From contig JAKSPK010000016.1 in the NCBI GenBank assembly GCA_024404875.1, positions 1-43,478 on the forward strand: DNA of 43,478 nt, read 5' to 3'. Shown here in pieces: positions 1 to 43,478 of the stretch. Position numbers and translations under genes: made by a program. Origin of the DNA: Oscillospiraceae bacterium. GTDB taxonomy: Bacteria; Bacillota; Clostridia; Oscillospirales; Ruminococcaceae. Below the pieces are notes generated by a model that saw nothing but the letters and a program-made list of their open reading frames with translations, ran no database searches and had not been told where the DNA came from. Positions within the stretch are counted from its first letter, which is position 1; each line of letters opens with the position of its first letter.

Positions 1-11
1 TTCAAAAATGC

Positions 12-17
12 TATAAT
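12..17 (+). promoter_or_regulatory. -10 box of promoter for the first gene
   Basis: A perfect TATAAT hexamer lies about 60 bases upstream of the start codon at 80. The matching -35 box would fall before the window begins, so only half of the promoter can be seen. Confidence 0.55.
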
Positions 18-79
18 GAGCTTATAAATTTGATGATTCTGTGAAAGTGCACAGGGTCTCATGTATGGAGGAAAATACT

Positions 80-811
80 ATGAAGATCAAGTCTGTTATC
101 GCAGCTGTTGCTGCAAGCGCGATCGCAGTGATCGCTGCTGCTCCGATGAGCGCATCTGCTGATGCTGCAAAGCTGAAGGAGATTACCGGCATCACATTCT
201 ACATCACCTGCCCGACTGCTGCTACTGCAGATGCTGAGGGCGCTCTGCCGTGGTACGGCGGTGCTTTCGGTGTCAACTCTGACAGCACCGGCTGGTCTAC
301 TGTTCAGTGGGCTGTGAACGAGGATCCGCTCGGCGACGGCAAGGTTGCTGCTGAGAAGATCGACGACACACACTATAAGGTCACTTGGACTGATAAGCTG
401 TTCACCGGTGAGGAGACCTGGGCACAGGCTGTTTACCAGAGCTATGGCCCGGCTGACACCAAGCTGGAGAAGGTCACCCTCGAGGGCGTAAATGTTGATA
501 TCACCGAGATTGATGCTCCGGATGCAAAGGGCGCAACCGCATATCTGTTCGGCGATTCTCAGGATGGCAACTGGCACGGTGTGTTCAATGACGAGGCTGA
601 GCCGACTGAAGGTACCACCACTACTGCTGCTGGTGAGAACAACGGCACAACAACTGCTGCTGCTTCCGGCAACAAGACCACTACCGCTGCTTCCGGCTCG
701 AAGGGTAACACCACCACTGCTACCAAGACCGGTGATGCAGGTGTTGGCGTTGTCGTTGCAGGTCTGACACTCGCAGGCGCAGCTGCTCTCATCGCTCGCA
801 AGAAGCACTAA
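80..811 (+). CDS. Exported protein with Thr-rich stalk and C-terminal anchor-like tail, function unknown
   Basis: The 243-residue protein starts at the ATG at 80, 6 bases after a GGAGGAAA ribosome binding site; an in-frame ATG at 41 lacks one. An N-terminal signal peptide (MKIKSVIAAVAAS, then Ala-rich, with cleavage likely after ASA near residue 27) is followed by a Trp-rich globular region (about 30-170) that I do not recognise. It could be a beta-sandwich binding module. A low-complexity Thr/Ala/Gly stalk (about 175-215) leads to KTGDAGVG, one hydrophobic segment and the basic tail ARKKH. This is the layout of a sortase substrate, but a proper LPXTG motif is absent, so wall anchoring is an inference; simple membrane anchoring is the alternative. 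A terminator follows, so it is probably monocistronic. Confidence 0.85.
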   Translation: MKIKSVIAAVAASAIAVIAAAPMSASADAAKLKEITGITFYITCPTAATADAEGALPWYGGAFGVNSDSTGWSTVQWAVNEDPLGDGKVAAEKIDDTHYKVTWTDKLFTGEETWAQAVYQSYGPADTKLEKVTLEGVNVDITEIDAPDAKGATAYLFGDSQDGNWHGVFNDEAEPTEGTTTTAAGENNGTTTAAASGNKTTTAASGSKGNTTTATKTGDAGVGVVVAGLTLAGAAALIARKKH

Positions 812-849
812 TCAATAGGATTGCTGAAGCAATCGGAAACATGACGCAC

Positions 850-886
850 ACGAATGCCCTCTGCAATCCGCAGGGGCATTCGTTTT
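850..886 (+). terminator. Rho-independent terminator of the first gene
   Basis: A hairpin with a 14-bp stem (ACGAATGCC.../...GGCATTCGT, one bulged base, 5-base loop) is followed by TTTT. Confidence 0.85.
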
Positions 887-920
887 AGAAAAATAATTTT
901 ATTTGATGGAGGAAAGAAAA

Positions 921-1826
921 ATGCGTATGAAGAAAGCACTGGCTGTTCTCTCCGCAGCGCTGATGCTCGGTGCAATGGCATCCTGCGGCAAGGACACAAG
1001 CGGCACAACCGAAAGCAAGAGCGATTCCGGCGAATCCTCTGAAGCTGTTACAACAGTCGCGGAGGAAGCAGAAAGCTCCGAGGAGGAGACCTCTGCTGAG
1101 GAAAGCTCCGAGGAGGAGAACAAGGAGCCCCCGACAAGAGAAGTCGGCGAGGTTGACGAAAATGCGATCACCTTTGATGACGGCGATCTGCACACTGCTC
1201 ATCAGATGGGCGGCGGCGGCGATGAAACCGATATTGAGGTTTCCGTTGAGGATCTTGACGGCGACAAGAAGCTGAAGATTCATGCGGTTCGCGCAGAAGA
1301 GGGTAAGGATTACGGCGTTGTGAAGCTGGTCTTTAATCTGCCTGAAATGCTCGGTGTGGAGAATGTCGGCAATATTGGCCACATTTCCATTGATTTCACC
1401 TGCATTGCAAATGAGACCTGGAAGAACGATGACGGCTCTGAATCGCTGGTCGTTGGAAACTTCCTCGGCGCACTCGCGGGCAATATCGCTTCCGAAAAGG
1501 GCACCGATGAGGAGGGCAACCTCATTCAGAATACCTGGGCAAACCACTATGAGTTCGCATATGACGACTGGGATAACGGCGAGCATACATGGCGCTGCGA
1601 GACCGATATTCCGGCACTGCTCCCTGCAAACGGCTATGCTGCAAACGATGAGGGCACTACGCTCGTCATCATGCGCTGGGGTCAGAAGAATGATGTTGAT
1701 ATCTATATCGACAACCTGACCTTCTTCGATAAGGACGGCAATTCTATGCCGATCGTCGGCGGCGGTACAGCAACGGCTGAGGAGGAGGCTTCTGAGGCTG
1801 CTCCTGAGGAAGCTGCGGAAGAGTAA
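921..1826 (+). CDS. Putative lipoprotein, function unknown
   Basis: The start is the ATG at 921, preceded by GGAGGAAAG at a good distance; the in-frame ATG at 903 lies upstream of this site. The 301-residue protein has a short lipoprotein signal peptide with Cys22 as likely lipidation site (MASC, a weak lipobox). A Ser/Glu-rich disordered linker (about 25-75) and an acidic Glu/Ala tail (about 285-301) flank a central domain of about 200 residues rich in Trp, Asp and beta-type segments. The central part resembles carbohydrate-binding beta-sandwich modules in composition, but I cannot name a family. It follows the wall-anchor-like gene with a terminator in between, so transcription is probably separate. 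Confidence 0.85.
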   Translation: MRMKKALAVLSAALMLGAMASCGKDTSGTTESKSDSGESSEAVTTVAEEAESSEEETSAEESSEEENKEPPTREVGEVDENAITFDDGDLHTAHQMGGGGDETDIEVSVEDLDGDKKLKIHAVRAEEGKDYGVVKLVFNLPEMLGVENVGNIGHISIDFTCIANETWKNDDGSESLVVGNFLGALAGNIASEKGTDEEGNLIQNTWANHYEFAYDDWDNGEHTWRCETDIPALLPANGYAANDEGTTLVIMRWGQKNDVDIYIDNLTFFDKDGNSMPIVGGGTATAEEEASEAAPEEAAEE

Positions 1827-1839
1827 TCATCACATACTC

Positions 1840-1874
1840 AAAGAGGGAAGACACGCTTGTGCCTTCCCTCTTTT
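1840..1874. terminator. Bidirectional terminator
   Basis: AAAGAGGGAAG pairs with CTTCCCTCTTT around a small inner CAC/GTG stem; the T-runs on both strands suit the two convergent genes that end here. Confidence 0.85.
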
Positions 1875-1875
1875 G

Positions 1876-2457
1876 CTATTCGGTCAGATATTCCGCGAGT
1901 AGCAGATAAATCAGCATCGCGCTGAGCGAGAGGTTGCACAGCGAATTGCCATACATCCATAGTGAAATCAGTGCGATAGCTGCCGTGCAGAGCGCATGCA
2001 GGATCCAGCGCGGCAATTCAGGCGAATGCGGCAGAAAGCGCTGCTCTAACGCGGCATAGAGCAGTGTGCCGCCGTCCGTACTCCGGCAGGGGAGCAGATT
2101 GAACAGACAGAGTGAGAGATTCGCGGCAGCAGTACCCTGCATTCCGGCTGCGAGAAATCCTCCTGCACAGAGCAGATTTGCAAAAGGTCCTGCCAGCAGG
2201 ATTACTGCAAATGTCCGCAGGGGCATAACGGCGGTGTCAGCGGCTGTCAGCTGCAATCCTGCTGCGGAGATCCGAAGCGAAAGCGGCTTTCGGCGTATGA
2301 CTGCGATCGCTGTCAGATGTGCCGCTTCATGCAGCAGTCCGGCTGCGGCTGTCTGCATGACTGCGTGAGGCGGCAATACGAGCAGCAGCAGTGCAAGCAA
2401 TGCAGGAGCAGTGAAGTCCACCGCAATCGTCATGCCGAGAATATGGAAGTAAACCAT
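1876..2457 (-). CDS. M50 family site-2-type intramembrane metalloprotease (SpoIVFB-like)
   Basis: The 193-residue, highly hydrophobic protein carries the zinc motif HEAAH (43-47), the AGPxxN segment typical of the family (89-94), and NLLPxxxxDGG with the third zinc ligand Asp128. Members cleave membrane-bound substrates within the bilayer; SpoIVFB activates pro-sigma-K during sporulation. I chose the ATG at 2457 because the hydrophobic family domain starts there and it overlaps the end of the upstream small gene by 28 bases; the reading frame stays open upstream to 2538. Its Shine-Dalgarno is weak, which suggests translational coupling. The assignment to the M50 family is firm; the substrate and a sporulation role are inferred only. 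Confidence 0.8.
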   Translation of the reverse strand: MVYFHILGMTIAVDFTAPALLALLLLVLPPHAVMQTAAAGLLHEAAHLTAIAVIRRKPLSLRISAAGLQLTAADTAVMPLRTFAVILLAGPFANLLCAGGFLAAGMQGTAAANLSLCLFNLLPCRSTDGGTLLYAALEQRFLPHSPELPRWILHALCTAAIALISLWMYGNSLCNLSLSAMLIYLLLAEYLTE

Positions 2458-2651
2458 TCCGAGACCGTTTGCACAAGCGATTCCAGCGTCGGACTGCGTT
2501 CTAAAATGCCGTGCAGCTCCGCCAGCAATTCCGCACAATACTCAGGTGCGCAGATATTCAGCACGACAATCCCGATTGCGATCGTAATGACCATGATCCC
2601 CTGCGCTGCGATAATATCATGGAGCGGCTCGCGCTCCGGCAGTTCTTCCAT
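2430..2651 (-). CDS. Small single-span membrane protein upstream of the M50 protease
   Basis: This 73-residue frame has a strong purine-rich ribosome binding site (GAGGGGGCGGG) just before its ATG, one hydrophobic segment (about 17-33, IMVITIAIGIVVLNI) and a C-terminal amphipathic stretch. It overlaps the start of the M50 protease by 28 bases. In spore formers the M50 protease SpoIVFB is paired with an upstream-encoded membrane regulator (SpoIVFA); this protein holds the same genetic position but lacks the M23-like domain, so any equivalence is a guess from position. Confidence 0.6.
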   Translation of the reverse strand: MEELPEREPLHDIIAAQGIMVITIAIGIVVLNICAPEYCAELLAELHGILERSPTLESLVQTVSEWFTSIFSA

Positions 2652-2698
2652 ATTCCCGCCCCCTCTGCAAATTCATATGCGCGGCGACGGGAATATAT

Positions 2699-2733
2699 GC
2701 AAAAGAAACCGCCTGCTGAGCAGACGGTTTCTT
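2699..2733 (-). terminator. Terminator of the GH30 gene
   Basis: On the minus strand AAAGAAACCG-T-CTGC loops to GCAG-G-CGGTTTCTTTTG, directly after the stop of the GH30 enzyme gene. Confidence 0.8.
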
Positions 2734-2737
2734 TGTA

Positions 2738-5620
2738 TTATGCTTTGAAGATCATGCGGACGAAGTTGTAAACATGTGCACGGATGCAGTTGTCACCGTG
2801 ATAGCCGCCGTTCACAACGTGCCAGATATTCGGGGTGCCGGCTTTGTCGAAGTTATCGTGATAGCCTTGCGGTGTTTGCAGTCCGACTGTCTGGTCATTC
2901 GTACCGCCGGTGATGAGAACCAGCGACGGGGCTGCTTCTTCGCTCGCCCATGCCCACGGGCCGCCGACGCCGGGAGCTGCACAGATGGCACCGACATAGC
3001 CGAATTTGTCAGGGTACTTGATTCCGATTTGCAGCGACTCTCTGCCGCCCATCGAGAAGCCAGTGACTGCGGTATTGGCACGGCCTGTTGCGACGCTGTA
3101 CTTGCTCTCAATATGCGGCATCAGGCTGTCAACGATATCGTCAACAAATGCGTCATATGCTATATTGCTTTCATTGTTCATGCCGCTCGGGCCGTTCATC
3201 GTTGCGCTCGTAAACACAAGCGGGACAACGACGATCATTTCTTTTGCCTCGCCCGCCGCGATCGCGTTGGTGATGATCTCTCTGGTCGGGATCGGCGGAT
3301 TGTTGCCGGTGAGGATCATGCGGTCCTCGTCCTCATAGTAGCCGTGCAGGAGATACAGCACCGGATACTTTTTGTTCGGATCGTAATTCGCGGGGAGCAT
3401 GATGTTGTAAGGCTTATTCTTCTTCGCGGTTTGGGAGTAATAGGTTTCCTTCTTGATCTCGGGATATTTGACGCCTGCTTTCTGCGAGCGTTCGGATTCG
3501 GGTTCAACCTCTTTCAGGGTATTCTTGACGGCTGAGGTGTAAACGGAGATGGTGCGCATCGCTGCCTGCGGCTGCTCCTTCTGCTCCGGGAAATCCTTTG
3601 TCTGGCCGGTCAGATACTGAACATACCAGTCAAGATCGTCGTGATCAACGGTGCCGCTGTAATTCACATCTGCACATTTCTGCTGTGTGCTGTTTGCGAA
3701 TTTATCGCGGATGCCGAGCTTCGCGAGTGAGAGGTCTGCTGAGGTGATGAGGCCGTCGCCGTTAAGATCGCCGAGCTTATAGTTTATCTGTTCCGGCACA
3801 TCCGGATGCGGACCGTCAATGACTTTGCCCTCGGGCGCACCGATGACTTCATCGACAAAGAAGCTGGTGGTTGTACCGTCTTCACCATCGGTTTCAAAAT
3901 AGAACTGGATATCCTGCGCACCGGCGGGAATGGTATAGCTGGTATTGGAGAGCTGCGTCCATTCGCCCTTCGGAACGAGTTGTGTGTCGATCTTATCGTA
4001 AGTCGTCGTTCCGTTGAGGGAATACTGGATGGAGAAGTGCATCTTTTCGACATCATTGGTATTTTGCTTGACGACTGCACTGAAGCTGTAGGGCTGGCCT
4101 GCCTTGAATGCGCTGGGCATGGTGTGCGTTGCGCCGTTCCATGTTGCGGTGCGCTCTGTGCACTCGAGCGACTGATTGCCAGCGAAATGTTCAGTGGAGG
4201 AAACTGCAACGGACGCGGTGCGGCCGGTGAAGCCCTCAGAACCCTTTTCAAAGGTGTAGTGGAAGAGATAGCCGTCCGGATCCGGTTCCGGTTCGCCTGC
4301 GTTGACAACGAAGGTCGTGACAGACTGTGCCGGAAGCTTTGCTGTGAAGCCGGAGTCAACGACGCTGGCAACGGAGCAGGAACGGAAATTCTCGGTCGAA
4401 GTGGAGTGCCAGGCCTTGACTTCAGAGACCTTTTCACCGCCGGAGAGTGTGAAGTTCTGCGTGACTTCGCTCGAACCCTTGTTGATCGCGACAACTGCAA
4501 CGCTGCCGTCCTCGTTCTTGTATGCGGAGCAAAGGACATTGCTGCTCGGCTGCTCGGTTGTCTCAAGGCGGTATGCACCCGGACGCACCCATTTGGAATA
4601 CTGTGCCATTGCTGCACCACGCTTGGAGACTCTGCCGTCATCCCACAGGAAGCTGTACTGGCGGCGAATGTACCACCAGACATATGCGCTCATGTTGCCG
4701 ACGACCAGTGCATTGTGGATGTTCTCAGCTGCCTGGAGTGCCTGCGACCAGATATCAGCGGAGTTCGCATCGGAGTTCGGGACATAGACCTCTGTCATCC
4801 AGATCTCCTTGCCGCAGCTTTCCAGCTCCGGGAAGTCCATCTGGCTGCGCTGCGTGCCGTAGAAGTGTGTACCGAACAGATCGCAGTTCGCAAATGCCGC
4901 CGAATTGGCGAGGATCTTTTTGTAATAGGTCTTGCCGTGATCGCCGGAGCTGTACTGGAAGCTCTCAGGCGACATCAGCTTGGCATTGGTGCCTTCCTTG
5001 ACGGCCTTGCCGTAATTCGCGATGAAGTTCGTCGCGCGATCCGGCGACCAGTATGTCCATTCAGATGACCAGTCCGGCTCGTTCTGCACGGAGATGGAAT
5101 ACAGGTTGACGCCCTGCCCCTCGCAGTACTTGACGAAGCTGTTGAGGTGCTGTGCGTACTGGGCCTCGGCACCGTTGTTCAGCACATACAGGCCGGAGGT
5201 GTGGCCCTTGCCGCCCGCGCTGCGCATACTTGCCGGCGGGTTCCACGGCGTTGCAAAAACGGTCGCGCCGAGCGCCTGTGCGCGCTTCGCGGTCGGGATC
5301 GCGTTGCCCCATGCGTTCTTGTCATCGCTGACGAAGATACGCAGGATGGTGAGGCCGAGCTCGTTTTCACCGTTTCCGAATGCCGTCTGCACCTGCTCGG
5401 CAGTCATGTCGCCCTTGGCGCCGTACTGCGTATTGACGGACTGCCATTCCGGATGGTTCATGCCGCCGAAGCCGCGGATGTACTGATGTGTTTTGCCTGT
5501 GTCGATGGTGCAGTCGGCACCAAAGACCTTGAGCGCGGAGTCCGGCATGATCGTCAGACCTGAAAGCAGCATGATGCCGCTCAGCGCTGCCGCAGCAGCT
5601 TGCTTGAGTTGCTTCTTCAT
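2738..5620 (-). CDS. Multimodular xylanase/esterase: GH30 (subfamily 8-like), CBM22, dockerin, CE1 esterase
   Basis: The 960-residue secreted enzyme starts at the ATG at 5620 behind AGGGGG; an in-frame extension to 5719 has no signal peptide logic. Signal peptide about 1-35. GH30 domain about 36-440: acid/base Glu181 in SVQNEPDW, nucleophile Glu277 in WMTEVY, and WWYIRRQYSF (315-324), whose arginine matches the glucuronic-acid-contacting residue of glucuronoxylanases. CBM22-like module about 451-595. Dockerin about 612-675 with two calcium loops (GDLNGDGLITSADL; ADVNYSGTVDHDDL). CE1 esterase about 720-960: Ser856 in GFSMGG, Asp909, His941, the fold of feruloyl and acetyl-xylan esterases. The enzyme would cut glucuronoxylan and remove ester groups while bound to a scaffoldin. 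The internal position of the dockerin is unusual. Confidence 0.95.
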   Translation of the reverse strand: MKKQLKQAAAAALSGIMLLSGLTIMPDSALKVFGADCTIDTGKTHQYIRGFGGMNHPEWQSVNTQYGAKGDMTAEQVQTAFGNGENELGLTILRIFVSDDKNAWGNAIPTAKRAQALGATVFATPWNPPASMRSAGGKGHTSGLYVLNNGAEAQYAQHLNSFVKYCEGQGVNLYSISVQNEPDWSSEWTYWSPDRATNFIANYGKAVKEGTNAKLMSPESFQYSSGDHGKTYYKKILANSAAFANCDLFGTHFYGTQRSQMDFPELESCGKEIWMTEVYVPNSDANSADIWSQALQAAENIHNALVVGNMSAYVWWYIRRQYSFLWDDGRVSKRGAAMAQYSKWVRPGAYRLETTEQPSSNVLCSAYKNEDGSVAVVAINKGSSEVTQNFTLSGGEKVSEVKAWHSTSTENFRSCSVASVVDSGFTAKLPAQSVTTFVVNAGEPEPDPDGYLFHYTFEKGSEGFTGRTASVAVSSTEHFAGNQSLECTERTATWNGATHTMPSAFKAGQPYSFSAVVKQNTNDVEKMHFSIQYSLNGTTTYDKIDTQLVPKGEWTQLSNTSYTIPAGAQDIQFYFETDGEDGTTTSFFVDEVIGAPEGKVIDGPHPDVPEQINYKLGDLNGDGLITSADLSLAKLGIRDKFANSTQQKCADVNYSGTVDHDDLDWYVQYLTGQTKDFPEQKEQPQAAMRTISVYTSAVKNTLKEVEPESERSQKAGVKYPEIKKETYYSQTAKKNKPYNIMLPANYDPNKKYPVLYLLHGYYEDEDRMILTGNNPPIPTREIITNAIAAGEAKEMIVVVPLVFTSATMNGPSGMNNESNIAYDAFVDDIVDSLMPHIESKYSVATGRANTAVTGFSMGGRESLQIGIKYPDKFGYVGAICAAPGVGGPWAWASEEAAPSLVLITGGTNDQTVGLQTPQGYHDNFDKAGTPNIWHVVNGGYHGDNCIRAHVYNFVRMIFKA

Positions 5621-5733
5621 ATGAAATTCCCCCTGTTTAGTTTGGCGGCAGATTATTTGATCCTTCTGTTTTGGATGCATCGGCGTTAGGCCGCCGTCCG
5701 CATCTATTCTTTTGGACATCCTACCGCATTATC

Positions 5734-5762
5734 ATCATATCATATTCATGTACAGAAATCAA
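5734..5762 (-). promoter_or_regulatory. Promoter of the GH30 gene
   Basis: TTGATT and TATGAT are separated by 17 bases, about 110 bases upstream of the start codon. The leader contains a small CGGCG/CGCCG hairpin. Confidence 0.5.
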
Positions 5763-5826
5763 TACACATTTTGCAGATTCTAGTAAAAATATGAAGATGC
5801 CGCCGGTTGAAAAACGCAGCACACAG

Positions 5827-5866
5827 AAAAAAAGCCGCCAGTCATCAAACCGGCGGCTTTTTTGAA
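5827..5866 (-). terminator. Terminator of the NTF2-like protein operon (both strands possible)
   Basis: GCCGCC pairs with GGCGGC around a 12-base loop and is flanked by A-runs on one side and T-runs on the other, so it can act in either direction. The 86 bases between it and the stop codon at 5953 hold no recognisable feature. Confidence 0.75.
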
Positions 5867-5952
5867 TCTATTTAGGCAATACTGCACAGAACTATGCAGG
5901 CAGATATGCCGTCAAGCTGTTAGGCAAGCATTGTGACGATGCAGGCAATCTA

Positions 5953-7422
5953 TTACGGGAACAGTTCAAAACCGGAGCAATACCAGCCGAAGCCGTTATT
6001 GACGAGGACAAAGCGGATTGTGACGATATAATCGTTGACCGCGACCTTGCCGATTGTCGATTCGATATGCACATCCGCAGTGCAGAGATTGTCGGAGTAT
6101 TTCCGCAGATGCTGTACTTCAATCACATGATCTTCACGCATATTCGGATCGTTATTGTACCAGACGTCGCCGGAGATCCTATTCATGAGATTGGCAAAAT
6201 CCGAACCGGGGAGCATATAGTTCGAGAGGTTCGCAAGATTCACTTCAACGGTGCAGTGTGTGTTGATGACATAATCCATATACGCATGGGTGAGCTTGTC
6301 AATCCGATCGAGCAATGCCTCATCCGGATTCGGCTCATCCGCGTGCGGGAAAACAAATTCCTGTCTTGCGGCATTGGGATCCGGCTCGGTCTCAGCGGTG
6401 AGCGTTCTGCCGGCGGAGTCGATTGCTTCGATCTTCGGAGAGAGGAACAGTCCGGTGATCTCACAGGTCTTGGCAGACGGCTGATTGGCGTAGCCCAGCT
6501 CGGTCGGTGTCAGCTTCAGCTCTGCATCGGTCTCGGTAAAGAGGTTCTCCTCGATCTCAATGCCGTTGATTGTCACTTTTGCATCGGACGGTGCAGTGAT
6601 GACCGCGGTATAGGCCGGCTTCGCACTGATATTCATGACTGAGACCGGTGCGCCGACCTGCCAGAGCGGGAGACTGTAATGCTCTGTCCAGCCGGAGCGT
6701 TCAAGCGCGACAGTTGCGATTGCTTCCCCATTGCGGAGAATATAGTAATTCGGGCGGGTATTGCTGTAATCTGCGGCCTTCTGCCAGCTGTATTTTGCAG
6801 AATCGTCCACGGAAACCTTCAGCTCATCGTCGAGCATATCGGGTGCTTCGTATTCTGAGAGCTGCAGTCCGGCGGAAGCCTGCTTGACCATATCAGCATA
6901 GAGCCCGTCGGTGAGATTGGAAATATATTCCTCGATTTTGTACTGCGGCTGCGAGGCTTCGCGTTCAGCAAGATAGGTCTTGGAACGTTTCACCAGAGCC
7001 TGAATGACAATCACAAAGATAATTACATAGATGACAAGGATGATGGCGAAAATGATTGAGCTGAGATAAGGAATCCGGCGCGCAGCGGATGTGCTGCGGC
7101 GGCTGGATGCGCGGCGGGAGCGGCTTTGCGGTGCCCGGCGGCGCTGCTGATCGGATGCAGAACGCGAACCAGCGGATCTTCTGCGTGCAGCGGATTCTGC
7201 TGTATCGGGAATGCGGTGTCTGCGCTCCGATGCGGGGCTGCCGTCAGGCCGGCGTCTGCGATCGGGTGCGGATTTGCCGTCAGGTCGGCGCCGCTGCTCT
7301 GCGGCATTCCGTGTGCCATCTGCGGAACGCCTTCTGTGAGCGGCATCTGGATAGCGGTGAGCGCGGGATTTGGCGCTGCGGTCTTCCGAGACCGGGCGCT
7401 GCTTCTTCTGTTGTTCTTCCAC
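5953..7422 (-). CDS. Membrane-anchored protein with Arg-rich cytoplasmic region and C-terminal NTF2-like domain
   Basis: I place the start at the GTG at 7422: AAAGGAG lies 9 bases upstream and the previous gene ends only 19 bases away, giving 489 residues; a longer open frame to 7611 overlaps the upstream gene. Residues 1-115 are extremely Arg/Ser/Ala-rich and probably disordered and cytoplasmic. One transmembrane helix follows (about 118-143, SIIFAIILVIYVIIFVIVI). The exterior part has beta-rich repeats (about 225-345) and a C-terminal domain (about 370-489) that looks like an NTF2-fold. This arrangement recalls TcaA-type envelope proteins, though no zinc ribbon is present. Function not known; an operon with the phosphodiester glycosidase suggests an envelope role. 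Confidence 0.85.
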   Translation of the reverse strand: MEEQQKKQRPVSEDRSAKSRAHRYPDAAHRRRSADGTRNAAEQRRRPDGKSAPDRRRRPDGSPASERRHRIPDTAESAARRRSAGSRSASDQQRRRAPQSRSRRASSRRSTSAARRIPYLSSIIFAIILVIYVIIFVIVIQALVKRSKTYLAEREASQPQYKIEEYISNLTDGLYADMVKQASAGLQLSEYEAPDMLDDELKVSVDDSAKYSWQKAADYSNTRPNYYILRNGEAIATVALERSGWTEHYSLPLWQVGAPVSVMNISAKPAYTAVITAPSDAKVTINGIEIEENLFTETDAELKLTPTELGYANQPSAKTCEITGLFLSPKIEAIDSAGRTLTAETEPDPNAARQEFVFPHADEPNPDEALLDRIDKLTHAYMDYVINTHCTVEVNLANLSNYMLPGSDFANLMNRISGDVWYNNDPNMREDHVIEVQHLRKYSDNLCTADVHIESTIGKVAVNDYIVTIRFVLVNNGFGWYCSGFELFP

Positions 7423-7441
7423 TCGTGATCTCTCCTTTCGG

Positions 7442-8461
7442 TCAGCTTTCCGGTGCAACGAGCCAGCAGTTTGGCGTATTGCGCGCACCGTAGAGTGTCG
7501 AGACGATCGTGACCTGCTCGCCCTGATAATACATGACGGAGGAGGCGCCGCCGTCCATGTTGCTTGCTTCGACCATGCCGAGATCATAGCAGAAATCAAC
7601 GAGATCCGCATAATTGATGCCGATGCTCGTAAAGAGTCTTCCTTCGATCAGCAGGAGCATCATGGTGCCGTCCGCAGCCTGGCCAATGACCGTACGGGCA
7701 TTGAGACCGGTGTACATTCCGTCCATGTTGCGCTTTTCGCCGTTGTGGATCAGCGAGGGTCCGAAGCAGGCTGCATCGCGGATACCCATATCGAGCGCTT
7801 CCTGACCGGTGAGCCACTCGCAGTGGAGCTTGCCGTCCTTGTCGATGCCGCAGAGATCATAGGAGGTATTGAGATCGCCGAAGCAGAGATTGCCTTCGGA
7901 GATGACGATGCCGACAGGCTGGCCGCCGTTGCCCATGCCGTTCGGATCGACGAAGCCGTTCGCGTTGACGGCAGCGATTGCACCGTGCTCCTCGATCATG
8001 GTCGGGATCGGCTTGCCAGCGGAGGTTGGCATGCCGAGCGGACCCGAAACAGCGGTATAGACGCGGGAGGGATCCTTGACCTTGATGAGTTTGCCGCGGA
8101 AGAGCGGCTCACTGAATTCGATGATCTCGGTCTCAGGCTGTTCTTTGGGTGCGTCAGCGGCCGCTGCTACTGCATCTGACTGCAGCACGAGCTTTGCAGT
8201 TTCAGGCTCAGGCTGTTTGACCGGAGAAACGGAGGAATTCTTCGCCGCATCCGGATCCAGAACAGATTTCAGCGCTGCATTCTCACCCTGCTCACTGACT
8301 GCCTGTTCATATTGCTGTTTGGTTGACGGATACTCATCGCTGGAGGCGACTTTGCTCAGCTGCTTTCTGCCGTAGTTCACGAGGATCATCGTGATGATTG
8401 CAAGAACGATCAGCCTCACAAGAAATGTGAGCAATCCGTGTCTGCTGCGAGCTTTTGCCAT
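7442..8461 (-). CDS. Phosphodiester glycosidase family protein (NAGPA/DUF2233-like), membrane-anchored
   Basis: The 339-residue protein starts at the ATG at 8461 with GGAAGG upstream. An N-terminal basic stretch and one transmembrane helix (about 10-28) place the catalytic part outside the cell. The domain (about 110-338) shows NANGF, FGPSLIHNGEK, ARTVIGQAADG and NMDGGASSVMYYQG, the conserved blocks of the phosphodiester glycosidase family, which includes the human enzyme that uncovers GlcNAc-1-P diesters and bacterial exopolysaccharide or teichoic-acid-related proteins. The natural substrate is unknown. First gene of a two-gene operon with the NTF2-like protein. Confidence 0.9.
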   Translation of the reverse strand: MAKARSRHGLLTFLVRLIVLAIITMILVNYGRKQLSKVASSDEYPSTKQQYEQAVSEQGENAALKSVLDPDAAKNSSVSPVKQPEPETAKLVLQSDAVAAAADAPKEQPETEIIEFSEPLFRGKLIKVKDPSRVYTAVSGPLGMPTSAGKPIPTMIEEHGAIAAVNANGFVDPNGMGNGGQPVGIVISEGNLCFGDLNTSYDLCGIDKDGKLHCEWLTGQEALDMGIRDAACFGPSLIHNGEKRNMDGMYTGLNARTVIGQAADGTMMLLLIEGRLFTSIGINYADLVDFCYDLGMVEASNMDGGASSVMYYQGEQVTIVSTLYGARNTPNCWLVAPES

Positions 8462-8523
8462 CTGATTACCTTCCTTTTTTATATATTTTTTTGAGTGTTC
8501 CGGACTGTTATATTGTCCCTTTT

Positions 8524-8552
8524 ATTTTAATATAGTTTGCAAAAAAATGCAA
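8524..8552 (-). promoter_or_regulatory. Promoter of the phosphodiester glycosidase operon
   Basis: TTGCAT and TAAAAT are separated by 17 bases, about 65 bases upstream of the start codon. Confidence 0.5.
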
Positions 8553-8640
8553 GAGCTTCAAACAAAAAATGACATCTTTCTCATAGCACGGACATCCGGA
8601 CATCATTTTTTGTTCGACATGAACAATCTGCCGGTTCTGC

Positions 8641-8678
8641 AAAAAACGGAACGCAGAATGCTCTGCGTTCCGTTTTTC
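8641..8678 (-). terminator. Terminator of cdaA-cdaR
   Basis: A 15-bp perfect stem (AAAAACGGAACGCAG/CTGCGTTCCGTTTTT, 6-base loop) lies just after the cdaR stop and separates it from the next operon. Confidence 0.9.
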
Positions 8679-8685
8679 AAGACTG

Positions 8686-10101
8686 TTATGTGTTTGAAAC
8701 GGAGACCTGAATGCTGACAGTGGATTCAGGGCTCACCCAGACGCCGCTGACCGTCTCCGGCAGCTTGATTGTCAGGCGCTGTGAATAGACGCCCTCGGTC
8801 GAGATCGAGATATTGACAAGATTGACAGAGCTCTTGATATTTTCCTCATCAACCTTGTCCAGCTCCTCCTGCGTACCAATGAGCGTTACGAGCGTATTGC
8901 CGCCGGGCGATTCAAGCGCGTAATTATAGCGCTGATTCGGATTGATGAGCAGGATGTCGCTGTTCTTGATCCAGAGCCGCTTCGTTCCAAGATCGCTGCT
9001 GTCGAGCGTGATATTAACAAAGTCGATATGCGAGCTGTCCGAGAAGCCCTCCGGCATAATGACGGGAACCTTGACCGATTCATTCAGAGTAAGCTGCGAA
9101 AGTGCCAGCGATTCGATCGTCCATGTTTCGAGCGCATCCAGTGTCGCCTTGTTATCCGGATCGGTTGTCTCGATCGTGATCCTGAGATTATTGTCTCCGT
9201 ATCCCGGCAGCGTATACACATCATTTGCATTGATGCGGATGCGCTTCATGATCGTTTCGGTGTCGAAACCGGTGGGCGGATTGGCAATATTGATCGTGAC
9301 CGGCAGCTCCTTCGTGTAGAAGACCGGGATGCGGACGGAATAGCGCGTTGTCTGCAGGCTGAACGGAGAAGCATCGACTTCATTGCCGTCGCTGTCCTTG
9401 AGTGTATAATTGGTGCAGTCCGAGAAGGTCTTGGTCTGTGTCAGATCTTCAGAGTTGACGATATTGACACAAAGGTGGTCGATCTGCGTGAGCCGTCTGC
9501 TGGGGCCGTAGATCTGCACAGTTGCCGGTTCAAAGGAGATATCGCTTTCGTTGATGCGTGTTTCCTCATCGCGGATCAGGAACGGGTAGGATGCCTCATT
9601 AACCGGGAAGGAACGCCATTCATAGCGGTCCATATCTACGGTTACGCTGCTGGTGGAGAGCTTGAAATTTGTCAGCTCCTCACCGCTGACGGTACGCAGC
9701 TTGATCGGGAGTGTCTGTGTGCCGATGGTTGCCGCTACGGTGCTGTTAAAATCCACATATGCGACCACGTCGGAGGATTTCAGTGCGCCGTACATGGAGC
9801 GCGAACCGGAGACAGTGCCGTCGACGGTCATGTTTTCGAGTGTATCCTGTGATTCCGGCGTCAGGTTGAGATTGTAGCTTGCCGCACGGGAATTCGTGAT
9901 ATCAAAGATCAGCGGGATGCTGTTAAGCTGAACGGTATATTCCTGCATGACATTTGCAGCGATATAGGTCCAGAGCAGCAATGCGAATAAAAAGGAGGCG
10001 ATCAGCGTGATGATATCAATGCGGCTGAGTTTGTGCGGTTTGGGAAGATGCATGGCCGCGACGCGCTTTTGAATTGCGGAGAGCGTCTTTCTGTCAGGCA
10101 C
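8686..10101 (-). CDS. cdaR: YbbR-domain protein, CdaA regulator
   Basis: The 471-residue protein starts at a GTG at 10101; AAAGGAGGA, embedded in the last codons of cdaA, sits 9-10 bases upstream, and only 3 bases separate the genes. One N-terminal transmembrane helix (about 32-50, LIASFLFALLLWTYIAANV) anchors an exterior part made of several YbbR repeats (about 55-470), each a beta-rich module with segments such as PVTINI and VQIYGPSRRL. CdaR proteins bind and modulate the membrane diadenylate cyclase CdaA. The order cdaA-cdaR matches other Firmicutes, but the usual third gene glmM is not here; a terminator follows instead. Confidence 0.92.
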   Translation of the reverse strand: MPDRKTLSAIQKRVAAMHLPKPHKLSRIDIITLIASFLFALLLWTYIAANVMQEYTVQLNSIPLIFDITNSRAASYNLNLTPESQDTLENMTVDGTVSGSRSMYGALKSSDVVAYVDFNSTVAATIGTQTLPIKLRTVSGEELTNFKLSTSSVTVDMDRYEWRSFPVNEASYPFLIRDEETRINESDISFEPATVQIYGPSRRLTQIDHLCVNIVNSEDLTQTKTFSDCTNYTLKDSDGNEVDASPFSLQTTRYSVRIPVFYTKELPVTINIANPPTGFDTETIMKRIRINANDVYTLPGYGDNNLRITIETTDPDNKATLDALETWTIESLALSQLTLNESVKVPVIMPEGFSDSSHIDFVNITLDSSDLGTKRLWIKNSDILLINPNQRYNYALESPGGNTLVTLIGTQEELDKVDEENIKSSVNLVNISISTEGVYSQRLTIKLPETVSGVWVSPESTVSIQVSVSNT

Positions 10102-10104
10102 AGA

Positions 10105-11106
10105 TCATTCCTCCTTTCCGCTGTCCGTCTGGGAGGCGGACTGTGCATTCGGCTTTGCGGGAATCTCACCGGACTGCTGCACTTCTTTTACTGCATCGCC
10201 GGATTCCTCCGGGAGCTGCGGCTGGCCGGAATGCTTTTTCCGAAAGAATGCGGGCAGCCTGATGGTCTTGGCACGCCACGAATCCTTCTCCTGCGGAATC
10301 AGCGCGGAAGTGAGCATTTTTGCGAGAGATTTTTTGGTATAGTTGCGGGTGAGGATGCCGTCTTCTGCAACGGAGATCTGACCTGTCTCCTCCGAGACGA
10401 CGATGACGATCGCATCGGAGTTTTCGCTCATGCCGATTGCAGCGCGGTGCCGCGATCCGAGATGCTTGTCGATCAGCTCCTCCTTCTGCGGCTTCGGCAG
10501 GAAGCAGGCGGCTGCCCAGATAATGCCGTCGCGCATGATGACAGCGCCGTCATGCAGCGGGGTCTTATTGTAAAAGATATTGCCGAAAAGCTCGGTGCTG
10601 GGGAGTGCCTTCATGACGGTGCCGTTGAGGATCTGCTCACCGAGCTTGGTGCCGCGCTCGATGACGATGAGTGCACCGGTTGCGGTGCGCGAGAGCTGTT
10701 CGACGGAATCGCAGATGATCGGGATGGCAGCATGCCATTGATTGATGACATCATCGCTCTCGCCGAGTGCGAGCTTTGAGAGCTTGGCTGTTGTTGTTCC
10801 AAAGCGTTCCAGAACTCGGCGCAGCTCCGGCTGAAAGAGGACAATGATCGCGATGACACCGACATTGAGCGCTTTGACGGAGATCCAGTTGATGACACGA
10901 AGCTTCAAGAAGTAGCTGATGAAGTAAGCTGCAACGATTACGACTATGCCGCGCATGAGCTGACCTGCCCGTGTTTCGCGGATAAACTTGAGGACGATAT
11001 AGATCAGATAGGTCAGGATGGCGATATCGAGAAAATCGGACAGACTGATCGAATTTACGACATTATACAGGGAATTCCACCAGTTTTCCAGTATATCATG
11101 AAACAA
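10105..11106 (-). CDS. cdaA: Diadenylate cyclase CdaA
   Basis: CdaA makes cyclic di-AMP from two ATP, a signal for potassium, osmotic and cell-wall balance. Three N-terminal transmembrane helices (about 25-95, ending in FQPELRR) precede the DAC domain with DGA (186-188) and SRHRAA (218-223), the ATP-binding motifs. The C-terminal 60 residues are polar and probably disordered. I favour the TTG at 11106, since AAAGGAG lies 7 bases before it; the GTG at 11115 overlaps that same site and is less likely. First gene of the cdaA-cdaR operon. Confidence 0.95.
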   Translation of the reverse strand: MFHDILENWWNSLYNVVNSISLSDFLDIAILTYLIYIVLKFIRETRAGQLMRGIVVIVAAYFISYFLKLRVINWISVKALNVGVIAIIVLFQPELRRVLERFGTTTAKLSKLALGESDDVINQWHAAIPIICDSVEQLSRTATGALIVIERGTKLGEQILNGTVMKALPSTELFGNIFYNKTPLHDGAVIMRDGIIWAAACFLPKPQKEELIDKHLGSRHRAAIGMSENSDAIVIVVSEETGQISVAEDGILTRNYTKKSLAKMLTSALIPQEKDSWRAKTIRLPAFFRKKHSGQPQLPEESGDAVKEVQQSGEIPAKPNAQSASQTDSGKEE

Positions 11107-11166
11107 ACAGGTCACTCCTTTCTGCGGCGGCGGCCGCTGATTTCCGGCACTATCCTATTCTAATTT

Positions 11167-11195
11167 AGTATAACACATTTCTCAGATGATTGCAA
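11167..11195 (-). promoter_or_regulatory. cdaA promoter
   Basis: TTGCAA and TATACT are 17 bases apart, about 60 bases upstream of the cdaA start. Confidence 0.7.
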
Positions 11196-11275
11196 CACTT
11201 TTCCGAAATTTTTTCAGGCTGTCAGTGCCTGATATTTTGCGAAATCCGCATTTGCGTATGCATTCACCGAGACAC

Positions 11276-11362
11276 AAAAAAGCTGCTGTCCGCCGCCTCT
11301 GCCTCATGGCTGCCCACGCAATACGGGTGGGCAGCCGGATGGCAGAAGCTGCAGACAGCAGC
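11276..11362 (-). terminator. Long structured terminator of the coiled-coil gene
   Basis: On the minus strand a three-part stem (GCTGCTGTC/GACAGCAGC outside, then CTGCC/GGCAG, then a perfect 10-bp GGCTGCCCAC/GTGGGCAGCC) ends in TTTTTT. At 80 nucleotides it is much longer than a normal terminator. Confidence 0.75.
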
Positions 11363-11417
11363 GTGTCATTTTGCAAATGAATCGGGGCGCTTTGCCGTTT
11401 CACAGATTGGAGAACGG

Positions 11418-11879
11418 CTACCACATGGTTTCGGATTCGTCGTCTTCTTCGTAGCGGGATTCTGTCATATCCCAGAGAAAACGCTGAACCTCCTCCTTGA
11501 GCTTTATACCGCGGTTGCGCGTTTCTGCGGAGAGAACATTCATATCCTCATATACATTGTCCATGTCGCGGGAGAGGACATTGACATTCTCTTGCAGCTC
11601 GGCGGCCTGCGCATTCAGTGCAGTCGTATTTGTTTCCAGCGCTTCGATGCGTCCAGAAAGCATATTTGCCTGTTCCTGCAGTTTTGCGGCTTCGGCGATC
11701 AGGGATTCCTGCTTTTCCAAAACGGCGCGCTGCTCTTTATGCAGTGCTTCAAATGCCGCAATCGTTTTATGCAGCAGTGCTGTGGTCTGTTCCTGCTGCA
11801 CGGATAGCTTTCCGATCTGCTTTTCCAGTTCTTCGGTCTGTGTTTCCAGCTCTGAGAGCCGCAGAGCTTCTACATCCAC
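11418..11879 (-). CDS. Coiled-coil protein of unknown function
   Basis: The 153-residue protein starts at the GTG at 11879, 9 bases after AGGAGG; the longer frame upstream to 11939 lacks a site. Nearly the whole chain (about 5-130) is heptad-patterned helix rich in Glu, Gln, Leu and Ala, followed by an acidic end (EEDDESETMW). It has no signal peptide or membrane segment, so it is probably cytoplasmic. Its own consensus promoter overlaps the end of the sigma-like gene upstream, and a long hairpin ends its transcript. Coiled-coil composition prevents assignment to a family. Confidence 0.75.
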   Translation of the reverse strand: MDVEALRLSELETQTEELEKQIGKLSVQQEQTTALLHKTIAAFEALHKEQRAVLEKQESLIAEAAKLQEQANMLSGRIEALETNTTALNAQAAELQENVNVLSRDMDNVYEDMNVLSAETRNRGIKLKEEVQRFLWDMTESRYEEDDESETMW

Positions 11880-11963
11880 GCTCCGATGCCTCCTGTCTGC
11901 ATGAATATAGCAACATCGCCAAAGCCCGTCCGGCGGCACGGTTGATTACGATATTGCCTTTTC

Positions 11964-11992
11964 ATTATACTCCGATTTACAGAAGATGTCAA
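11964..11992 (-). promoter_or_regulatory. Promoter of the coiled-coil gene
   Basis: Perfect consensus TTGACA and TATAAT 17 bases apart, overlapping the stop codon of the upstream sigma-like gene. The leader is about 75 bases long. Confidence 0.85.
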
Positions 11993-12315
11993 GTGAGAAA
12001 ATACAAGAGAATATGCCGCAGCTTTTTCTTGGCGCCCGTCATGGATCTGTGTACCGTCGAGATCGCAACACCGTATCGTGCGGCGATCTCGCGCAGCCGC
12101 ATTCCATCCTGATAGCAGCAGCGCAGATATTTCCGCTGAATCGGCGTCAGCTCATGCTCCCATGCCATTCGGAACGCCCGGAGCAGGATCTGATGCTGGT
12201 CCGGCTCTGTACCGCGGATGGCCTGTTCGGTCTCCTCCGTCAGCAGCCGGAGCATCTGCTTATCAAAATCAAGTGTATATTCGCTGACGCGCGTTCTCCT
12301 CGGTTTTCTGTTCAT
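11989..12315 (-). CDS. Sigma-70 region-4-like DNA-binding protein
   Basis: The 108-residue protein has a C-terminal helix-turn-helix of the sigma region 4 type (LTPIQRKYLRC at 57-67, then LREIAARYGVAISTVHRSM, 74-92). Region 2, needed to contact the -10 box, is absent, so it is not a complete sigma factor. Proteins of this size act in phages and elements as late-gene activators (ArpU/RinA-like), which is one possible role. Its ATG overlaps the stop of the preceding gene (ATGA), indicating coupled translation. The pair shares a promoter with a LexA-type box. Confidence 0.85.
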   Translation of the reverse strand: MNRKPRRTRVSEYTLDFDKQMLRLLTEETEQAIRGTEPDQHQILLRAFRMAWEHELTPIQRKYLRCCYQDGMRLREIAARYGVAISTVHRSMTGAKKKLRHILLYFLT

Positions 12316-12584
12316 TGCACCTCCCGTTCTGCGTAGACACGCAATGCACGCATGACCTCCGCAAGCTCATAGTATTCCGTTCGGAGCAGCGCGATGCGCT
12401 CCTCCAGCTCTTTCTGCTTTTTTGCAGACATCAAGGTTCCCTGCTTCCGTTCTGCTGATGTGCGGAGCTCAAGCATAAGTGCCGATTGGTGCAGGCGGAG
12501 CCTTTCCGCAGTTGTTTGATAGCTGCGGAGCATCGCGGTGTAGGGCTTTGTCTGCACCCAGTTTTCGCGGCTGTTCTGATTCAT
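12312..12584 (-). CDS. Small helical protein co-transcribed with the sigma-like gene
   Basis: The start is the ATG at 12584, 9 bases after AGGAGG, giving 90 residues; the in-frame extension to 12608 precedes the ribosome binding site. The chain is charged and largely helical, with a heptad-like segment (about 47-85, KQKELEERIALLRTEYYELAE). It has no membrane segment. I do not recognise a family. It is the first gene of a two-gene unit controlled by a consensus promoter with a LexA/SOS box. Confidence 0.75.
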   Translation of the reverse strand: MNQNSRENWVQTKPYTAMLRSYQTTAERLRLHQSALMLELRTSAERKQGTLMSAKKQKELEERIALLRTEYYELAEVMRALRVYAEREVQ

Positions 12585-12619
12585 ACTAACATACCTCCTG
12601 TCTTGCATGAAAAGATAAA

Positions 12620-12631
12620 GAACAAATGTTC
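12620..12631 (-). promoter_or_regulatory. LexA (DinR) SOS box
   Basis: GAACATTTGTTC on the minus strand fits the Gram-positive SOS operator GAAC-N4-GTTC exactly and is extended by one symmetrical base pair (A...T) on each side. It starts 7 bases downstream of the -10 hexamer, over the likely transcription start, where a repressor would block initiation. Confidence 0.75.
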
Positions 12632-12638
12632 TGCTTTC

Positions 12639-12667
12639 ATTGTAACAGATAATTGCAGATCTGTCAA
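12639..12667 (-). promoter_or_regulatory. Promoter of the small helical protein/sigma-like operon
   Basis: TTGACA and TACAAT are separated by 17 bases; the SOS box follows immediately downstream. Confidence 0.85.
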
Positions 12668-12864
12668 GCGCAATTTTTGATGATGCGCAGGTTTGTGCAC
12701 ATCATCAGCGGAAAGTCCGCTTCTCCGGCCGGCTGTATGAAATCAAATATGCATATTCTCACAAACAAGAAACATGAAACACATGCATTTATATACCGAA
12801 TTACCAAATCGAAACAAAATCGCAATTTTTGAAGAATCCCTCATCAAGTTCGCAAAAATCAACC
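12668..12864. other. Intergenic region with two hairpins, between divergent promoters
   Basis: This stretch separates the SOS-box promoter (leftward) from the xylanase promoter (rightward). It holds TGATGATG-c-GCA/TGC-a-CATCATCA (12678-12707) and GCGGA/TCCGC (12708-12720), neither followed by a T-run. The rest is AT-rich. No gene seen. Confidence 0.5.
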
Positions 12865-12893
12865 TAGACATTCAAAAGCATTTGTGATAAGAT
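12865..12893 (+). promoter_or_regulatory. Promoter of the GH11-GH10 xylanase gene
   Basis: TAGACA and TAAGAT are 17 bases apart, about 80 bases upstream of the ATG; GGAGGGG precedes the start codon. Confidence 0.65.
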
Positions 12894-12974
12894 GAAAGTG
12901 CAGTGGGGATGTTCAGCCCGGCTGTACGGAAGAAGCATCTTATATTTACAGAAAGCATGGAGGGGTAGGTAAAC

Positions 12975-15662
12975 ATGAAGAAAGCAAGGTTTTTCGGTTT
13001 GTGTATGGCCGCTGTGATGAGTATTACAGCGATGCCAACGGCAGTCAGCGCAGCCAATGTCGGCGATAAGCTCACGGTTGAGAGCGGCAGACGCACGCAG
13101 GAGAGAGGCAACTGCGACGGCTACAGCTACGAGGTCTGGATCGACAACACCGGCGGAAGCGGCTCGATGACGCTCGGAACCGGCGGTGCATTCAAGACAG
13201 AATGGAGCGCCACCATGAGCAGAGGAAACTTCCTTGCCCGCCGCGGCATGGCTTACGATACCGGCAAGAAGGCAACCAGCTATGACACGATTGTCCTGAA
13301 CTATGATGCCGAATACACCGCGAGCAGCCAGGGCAATTCCAGACTGTGCGTTTATGGTTGGTACAGAGATCCGCTCGTTGAGTATTACATCATCGAGGAC
13401 TGGAAGAACTGGTGTCCGTCAAAAGACACTGCGAACAAGAAGGACAGCAAGATCGTCACGATCGACGGCGCACAGTATGAAATCTTCTGGATGTATCATT
13501 CCGGCCCGGACATCAACGGCGGCAACTCCACATTCAAGCAGTACTACAGCGTCCGCCAGAATACCAGAACATCCGGTTCGATCACGGTCACAGATCACTT
13601 TAAGGCATGGGAAAATGCCGGCTGGGGCATCGGCAGTCTCTATGAGATCGCACTGAATGTGGAAGGCTGGGAGAGCAGCGGTTCCGCGAATGTTTCCAAG
13701 CTTACTATGACCAACACCCCGATCACGAATCCCGGCACGGATCCCGATCCGCAGCCGACGCAGGATGATGTCAAGTATACGGCTCCGACCGGCAGCGGCA
13801 GCGGCATTTCGGATGACTTCGAGGGCAGCGGCACTGACTGGACGACCAGAGGCGACGGCTTGAAGTACGGCTTCACCGATGCACTGGCTCACGGCGGCAA
13901 GCAGTCTCTGTATGTTACCGGCAGAACCGACTACTGGAACGGCTTCAGCGCCTCCGGCTCTGAGCTGAAGGCCGGCGGCTCCTACAGCATCGAGGCTTAT
14001 ACCGCATACAAGAACGATAACGCTTCCTCAAAGGATTTCACGCTTGGCGTGCAGTACAATGTCGGTGCTGATACCACCTATGACAACCTCGTTACCGAGT
14101 CCGCTTCCAGCGGCAAGTGGGCGAAGCTCGCTTCCGATTTCACGATTCCGTCCGGTGCAACGGATATTCAGCTTTATGTCCAGTGCGGCAAGGAAAATGA
14201 GTCCGGTCTTGTTCCGTTCTTCCTCGACGATGTGAAGCTGACCGCAAAGTCTTCCTCGTCCGAACCGGATCCCGATGAGCCGGACGACCCGACACCGGGA
14301 CCGTCCACCGGCTCCGGCCACCAGAATAATGATTATACCTATGATGCAAACGGAGACGGCTTCAAGGACAAGATGGGCCCGTACTTCCGTCTGGGTACCT
14401 GCGTCAATCAGTGGGATATCACAAAGCCTGATGTTCAGGCGTTCATCAAGAAGAATTTCAATTCCATCACCTGCGAAAACGAACTCAAGCCGTCCGAGAT
14501 CTGCGATCAGAGCAATTCCCACGATGATAACATTGCGATCAACCTCAGCAAGGCTGCTCCGATCCTCAAGTTCTGTGAAGAAAACGGCATCGGAATGCGC
14601 GGTCACACATTCGTTTGGTACTCCCAGACTCCGGAATGGATCTTCAAGGAAAACTTCAATAACAACGGCGCGTATGTTTCTCCGGATCGCATGAACAAGC
14701 GTCTTGAGAGCATGATCAAGAATACCTTTGAAGCAATCAAGAAGCAGTATCCGAACCTGAAGCTCTATGCTTATGATGTCTGCAACGAGCTGTTCGTCAA
14801 CAACGGCGGCGGTATGCGTCCGGCAGGCAGCCCGCAGAACGGCGGTTCCTACTGGGTTCAGTGCTACGGCGATGACAGCTTCGTCATCAACGCATTCAAG
14901 TACGCAAGACAGTATGCACCGGAAGGCTGCAAGCTCTACCTGAACGATTACAACGAATACATTGAAGCAAAGCGCGATGACCTCTACAACATGGCGAAGA
15001 AAATCATGGCAGCAGGCGACTACATCGACGGTATCGGTATGCAGTCTCACCTCGCAGCAAACTATCCGAGCGCTTCTCTCTACAAGCAGGCAGTTGAAAA
15101 GTTCATCTCCCTCGGCCTCGATGTTCAGATCACCGAGCTTGACATCACCCAGCATAATGATCCGACCGCTCAGGCTCAGCTTTATCAGGATGTCTTCAAG
15201 ATTGCTATGACCAACGCTGACAAGATCTCCGCTTTGACGCTGTGGGGCTGGTGCGACAGCGCAAGCTGGCGCAAGAACGAGGACGGCGGTTCTCCGCTTC
15301 CGTTCGACTCCGACAAGAACCCGAAGTCCTACTACAGCAATATCATCGGTCTGACCGATACCATCAAGGCTCCGGTTCAGGAAGTCGAGGAAACTACCAC
15401 GACAACCGAGGCCACCACGACAACAACGACAACCACTACGACGAAGACGGATAAAGCGACACTCCTCGGTGATGTTGACTGCAACGGCGATGTTGATGTT
15501 TCGGATGTTGTTCTGCTCGCAAGACTGCTCGTTGAGGACGGCGATGCGGTCGTTACCGAGACCGGTAAGCTCAATGCAGATGCGAACCATAACGGCAAGC
15601 CCGATATGGAAGACGGCACTCTGATTCTTCAGCACATCGCAAAGATCAAGGTGTTCAGCTGA
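12975..15662 (+). CDS. Bifunctional xylanase: GH11, CBM22, GH10, dockerin
   Basis: The 895-residue secreted enzyme has a signal peptide (1-26), a GH11 endo-xylanase domain (about 27-250; nucleophile Glu136 in DPLVEYYI, acid/base Glu230 in LNVEGW), a CBM22-like module (about 275-425), an acidic Pro linker, a GH10 endo-xylanase domain (about 455-800; acid/base Glu605 in DVCNEL, nucleophile Glu721 in ITELDI), a poly-Thr linker (about 807-824) and a C-terminal dockerin (about 829-893; GDVDCNGDVDVSDV and NADANHNGKPDMED). Two xylanase folds with different subsite needs in one chain should degrade decorated xylan efficiently, and the dockerin would attach it to a cellulosome. This architecture resembles R. 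flavefaciens xylanases. Confidence 0.97.
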   Translation: MKKARFFGLCMAAVMSITAMPTAVSAANVGDKLTVESGRRTQERGNCDGYSYEVWIDNTGGSGSMTLGTGGAFKTEWSATMSRGNFLARRGMAYDTGKKATSYDTIVLNYDAEYTASSQGNSRLCVYGWYRDPLVEYYIIEDWKNWCPSKDTANKKDSKIVTIDGAQYEIFWMYHSGPDINGGNSTFKQYYSVRQNTRTSGSITVTDHFKAWENAGWGIGSLYEIALNVEGWESSGSANVSKLTMTNTPITNPGTDPDPQPTQDDVKYTAPTGSGSGISDDFEGSGTDWTTRGDGLKYGFTDALAHGGKQSLYVTGRTDYWNGFSASGSELKAGGSYSIEAYTAYKNDNASSKDFTLGVQYNVGADTTYDNLVTESASSGKWAKLASDFTIPSGATDIQLYVQCGKENESGLVPFFLDDVKLTAKSSSSEPDPDEPDDPTPGPSTGSGHQNNDYTYDANGDGFKDKMGPYFRLGTCVNQWDITKPDVQAFIKKNFNSITCENELKPSEICDQSNSHDDNIAINLSKAAPILKFCEENGIGMRGHTFVWYSQTPEWIFKENFNNNGAYVSPDRMNKRLESMIKNTFEAIKKQYPNLKLYAYDVCNELFVNNGGGMRPAGSPQNGGSYWVQCYGDDSFVINAFKYARQYAPEGCKLYLNDYNEYIEAKRDDLYNMAKKIMAAGDYIDGIGMQSHLAANYPSASLYKQAVEKFISLGLDVQITELDITQHNDPTAQAQLYQDVFKIAMTNADKISALTLWGWCDSASWRKNEDGGSPLPFDSDKNPKSYYSNIIGLTDTIKAPVQEVEETTTTTEATTTTTTTTTTKTDKATLLGDVDCNGDVDVSDVVLLARLLVEDGDAVVTETGKLNADANHNGKPDMEDGTLILQHIAKIKVFS

Positions 15663-15717
15663 TGATCAGCATGGTGTTCTGATACAGCAGATTCACATTA
15701 TTGTTCAAGTATGATAA

Positions 15718-15769
15718 GCATACAGATCGGGGCACAGCCAAACGGCTGTGCCCCGATTGCTGTGTATGC
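15718..15769. terminator. Long hairpin after the xylanase gene
   Basis: A perfect 14-bp stem ATCGGGGCACAGCC/GGCTGTGCCCCGAT with AAAC loop is extended outward by GCATA/TATGC and CAG/CTG. There is no T-run after it on the plus strand, so termination is likely but not certain. Confidence 0.6.
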
Positions 15770-15771
15770 AG

Positions 15772-15816
15772 AAAAAGAAATCCCCGCAGTCACAAAACGA
15801 ATGACTGCGGGGATTT
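15772..15816 (-). terminator. Terminator of the methyltransferase operon
   Basis: On the minus strand a 15-bp stem (AAATCCCCGCAGTCA paired with its complement, 9-base loop) ends in TTTCTTTTTC. Confidence 0.85.
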
Positions 15817-15919
15817 GTGCAGATCGGATTGGTTCAGATTTGGGGGCATTCGTTAGACAGCTGTTGTCCGGAATTGCTTCCAAACCCTGCGGGTTATGAA
15901 CGGCAGGGGATTTTGCTGT

Positions 15920-17056
15920 TCACGAGTCAGCTGCATTTTCCCAATACTGATAAAGCCGGCATTGCATCATGCCGTTGTAGAGTTTCCGCGTTTTCCGTGC
16001 TTTACGCCCAAATGCCTTTTCAAATTCCGCATCCTGTGTGATGATGCTGCACGGAATCTGCCGGTCGAACACCTTGCCCATGACACGGTAGAGTGCCCGT
16101 GCCTGCTCTGTGTCAAGCATCCGTTCGCCGTAAGGCGGATTACAGACGATATTTTGTCCGGCTTCTGCGCGGAATTCTCTGATATCCCGCTGCGTGACCG
16201 TGATGCGGTCGGAAACGCCGGCCTTCTTTGCGTTTGCGAGCGTTAGCGCAACGGCCTCCGGGTCGCTGTCAAAGCCGAACGCATGGAACTGCACATTCCG
16301 GTCGATGCGTTCCCGTGCATCGGCGCGCGCCTGACGGAATGCATCCGCCGGCATCTGTGACCATTGTTCGCAGATGTATTTCCGGTACAATCCCGGTGCA
16401 ATGTGCATCGCCCGCCGCGCACCCTCGATCAGAAATGTGCCGCTGCCGCAGAACGGATCGCAAAGCTGCGTATCGCTCCGGACATGAGACAGATCTAAAA
16501 TGCCGGCTGCCAGCGTTTCACGGATCGGCGCAATGACCGACTGCTGCCGCCAGCCGCGCTTATAGAGCGGAATGCCGGTTGTGTCGAGATAAAGCGTGCA
16601 GACATCGTTCCGGATTGCAAACTGTATCGTATGCACCGGCCCGGTCTCCGGGAGTGATTCTGTGCGGTAGGCTTTTTGCAGCCGCTTCGCTGCGGCTTTT
16701 TTGACGATCGCCTGACAGGCGGGAACACTGTGCAGCGCTGAATTCAGCGAGCTGCCCTTAACAATAAATGCATCCTCTGCACCGATGAATTCCTCCAGCG
16801 GTGCCTGCATGACACCATCAAACAGCGGATCAAATGCCGTTTTGCCCTTTTGTGCGCCGACCGGAAAGCTGCCCAGCTCAATGAGGACACGCTCTGCCGC
16901 TGTCAGCGCGATATTCGCCGCAGCGATTTCCGGCCAGCCTCCGTCAAAGGAAACTCTGCCGTCCGCCGCTTTGATATTCGGTACGCTCAGGCGCACCAGT
17001 TCAAATTTCAATACACTTTCCAGCCCGAAATGGCAGGGACAGGTGATTCGATACAT
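15920..17056 (-). CDS. THUMP-domain class I RNA methyltransferase (RlmL N-terminal/YpsC type)
   Basis: The 378-residue protein has an N-terminal ferredoxin-like and THUMP region (about 1-160) and a SAM-binding domain with DPFCGSGT (200-207) and NPPYGER (306-312), the latter typical of N-methyltransferases acting on guanine. The family methylates 23S rRNA (m2G2445 in E. coli RlmL). The ATG at 17056 has GGAG 7 bases before it and lies 12 bases after the upstream gene, so it is the last gene of the operon that begins with the penicillin-binding protein. Confidence 0.93.
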   Translation of the reverse strand: MYRITCPCHFGLESVLKFELVRLSVPNIKAADGRVSFDGGWPEIAAANIALTAAERVLIELGSFPVGAQKGKTAFDPLFDGVMQAPLEEFIGAEDAFIVKGSSLNSALHSVPACQAIVKKAAAKRLQKAYRTESLPETGPVHTIQFAIRNDVCTLYLDTTGIPLYKRGWRQQSVIAPIRETLAAGILDLSHVRSDTQLCDPFCGSGTFLIEGARRAMHIAPGLYRKYICEQWSQMPADAFRQARADARERIDRNVQFHAFGFDSDPEAVALTLANAKKAGVSDRITVTQRDIREFRAEAGQNIVCNPPYGERMLDTEQARALYRVMGKVFDRQIPCSIITQDAEFEKAFGRKARKTRKLYNGMMQCRLYQYWENAADS

Positions 17057-17068
17057 AGCTTGCTCCGA

Positions 17069-18676
17069 TCAGCCGATCAGTCCGGCGATGCCTTCTTCTT
17101 TCAGCTTTTTCTTATAGTATCCCAGCTCACGGGAGATCATGTCGTCGATCGTCTGCATACCGAGCAGCTCGACCGGCGCTTTATCATCCGTCAGCAGTCT
17201 GCCGCCGGACTGATACTGCTCCAGCGCACTGCTGACATTCTGCATCATCTCACGGAGCTGCGCATCCTCAATCTCGGCGGCATTGTGTTCCAGCAGCGCC
17301 GCGATTCTCGGATTATCCGATGCGAACAGCTCACGGTTTGTCGCATTCTGCACATTGACCGTATACACATGACCGAACACCGATGCGATCGTATCCTGCA
17401 AATAAGCATTGATGCCGTCTGTGCGGTCAGAGATCATGTTCATATTGACGATCATGACACCGTTCTCTTTCAGATGTGAACGCACCATTGCGAAGAATTC
17501 CTGCGAGCTCATCTGAAACGGGATCGTGATATCCTGATAGGCATCGACCATGATGATATCATATAGTTTGTCTGTTCCGGCGAGATAGGCTCTGCCGTCA
17601 TAAGAGGCGACCGGAACAGACGCATCCAGCGAGAAATAATTGCGGGCGAGATCTGTGATTTTCTCGTCGATCTCGACACCCTCGATTGCTAAAGAATCAA
17701 AATAGCGCGAGCACTGTGTGGCGTAAGTGCCGGTGCCCATTCCCAGGATCAGCATATCATGTGCATCCTCCGGCTCCTCCAGCATGAAGGGCGCGGCAAG
17801 TGCATAGTCATAATACATTCCTGTCAGGTCATCTGTTTTCATGAAGACGGACTGTACGCCGAACAGCACATTCGTCGAAAGGATCACACGCTTATCATCC
17901 TCCCGCACCTGCAGATAGTTGTAGACCGATTCGTCCTCCAGCGTCAGCGTATTCTCCCAGAATGCGAATCCGAGTGTGAATGCTGCCGCCGAGGCCGCTG
18001 CGAACAGCACGGCTGAAATGATGACCTTGACTGTTCCGCGCTTCACTGAGACGAAGTAGATGATGCCGAGAAGAAGCAGGATGCCGGAGAAGATCACAAA
18101 GGTCGCTGCTGTTCCGACAGCCGGGATCGAGATGAAGGTCGGGACAAATGTGCCGATGATGCTGCCGATCGTATTTGCTGCGCCGAGTGTGCCGACCGTT
18201 TTTCCGCTGTCATCGAGGCTGCCGACCGTGTATTTCACGAGCGAGGGCGTGACCGTGCCGAGCAGAAAAAGCGGATATACAAAGACAACCATGCATGAAA
18301 GGAATGCCGCCCAGATGAGGAAATTCGTGTTGATGCTGACGACGAGCAGCGCCGAGATCAGCAGGATTACGAGTTTTCCGACGAACGGGATTGCCGCGAT
18401 CCAGACCGCTGCAAAGAGCATCCGCCCGTAGAGCTTATCCGGATCGGGATTCTCATCGGCTGACCGACCGCCGTAGAGATTGCCGAGTGCCATCGCGATC
18501 ATGATTGTGCCGATGATGATCGTCCAGACGATCTGTGAAGAGCTGAAGTACGGTGCGAGGAGTCTGCTCGCACCGAGCTCTACTGCCATGACGGACATAC
18601 CGGCGAAGAACTCGGTGAGATACAGATAAAGCTTGTTTTTGAGAATGCGGCTGCCCACAGAATTACCAGACAGCAT
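17069..18676 (-). CDS. Fused MFS-type membrane/spermidine-synthase-like protein
   Basis: About 7-8 hydrophobic helices fill the N-terminal half (about 15-235), and a spermidine-synthase-like Rossmann domain fills the C-terminal half (about 270-500) with LGMGTGTYATQ and EGVEIDEKI at the nucleotide site. Such fusions are common in bacteria, but a catalytic role as aminopropyltransferase has not been generally shown and the family may be a transporter or a different transferase. I prefer the ATG at 18676 (535 residues) because AGAGGCGG lies 6 bases upstream; other in-frame ATGs go up to 18709. It overlaps the end of the penicillin-binding protein gene by 14 bases, so the two are coupled. Confidence 0.88.
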   Translation of the reverse strand: MLSGNSVGSRILKNKLYLYLTEFFAGMSVMAVELGASRLLAPYFSSSQIVWTIIIGTIMIAMALGNLYGGRSADENPDPDKLYGRMLFAAVWIAAIPFVGKLVILLISALLVVSINTNFLIWAAFLSCMVVFVYPLFLLGTVTPSLVKYTVGSLDDSGKTVGTLGAANTIGSIIGTFVPTFISIPAVGTAATFVIFSGILLLLGIIYFVSVKRGTVKVIISAVLFAAASAAAFTLGFAFWENTLTLEDESVYNYLQVREDDKRVILSTNVLFGVQSVFMKTDDLTGMYYDYALAAPFMLEEPEDAHDMLILGMGTGTYATQCSRYFDSLAIEGVEIDEKITDLARNYFSLDASVPVASYDGRAYLAGTDKLYDIIMVDAYQDITIPFQMSSQEFFAMVRSHLKENGVMIVNMNMISDRTDGINAYLQDTIASVFGHVYTVNVQNATNRELFASDNPRIAALLEHNAAEIEDAQLREMMQNVSSALEQYQSGGRLLTDDKAPVELLGMQTIDDMISRELGYYKKKLKEEGIAGLIG

Positions 18677-21089
18677 CTTCATCCGCCTCTGCGTCATACA
18701 TTGCATCATAACCGAGCGTCAGCTCACGGTTGTCGCACCACGGCTGATTGGTGGATTTCCAGTAACCGGGCGTGCCGTGCGGGCAGGCGAGACCTGCGAT
18801 CTTACCGGTTGACAGGCAGACATCGCCGCTGACTACGGAAGCGCAATCCGGGAACTGCTTTGCAAAATCTTCATCATAGTAATGGTTGACGATCCATTCA
18901 CCGATGACATTCTTCCAGACTCTTGCAGAGAGGATCGAGAAGTGATTGCGGATTTCCTTGTTCTCTTTGTAGCCGATCCAGACACCGCTGACGAACTGCG
19001 GGTTCAGGCCGACGAACATGAGGTCGAACCAGTCGGATGTTGTACCGGTCTTGCCGGCGATCGGAACCTGCACGCCGCCGGTGTAGATCTGTGCAGCGGT
19101 ACCGGTACCGTTCTGAACAACATTCTGGAGAAGCTTGTTCATGACAAAGGATGTTTCCTCGTCGATGACCTGCTTGTAGTTATCCTCCGCATTGAAATAG
19201 GTTGTGCCGTCGGAAAGGTCGATGCGGCTGATGATGTGTGCATCGTTGAAGTAGCCGCCGTTGCCGTAGACCATATACGCATTGACCAGATCCTTGACTG
19301 TGATGCCGTATCCGAGCGCGCCGACGGCGAGCGGAGCATAGTCCACATCATAGCCTTCATTGAGATTCAGACCGAGCTTCTTGGTCGCATAGTCAAAGAC
19401 TTCCTGTCTGCCGTAGGTTTTGACGAGCAGAGCAGGGATCGTGTTGTAGGAACGCTCAAGCGCGTAGTAGATATTGATGGTTGCGCTGGAATAGCTGATG
19501 ACATTATTGACATCGGCGTAGTTGGTCGGCCAGAGCTTTTCTTCGCCCGGATGATCGGGATCCTTAACCTTCAGCGGCGGGATATCGACAACATGCGTAC
19601 CCCATGTGATGAGGTCATGATAGAGCGCATAGCCGTAGCTCGTGACCGGCTTGATTGCCGATCCGGGCTGCTGCGGTTCATTGGAGGCAAAGCTCGTACC
19701 GAGCGAGCCGTTCTTCGGACCGATGCCGCCGCAGGTGCAGAGGACTCTGCCGCGGTAGTCGATTGCGGTGAAGCCAGCCTGAAGCGCGAGGTTTTCTTCA
19801 TCGGTGTATTCGCCGTCGCCGTCGAGGTCGCGGTAGAAGGTGGTCGCGGCTGTGTTGGTCATGCCCATGAGCAGATTGTCCATTGACATGAATTTCTGCT
19901 CCAGATAGTTCTGCATTTCGCGGTCAACAGTCAGATAGATCTGATAGCCGCCGGTATTGATGAGTGTCAGCGCACGATCGAAGGAAATACCGCGGTCCTC
20001 CATGAGCATATTCGCAAACTCATAGATTGCCTCGTCGACCGCCCATGAGGTCGGCTTTTCCTCGATGCCGTCATCGAGCGTGATCGTACCGTCATCTTCA
20101 ATGATCTGCTGCTCCGGATGTGCGTGCAGATATTCTTCAGTGCCCTTGAAAATGAGGTGCTCGTTCAGTGCTTCCTGATATTCGTCGAAGGTGATCGCGC
20201 CGTTCTCGTACATATGGCCGAGAATATACTCCATACGGTTGCGGTTGATCTTTTCGCCGGTGTTGACAAAGTCGTCGGTGTAGTACCATGTATCAGTAAC
20301 TTCGTTGTAGGCTTTTTCGTTGTAGCCGGCGAACGGGTTGTTGACCTCCGGGCTCTGCGGGATTGCAGCAAGGCAGGCACCCTCCGCGATCGTCAGCTCG
20401 CTGACGGTCTTGCCGAAATAGGTTTCTGCGGCCATTTCGATGCCGTTGTTTGCGCCGCCGAAACCGATATAATTCAGGTATGCTTCGAGGATCTCGTCCT
20501 TGGAGTAATTCTTTTCCAGCTCCATTGCACGGTGGATCTCGCGGATCTTACGCTGCGGGGACTTGTCATTATCACCGGTGATGTTTTTGACAAGCTGCTG
20601 AGTGATCGTCGAACCGCCCTGATCGGATGCCCAGAATTTCATGATCATGTTTGCGAAAGACGCAGCGGTACGCTTGTAGTCCACGCCCTCATGCTCATAG
20701 AAACGCTCGTCCTCACCGTAAACAAATGCATCGCGGACGTGCTGCGGTACGACTTCGAGATCGACCGGCTTGCGCTTGACTTCGCTCTGCACGGAGTGGA
20801 CGACCTCAAGCTCGCCTGCTTCATTTGTTTCGTAGATATTGGTTGCCGAGCTGGTGTCAAGCTCCTGAATACTGACGGCAGCGGTCTTTTCCATGTAGTT
20901 CATGACATAGATCGTTGCAGCGATTGCACAGATCGTACCCGTCACGGCAAACAGCAGAAAGAAGGAAAGGAAGGTCGTCAGAATGATCGTGCCAATGCTG
21001 CTGAGAATGCGCAGGATCAGCGGCCTGCGGCGCGGCCCTTTCTTTTCCTTTTTTACTGCATTGGAACCGGATTGCGCGGTTTCTCTCAT
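18663..21089 (-). CDS. Class A penicillin-binding protein (glycosyltransferase GT51 plus transpeptidase)
   Basis: The 808-residue protein polymerises and cross-links peptidoglycan outside the membrane. A basic cytoplasmic N-terminus and one transmembrane helix (about 32-63) precede the GT51 domain with catalytic Glu126 in GEDERFYEHEG and GGSTITQQLVKN (158-169). The transpeptidase domain shows the three motifs SAIK (477-480), SYN (547-549) and KTGT (680-683). The start is the ATG at 21089, 11 bases after AAAGGGG. The C-terminus has a Cys/Pro-rich stretch (about 745-790). First gene of a three-gene operon with the fused membrane protein and the rRNA methyltransferase. Confidence 0.96.
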   Translation of the reverse strand: MRETAQSGSNAVKKEKKGPRRRPLILRILSSIGTIILTTFLSFFLLFAVTGTICAIAATIYVMNYMEKTAAVSIQELDTSSATNIYETNEAGELEVVHSVQSEVKRKPVDLEVVPQHVRDAFVYGEDERFYEHEGVDYKRTAASFANMIMKFWASDQGGSTITQQLVKNITGDNDKSPQRKIREIHRAMELEKNYSKDEILEAYLNYIGFGGANNGIEMAAETYFGKTVSELTIAEGACLAAIPQSPEVNNPFAGYNEKAYNEVTDTWYYTDDFVNTGEKINRNRMEYILGHMYENGAITFDEYQEALNEHLIFKGTEEYLHAHPEQQIIEDDGTITLDDGIEEKPTSWAVDEAIYEFANMLMEDRGISFDRALTLINTGGYQIYLTVDREMQNYLEQKFMSMDNLLMGMTNTAATTFYRDLDGDGEYTDEENLALQAGFTAIDYRGRVLCTCGGIGPKNGSLGTSFASNEPQQPGSAIKPVTSYGYALYHDLITWGTHVVDIPPLKVKDPDHPGEEKLWPTNYADVNNVISYSSATINIYYALERSYNTIPALLVKTYGRQEVFDYATKKLGLNLNEGYDVDYAPLAVGALGYGITVKDLVNAYMVYGNGGYFNDAHIISRIDLSDGTTYFNAEDNYKQVIDEETSFVMNKLLQNVVQNGTGTAAQIYTGGVQVPIAGKTGTTSDWFDLMFVGLNPQFVSGVWIGYKENKEIRNHFSILSARVWKNVIGEWIVNHYYDEDFAKQFPDCASVVSGDVCLSTGKIAGLACPHGTPGYWKSTNQPWCDNRELTLGYDAMYDAEADEDAVW

Positions 21090-21184
21090 AATATTTCGTT
21101 CCCCTTTCAGAATGCGGCAAGGCTGCCGTCCTCGCAGAGCCGACGAAAGCATACACGGCTCTGCACATAGAAATACATAATAGT

Positions 21185-21213
21185 ATTATAGCACAAAATC
21201 CATCGATTGTTAA
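21185..21213 (-). promoter_or_regulatory. Promoter of the penicillin-binding protein operon
   Basis: TTAACA and a perfect TATAAT are 17 bases apart, about 95 bases upstream of the start codon. Confidence 0.8.
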
Positions 21214-21515
21214 GGGCTTTCATGAAATTTTAATTGTTTTTTGATTTTTGCGCATATTTTCCTGAAAAATGCAGCATAATGACGATAGCAATGCAATCAG
21301 ATATTTGCCGGCAGGGACGACGGCTGCTTCCTGCCGCGGTGCTGATCGTGCCTGTTGGTTTGGCTTGAGAATATCATTTTGCTTCCGGTGATGCTATCCT
21401 ATGTTTCAGGCTGAGGAAAAAGCCTTTACTGCCCTCAGCAGAGAAGGCGCCGGAAACCGCTTTTCCGCTGCGGCAAGATGGACACCGGTTTCACGAAAAC
21501 AAAAGGAGTGCGACT
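21214..21515. other. Intergenic region between divergent genes
   Basis: About 300 bases without a gene. The right half contains small inverted repeats (GCTGAGG/CCTCAGC near 21411-21441 and CGGAAA/TTTCCG near 21459-21475) that may fold in the leader of the BofC-like gene. I found no convincing promoter for that gene and no known riboswitch. Confidence 0.4.
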
Positions 21516-21950
21516 ATGACAACAGCAAGAAAATGGATACTGACGGCAGTCATTGCGTCAGCAGCGGCACTTACAGCTGCGGCGGCTGCACTGCTGACAC
21601 ATCGGGAATCTCCCGTTCCGCTTCAAACCGCGCGGTCTGCATCGGAATATGAAGCGCGGGCTGCGGAGCTCCACGCCGAACCGCCCGCGCAGACCGCTGT
21701 CACACACGGCAGTGCAGAGGATCTCGCTGATCTTGCAGAACTTGCGGACAACCTGCCGGAGACCGGTTATCTGCTCAAGCTTCACGATAATACGCTTGCT
21801 GTCTATGAAGACGGTCTGCGCGAACCGATCGAGGAATATGATTTACCCGCAGGATGGCTGCCGGATTATGACCGCATCCTGCTCGAATACGGCTTTCGTG
21901 TCTCCGGAAAGGAAGAACTGCGTGAACTGCTGGAGGATTATGTCTCATGA
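21516..21950 (+). CDS. BofC C-terminal-domain-like exported or membrane-anchored protein
   Basis: The 144-residue protein starts at the ATG at 21516, with AAAGGAG 7 bases upstream. An N-terminal hydrophobic segment (about 7-27, Ala-rich) serves as signal or anchor. The C-terminal 60 residues (YLLKLHDNTLAVYEDG..., LPDYDRILLEYGFRVS, ELRELLEDY) match the pattern of the BofC C-terminal domain. In Bacillus BofC restrains the SpoIVB protease during sporulation, but the domain also occurs alone in many clostridia with unknown roles. Its stop overlaps the start of the next gene by 4 bases. Confidence 0.75.
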   Translation: MTTARKWILTAVIASAAALTAAAAALLTHRESPVPLQTARSASEYEARAAELHAEPPAQTAVTHGSAEDLADLAELADNLPETGYLLKLHDNTLAVYEDGLREPIEEYDLPAGWLPDYDRILLEYGFRVSGKEELRELLEDYVS

Positions 21951-22780
21951 TGCGGCTGCGGCATGAAGCGGGAAGGCGGCTGCGGCCATACCGCCGAAGC
22001 ACATCTGCAATCGGTGCAGCGCGGTATGTCACGGGCGCGGTTTGCCTGCTGACCGGCATTCTGACGCAGAAAATACTGCGTGACGGCGGCGTTCTGCCGG
22101 ACTCCGGACTAACCGGAGCCTTCAGTCTGGCTGATCTTTATCTTCCGGCGGCACTCCTGATTGCCATGCTTGCGCTGACACCGCTGAAAATGCAGTCGGA
22201 CTGGCAGCTCGGCCGTCTTGCGGGGACACTCGACGAAAACGATCTCGGATTTCTCGCCTGCAGCGGGAGCGTCTGGCTATGGTGCCGTGCGCTGGCCGGA
22301 CGGCTGCTGCTTATGATGCTGCTGCTTATTGCGGCTGTGCCGGCACTCTTGCTCTATGCCGCCGCGAAAACGGTCTGGCTGACAATCCCGCCGCAGTCGG
22401 AGAGCATCCTGCCGCTGCTGACTGTCCTGCATCTCGGGCTGCTGACGGCTGTCGCTGCATATCTCCCGCTGCGCGTTTATGCTGCCGGAGCAGCGCTTCC
22501 CGGCTGCTATCTCAAGCTGCCGCACGAATCGCCCTTCCGCGTGGTCGGAACTGCATTGCGCCTGACGCGCCGTATGACACCAAAGATTCTCTGGATGCGC
22601 CTGACCTCGCTGCCCTTGCTGATTTTGCCGGTCACAGCGATTTTTGCACTTCCGGCTCTGCTGACTGCTGAACAGCTCCTTACCGAGCGCGCATGGCGTC
22701 ATACTGTTCCGCGGAAGCGCTCCCATTTTTCGCGGCTGGAGCTTCATGCGCGTGATACGGCTCTGCACGGATCCCTCTGA
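21947..22780 (+). CDS. Multi-pass membrane protein of unknown function
   Basis: The 277-residue protein has a very basic N-terminus (HEAGRRLRPYRR) and about five hydrophobic segments (near 28-42, 64-80, 118-142, 158-182, 228-250), then a basic, probably cytoplasmic end. The segment FRVVGTALRLTRRMTPKILW before the last helix resembles integral membrane proteins of the DUF975 type, but this is only an impression. ATGA overlap with the BofC-like gene indicates coupled translation and suggests a shared process. Confidence 0.8.
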   Translation: MMRLRHEAGRRLRPYRRSTSAIGAARYVTGAVCLLTGILTQKILRDGGVLPDSGLTGAFSLADLYLPAALLIAMLALTPLKMQSDWQLGRLAGTLDENDLGFLACSGSVWLWCRALAGRLLLMMLLLIAAVPALLLYAAAKTVWLTIPPQSESILPLLTVLHLGLLTAVAAYLPLRVYAAGAALPGCYLKLPHESPFRVVGTALRLTRRMTPKILWMRLTSLPLLILPVTAIFALPALLTAEQLLTERAWRHTVPRKRSHFSRLELHARDTALHGSL

Positions 22781-22872
22781 TGTGTATTTACGACAGAAAT
22801 ATATATTATACACATAAAATCCGCACTGTGATTGTGCAAAGTGACAAACTTTCGAGTTTTTTCAAAATTCCC

Positions 22873-22901
22873 TTGACAAATCCCCTTGATTCTGCTATAA
22901 T
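22873..22901 (+). promoter_or_regulatory. tRNA operon promoter
   Basis: Perfect consensus TTGACA and TATAAT with 17-base spacing, 31 bases upstream of the first tRNA. Confidence 0.92.
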
Positions 22902-22932
22902 GATGAAGCTGACCGCGGACAGCGAAAACCTT

Positions 22933-23005
22933 GCTGGTGTAGCTCAGTTGGTAGAGCAGCTGATTTGTAATCAGCAGGTCGGGGGTTCAAGTCCGTCCAC
23001 CAGCT
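22933..23005 (+). tRNA. tRNA-Thr (anticodon TGT)
   Basis: Acceptor arms GCTGGTG/CACCAGC, D-loop AGTTGGTAG, anticodon stem GCTGA/TCAGC with loop TTTGTAA, and T-arm GGGGGTTCAAGTCC. CCA is not encoded. Confidence 0.97.
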
Positions 23006-23012
23006 TGAATAT

Positions 23013-23094
23013 GGGAGAGTTCCCGAGTGGCCAAAGGGGGCAGACTGTAAATCTGTTGCGTAATGCTTCGGTGGTTCAAATCCACCCTCTCCCA
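23013..23094 (+). tRNA. tRNA-Tyr (anticodon GTA)
   Basis: Acceptor arms GGGAGAG/CTCTCCC, anticodon loop CTGTAAA, a long class II variable arm and T-arm GGTGGTTCAAATCC. It follows tRNA-Thr by 7 bases and is co-transcribed. CCA is not encoded. Confidence 0.97.
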
Positions 23095-23098
23095 TGTG

Positions 23099-23138
23099 AA
23101 AGACAGTCTTTCGATTTCGGAAGACTGTCTTTTTTTAT
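23099..23138 (+). terminator. tRNA operon terminator
   Basis: AAGACAGTCTT/AAGACTGTCTT stem with short loop followed by a run of seven T. Confidence 0.93.
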
Positions 23139-23252
23139 CTGGATATTTGCATCGTTTCGCCAAAAGCCTCTGAATGATGAGCGGACTCCGGACACGAATA
23201 TTCAGCAAGCCGCATCTGTTGATATCAGCACTGCGCAGTAAAATTATATATC

Positions 23253-23289
23253 AAAGCCGTGCGCTCTGTAATGACCGCACGGCTTTTTG
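23253..23289. terminator. Hairpin downstream of prfC
   Basis: AAAGCCGTGCG pairs with CGCACGGCTTT around a 12-base loop. It lies just after the prfC stop on the minus strand, although the stronger T-run (TTTTT) is on the plus strand. Confidence 0.6.
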
Positions 23290-23300
23290 TGTTCAATGAA

Positions 23301-24893
23301 TCAATTTTTGCTGAAATCACGCAGTTCCAGGCCTTCGTTCCGCTCGGTCGCCCAACGGATATTCCACTCACTCGTAAAGAGCAGCAGATACTGATCGCGG
23401 AAATCCTGCACGAGTTTTGTGTCTTCGCTGATTGTGAGCTCCGGCTTTTTATCGGTCGGGATGCCGCCGATCCAGCGGATATACTGATAGCTCAGCGGTT
23501 CACGGATGATCTCAACGTTGTATTCTGTTCGCATCCGATGCTCAAACACTTCAAATTGCAGAACACCGACAACGCCGACGATGACCTCCTCCATACCAGT
23601 CTCCGGTTCATGGAAGATCTGGATTGCGCCCTCCTGTGCGATCTGCATAACACCCTTGACAAACTGCTTGCGCTTCATCGTGTCCTTGTGGCGGACGCGC
23701 GCAAAATGCTCCGGCGCAAAGGTCGGGATGCCCTCGAAACAGACCTTCTTCTTCGGATCACAGATTGTATCGCCGATTGAGAAGAGACCGGGATCAAAGA
23801 CACCGATGATATCGCCCGCGAATGCTTCGTCGATAATCTCACGGTTTTCGGCCATCATCATCTGCGGCTGCGAGAGGCGCATTTTCTTGTCACCCTGCAC
23901 ATGATAGACCTCCATATCCCGCGTGAATTTGCCGGAGCAAATGCGCAGGAAGGTTACACGGTCGCGGTGCGCTTTGTTCATATTGGCCTGAATCTTGAAA
24001 ACGAATGCCGAGAATGTTTCGTCAAACGGCGAGACGGTTCCGCTGTCCGCAGAGGAACGGGCAAGCGGGGGCGGCGTCAGCTCCAGAAAACGCTTCAGGA
24101 ACGGCTCGACACCAAAATTCGTCAGCGCGGAGCCGAAGAAGACTGGTGAGAGCGTGCCGTTGTGGATTGCTGCAGCATCGAAATCCTCGGAGGCGCCGTC
24201 GAGCAGCTCGATATCCTCCGCGAGCTGTGCATGATTGTCCTTTCCGATCAGCGCTGCAAGAGCGGGATCATCCGGCGAGACCTCGGTCTGTGAGACCTCA
24301 TGCGCGCCGCTTGTTCCTTCAAAGGAGAGGATGTGACGCGTTTCAAGATCGAAGACGCCGCGGAAATCCTTGCCGCAGCCGATCGGCCAGTTGACCGCGT
24401 ATGTCTTGATGCCGAGTTCGCGCTCAATCTCCTCCAGCAGATCAAAGGGATTCTGCGCTTCTCTGTCCATCTTGTTCACAAATGTGAAAATCGGGATATG
24501 GCGCATTACGCAGACATGAAACAGCTTCCGCGTCTGCGGCTCGACACCCTTTGCTGCATCAATGACCATGATTGCAGCATCAGCGGCCATGAGCGTACGG
24601 TAGGTGTCTTCGGAAAAGTCCTGGTGTCCGGGCGTATCGAGAATATTGATGCAGCAGCCGTCGTATTCAAACTGCATGACGGATGATGTGACGGAAATTC
24701 CGCGCTGCTTTTCGATCTCCATCCAGTCGGAGACTGCGTGACGGGCGTTCTTTTTGCCCTTGACGGCTCCGGCCATTGCGATCGCGCCGCCGTAGAGCAG
24801 GAGCTTTTCGGTGAGTGTCGTTTTACCGGCATCCGGATGCGAGATGATCGCAAAGGTGCGCCGCCGCCGGATCTCTTCTTCCATAGTGCGCAA
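23301..24893 (-). CDS. prfC: Peptide chain release factor 3
   Basis: The 530-residue translational GTPase recycles RF1/RF2 from the ribosome. G motifs are visible: SHPDAGKT (18-25), RGIS in switch I, DTPGHQD (G3), NKMD (G4). The EF-Tu-like domain 2 and the RF3 C-terminal domain follow, and the length fits the family. I chose the TTG at 24893, with GGAGG 8 bases upstream; the in-frame ATG three codons on would be 17 bases from it. Single-gene transcript with its own promoter and a GCGGAC/GTCCGC hairpin in the leader. Confidence 0.96.
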   Translation of the reverse strand: MRTMEEEIRRRRTFAIISHPDAGKTTLTEKLLLYGGAIAMAGAVKGKKNARHAVSDWMEIEKQRGISVTSSVMQFEYDGCCINILDTPGHQDFSEDTYRTLMAADAAIMVIDAAKGVEPQTRKLFHVCVMRHIPIFTFVNKMDREAQNPFDLLEEIERELGIKTYAVNWPIGCGKDFRGVFDLETRHILSFEGTSGAHEVSQTEVSPDDPALAALIGKDNHAQLAEDIELLDGASEDFDAAAIHNGTLSPVFFGSALTNFGVEPFLKRFLELTPPPLARSSADSGTVSPFDETFSAFVFKIQANMNKAHRDRVTFLRICSGKFTRDMEVYHVQGDKKMRLSQPQMMMAENREIIDEAFAGDIIGVFDPGLFSIGDTICDPKKKVCFEGIPTFAPEHFARVRHKDTMKRKQFVKGVMQIAQEGAIQIFHEPETGMEEVIVGVVGVLQFEVFEHRMRTEYNVEIIREPLSYQYIRWIGGIPTDKKPELTISEDTKLVQDFRDQYLLLFTSEWNIRWATERNEGLELRDFSKN

Positions 24894-24951
24894 GATTGAT
24901 TCCTCCGATCAGAATTGCGGACGATGTCCGCCGAATTTGCATAACATTAGT

Positions 24952-24980
24952 ATTATATCATATTATGAAGAAAAGTGCAA
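24952..24980 (-). promoter_or_regulatory. prfC promoter
   Basis: TTGCAC and TATAAT are 17 bases apart, about 60 bases upstream of the start. Confidence 0.75.
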
Positions 24981-25189
24981 TGGATACGAAAAAAATAAAG
25001 TGTCAAATTTCGCGGCCTGGTTTTATATCGGAGCCGGGCACTGCGCGGTTATACCATATTATAACTATCAGTAATCCTTGAACTGCTGAGCAAAATCATC
25101 GGCTTATCGCCGCAGTAATCAAAATGCACATTTATTATCTGAAATAATTGTACCGAATGACGAAGTTTGTGAAAAATCTGTGGGAACGC
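24981..25189. other. Intergenic region between prfC and hrcA promoters
   Basis: About 210 bases between divergent promoters, AT-rich at both ends, with one short dyad GTTATA-N6-TATAAC near 25049-25066. No gene or RNA recognised. Confidence 0.4.
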
Positions 25190-25218
25190 TTGACATTCTG
25201 CAGGAAAAGTGGTATCTT
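25190..25218 (+). promoter_or_regulatory. hrcA operon promoter
   Basis: TTGACA and TATCTT are 17 bases apart, immediately upstream of the CIRCE operator. Confidence 0.85.
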
Positions 25219-25222
25219 ATAT

Positions 25223-25249
25223 TTAGCACTCTGAAGGATAGAGTGCTAG
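25223..25249 (+). promoter_or_regulatory. CIRCE operator (HrcA binding site)
   Basis: TTAGCACTC, nine bases, GAGTGCTAG: matches the CIRCE consensus TTAGCACTC-N9-GAGTGCTAA except for the last base. Its place at the transcription start fits heat-shock repression by HrcA. Confidence 0.97.
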
Positions 25250-25297
25250 CACAAATAGAAACAGTCTGCAAAAGACGGCGGAAGGAGGCGCTGAACT

Positions 25298-26335
25298 GTG
25301 GATGACAGAAAGCTGCGGATCCTTGCCGCGGTTGTGGATGAATATGTGACGACAGGTGAGCCGGTCGGTTCCAAGGCAATCGCATCCCTGCCCGACATTC
25401 ATGTTTCAGCCGCGACCATTCGCAATGATATGGCGGTGCTGGAGCAGCTTGGACTGCTGGAACAGCCCCATACCTCCGCAGGCCGGATCCCGACATTTCA
25501 GGGCTATAAGCTCTATATCGAGAAATGCATGAACGGCGTTCAGCTTCCGGCCGAGGAGCGGCAGCGGATCGACGAGATCTTTGAAGCGGATCCTGGAATG
25601 AATGAGGATACGCTGATCCTGTCCGCGACCACTGCACTTGCAGAGATCACGAAATGTGCGGCCGTTGCTGTTGATGCGATGCCGCAGTTCTCGGTGATCT
25701 CAAAGGTTGAGGTCATCCCGACCGGCAAGCGGCTTTATGTGATCCTGCTCATTACCTCAGAGGGCGAGATTAAGAATAAGGCCTGCCGACTGGAATTTGA
25801 TCTCGATCATGAGCAGCTCGCATTCTTTGCACAGTATCTGACGGAGCATCTCAGCGGCGTAGCACTTGGACAGCTTTCTCCGGAGATGTTTGATCAGCTT
25901 GTCACCGCAATGGGAACATATATGGCAACGCTGACGCCGCTCGTGCAGGGACTCTATGAGCTGAGCCGCGATATGATGCGGCAGGAGCTGACCGTCAACG
26001 GCACACGCAATCTGCTGACCTGTCAGGAGCTGGATACACAGGATATCGTTGAATTCATGGAGCATCAGGATGTCATCATGCCGCTGCTCGATGAGACTTT
26101 CAGCGGCATTCATGTGATGTTCAGTGAGGACACACAGCATGAGAAAAAACAAACCTTCGTGATTGGCAATTCCAGCATGATTGTCGGGCAGTATCGCAAG
26201 GACGGCAAGGCGGCAGGCCGGCTCGGACTGATCGGTCCGATGCGGCTGAATTATGCGAAGGTAATCCCGTATCTTGAATATTTTACGGATAAGATCAGCA
26301 AGCTGATCTCCGAGAAGGAGGATGACGACACATGA
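25298..26335 (+). CDS. hrcA: Heat-inducible transcription repressor HrcA
   Basis: The 345-residue repressor binds CIRCE and limits chaperone expression until heat shock. It has the N-terminal winged helix (about 1-75, DDRKLRILAAVVDEYVTTGEPVGSKAI and ATIRNDMAVLEQLGLLEQPHTSAGRIPT) and the C-terminal GAF-like domain. The GTG start at 25298 is 9 bases after AGGAGG. The stop overlaps grpE by 4 bases (ATGA). Confidence 0.97.
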   Translation: MDDRKLRILAAVVDEYVTTGEPVGSKAIASLPDIHVSAATIRNDMAVLEQLGLLEQPHTSAGRIPTFQGYKLYIEKCMNGVQLPAEERQRIDEIFEADPGMNEDTLILSATTALAEITKCAAVAVDAMPQFSVISKVEVIPTGKRLYVILLITSEGEIKNKACRLEFDLDHEQLAFFAQYLTEHLSGVALGQLSPEMFDQLVTAMGTYMATLTPLVQGLYELSRDMMRQELTVNGTRNLLTCQELDTQDIVEFMEHQDVIMPLLDETFSGIHVMFSEDTQHEKKQTFVIGNSSMIVGQYRKDGKAAGRLGLIGPMRLNYAKVIPYLEYFTDKISKLISEKEDDDT

Positions 26336-26910
26336 CAGACGAGATCCGTGATGCAGACGGCTGTGAGGATTACGAATCCTTAGAGGAAAGCGGCCTGCAT
26401 AATGTGGCGAATGACGATTTGGAAACGGAGGATGTGATCGGCGGCGAGACCGATGACGGCGAGCCGGAAATCGTCGAGCCCGATCCGCTGGAGCAGGCAG
26501 TACAGGCGGCTAATGACAAGTATATGCGGCTCTTTGCAGAGTTTGACAATTTCCGCAAGCGGACTGCAAAGGAAAAGGCTGAGACCTATCAGGATGCCGT
26601 CGCGAAGACCGTTCTGGAGCTGCTGCCCGCCGTGGACAGCTTTGAGCGTGCAATGGAAGCACCCTGCACCGATGATGCCTACCGCAGCGGTATGGAGAAG
26701 ATCTATCAGCAGATGACCGGCATTTTTGAGAAGCTCGGCGTCGCAGAGATTCCTGCGCTGAATGAGCCCTTTGATCCGAAGGTGCATAACGCAATCCGGC
26801 AGGTCGAGGACGAGAACTTCGGCGAATCGACTGTCTGTGAGGTCTATCAGAAGGGCTACCGGCTTGGTGACAGGATTATCCGCTGCGCAATGGTTGCCGT
26901 TGCGAACTAA
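26332..26910 (+). CDS. grpE: Nucleotide exchange factor GrpE
   Basis: The 192-residue protein releases ADP from DnaK. An acidic N-terminus (about 1-55) leads to the long dimerisation helix with KYMRLFAEFDNFRKRTAKE, then the C-terminal beta domain ending in VCEVYQKGYRLGDRIIRCAMVAV. It overlaps hrcA by 4 bases. Length and motifs fit the family. Confidence 0.97.
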   Translation: MTDEIRDADGCEDYESLEESGLHNVANDDLETEDVIGGETDDGEPEIVEPDPLEQAVQAANDKYMRLFAEFDNFRKRTAKEKAETYQDAVAKTVLELLPAVDSFERAMEAPCTDDAYRSGMEKIYQQMTGIFEKLGVAEIPALNEPFDPKVHNAIRQVEDENFGESTVCEVYQKGYRLGDRIIRCAMVAVAN

Positions 26911-26948
26911 TCGGCAAAAATGCGGGAAACTGAACTTTCGCTGGCTTG

Positions 26949-26977
26949 AAAACGATCAATGATACTTGAATCGTTTT
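26949..26977 (+). other. Stem-loop between grpE and dnaK
   Basis: AAAACGA-TCAA pairs with TTGA-A-TCGTTTT (11 bp with one bulge, 6-base loop). It may be an mRNA processing site, a partial terminator, or a 5' stabiliser for the dnaK message. Confidence 0.55.
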
Positions 26978-27023
26978 ATCGGACTTGATAGTTTATAAGA
27001 TTATTCTTTAGGAGGATATAACA

Positions 27024-28874
27024 ATGAGCAAGATTATCGGTATTGACCTCGGCACGACCAATTCGTGCGTAGCAGTTATGGAAGGCGGCAACGCTGTTGT
27101 TATCCCGAACGCAGAGGGTGCAAGAACCACTCCGTCTGTTGTTGCAGTTTCCAAGACCGGAGAGCGTCTGGTCGGCCAGATCGCAAAGCGTCAGGCGATC
27201 ACCAATCCGGATAACACCGTCATCTCGATCAAGAGAAAGATGGGCAGCAGCGAGAAGGTCACCGTGGACGGAAAGGCCTATACGCCGCAGGAGATCTCCG
27301 CAATGGTGCTGCAAAAGCTGAAGGCGGATGCAGAGGCATATCTCGGCGAGCAGGTCACCGAAGCGGTTATCACTGTTCCGGCATACTTTACCGACAGCCA
27401 GCGTCAGGCAACGAAGGACGCAGGACAGATTGCTGGTCTGACCGTTAAGCGTATCATCAATGAGCCGACTGCCGCAGCACTTTCCTACGGCATCGACAAG
27501 GAAGATGAGCAGAAGATCATGGTCTTCGACCTCGGCGGCGGTACTTTCGATGTTTCGATCATCGACATGGGCGACGGTGTCACAGAGGTACTCGCGACCG
27601 CCGGCAACAACCGTCTCGGCGGCGATGACTTCGATCAGCGCATCATCAACTGGATCATTGAGGAATTCAAGAAGACTGAGGGCATTGACCTCTCGTCCGA
27701 TAAGACTGCTATGCAGCGTCTGAAGGAAGCTGCTGAGAAGGCGAAGATCGAGCTTTCCTCGATGACGACCACCAATATCAATCAGCCGTTCATCAGCGTG
27801 GATGCGACCGGCCCGAAGCACCTCGATCTCACGCTGACACAGGCAAAGTTCAATGAGCTGACCGCTGACCTCGTCAGAGCGACAATGGGCCCGGTCGATC
27901 AGGCTCTCCGCGATTCCGGCCTGAGCGCTTCCGATCTTGATAAGGTGCTGCTTGTCGGCGGTTCTTCGAGAATCCCGGCTGTGCAGGAGGCTGTCAAGGC
28001 AAGAATCGGCAAGGAGCCGTTCAAGGGCATCAACCCGGATGAGTGTGTCGCACTCGGTGCCGCATATCAGGGCGGTATCCTCGGCGGAGATGTCAAGGAA
28101 GGTCTGCTCCTGCTCGATGTCACACCGCTGTCCCTCGGTCTGGAGACAATGGGCGGCATCTGCACCAAGCTGATTGAGCGCAATACTACGATCCCGACCA
28201 AGAAGTCGCAGGTCTTCTCAACCGCTGCTGATAATCAGCCGGCTGTTGACATCGTTGTGCTGCAGGGCGAGCGTGAATTTGCAAGAGACAACAAGAAGCT
28301 CGGCGAATTCCGTCTTGACGGCATTGCACCGGCACCGCGCGGTGTCCCGCAGATCGAGGTCACTTTCGATATCGACGCGAACGGTATCGTTCATGTTTCC
28401 GCGAAGGATCTCGGCACCGGCAAGGAGCAGGATATCACGATCACTTCCTCGACCAACATGAGCAAGGACGATATCGACCGTGCTGTCCGCGAAGCAGAGC
28501 AGTTCGCTGAGGAGGATAAGAAGCGCAAGGAATCTGTCGATGCGAAGAACAACGGCGAATCGCTCGTGACACAGTGCGAGCGTGCGCTTCAGGAATTCGG
28601 CGACAAGGTTTCCGCAGAGGATAAGGCACCGATCGAGTCCGCAGTCAATGCCCTCAAGGATGCGCTCAAGACTGACAATACCGATGAAATCAAGGCAAAG
28701 ACCGAAGCGCTCCAGAATGCATTCTATACACTCAGCTCGAAGGTCTACAATCAGGCAAATCCGCAGGGCGGCGCACCGGATTTCAGCAACATGAACATGG
28801 GCGGCGCTGACGGCGTACAGCCGAATCAGAACGGCGACGACGGCGTTGTGGATGCCGATTTCACTGAGGCTTAA
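27024..28874 (+). CDS. dnaK: Chaperone protein DnaK (Hsp70)
   Basis: The 616-residue chaperone has the ATPase domain (about 1-365) starting [19 protein letters not shown], with [13 protein letters not shown] and [13 protein letters not shown], the linker [12 protein letters not shown], a substrate-binding domain and a helical lid. The C-terminal tail is Gly/Asn/Asp-rich and does not end in the usual EEVD-like motif, as normal for bacteria. AGGAGGATATAAC precedes the ATG. Third gene of the CIRCE operon. Confidence 0.98.
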
Positions 28875-28892
28875 TTGAAACAAATCCCTTAT

Positions 28893-29044
28893 CGCCGGAC
28901 TTCCGGCGGCTGGCAATCTGCCGTGCTGTCTATGTGGTTTGCGGGATTCTTTTGGGACATGATTGCCGGAGCATTCCGCTCCGGCATAACCAAACAGCTG
29001 CTTGAAACCTACTTCCCGACCGGTCGATTTTGCGGTCGGGAAGT
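28893..29044 (+). other. Three stable hairpins between dnaK and the small membrane protein
   Basis: CGCCGGA-CT-TCCGGCG (28893-28908), TGCCGGAGC/GCTCCGGCA with 5-base loop (28964-28986) and ACTTCCCGACC/GGTCGGGAAGT (29011-29044) follow one another. None has a T-run. They could end or trim the dnaK transcript or form a structured RNA. Confidence 0.6.
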
Positions 29045-29089
29045 AAGTGCTATACATCAAAACCGCGTACTGCGCGGCGAAGGAGACAT

Positions 29090-29215
29090 ATGGATGACAA
29101 AAACCCCCTCAAGGACAACCGGAAATGCCTGATGATGCTGATTACGGCGCTGGCGGTCATGTTGCTTTTTCTGATTTGGCTGATGAAGCCGCTTCCGGTC
29201 TGGCAGCTGAACTGA
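29090..29215 (+). CDS. Small single-span membrane protein (41 residues)
   Basis: The ATG at 29090 has AAGGAG 4 bases upstream. A charged start (MDDKNPLKDNRK) leads to a strongly hydrophobic helix (about 13-32, CLMMLITALAVMLLFLIWLM) and a short tail. It is too short for family assignment. It lies between dnaK and dnaJ, downstream of the hairpin array, and could belong to the heat-shock transcript. Confidence 0.55.
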   Translation: MDDKNPLKDNRKCLMMLITALAVMLLFLIWLMKPLPVWQLN

Positions 29216-29249
29216 CTGCGGCGTTCCGGCTTCTGCGAAACAATAGCAC

Positions 29250-29278
29250 TTGCATTTCAGGAAGATATGTGTTATAAT
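29250..29278 (+). promoter_or_regulatory. Separate dnaJ promoter
   Basis: TTGCAT, 17 bases, then TATAAT with a TGT extended -10 (TG-N-TATAAT). No CIRCE element lies here, so dnaJ may also be expressed without HrcA control. Confidence 0.6.
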
Positions 29279-29415
29279 ATTGATATATCAATTATTACTT
29301 GAAGTGATCTGCTTGTCTTTCTGCCGTGATACTGTGTCAGGAAACCTTGCCTTGTATCATGACAGAAATTCTGCGCATTCATATCTTCAAGAATTAATTG
29401 GTATATCAATATTAT
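29274..29415. repeat. Palindromic repeat element, copy A (dnaJ leader)
   Basis: A 142-base imperfect palindrome. The outer arms (ATAATATTGATATATCAATT... and the complement at 29387-29415) match at about 26 of 29 positions down to CTTGAAG, and the inner arms TTTCTGCCGTGATAC/GTATCATGACAGAAA match at 13 of 15, with a 21-base centre. The 21-base block 29311-29331 recurs in copy B with one mismatch. In RNA it would form a very long hairpin in the dnaJ leader. Confidence 0.75.
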
Positions 29416-29485
29416 GTAATTATATGCGCGGATTCCGAATGCGCTGTTGTGATTATGAAACTGCACACACGAAAGGGTGTTGGAA

Positions 29486-30640
29486 ATGGCTGATAAGAAA
29501 CGTGATTATTATGAGGTGCTGGGTGTTGAGCGCTCAGCCGGTGACGATGCGCTGAAAAAGGCCTACCGAAAGCTGGCGCGTGAGTGTCACCCCGACCTGC
29601 ATCCGGATGATCCGACCGCAGAGGAGCGTTTCAAGGAGATTACCGAGGCCTATGAGGTTCTGTCCAATGCGGAAAAGCGTCAGATCTACGACCAGTACGG
29701 TCATGAGGGACTGGACAACAACGGCATGGGTGCCGGCGGTATGGGCGGGTTCTCCGATGTCAACGAGATCCTCGAAAGCCTGTTCGGCGGATTCGGCGGA
29801 ATGTTCGGCGGCGGCAGATCGCAGAATATGAATGCGCCGCGGCAGGGCAAGGATCTCCAGACTGCCGTTACGATCGACTTTATGGAGGCCTGCACGGGAA
29901 AATCTCAGAATGTGCAGGTGCAGCGCATGGAGAACTGTCCGGATTGTCACGGCACCGGCTGTGCAGGCAATTCCGGTTCAGAGGTCTGCCCGGACTGCCA
30001 GGGACGCGGAACTGTCAAGGCGACGCAGCGCACGCCGTTTGGAATGATCTCTTCATCCAAGCCCTGTCCGCACTGCGGCGGAAAGGGCAAGATCATCAAG
30101 TCGCCCTGCCAGAAATGCCGCGGCGTAGGCAGAGTGCGCATGACAAAGAGCATCAATGTCGATATTCCTGCGGGTATTGATGACGGCCAGATGATCCGCG
30201 TCAGCGGCATGGGCGATGCCGGTGTGAACGGCGGCCCTTCCGGCAATCTGATCGTCGGGGTCAATGTCAAGGCGCATCCGCTCTTCCGCAGAGAGGGATA
30301 TGATGTTTACTGCGATATCCCGATCACATATTCACAGGCTGTCCTCGGTGACGAGATCGTTGTCCCGACAATTGATGGAAATGTGAAGTACAATATCGGT
30401 GAGGGTACACAGAACGGAACGGTGTTCCGTCTGCGCGGAAAGGGCGTCCGGAAGCTCCAGCGCTCCGACAGAGGTGACCAATATGTCAAGGTCTATGTTG
30501 AGGTGCCGCGCAATCTGAATAAAAAGCAGAAAGAATTGCTCCAGCAGTATGAAGCCTCGCTGGAATCCAAGAATTATCAGAAGCGCGACAGCTTCTTCAA
30601 GAAGCTAAAGGACTTCATCAACGGCACGAAGCAGCCCTGA
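29486..30640 (+). CDS. dnaJ: Chaperone protein DnaJ (Hsp40)
   Basis: The 384-residue co-chaperone stimulates DnaK. J domain about 5-72 with HPD (35-37), a Gly/Met-rich region (about 78-115), four zinc-binding repeats ([36 protein letters not shown]) and two C-terminal beta domains. The ATG at 29486 is 8 bases after AAAGGG; a GTG at 29477 is in frame but overlaps it. The gene has its own promoter and terminator although it follows dnaK. Confidence 0.97.
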
Positions 30641-30793
30641 GACCGACGGCCGTTTCCCTTCGTCTTCGCTTTGCAGAGCATATCAGATGTGTCACTGTTA
30701 CGGCGCAGACTGTACCTGTTTTCGGTCAGGCTTGCATCCCGTTGTGCACTGATTCGTTTCCGGAGAATGATCGCTCCGGTCCAGCAAACAGAA

Positions 30794-30832
30794 AACTGCT
30801 CCCAATCGAACGGTTGGGAGCAGTTGTTCTTT
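30794..30832. terminator. Terminator between dnaJ and agmatine deiminase (both directions)
   Basis: A 12-bp stem AACTGCTCCCAA/TTGGGAGCAGTT with 8-base loop, T-rich on both strands; the two genes converge here. Confidence 0.88.
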
Positions 30833-30887
30833 TTGTGTTGTGAGTCACAGCGTTTATTGGATAAATGCGAATGATGGGTGCGGCAGA

Positions 30888-32000
30888 TTATTGAATCTGT
30901 TCTGTCCGCCCCGCCGGACATTGTCCGGTGATGCAGTGGATATTTCCGCCGCCGAGAAGAATCGCCCGCGCTGCGATCGGTACGACCTCGCGTGTCGGAA
31001 AGCACGCTTGCAGAATCTTAACCGCTTTTGCATCATCAGCTGCATATTCCCCGCCGAACTGCGGTACCAGGACACAGTCATTCCCGATGTAGAAATTGAC
31101 ATAGGATGCGGCCAGGCGTTCGCCCGGCTCACGGGTATCTTCGCCCTCGGCAAAAACATAGCCCTCGCATTCCTCCGCCGTCACGCAGACCGGCTTATGC
31201 GGCACGGCAAGCTTTGTGATCTCCAGCTTTCTGCCGCGGGCATCGGTCTCCTGCTCCAGCACGGCGAGATCGGCGCGTGACATTTCGTACTGCGGATCCG
31301 CTGGATCGTCACACCATGCCAGTACAACCTTGCCCGGCGCGGTGAATGCAGCAATGTTGTCGATATGCTCATTTGTTTCGTCATTGAAAATGCCGAACGG
31401 GATCCAGATGACTTTCTCTGCACCGAGGTATCCGAGCAGTTTCGCGGTGATTTCGTCTTTCGTCATCTGTGGATTGCGCCCGCCGCTCAGCAGGCAGGCT
31501 TCCGTTACGAGAACCGTGCCTTCGCCGTCACAGTGGATCGCGCCGCCCTCCAGTACGAACGGCCGTGCATCATAGCAGGGGAGGCCGAGCGCTTTGCAGA
31601 CTTCATCCGCGCATTTGTCATCCTGCTGATAATCGGGATAAAGCCCGTCGAATTCGCCGCCCCATGCATTGAACTGCCACGAAATGCCTCGTATTTCTCC
31701 GACATCATTGCGGACAAAGGTCGGGGCAACATCCCGCGCCCATGCATCATCGGTCTCAATGCGCAGCAGCCGGACGCTTTCCGGCAGCATCTCTTTCGCG
31801 ATTGCTTCCGTTCGTTCGCTGACGAGCATATAGACCTGCTCACATTGCGCCAGCCGTGCGGCGATCTCCGCGAAGGCGCGGCGCGCGTCTTTCGCACCGT
31901 ATGCCCATGAGCCGGGACGCTCCGGAAAAATCATGATCGTGCCGTGATGCGGCTCAAATTCTGCCGGCATATGAAAGCCGTCCTGCTTTGGTGTTGTCAT
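30888..32000 (-). CDS. aguA: Agmatine deiminase (peptidyl-arginine-deiminase fold)
   Basis: The 370-residue enzyme hydrolyses agmatine to N-carbamoylputrescine and ammonia. Catalytic Cys356 is in GGGNIHCITGQ, His212 in NEHIDN, and TDDAWARD (83-90) carries the Asp pair that binds the guanidino group. The ATG at 32000 has GGAGGAG about 11 bases upstream; an in-frame ATG at 32045 would overlap the preceding gene. It is the last gene of the polyamine cluster. The next pathway enzyme, N-carbamoylputrescine amidohydrolase, is not in the window. A related substrate such as aminopropylagmatine cannot be excluded. Confidence 0.93.
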   Translation of the reverse strand: MTTPKQDGFHMPAEFEPHHGTIMIFPERPGSWAYGAKDARRAFAEIAARLAQCEQVYMLVSERTEAIAKEMLPESVRLLRIETDDAWARDVAPTFVRNDVGEIRGISWQFNAWGGEFDGLYPDYQQDDKCADEVCKALGLPCYDARPFVLEGGAIHCDGEGTVLVTEACLLSGGRNPQMTKDEITAKLLGYLGAEKVIWIPFGIFNDETNEHIDNIAAFTAPGKVVLAWCDDPADPQYEMSRADLAVLEQETDARGRKLEITKLAVPHKPVCVTAEECEGYVFAEGEDTREPGERLAASYVNFYIGNDCVLVPQFGGEYAADDAKAVKILQACFPTREVVPIAARAILLGGGNIHCITGQCPAGRTEQIQ

Positions 32001-32035
32001 TTTTGTATGCTCTCCTCCGAATGATTTGAATGCAT

Positions 32036-32440
32036 TCATGTCCACAGCTTTGTATTGAACATTGGCGTGGAGACTTCGGACTTTTCAAAGCTGCAGTGCT
32101 CATAGAATCCGATCTCCTTGTTGTAGGCGATGACGACAATGCGCAGATAGTCCTTATAGTGCGAATTGATTCGCTGCATCAGTTCCTTACCGATTCCGAT
32201 ATGCTGATACTCCGGCCGGAGCAGGAGATAATGAACATATGCATTCATGATGCCGTCGTCCATTGCGCAGACCATGCCGGCGAGTGTATCGCCGTCCCAT
32301 GCGGAATAAACGGTCTGAAATCCATGCATCGCCTTTTGCAGTTTTTCCGGGAAATGGCCGGATGACCAATCGACTGAGAGAAAGAGCGATTCCAGGTCTT
32401 TCACGGTGAAATCGTGTGTATCCTTGTAGGTGATGTTCAT
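32036..32440 (-). CDS. GNAT family N-acetyltransferase
   Basis: The 134-residue protein shows the acetyl-CoA-binding motif (LLLRPEYQHIGIGKELMQRI, about 73-92) and the end motif FYEHCSFEKSE, as in compact GNAT enzymes. Its ATG overlaps the stop of the carboxynorspermidine decarboxylase gene (ATGA). Placement inside the polyamine cluster suggests a polyamine or amine acceptor, but the sequence does not reveal the substrate. Confidence 0.9.
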   Translation of the reverse strand: MNITYKDTHDFTVKDLESLFLSVDWSSGHFPEKLQKAMHGFQTVYSAWDGDTLAGMVCAMDDGIMNAYVHYLLLRPEYQHIGIGKELMQRINSHYKDYLRIVVIAYNKEIGFYEHCSFEKSEVSTPMFNTKLWT

Positions 32441-33563
32441 GACAGCCTTCCTTTGAAATCTGTATAGCCGAATGACCGGATGATCCTGCAGTCGCCGTTT
32501 TCGTGCTGTACTGCGATCGTGGGCAGCGGCATTCCGTTGAAGGTATTGTTCTTAACCATGGAATAGATCGCCATATCGCTGAAGGTCAGGCGTTCACCGA
32601 TTTGTAACGCATGGTCGAAGCTGTAATCGCCGATGATATCGCCGGCGAGACAGGTGCGGGATGAGAGACGGTATTCATATGGCTTTTCGCCCCATTCGCC
32701 GGCGTTGACCAGCGGCGGGCGATAGGGCATTTCCAATACATCCGGCATATGACACGCCGCCGATGCATCCAGGATCAGGATGCGGATGCCGTTTTCAACG
32801 ATATCCATGATTTCCGTATCGAGCCAGCCGGCATTCAGTGCGATTGCTTCGCCGGGTTCGAGATAGACCGTCACGCCGTACTGCTCACGGATGCGTCTGA
32901 TCAGTGCAATGAGTGCCGGAACATCGTAATCCGTGCGGGTGATGTGATGCCCGCCGCCGAGATTCAGCCATTTCATATGCGGCAGATATGTACCGAATTT
33001 CTCTTCAAAGGCCGCAAAGGTGGTGATGAGGTCATTGGCATTCTGTTCACAGAGCGTGTGGAAATGCAGTCCCTCAACGCCGCGCAGCAGTTCCGGACGG
33101 AAATTCGCCTTTGTCACGCCGAGCCGCGAGCCGGGCGCACAGGGATCATAGATCGCGTGATCACCCTGCGTGGAGCATTCCGGATTTACGCGGATGCCGA
33201 CGCTGACACTGTGCTGCTCCCAGACGGGACGATATTTTTCAAGCTGGCTGAAAGAGTTGAAGCTGATATGATCGCAGATGCGGCAGAGCTCCGCAAATTC
33301 CGCGGGATCGTATGCCGGTGAGAATACATGGTTTTCTTTGCGGAATTCATCTGCGCCGAGCCTTGCTTCGTAGAGTCCGCTTGCCGTCGTGCCGCTGATA
33401 TATTCCGCGATCAGCGGATAGACCGCAAAGCAGGAAAAGGCTTTCTGCGCAAGAAGGATATGTGCGCCGCTCTCCTGCTCCACATGATGCAAAAGCTCCA
33501 GATTGCTCCGGAGCTTTGCCTCATCAATGATATAGCAGGGTGTCGGCAGATCTGCCCGCCGCA

Positions 33564-33567
<4 letters not shown>
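32437..33567 (-). CDS. nspC: Carboxynorspermidine (carboxyspermidine) decarboxylase
   Basis: The 376-residue PLP enzyme of the alanine-racemase fold has Lys42 (LLAQKAFSCF) as PLP anchor, LNLGGGHHITR as phosphate-binding segment and CLAGDIIGDYSF near the active site. It removes CO2 from carboxyspermidine or carboxynorspermidine to give the triamine. Its ATG overlaps the stop of the dehydrogenase gene by 4 bases, and the two act in sequence. Confidence 0.95.
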
Positions 33568-34829
<1,262 letters not shown>

Positions 34830-34881
34830 TGTAATCGTTCCTCCTGTATTTTCCGCACTGCGGATAGATTCGGAAATCCGG

Positions 34882-35523
34882 TTATTCTGCCGGTTCCGGC
34901 TCTAGTGTGAGCTGAACCAGATAACAAATTTTTCCTCCGGAAACAAAGCACATATTGTAAAGTCCTTCGCCCATTTCCTGATGCACATAGAAGCTTGTCA
35001 GCAAACCGTTATTCTCCGCATCCGGCTTCAGGCCGGCTGCTGCATTCGGATAGGCTTCCGCTTCACTGATTTTGATGAGATCCGCTTCAGTCATCGCAGC
35101 ATAATCCGTATCCGGCTGATTCTTCACCACATAAAGACTCACTTCCTGACCGCAGTCTGCATAGACCTCGATCCACTCATTCAGATAATAGGTGCTGTAA
35201 AGTCCATCGGTCTTCCAGCCGTCCTTCATCAGCTCGTCGATTGCCGGATAATCGTGATGTCCGGAGCCGCTCGTCAGAATCAGTCCTTTGAGCGTGAGAG
35301 CATCCTGTTCGGCAGCTTTCTGCAAAACGCCGCATTTGCTGCCGTCCGTGATGACCGCCGGTTGCTGCGCCGTACTGCCGTTATTTGCAGGGGCGGCGTC
35401 CCCTGCAGCGCTGCTCTGTGCAGCCGGTGCGCCGCCGTCATTGCCTGTGCTGCCGGAACCGCCGCAGCCCGTCAGCGCTGCCGCCGTGACAAGTGCAAGG
35501 AAAAATGCTGCCGTGCGTTTCAT
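34882..35523 (-). CDS. Putative lipoprotein within the polyamine cluster
   Basis: The 213-residue protein has a lipoprotein signal with lipobox LTGC (Cys20), a Gly/Ala/Ser/Gln-rich linker (about 21-60) and a domain of about 145 residues that resembles DUF4358-type lipoproteins of gut Firmicutes. AAAGGAGG lies 7 bases before the ATG. It is transcribed in the same direction as the polyamine genes, with 127 bases to the upstream spermidine synthase. A link to polyamine uptake is possible from position only. Confidence 0.88.
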   Translation of the reverse strand: MKRTAAFFLALVTAAALTGCGGSGSTGNDGGAPAAQSSAAGDAAPANNGSTAQQPAVITDGSKCGVLQKAAEQDALTLKGLILTSGSGHHDYPAIDELMKDGWKTDGLYSTYYLNEWIEVYADCGQEVSLYVVKNQPDTDYAAMTEADLIKISEAEAYPNAAAGLKPDAENNGLLTSFYVHQEMGEGLYNMCFVSGGKICYLVQLTLEPEPAE

Positions 35524-35650
35524 TTCGTCTACCTCCTTTATGACTGAAAGCGCATTGCTTCCGGAAAGGCGCCGTTCTCCGCATCCCGGTGAATGCTCCG
35601 GCGATAAGCTGCCGCTTCCGCAATTTTAACGGCGCGGGCATACAGTGCTA

Positions 35651-36517
35651 TTATTTCTTCTTCCGCTCCTCGGCATCCTCCATGAGATCCTCCACATATT
35701 TCGGCAGCATGAACGCGCCGGTGTGCAGGTTCGTCGTGTAGTACCATGTCTCAATGCCGCGCTTTTTCCAGCGCTTCGCATCGAAATCGCGCAGCGGGTG
35801 ATACTTCTTGGACGCAAATCCGAACAGCCAGTAGCCCGCCGGACAGGTCGGGATATGCGCCTGATAGACGCGGCAGATCGGGAAAACGCGGTAGGCTTTC
35901 TTGTGCATGGCCTGACACGCATCCTCGTCCTCATCATAGAACGGGCTGCCGTGTTGGTAGACCATGATGCCGTCATCCTTGAGCGCCTTATAGCAAAGGC
36001 CGTAGAATTCCTTTGTAAAGAGGCCTGCGGTATGGCCGAAGGGATCGGTCGCATCGTTGATGATGAGATCATATTCGCCGTGCCGTGTGCGCAGTGCGCG
36101 GAGACCATCCTGATTGTAGATCGTCACTCTGGGATCCTCAAGCCCCTTCGCGTTATCGGGGAAATATTCGCGGCAGACATCGACGAACAGCTCATCCGGT
36201 TCAATGACGTCGATCGTCTTGATTTCGTCATAGTGCGACAGCTCGCGCGCAACGCCGCCGTCGCCGCCGCCGATCACCAGAACGTGCTTCACATCCGGAT
36301 GTACGGCCATCGGCACATGAACGATCATTTCATCATAGATGAACTCGTCCTTTTCGGAGAAGATGACACTGCCGTTCGAGACAAGAAAGCGTCCGAATTC
36401 CGCGGAATCAAAGATGTCGATACGCTGAAAATCGCTCTGTCCGCTGTATAGCTGTTTTTCGCAGCGGATTGAGGCTTTGACATTGTCGGTGTGCATTTCG
36501 GAAAACCAGAATTCCAT
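35651..36517 (-). CDS. speE: Spermidine synthase (polyamine aminopropyltransferase)
   Basis: The 288-residue enzyme would transfer an aminopropyl group from decarboxylated S-adenosylmethionine to a diamine. GGGDGG (83-88), Asp137 in YNQDGLRAL and NDATDP (154-159) form the active site. The signature YHEM of the family reads YDEM here (61-64), a variation near the diamine site. AGGAGGAAC is 4-5 bases upstream of the ATG. No SAM decarboxylase gene is in the window, so the aminopropyl donor must be made elsewhere or the enzyme has another role. Confidence 0.94.
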   Translation of the reverse strand: MEFWFSEMHTDNVKASIRCEKQLYSGQSDFQRIDIFDSAEFGRFLVSNGSVIFSEKDEFIYDEMIVHVPMAVHPDVKHVLVIGGGDGGVARELSHYDEIKTIDVIEPDELFVDVCREYFPDNAKGLEDPRVTIYNQDGLRALRTRHGEYDLIINDATDPFGHTAGLFTKEFYGLCYKALKDDGIMVYQHGSPFYDEDEDACQAMHKKAYRVFPICRVYQAHIPTCPAGYWLFGFASKKYHPLRDFDAKRWKKRGIETWYYTTNLHTGAFMLPKYVEDLMEDAEERKKK

Positions 36518-36631
36518 TTCTGTTCCTCCTGTATTTCTGGGATATTAACTGCTCAATGGCATCTTTCATATTGGTTCGCTCTGCATCGGAGAAGGTATCC
36601 TTCGGGAGGATCATTTTTGTTTCTGCAGCAT

Positions 36632-38080
36632 TCAGCGCAGCACATTCAGATGCTCGATCTCGGGATCCTCTGTGCCCTGCATGGAGCAGCCCTTTTCCTT
36701 TGCGTAGCGGATATAGTTGATGATATCGTCTGTGATGATCTCGCCGGGCGCAAGGATCGGGATGCCGGGCGGATAGCACATGACAAACTCCGAGCAGATG
36801 CGGCCGCTTGTCTGTTCGAGCGGGAGCATCTCCTTATCGGCATAGAACGCTTCCTGCGGTGTGGCAACAACCTTCGGCGCAATATATTCCTGCGAGAGCA
36901 TACCGGTCGTATCGCAGGAATAGAGCCGCTTTATATCGGCAAGCGCACCGACCAGCCGCTCGATATCCTGAATGCGGTCGCCGATCGAGATATAGGCGAG
37001 GATATTGCCGATGTCGCCGAATTCGATCTGGATATCGTACTCATCGCGCAGCAGATCATAGACCTCGATGCCGGCAAGGCCGATATCACGGGTATAGACC
37101 GAGAGCTTTGTGACATCATAGCCGACGCAGCTGGTTCCGTTGCAGAGCTCGGTACTGTAGGCATAGTAACCGCCGATCTCGTTGATCTCACTGCGGGCAT
37201 ATTCCGCGATCTGGATGACCTTCGAGAAGGATTCGCTGCCGCGAAGTGCCAGATTTCGGCGTGAGATATCGAGACTGGAGATCAGCAGATAGGAAGCACT
37301 GGTGGTCTGCGTCAGATTGATGATGAGGCGGACATAATCCGCATTGACGCCCTCATTGAGCAGCAGCAGGGAACTTTGTGTCAGGCTGCCGCCGGATTTG
37401 TGCATGGAGACTGCCGCCATATCCGCACCGGCCTCCATAGCTGAGACAGGCAGCGCATCATTGAAGTAAAAATGCGTACCGTGTGCTTCGTCTGCAAGGA
37501 CGAGCATTCCATGAGAATGCGCCAGCCGGACGATATTGCGGATATCGGAACAGATGCCGTAATAGGTCGGATTATTGACGAGAACGGCGACGGCATCGGG
37601 ATTCTCCTCGATCGCCTGTTCGACCTGCGAAAGCTCCATGCCGAGCGAGATTCCGATATGCGGCTCGACATCGGGATTGACATAGACGGGGATCGCGCCG
37701 CAGAGCACGAGCGCATTGATGACACTCTTGTGTACATTGCGCGGAACGATCAGTTTTTGTCCGGCCTTGCAGGCGGAGAGAATCATGCTCTGGACAGCAG
37801 AGGTTGTGCCGCCGACCATGAAAAAGGCATGGGCGGCACCAAAGGCATCCGCGGCGAGCTCTTCGGCATCGCGGATGACGGAGACCGGGTGGCAGAGATT
37901 GTCGAGCGGTTTCATGGAGTTGACATCAATGCCGACGCACAGCTCACCGAGGAGCTTCACAAGCTCCGGATTGCCCCTGCCGCGCTTATGGCCGGGGACA
38001 TCGAAAGGAACAACGCGCTGTCTGCGCAGCCGTTCCAGCGCCTCATAGACGGGCGCACGCTTTTGCTGTTCGAGGTTCAT
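36632..38080 (-). CDS. speA: Arginine/lysine/ornithine decarboxylase, aminotransferase fold (SpeA type)
   Basis: The 482-residue PLP enzyme has DVPGHKRGRGNPEL (27-40), LADEAHGTHF (195-204) and Lys228 in SMHKSGG as PLP anchor, with the C-terminal domain typical of the short Gram-positive fold-I decarboxylases. Arginine is the likeliest substrate because agmatine deiminase lies in the same cluster, but lysine cannot be excluded. I start at the ATG at 38080 although its ribosome binding site (TAAGGAACGG, about 12 bases away) is poorly spaced; the frame stays open to 38167. First gene of the polyamine cluster, with a leader of about 170 bases. Confidence 0.92.
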   Translation of the reverse strand: MNLEQQKRAPVYEALERLRRQRVVPFDVPGHKRGRGNPELVKLLGELCVGIDVNSMKPLDNLCHPVSVIRDAEELAADAFGAAHAFFMVGGTTSAVQSMILSACKAGQKLIVPRNVHKSVINALVLCGAIPVYVNPDVEPHIGISLGMELSQVEQAIEENPDAVAVLVNNPTYYGICSDIRNIVRLAHSHGMLVLADEAHGTHFYFNDALPVSAMEAGADMAAVSMHKSGGSLTQSSLLLLNEGVNADYVRLIINLTQTTSASYLLISSLDISRRNLALRGSESFSKVIQIAEYARSEINEIGGYYAYSTELCNGTSCVGYDVTKLSVYTRDIGLAGIEVYDLLRDEYDIQIEFGDIGNILAYISIGDRIQDIERLVGALADIKRLYSCDTTGMLSQEYIAPKVVATPQEAFYADKEMLPLEQTSGRICSEFVMCYPPGIPILAPGEIITDDIINYIRYAKEKGCSMQGTEDPEIEHLNVLR

Positions 38081-38258
38081 GATTTTCAGACCGTTCCTTA
38101 CTCCGTATTCGCGGCGTGATTCATTCCGCCGGTATAATATGCAGATAATAGAAAAAGCATCCTGCACGAAGCCATCGTACCAAGACAGGCGGGCGATAAG
38201 CGGCCTGCGGCGAAATAGGATGATTCAGAGCAGATTGCCTTTCAAATTCTTACGCTAT

Positions 38259-38287
38259 ATTATACCACAGTGCGGGCAGACTGTCAA
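38259..38287 (-). promoter_or_regulatory. Promoter of the polyamine cluster
   Basis: Perfect TTGACA and TATAAT with 17-base spacing, about 170 bases upstream of the speA start. Confidence 0.9.
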
Positions 38288-38308
38288 GGGATTCGGGACA
38301 TTTTGCAT

Positions 38309-38468
38309 GATATTGATGTACCGAAAATCTCCTGAAGATCTTTGCTTGTCTTTTTGCCGTGATATCGCGCTGAACCCCCTTGCCATATCCTGCATCAGGA
38401 TTTCGCTGGTACAGCAACAACAGTCTTGCAAATTTTGGCAGAATGATTTATAATTAAGTATCAATAAG
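38309..38468. repeat. Palindromic repeat element, copy B
   Basis: Related to the copy in the dnaJ leader. Ends are TATTGATGTAC and its near complement at 38458-38466; the block 38344-38364 differs from copy A (29311-29331) at one of 21 positions, and a CCTTGCC centre is shared. The arms have diverged more than in copy A. It lies between the polyamine promoter and the candidate small RNA. Confidence 0.7.
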
Positions 38469-38481
38469 CTGCCGATGCGTG

Positions 38482-38511
38482 AAAAAGAAAAACCGCCCTT
38501 AACGGACGGTT
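38482..38511 (-). terminator. Terminator of the candidate small RNA
   Basis: On the minus strand ACCGTCC-GTTAA-GGGCGGT (7 bp, one G-T pair) is followed by TTTTCTTTTTC. Confidence 0.75.
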
Positions 38512-38577
38512 TACATTGAGAGAGGGTTTCCGTGAATTCAAAAGAGAGGGTTTTGAATCCGTGTATTATTTAGGTTC
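38482..38577 (-). ncRNA. Candidate small RNA, about 95 nucleotides
   Basis: An isolated minus-strand unit: promoter TTGCAT-N17-TATAAT (38584-38612), about 95 bases, then a terminator. The transcript holds a perfect 8-bp hairpin ATTCAAAA/TTTTGAAT (38536-38558) with loop CCCTCTC, a second single-stranded AAACCCTCTC (38520-38529), and the terminator stem. Two pyrimidine-rich exposed sites complementary to purine-rich Shine-Dalgarno sequences are typical of trans-acting sRNAs in Firmicutes. No open frame of note. I do not recognise a known family. Confidence 0.6.
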
Positions 38578-38583
38578 AATGCT

Positions 38584-38612
38584 ATTATAGCATAATATAT
38601 GAAAAGATGCAA
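38584..38612 (-). promoter_or_regulatory. Promoter of the candidate small RNA
   Basis: TTGCAT and TATAAT 17 bases apart; the -10 hexamer sits in the dyad ATGCTA-TTA-TAGCAT (38579-38593). Confidence 0.7.
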
Positions 38613-38755
38613 GGGTTTGTAATGCGATTCTACAATTATGTCATAAAACATGATTTTATTTGTGCATATTGACAAAAATGACGGCGGAATAAGGAATCCG
38701 GCTGCCGGAGTCGTATCAATATATGAAAGCAGCTTTCATCAGAATGGAGATCATT

Positions 38756-39304
38756 ATGGAACAGGGCGCAAATGCATACCGCCGCTATCTGGACGGCGAT
38801 CAGAATGCGTTCGCGGAGATCATCGAGGAATTCCGCGATCCGGTGACATTCTTTATCCAGCGATATGTGCATGATATCTGCGCGGCGGAGGACATCGCGG
38901 CAGATGTGTTTATGCAGCTTGTGGTTAATCCACAGAAATACAGATTTGATACGCCGCTGAAAACATATCTGTTTGTCATGGCGCGGAGCCGTGCGCTCGA
39001 TCATCTGCGGCGTGTGAAGCGCCGGAAGCAGGTGCCGCTGGAGGAAACAGAGGATACGCTTGCCGATACGCAGGATCTGGAGGAGCAGGTTTTGCAGAAT
39101 GAGGAAAAGCGGCGGCTGCATGAAGCGATCGGACAGCTGCCGGAGCCGCAGCAGATCGCGGTACATCTGGTTTATTTTGAGAGCTGCTCCTATGAGGCAG
39201 CTGCGAAAATCATGAAGAAAACCGTCAAGCAGGTAGACAATCTGCTTTACCGTGCCAAACAGGCGCTGCGCGGAATACTTGGTGAAGGGAGGGAGCAGCA
39301 GTGA
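38756..39304 (+). CDS. ECF-type RNA polymerase sigma factor
   Basis: The 182-residue protein has sigma region 2 (about 18-85; EDIAADVFMQLV and TYLFVMARSRALDHLRRVKRR) and region 4 (about 125-175; LPEPQQIAVHLVYFESCSYEAAAKIMKKTVKQVDNLLYRAKQALR). The ATG at 38756 has GGAG 6 bases upstream; an in-frame ATG at 38723 lacks a site. It heads a four-gene operon with overlapping or touching ends, and the next gene has the form of its membrane-bound anti-sigma factor. I could not identify a promoter with certainty. Confidence 0.93.
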   Translation: MEQGANAYRRYLDGDQNAFAEIIEEFRDPVTFFIQRYVHDICAAEDIAADVFMQLVVNPQKYRFDTPLKTYLFVMARSRALDHLRRVKRRKQVPLEETEDTLADTQDLEEQVLQNEEKRRLHEAIGQLPEPQQIAVHLVYFESCSYEAAAKIMKKTVKQVDNLLYRAKQALRGILGEGREQQ

Positions 39305-40125
39305 GAATGACGAATGAGGAATTTCAGGCGGAGGTTTTCCGCCGGAGCCGTGTATATCTTGCCAAGCAGCAGGCGCGCCGCCGCAGACTGTTTGCCGGTG
39401 CGCTGGCATTTGCCGGCTGCTTTGCTGTTGTGATTGCCGCTGCAAAGCTGCGCCCGATGACTGTGAAGAATGCCGGTGATCTGAGTTTTCAAAATGCCGT
39501 GCCGGAAAATTATGAAGCGATGGATAACGCGGCAGGAGAAGCGTATGATGCGGAATCTTCCGAGCAAGCCTGCGCGGAGATGAATGATGACGAAAATGGT
39601 ATCATACAGGGCATGACAATTCGGCCGTCCAAAACAGAGAACGAATGGGACGATGAAAAGTGTGAAGAGACTGCGGAGGAAAACGATGTGAATCAGGCTG
39701 AAGAAGCGCCGGATGCATCTTTCTTTGCGGAGATGACCGACAGCGAGCTGTTCGACTATTACGGTATCAAGGGCTTACCGGAAACGCTTGCAGGCATGAA
39801 CTATGCCGGAGCCGAAAATCAGATCCGCCGGCAACAGGGTCAGGCCGGAGTGGAGTATTTCTTCAGCGGCGCTGTTTCGGAGGACGGCAACATTTTCCGG
39901 TATCAGGATGCAGCAGGCGAAAAGCAGCTCTATGTGCTGATACAGACGATGGCTGCGGTTCATCCGCAGCCGGAGGATATGAACGGGATCCTCGCGGAGG
40001 ATGAAGATGCGAAAAAGGTGATCTTCTGTACCGAGACGCTCTATGTTACGGTGTATGCAGATGATCTGCCGTTTGATACGCTGAAACAGGCTGCGCAGGA
40101 GATGAAGGACGATCTCTCGCAGTGA
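39301..40125 (+). CDS. Putative membrane-bound anti-sigma factor
   Basis: The start is the GTG at 39301, overlapping the sigma stop by 4 bases (GTGA), with GGGAGGG about 8 bases before; an ATG at 39307 is in frame. The 274-residue protein has a short basic cytoplasmic N-terminus (about 1-28), one transmembrane helix (about 29-48) and an acidic exterior part of about 220 residues with a folded domain near 150-270. No zinc motif HxxxCxxC is visible. The role is inferred from gene order and topology. Confidence 0.8.
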   Translation: MRMTNEEFQAEVFRRSRVYLAKQQARRRRLFAGALAFAGCFAVVIAAAKLRPMTVKNAGDLSFQNAVPENYEAMDNAAGEAYDAESSEQACAEMNDDENGIIQGMTIRPSKTENEWDDEKCEETAEENDVNQAEEAPDASFFAEMTDSELFDYYGIKGLPETLAGMNYAGAENQIRRQQGQAGVEYFFSGAVSEDGNIFRYQDAAGEKQLYVLIQTMAAVHPQPEDMNGILAEDEDAKKVIFCTETLYVTVYADDLPFDTLKQAAQEMKDDLSQ

Positions 40126-40139
40126 GAGGAGGTACAAGT

Positions 40140-41474
40140 ATGAAGAAGGCAGTATTTATCATGATAGCTGCAGCGATGATGCTGACGGGCTGCGGCAGCG
40201 GCGTGACTCTACAGGGCCCCGATACCCGTACGCCCGGACTCGCCGAGCAGAGCGTTTTGCTGACACCGCCTGAGAATGAAACGGCCGCTGACGGGATCGG
40301 GCTCCGAGTGTCACAGGACTGCTTTCCGCCCGACACGGCATCAATCCCGATTACTATTGTCAACAACAGCGATGAGAGTATCGCATTCGGTGAGGCGTTC
40401 AAGCTCATCCGTGTATATGAGAACGGCGTACAGGAGACCGTGAAATTCAAAGAAGGCGGTGACTACTTCATAGATCTGGCACAGGAGGTTCCGCCGCGTG
40501 AACATACGCAATTCCGCGCAGATCTGGCGGCGCATTTCGATCTGCCGCTGGAAGAGGGCGATTACCGTATTGTAATCGAGGGCATGGGCGGCAGAGAAGC
40601 GGTTTTCAGCGTTTCAAAGGATGCGCCGCTGCCGTCTGATGAACCGCAGGCTGTGCAGATTTCTCTCCGAACCGATCAGGCCGTCTATGCGCCGGACACC
40701 GATGTGGTTCGCGTGATCGTGACAAATGAGGGAACCGAGGAAGCACATATCTCGCTTGTTAATTTCGGCATTGAGCAATTTACGGCGGAGACCTGCAGCA
40801 TGACGCCCTACAACGGAAAGATCGGCTGCGAGACGCGGCTTGGCGGCGCCGTGCCCGCAGGCGGTTCGGATCTCTGGGAGCTGTACCTCGGGGATTTCCC
40901 CGGTGTCAAACTGACCGAGGGCGAATATGCCGTATATTATGAGGGCGCGGAGGCGAAATTCTCCGTTCAGGCGAATGCTGATAATCCCGAAACGGACAGT
41001 GTGCCGGATATGCTGTTCTGTATGGAAACATCCATACCGGATGAATGTGAAGAAACCGGCGATCGCACAGATCTGATACTGATGATGAAAGACGGTACAG
41101 TCTGGAGCGGAGAAGGCGGCCTCACCGGTTCCGAGATCTCGGAGCTTTATCAGAAGCAGACGCTCGCGGAGCATTTTAGGATGCTGAAACAAGTTGAAGC
41201 GGATGCCGCACAAAGGCGGTATCTTAGGATCAGGGACGAGGTGCTGAAGGGTGAAAAGGTGAAGGTCAACTATCCGGGGGCACAACCGGCGGTCGAAGCG
41301 CCGCATACATATTGGTATACGGAGATCCTGCTGACAGCCGATGCATCGCAGCATATTACAATGGGCTCGGAATTTGCCGGCACATTCTCTGAAACAAATA
41401 ACGAGGTCGTGAATGCAGTCTGTGCATGGTTCCGGGATGTCTGCACCAGTCAGAAATGTAAGGAGACATCATAA
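40140..41474 (+). CDS. Lipoprotein with Ig-like domains
   Basis: The ATG at 40140 lies 7 bases after AGGAGG; a GTG-led frame from 40122 is less likely. The 444-residue protein has a lipobox LTGC (Cys18), then two beta-sandwich modules: about 40-150 (SIPITIVNNSDESIAFGEAF..., LPLEEGDYRIVIEG) and about 165-280 (TDQAVYAPDTDVVRVIVTNEG...), which resemble bacterial Ig-like domains (Big_14 type). The C-terminal 150 residues are of unknown fold. Third gene of the sigma/anti-sigma operon; its stop TAA overlaps the serpin ATG by one base. Confidence 0.88.
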   Translation: MKKAVFIMIAAAMMLTGCGSGVTLQGPDTRTPGLAEQSVLLTPPENETAADGIGLRVSQDCFPPDTASIPITIVNNSDESIAFGEAFKLIRVYENGVQETVKFKEGGDYFIDLAQEVPPREHTQFRADLAAHFDLPLEEGDYRIVIEGMGGREAVFSVSKDAPLPSDEPQAVQISLRTDQAVYAPDTDVVRVIVTNEGTEEAHISLVNFGIEQFTAETCSMTPYNGKIGCETRLGGAVPAGGSDLWELYLGDFPGVKLTEGEYAVYYEGAEAKFSVQANADNPETDSVPDMLFCMETSIPDECEETGDRTDLILMMKDGTVWSGEGGLTGSEISELYQKQTLAEHFRMLKQVEADAAQRRYLRIRDEVLKGEKVKVNYPGAQPAVEAPHTYWYTEILLTADASQHITMGSEFAGTFSETNNEVVNAVCAWFRDVCTSQKCKETS

Positions 41475-42736
41475 TGAATATAAAGCATATGATAAAATAT
41501 ATCACAGCAGGACTTGGCTGTCTGCTGATGGCCGGATGCAGTGTGCCGGAACAGCCGGATGAGCCGAGTCTGACGAGTGCGCTCACACCGCAAAATGTTT
41601 CCGGAAAAGATCCGGATGCGGCATTTTCGCAGGCACAGAACGGCTTTGCGCTGAAGCTCCTTCAAGAGACGGTCGCCGTGTGCACAGGCAAAAATATCCT
41701 GATCTCGCCCTATTCCGTAATGCAGGCGCTTGCGATGACCACAAACGGCGCGGACGGCGATACCCGTACGCAAATGGAACATACGCTCGGCGGGATCCCG
41801 ATGGAGCAGCTGAATCAATATCTGCTGGCGCAGCGCGGGGGAATGCCGGATTCTGAAAATGCGCGGTTCCGGACAGCGAATTCCGTCTGGCTGCGCGATG
41901 ACAAAAATCGGCTCGTGGTGAAACCGGATTTCCTGCAAACGCTTACGGATTTCTATGGTTCAGGTGCATTTGCACGGGCATTTGACGAATCCACGCGGCA
42001 GGAGATCAATCAGTGGTGCAGCGCACAGACGGACGGCATGATACCGGAAATGCTCAGCAATCCGATTGGTGCGGATGCTGTGATGCTCCTCATCAATGCG
42101 GTCTCCTTTGACGCCAAATGGGCAAGGCTTTATAAGAGGGAGCCATCGGATGCCAGCTTTACATCCTGTACCGGCGAGGTGCAGCAGGCGAAGATGATGT
42201 ACTCCGAGGAAGGACAGTATCTCTCGGATGACCGGGCGGAGGGATTTATCAAGCCTTATCGTGACGGATATGTCTTTGCGGCATTGCTGCCGGAGCAGGG
42301 CATTTCTGCAGAGGATTATCTTGCATCGCTGACGGATGAACGGCTGCATGAGATCCTGACCGGTGCGGAATTCTGCACGGTCGATGCGGGACTGCCGCAG
42401 TTTACTTATGATTTCGATATCGAATACAGCGGGATCCTTGCAGATATGGGAATGCCGCTGGCCTTTACAGAGAATGCGGATTTCACGAAAATGGCGGAAA
42501 CTGCGACGGGAGGGCTGTCTATCGGACAGGTGTTGCACAAGACGCATATTGATGTTGATACTGAAGGGACAAAGGCTGCTGCGGTGACGGCAGTTGTGAT
42601 GGAGCAAGAAGAAGCGGCGATGGAGCCGGAACCGCCGAAGCAGGTGACGCTTGACAGACCGTTTGTGTATTTCATTGCGGATGCGGAAACGATGACGCCT
42701 GTCTTTGCGGGTGTGCTGAATGCGATCCCGCAGTAG
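41474..42736 (+). CDS. Serpin (serine protease inhibitor) lipoprotein
   Basis: The 420-residue protein has a lipobox LMAGC (Cys22) and a complete serpin fold (about 50-420): ILISPYSVMQALAMTTNGADGDTRTQM, NAVSFDAKWA, and the C-terminal RPFVYFIADAETMTPVFAGVLNAI. The hinge of the reactive loop reads EGTKAAAVTA, the small-residue pattern of inhibitory serpins, followed by an acidic, extended loop (VVMEQEEAAMEPEPPKQ). The scissile bond cannot be fixed from sequence. AAGGAG is 8 bases upstream of the ATG. It would protect the outer cell surface from host or community proteases. Confidence 0.95.
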   Translation: MNIKHMIKYITAGLGCLLMAGCSVPEQPDEPSLTSALTPQNVSGKDPDAAFSQAQNGFALKLLQETVAVCTGKNILISPYSVMQALAMTTNGADGDTRTQMEHTLGGIPMEQLNQYLLAQRGGMPDSENARFRTANSVWLRDDKNRLVVKPDFLQTLTDFYGSGAFARAFDESTRQEINQWCSAQTDGMIPEMLSNPIGADAVMLLINAVSFDAKWARLYKREPSDASFTSCTGEVQQAKMMYSEEGQYLSDDRAEGFIKPYRDGYVFAALLPEQGISAEDYLASLTDERLHEILTGAEFCTVDAGLPQFTYDFDIEYSGILADMGMPLAFTENADFTKMAETATGGLSIGQVLHKTHIDVDTEGTKAAAVTAVVMEQEEAAMEPEPPKQVTLDRPFVYFIADAETMTPVFAGVLNAIPQ

Positions 42737-42747
42737 GTGTTCTGTTC

Positions 42748-42791
42748 ACGCAATCGTGATTGCATCATTCCCTTTATCTATTGCGTTTTTG
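42748..42791 (+). terminator. Possible terminator of the serpin operon
   Basis: ACGCAAT pairs with ATTGCGT across a 25-base loop that itself contains GCAATC/GATTGC options; TTTTT follows. Confidence 0.45.
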
Positions 42792-42899
42792 TAGTGTGAT
42801 CAAGGATATACGGCAGCCCTTTAAGGGCGGTTCGCAGAGGAAGACCTCGATCGGCGCACTGCGGACTTTGAAACGGTTGGAAAAAAATCATTTTAGGTA

Positions 42900-42928
42900 T
42901 TGACAACTGTGCGGAAATGTGATATAAT
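42900..42928 (+). promoter_or_regulatory. Promoter of the metal-resistance operon
   Basis: Perfect TTGACA and TATAAT with 17-base spacing, 44 bases upstream of the repressor start. Confidence 0.93.
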
Positions 42929-42934
42929 ATCATC

Positions 42935-42954
42935 AGTTGAACAACCGCTCAACT
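42935..42954 (+). promoter_or_regulatory. ArsR/SmtB-type operator 1
   Basis: AGTTGA-N8-TCAACT dyad right after the -10 box. Same arms as operator 2. Confidence 0.85.
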
Positions 42955-42972
42955 ACGAAACGGAGGAATTGT

Positions 42973-43323
42973 ATGGAACATCCGCTTTGCGACTGCGAGA
43001 TCATTCATGAGGATATCGTCAGAGAGGTGCAGAGCAGGCAGCTCGACAGAGAGACTTATATTTCTCTGGCTACACTGTTCAAGCTGTTCGGTGATGCGAC
43101 ACGCGTCCGGATCCTTCACGCACTGGAGCAGCATGAAATGTGTGTCTGCGACCTTGCAGCGCTGCTCGGTGTGACGAAATCCGCTGTCTCGCATCAGCTT
43201 AAATCTCTGCGGCTTTCCCGGCTTGTCAAATACCGCCGTGACGGGCAGAATGCGTATTACTCGCTCGCAGATGATCATGTTAAAAAGATCCTTGATCTTG
43301 GCTTTGAGCATTTTTTTGAATAA
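42973..43323 (+). CDS. ArsR/SmtB-family metal-sensing repressor (CadC/CzrA-like)
   Basis: The 116-residue winged-helix repressor has EMCVCDLAALL (about 55-65) with the Cys pair of the alpha-3 metal site, N-terminal Cys residues (CDCEIIHED) as in CadC, and the recognition helix KSAVSHQLKSLR. Histidines near the C-terminus (DDHVKK, FEHFFE) may add an alpha-5 site. GGAGGAATTGT precedes the ATG at 42973. Placed between two matching dyads and followed by a heavy-metal ATPase, it probably represses that operon until Cd, Zn or Pb binds. Confidence 0.95.
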   Translation: MEHPLCDCEIIHEDIVREVQSRQLDRETYISLATLFKLFGDATRVRILHALEQHEMCVCDLAALLGVTKSAVSHQLKSLRLSRLVKYRRDGQNAYYSLADDHVKKILDLGFEHFFE

Positions 43324-43327
43324 CGGG

Positions 43328-43354
43328 ATGCGGAGGGTTCTCCGCATTTCTTTC
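43328..43354 (+). terminator. Hairpin between repressor and ATPase genes
   Basis: ATGCGGAG-GGTT-CTCCGCAT followed by TTCTTTC directly after the repressor stop; a terminator or attenuator. Confidence 0.65.
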
Positions 43355-43362
43355 GGGGATAT

Positions 43363-43382
43363 AGTTGAGCATTTGCTCAACT
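43363..43382 (+). promoter_or_regulatory. ArsR/SmtB-type operator 2
   Basis: AGTTGAGC-ATTT-GCTCAACT, a perfect 8-bp dyad upstream of the ATPase gene. No clear -35/-10 pair was found beside it. Confidence 0.85.
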
Positions 43383-43404
43383 GCAACACGAACGGAGGTA
43401 ATAT

Positions 43405-43478
43405 ATGGAGCATAAATTCACGCTGGAAGGCCTTGACTGCCCGAACTGCGCCGCGAAGATTGAGCATGAGGTCGGCGC
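43405..43478 (+). CDS. Heavy-metal-transporting P-type ATPase, N-terminus (cut by window end)
   Basis: Only the first 24 codons are present (MEHKFTLEGLDCPNCAAKIE...). GLDCPNC is the GMxCxxC metal-binding motif of the HMA domain that starts CadA/ZntA-type efflux ATPases. CGGAGGTAA lies 5 bases upstream of the ATG. With the ArsR-type repressor in front, Cd/Zn/Pb export is the likely role. Confidence 0.88.
   Translation, partial: MEHKFTLEGLDCPNCAAKIEHEVG

Follow-up and report, generated by a model that had tools for sequence, protein, structure and literature searches.

The sRNA locus and its surroundings

The window, that is, the whole stretch of 43,478 nucleotides analysed here, contains a predicted small RNA (sRNA) gene on its minus strand. 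The transcript is expected to be ~97 nt long, with a start near 38577. An operon with an ECF sigma factor gene diverges from it. The features of the region are as follows.

38482..38577, minus strand: sRNA transcript, whose predicted start is 7 nt downstream of the -10 box; 20 genus members by covariance model R1, plus a variant in G010
38607..38612, minus strand: -35 box TTGCAT (family consensus about TTGCAA), read from the sequence and the alignment of loci
38584..38589, minus strand: -10 box TATAAT, extended (TGcTATAAT), with a 17-nt spacer to the -35 box
38534..38560, minus strand: 5' hairpin with the proposed kissing loop CCCTCTC at 38550-38544, from fold, covariation and loop co-variation
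38560-38551 and 38543-38534, minus strand: arms of the 5' stem, GGATTCAAAA and TTTTGAATTC, from sequence and fold
38520..38529, minus strand: second C/U-rich stretch AAACCCTCTC, single-stranded, proposed Shine-Dalgarno (SD)-binding site, from sequence, fold and family alignment
38482..38512, minus strand: intrinsic terminator, listed by a scan, with a conserved CCGTCC/GGGCGG stem
38628..38634, minus strand: TGTAGAA element, at a fixed distance from the sRNA -10 box
38658..38663, minus strand: ACAAAT element, at a fixed distance from the sRNA -10 box
38690..38717, plus strand: putative ECF-type promoter of the sigma operon, TAAGGAAT ... CGTATC, by eye in the alignment of loci
38756..39304, plus strand: ECF sigma factor gene, the constant neighbour, from domain matches and the alignment of loci
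39301..40125, plus strand: putative anti-sigma gene, by position; without Pfam or NCBIfam match
40122..42736, plus strand: further genes of the operon, one Big_14 lipoprotein-like and one serpin, from domain matches

The predicted sRNA promoter is of the sigma-70 type with an extended -10 box. A consensus promoter scan of the window lists the terminator but not this promoter, because TTGCAT agrees with TTGACA at only three of six positions. The inner 8 pairs of the 5' stem are perfect, and the fold extends the stem to 10 pairs with one G-U. In the terminator, 38512-38504 pairs with 38498-38490 around the loop GUUAA, and the T-run reaches ~38481. A mechanical reading frame of 45 aa (38538-38675, minus strand) overlaps the promoter and the 5' part of the sRNA; it begins upstream of the promoter. 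The sequence-only reading had described here, on the minus strand, a promoter, a short non-coding transcript, a perfect 8-bp hairpin presenting CCCUCUC, a second AAACCCUCUC and a terminator, and each of them is found as described. In an Rfam search, the window sRNA hits no family at the gathering score, and its sole match at E<=10 is a CRISPR repeat on the opposite strand. Two adjacent tRNA genes are located elsewhere in the window, at 22933-23094.

The sRNA had also been placed alone between the sigma gene and polyamine genes. That description holds only in part: the divergent ECF sigma gene is present in 20/20 aligned loci, and the polyamine decarboxylase flank is seen on 11/21 contigs, with 4 of the others ending near the sRNA. 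Serpin cluster F0 is on 17/21 contigs.

From the sRNA toward the sigma gene, the intergenic region contains the sRNA promoter, the TGTAGAA and ACAAAT elements, an ECF-like promoter TAAGGAA..CGTA, and a palindrome. TTTGT at 38676-38672 forms a weak inverted repeat with the ACAAAT element, and the TTTGT/ACAAA repeat is seen in part of the loci. In the reverse-strand rows, the ECF-type promoter reads CCTTA in 19/20 loci and TACG in 20/20 (by eye). A possible second promoter in tandem, within the upstream box, was dropped because by eye it is inconsistent across loci. The palindrome, TGAAAGC-N-GCTTTCA at 38724-38738 of the window, is part of the 5' leader predicted for the sigma mRNA. It is kept in nearly all 20 loci; L103 has a compensated variant and L106 a long insertion. 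Sharing of the divergent promoter region hints, though it does not prove, that the sRNA responds to the signal that governs the ECF sigma operon.

Distribution and covariation of the RNA family

The fold energy of the sRNA transcript is -21.9 kcal/mol (z -2.91), and 2/200 shuffles were equally good. This is modest evidence taken alone; the decision on whether the sRNA is real comes from conservation. BLAST matches were found in 15/100 genomes, the own genome included. The whole element is laid out in 11 of these 15, and the other matches inspected are short and promoter-like. Covariance model R1, built from 7 sequences, was run on 30 genus genomes. Matches at E<=0.1 came from 22 of them; after reading, 20 were true members and two were false. 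The 21st member is the G010 variant, which was found by synteny beside the same sigma gene and has a single CCCTCTC. The sRNA is therefore counted in 21/30 genus genomes. Of the 13 assemblies with completeness of 90% or more and contamination of 5% or less, 11 carry it, and G015 and G016 do not. Most of the genus assemblies are incomplete, which makes the absence of the sRNA uncertain in several. By BLAST the own genome has one copy, and there is one true locus per genome in the family set; that of G001 is divided over two contig ends. The named records with the sRNA are metagenome-assembled genomes of uncultured Ruminococcus, Oscillospiraceae and Clostridia, several of them from the rumen. 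In the named-genome scan, 11/13 loci are real, and L089 and L093 are chance matches.

Among 19 distinct sRNA sequences, in an alignment fitted to the tested structure, 97.0% of the pair cells are standard pairs. Two-sided changes occur in 29 cells vs 7.6 in shuffles (0/500 as high), and the covariation score is 0.368 vs 0.171 (0/500 as high). The number of pairs with two-sided changes, 6 vs 3.8, was reached by 30/500 shuffles. All of these changes are confined to the 5' stem, and the terminator helix has none. In G010 and G027 the second C/U-rich site is missing or degenerate. Comparison of genomes thus identifies a conserved RNA family with a covarying 5' stem and without an Rfam match. Conservation of the loops and the stem in relatives, which the sequence-only reading had named beforehand as the test of its proposal, is borne out by the 20 members detected with the model.

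Model R2 was run, with stricter filters, over 247 family genomes, and 99 of them, a few within the genus, had matches at E<=0.01. Reading of 28 loci from other genera in this sample (L055-L082) revealed no convincing sRNA member; they are terminators, tRNAs and similar. Within the genus, matches L045-L053 were discarded as hits to tRNAs or terminators, and the G015:C38 match was also rejected. The 10 model-negative genus genomes were searched with CCCTCTC-pair and TATAAT..CCCTCTC patterns, and nothing convincing was seen except the G010 variant. Among these 10, a close relative of the sigma factor is encoded only in G010 (66% identity). Upstream of the sigma matches of G025, G014 and G011 (40, 39 and 31%), no such sRNA was seen by eye. 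G025 contains dispersed CCCTCTC..CCCTCT repeats (L275, L283, L289), with 27 pattern matches vs 0-3 in nine other genomes searched; this is an unrelated repeat family. On the GH48 tree (26 rows), sRNA presence needs 5 changes, and the sRNA-negative G006, G013, G015, G011 and G014 are one clade.

Complementary sites in cellulase mRNAs

GAGAGGG, the exact complement of the sRNA loop, is in the last 22 bases of 4/355 gene starts (25 stretches, simple gene caller, one set of small contigs excluded). Two of the four are in the sigma operon, at the lipoprotein gene of L100 and the putative anti-sigma gene of L109. In the window, the anti-sigma ribosome binding site (RBS), GGGAGGG, is a possible partner of CCCUCUC, with one G-U pair. 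The two GAGAGGG starts in the sigma operon and the constant linkage of the sRNA to the sigma gene would fit an sRNA whose chief role is to adjust translation in this divergent operon, with cellulases as side targets. The anti-sigma site varies, however (GGAAAGG in L105, L107 and L114), and it is within the coding end of the sigma gene, where it is explained by the protein sequence. This coding constraint weakens the anti-sigma RBS as the main target, and we regard a primary role in the sigma operon as improbable.

Cellulase genes show the complement more regularly. The GH48 gene has GAGAGGGG at its start in 28/28 genomes. This site is invariant even in genomes without a detected sRNA, which counts against an sRNA-cellulase connection. 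One GH9 gene has GAGAGGGG at its RBS in 20/22 genomes, the exceptions being G011 and G014. In the own genome, GAGAGGG-N3-13-ATG occurs 29 times vs 12 times for the reversed pattern; across 8 genomes the ratio of GAGAGGG-N-ATG to the reversed-pattern control is only 1.0 to 2.8, another point against that connection. Nineteen of the 29 sites are followed by an ORF of 60 aa or more. Six of these ORFs are cellulase-type or dockerin: GH48, two GH9, GH5, an enzyme with Sortilin/BNR repeats interpreted as GH74-like, and an LRR-dockerin protein. The remaining 13 are mixed or unknown and unrelated to cellulose, which again speaks against the connection, and some sites are clearly internal. By eye, the GH9 and GH48 proteins have dockerin-like repeats at their ends, although Pfam made no dockerin call; the GH9 tail matches chain 5n5p_B, an entry of a cellulosomal scaffoldin complex, at E 6e-7.

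A relative of this GH9 gene was recovered from 22/30 genomes. In the leader, a 5' hairpin is followed by a second one and then by GAGAGGGG at the RBS. The second hairpin is typically CCAAAAAT-GAGAGGG-ATTTTTGG, and it was aligned in 19/22 leaders (G006, G011 and G014 were left out). The stem is different (CCGGA/TCCGG) around the same GAGAGGG loop in G001, G002 and G028, the closing pair is swapped in G007, and the hairpin folds less well in G016. By comparison of the predicted folds, the GH9 leader mirrors the sRNA in having a complementary hairpin loop and a linear site. Of 501 distinct GAGAGGG/AAGAGGG/ATGAGGG sites, 25 are in hairpins of at least 6 pairs. The 16 hairpins of at least 8 pairs comprise 12 GH9 leaders, 3 antisense strands of the sRNA and 1 other, in a census of 1.33 Mb of DNA that contains redundancy and is biased toward these genes by selection. 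GH9 leaders with two GAGAGGG sites as a pair are also seen as reverse-strand matches in sRNA-model-negative genomes (L278, L282, L288, L277). In some cellulase leaders the RBS GAGAGGG is itself looped in a weak hairpin of 6-7 pairs (L163:1500, L336:1485, L346:1484, L156:1500, L133:1500) and may there offer a second site for kissing.

The loops of the two RNAs vary together. Nine genomes have CCCUCUC in the sRNA and GAGAGGG in the GH9 mRNA, with pairing over 13 pairs in G001 and G028, 10 in G002 and 8 in G027. The sRNA and mRNA loops are CCCUCAU and AUGAGGG in G020 and G024, CCCUCUU and AAGAGGG in G022 (10 pairs in all), and CCCUCUUA and UAAGAGGG in G004. G022 is apart from G004, G020 and G024 in the GH48 tree (26 rows), and therefore the matched changes are not one event. 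Exact 7-nt loop complements are found in 13/16 genomes vs 7.07 expected by shuffling (p 0.00036), and in 8 of 11 representatives chosen by eye vs 4.09 (p 0.0091), where the shuffling ignores the tree. Total pairing length, with the tree likewise ignored, is 128 vs 111.5 (p 0.00074), or 84 vs 73.3 among the representatives (p 0.004). Co-varying complementary loops, the mark of kissing-loop regulators, are thus present in 13/16 genomes and 8/11 representatives, with the tree not modelled and with G008, G003 and G010 as misfits. Two observations count against the co-variation reading. In G000, G019 and G023, the sRNA has a longer match to the G020/G024 leader (9-10 nt) than to that of its own genome (7 nt). 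The pairing energy is -11.5 for the matched 7-mer and -8.2 and -8.5 for mismatched ones, a modest penalty. Overall, the sRNA loop and the GH9 leader loop appear to have co-evolved.

Two other explanations of the leader can be considered. The purine hairpin and GAGAGGGG of cellulase leaders might be read by an RNA-binding protein (e.g., CsrA-like) or help to stabilize the mRNA, in which case their agreement with the sRNA loop would be coincidental or secondary. The layout of a loop plus an RBS site resembles that of CsrA leaders. Besides, the sites persist where the sRNA was not detected, which also weighs against the sRNA as their reader: the sRNA-negative G006, G007, G015 and G016 retain purine sites in the GH9 leader, with G015 99% and G016 96% complete. 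G011 and G014 of the sRNA-negative clade have a GH9 leader without the GAGAGGG loop. A protein reader is nevertheless unlikely, as the loop of G020, G024 and G008 is AUGAGGG followed by U, without GGA, and matched loop changes occur in both RNAs. Alternatively, the GH9 leader hairpin might be a sponge that titrates the sRNA from other targets and not the regulated object. The longest complementarity, which reaches 13 pairs in G001 and G028, is indeed in a dedicated leader hairpin. But the same leader has a complement at its own RBS, which a pure sponge does not need, and this explanation is very improbable.

Proposed mechanism and comparison with known systems

The reading we prefer is that of a trans-acting base-pairing sRNA of cellulolytic Ruminococcus, a loop-kissing and SD-blocking repressor of cellulosomal cellulases. 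We give it a probability of roughly 0.6. In this mechanism, the CCCUCUC loop of the sRNA, once transcribed, would kiss the GAGAGGG loop of the GH9 leader through 7 pairs, or up to 13 in some species. After docking, the single-stranded CCCUCUC would pair with the GAGAGGGG RBS of the GH9 mRNA, and translation would be blocked. Repression is favoured over activation because the sRNA site overlaps the RBS. The mRNAs for GH48, GH5, the second GH9, the BNR-repeat GH74-like enzyme and the LRR-dockerin protein have only the RBS GAGAGGG, and they would be weaker targets. Hfq, encoded in 29/30 genus genomes, may assist the pairing. It can be further speculated that the sRNA is a genus-wide riboregulator of the Ruminococcus cellulosome, tied to the ECF-sigma/serpin operon, with a co-evolving GH9 kissing loop, and that it shuts the common GAGAGGGG signal of the main cellulosomal enzymes. 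For this wider proposal the odds seem about even.

RsaE/RoxS of Staphylococcus and Bacillus have C-rich single-stranded sites aimed at RBSs. The window sRNA resembles them in directing such sites to RBSs in Gram-positives, but it differs in having no Rfam match, no UCCC and other neighbours. Exposed C/U-rich sites complementary to RBSs, which characterize the SD-masking C-rich sRNAs, are present at two places in the window sRNA. The sequence-only reading had assigned it to this class after the example of RsaE/RoxS; the class agrees with the two exposed sites and the complements at RBSs, and the kinship to RsaE/RoxS is not supported. RNAIII of Staphylococcus aureus, a multi-domain RNA of ~514 nt, combines loop-loop contact and SD pairing on rot and coa mRNA. 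The window sRNA would be alike in these two contacts but is unrelated in sequence.

According to excerpts of the published description, LhrC of Listeria monocytogenes blocks the SD of lapB (PMC4132741). The window sRNA would act similarly, yet it is not a member of that family. The same excerpts report five near-identical copies of LhrC, CUCCC/UCCC motifs, and a third site in the terminator loop (PMC4132741); the window sRNA has one copy in its genome, reads ACCCUCUC at both the loop and the linear site, and has no C-rich site in its terminator loop. Its proposed target shows a complementary hairpin loop of its own, a further difference from LhrC. UCCC in exposed loops is given as the RsaE/RoxS motif (PMC4132741); it is absent from the window copy and occurs only in single variants of the family alignment, e.g., G020/G024 and G003. 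For the cellulosome of Clostridium cellulolyticum, excerpts of PMC4423207 describe selective RNA processing and transcript stabilisation. Subunit levels are likewise set post-transcriptionally there (PMC4423207), and a separate sRNA gene is proposed here instead.

The cellulase link and the co-variation of the sRNA and GH9 loops are new relative to the sequence-only reading, which contained neither. No sRNA governing the Ruminococcus cellulosome is among the matches listed in open-licence PMC literature. If the proposal is true, this would be the first sRNA tied to the cellulosome, as far as the literature searched. To our knowledge, control of cellulase levels is poorly understood in gut Ruminococcus, which is difficult to manipulate. 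With an sRNA and a target both named, compensatory loop changes that occur naturally and a candidate sensor upstream, the question comes down to a few reporter experiments. The sRNA is suggested to control production of the fibre-degrading machinery of Ruminococcus. If so, the reach of C-rich SD-masking sRNAs, which are described mostly in pathogens and Bacillus, would extend to the degradation of plant fibre.
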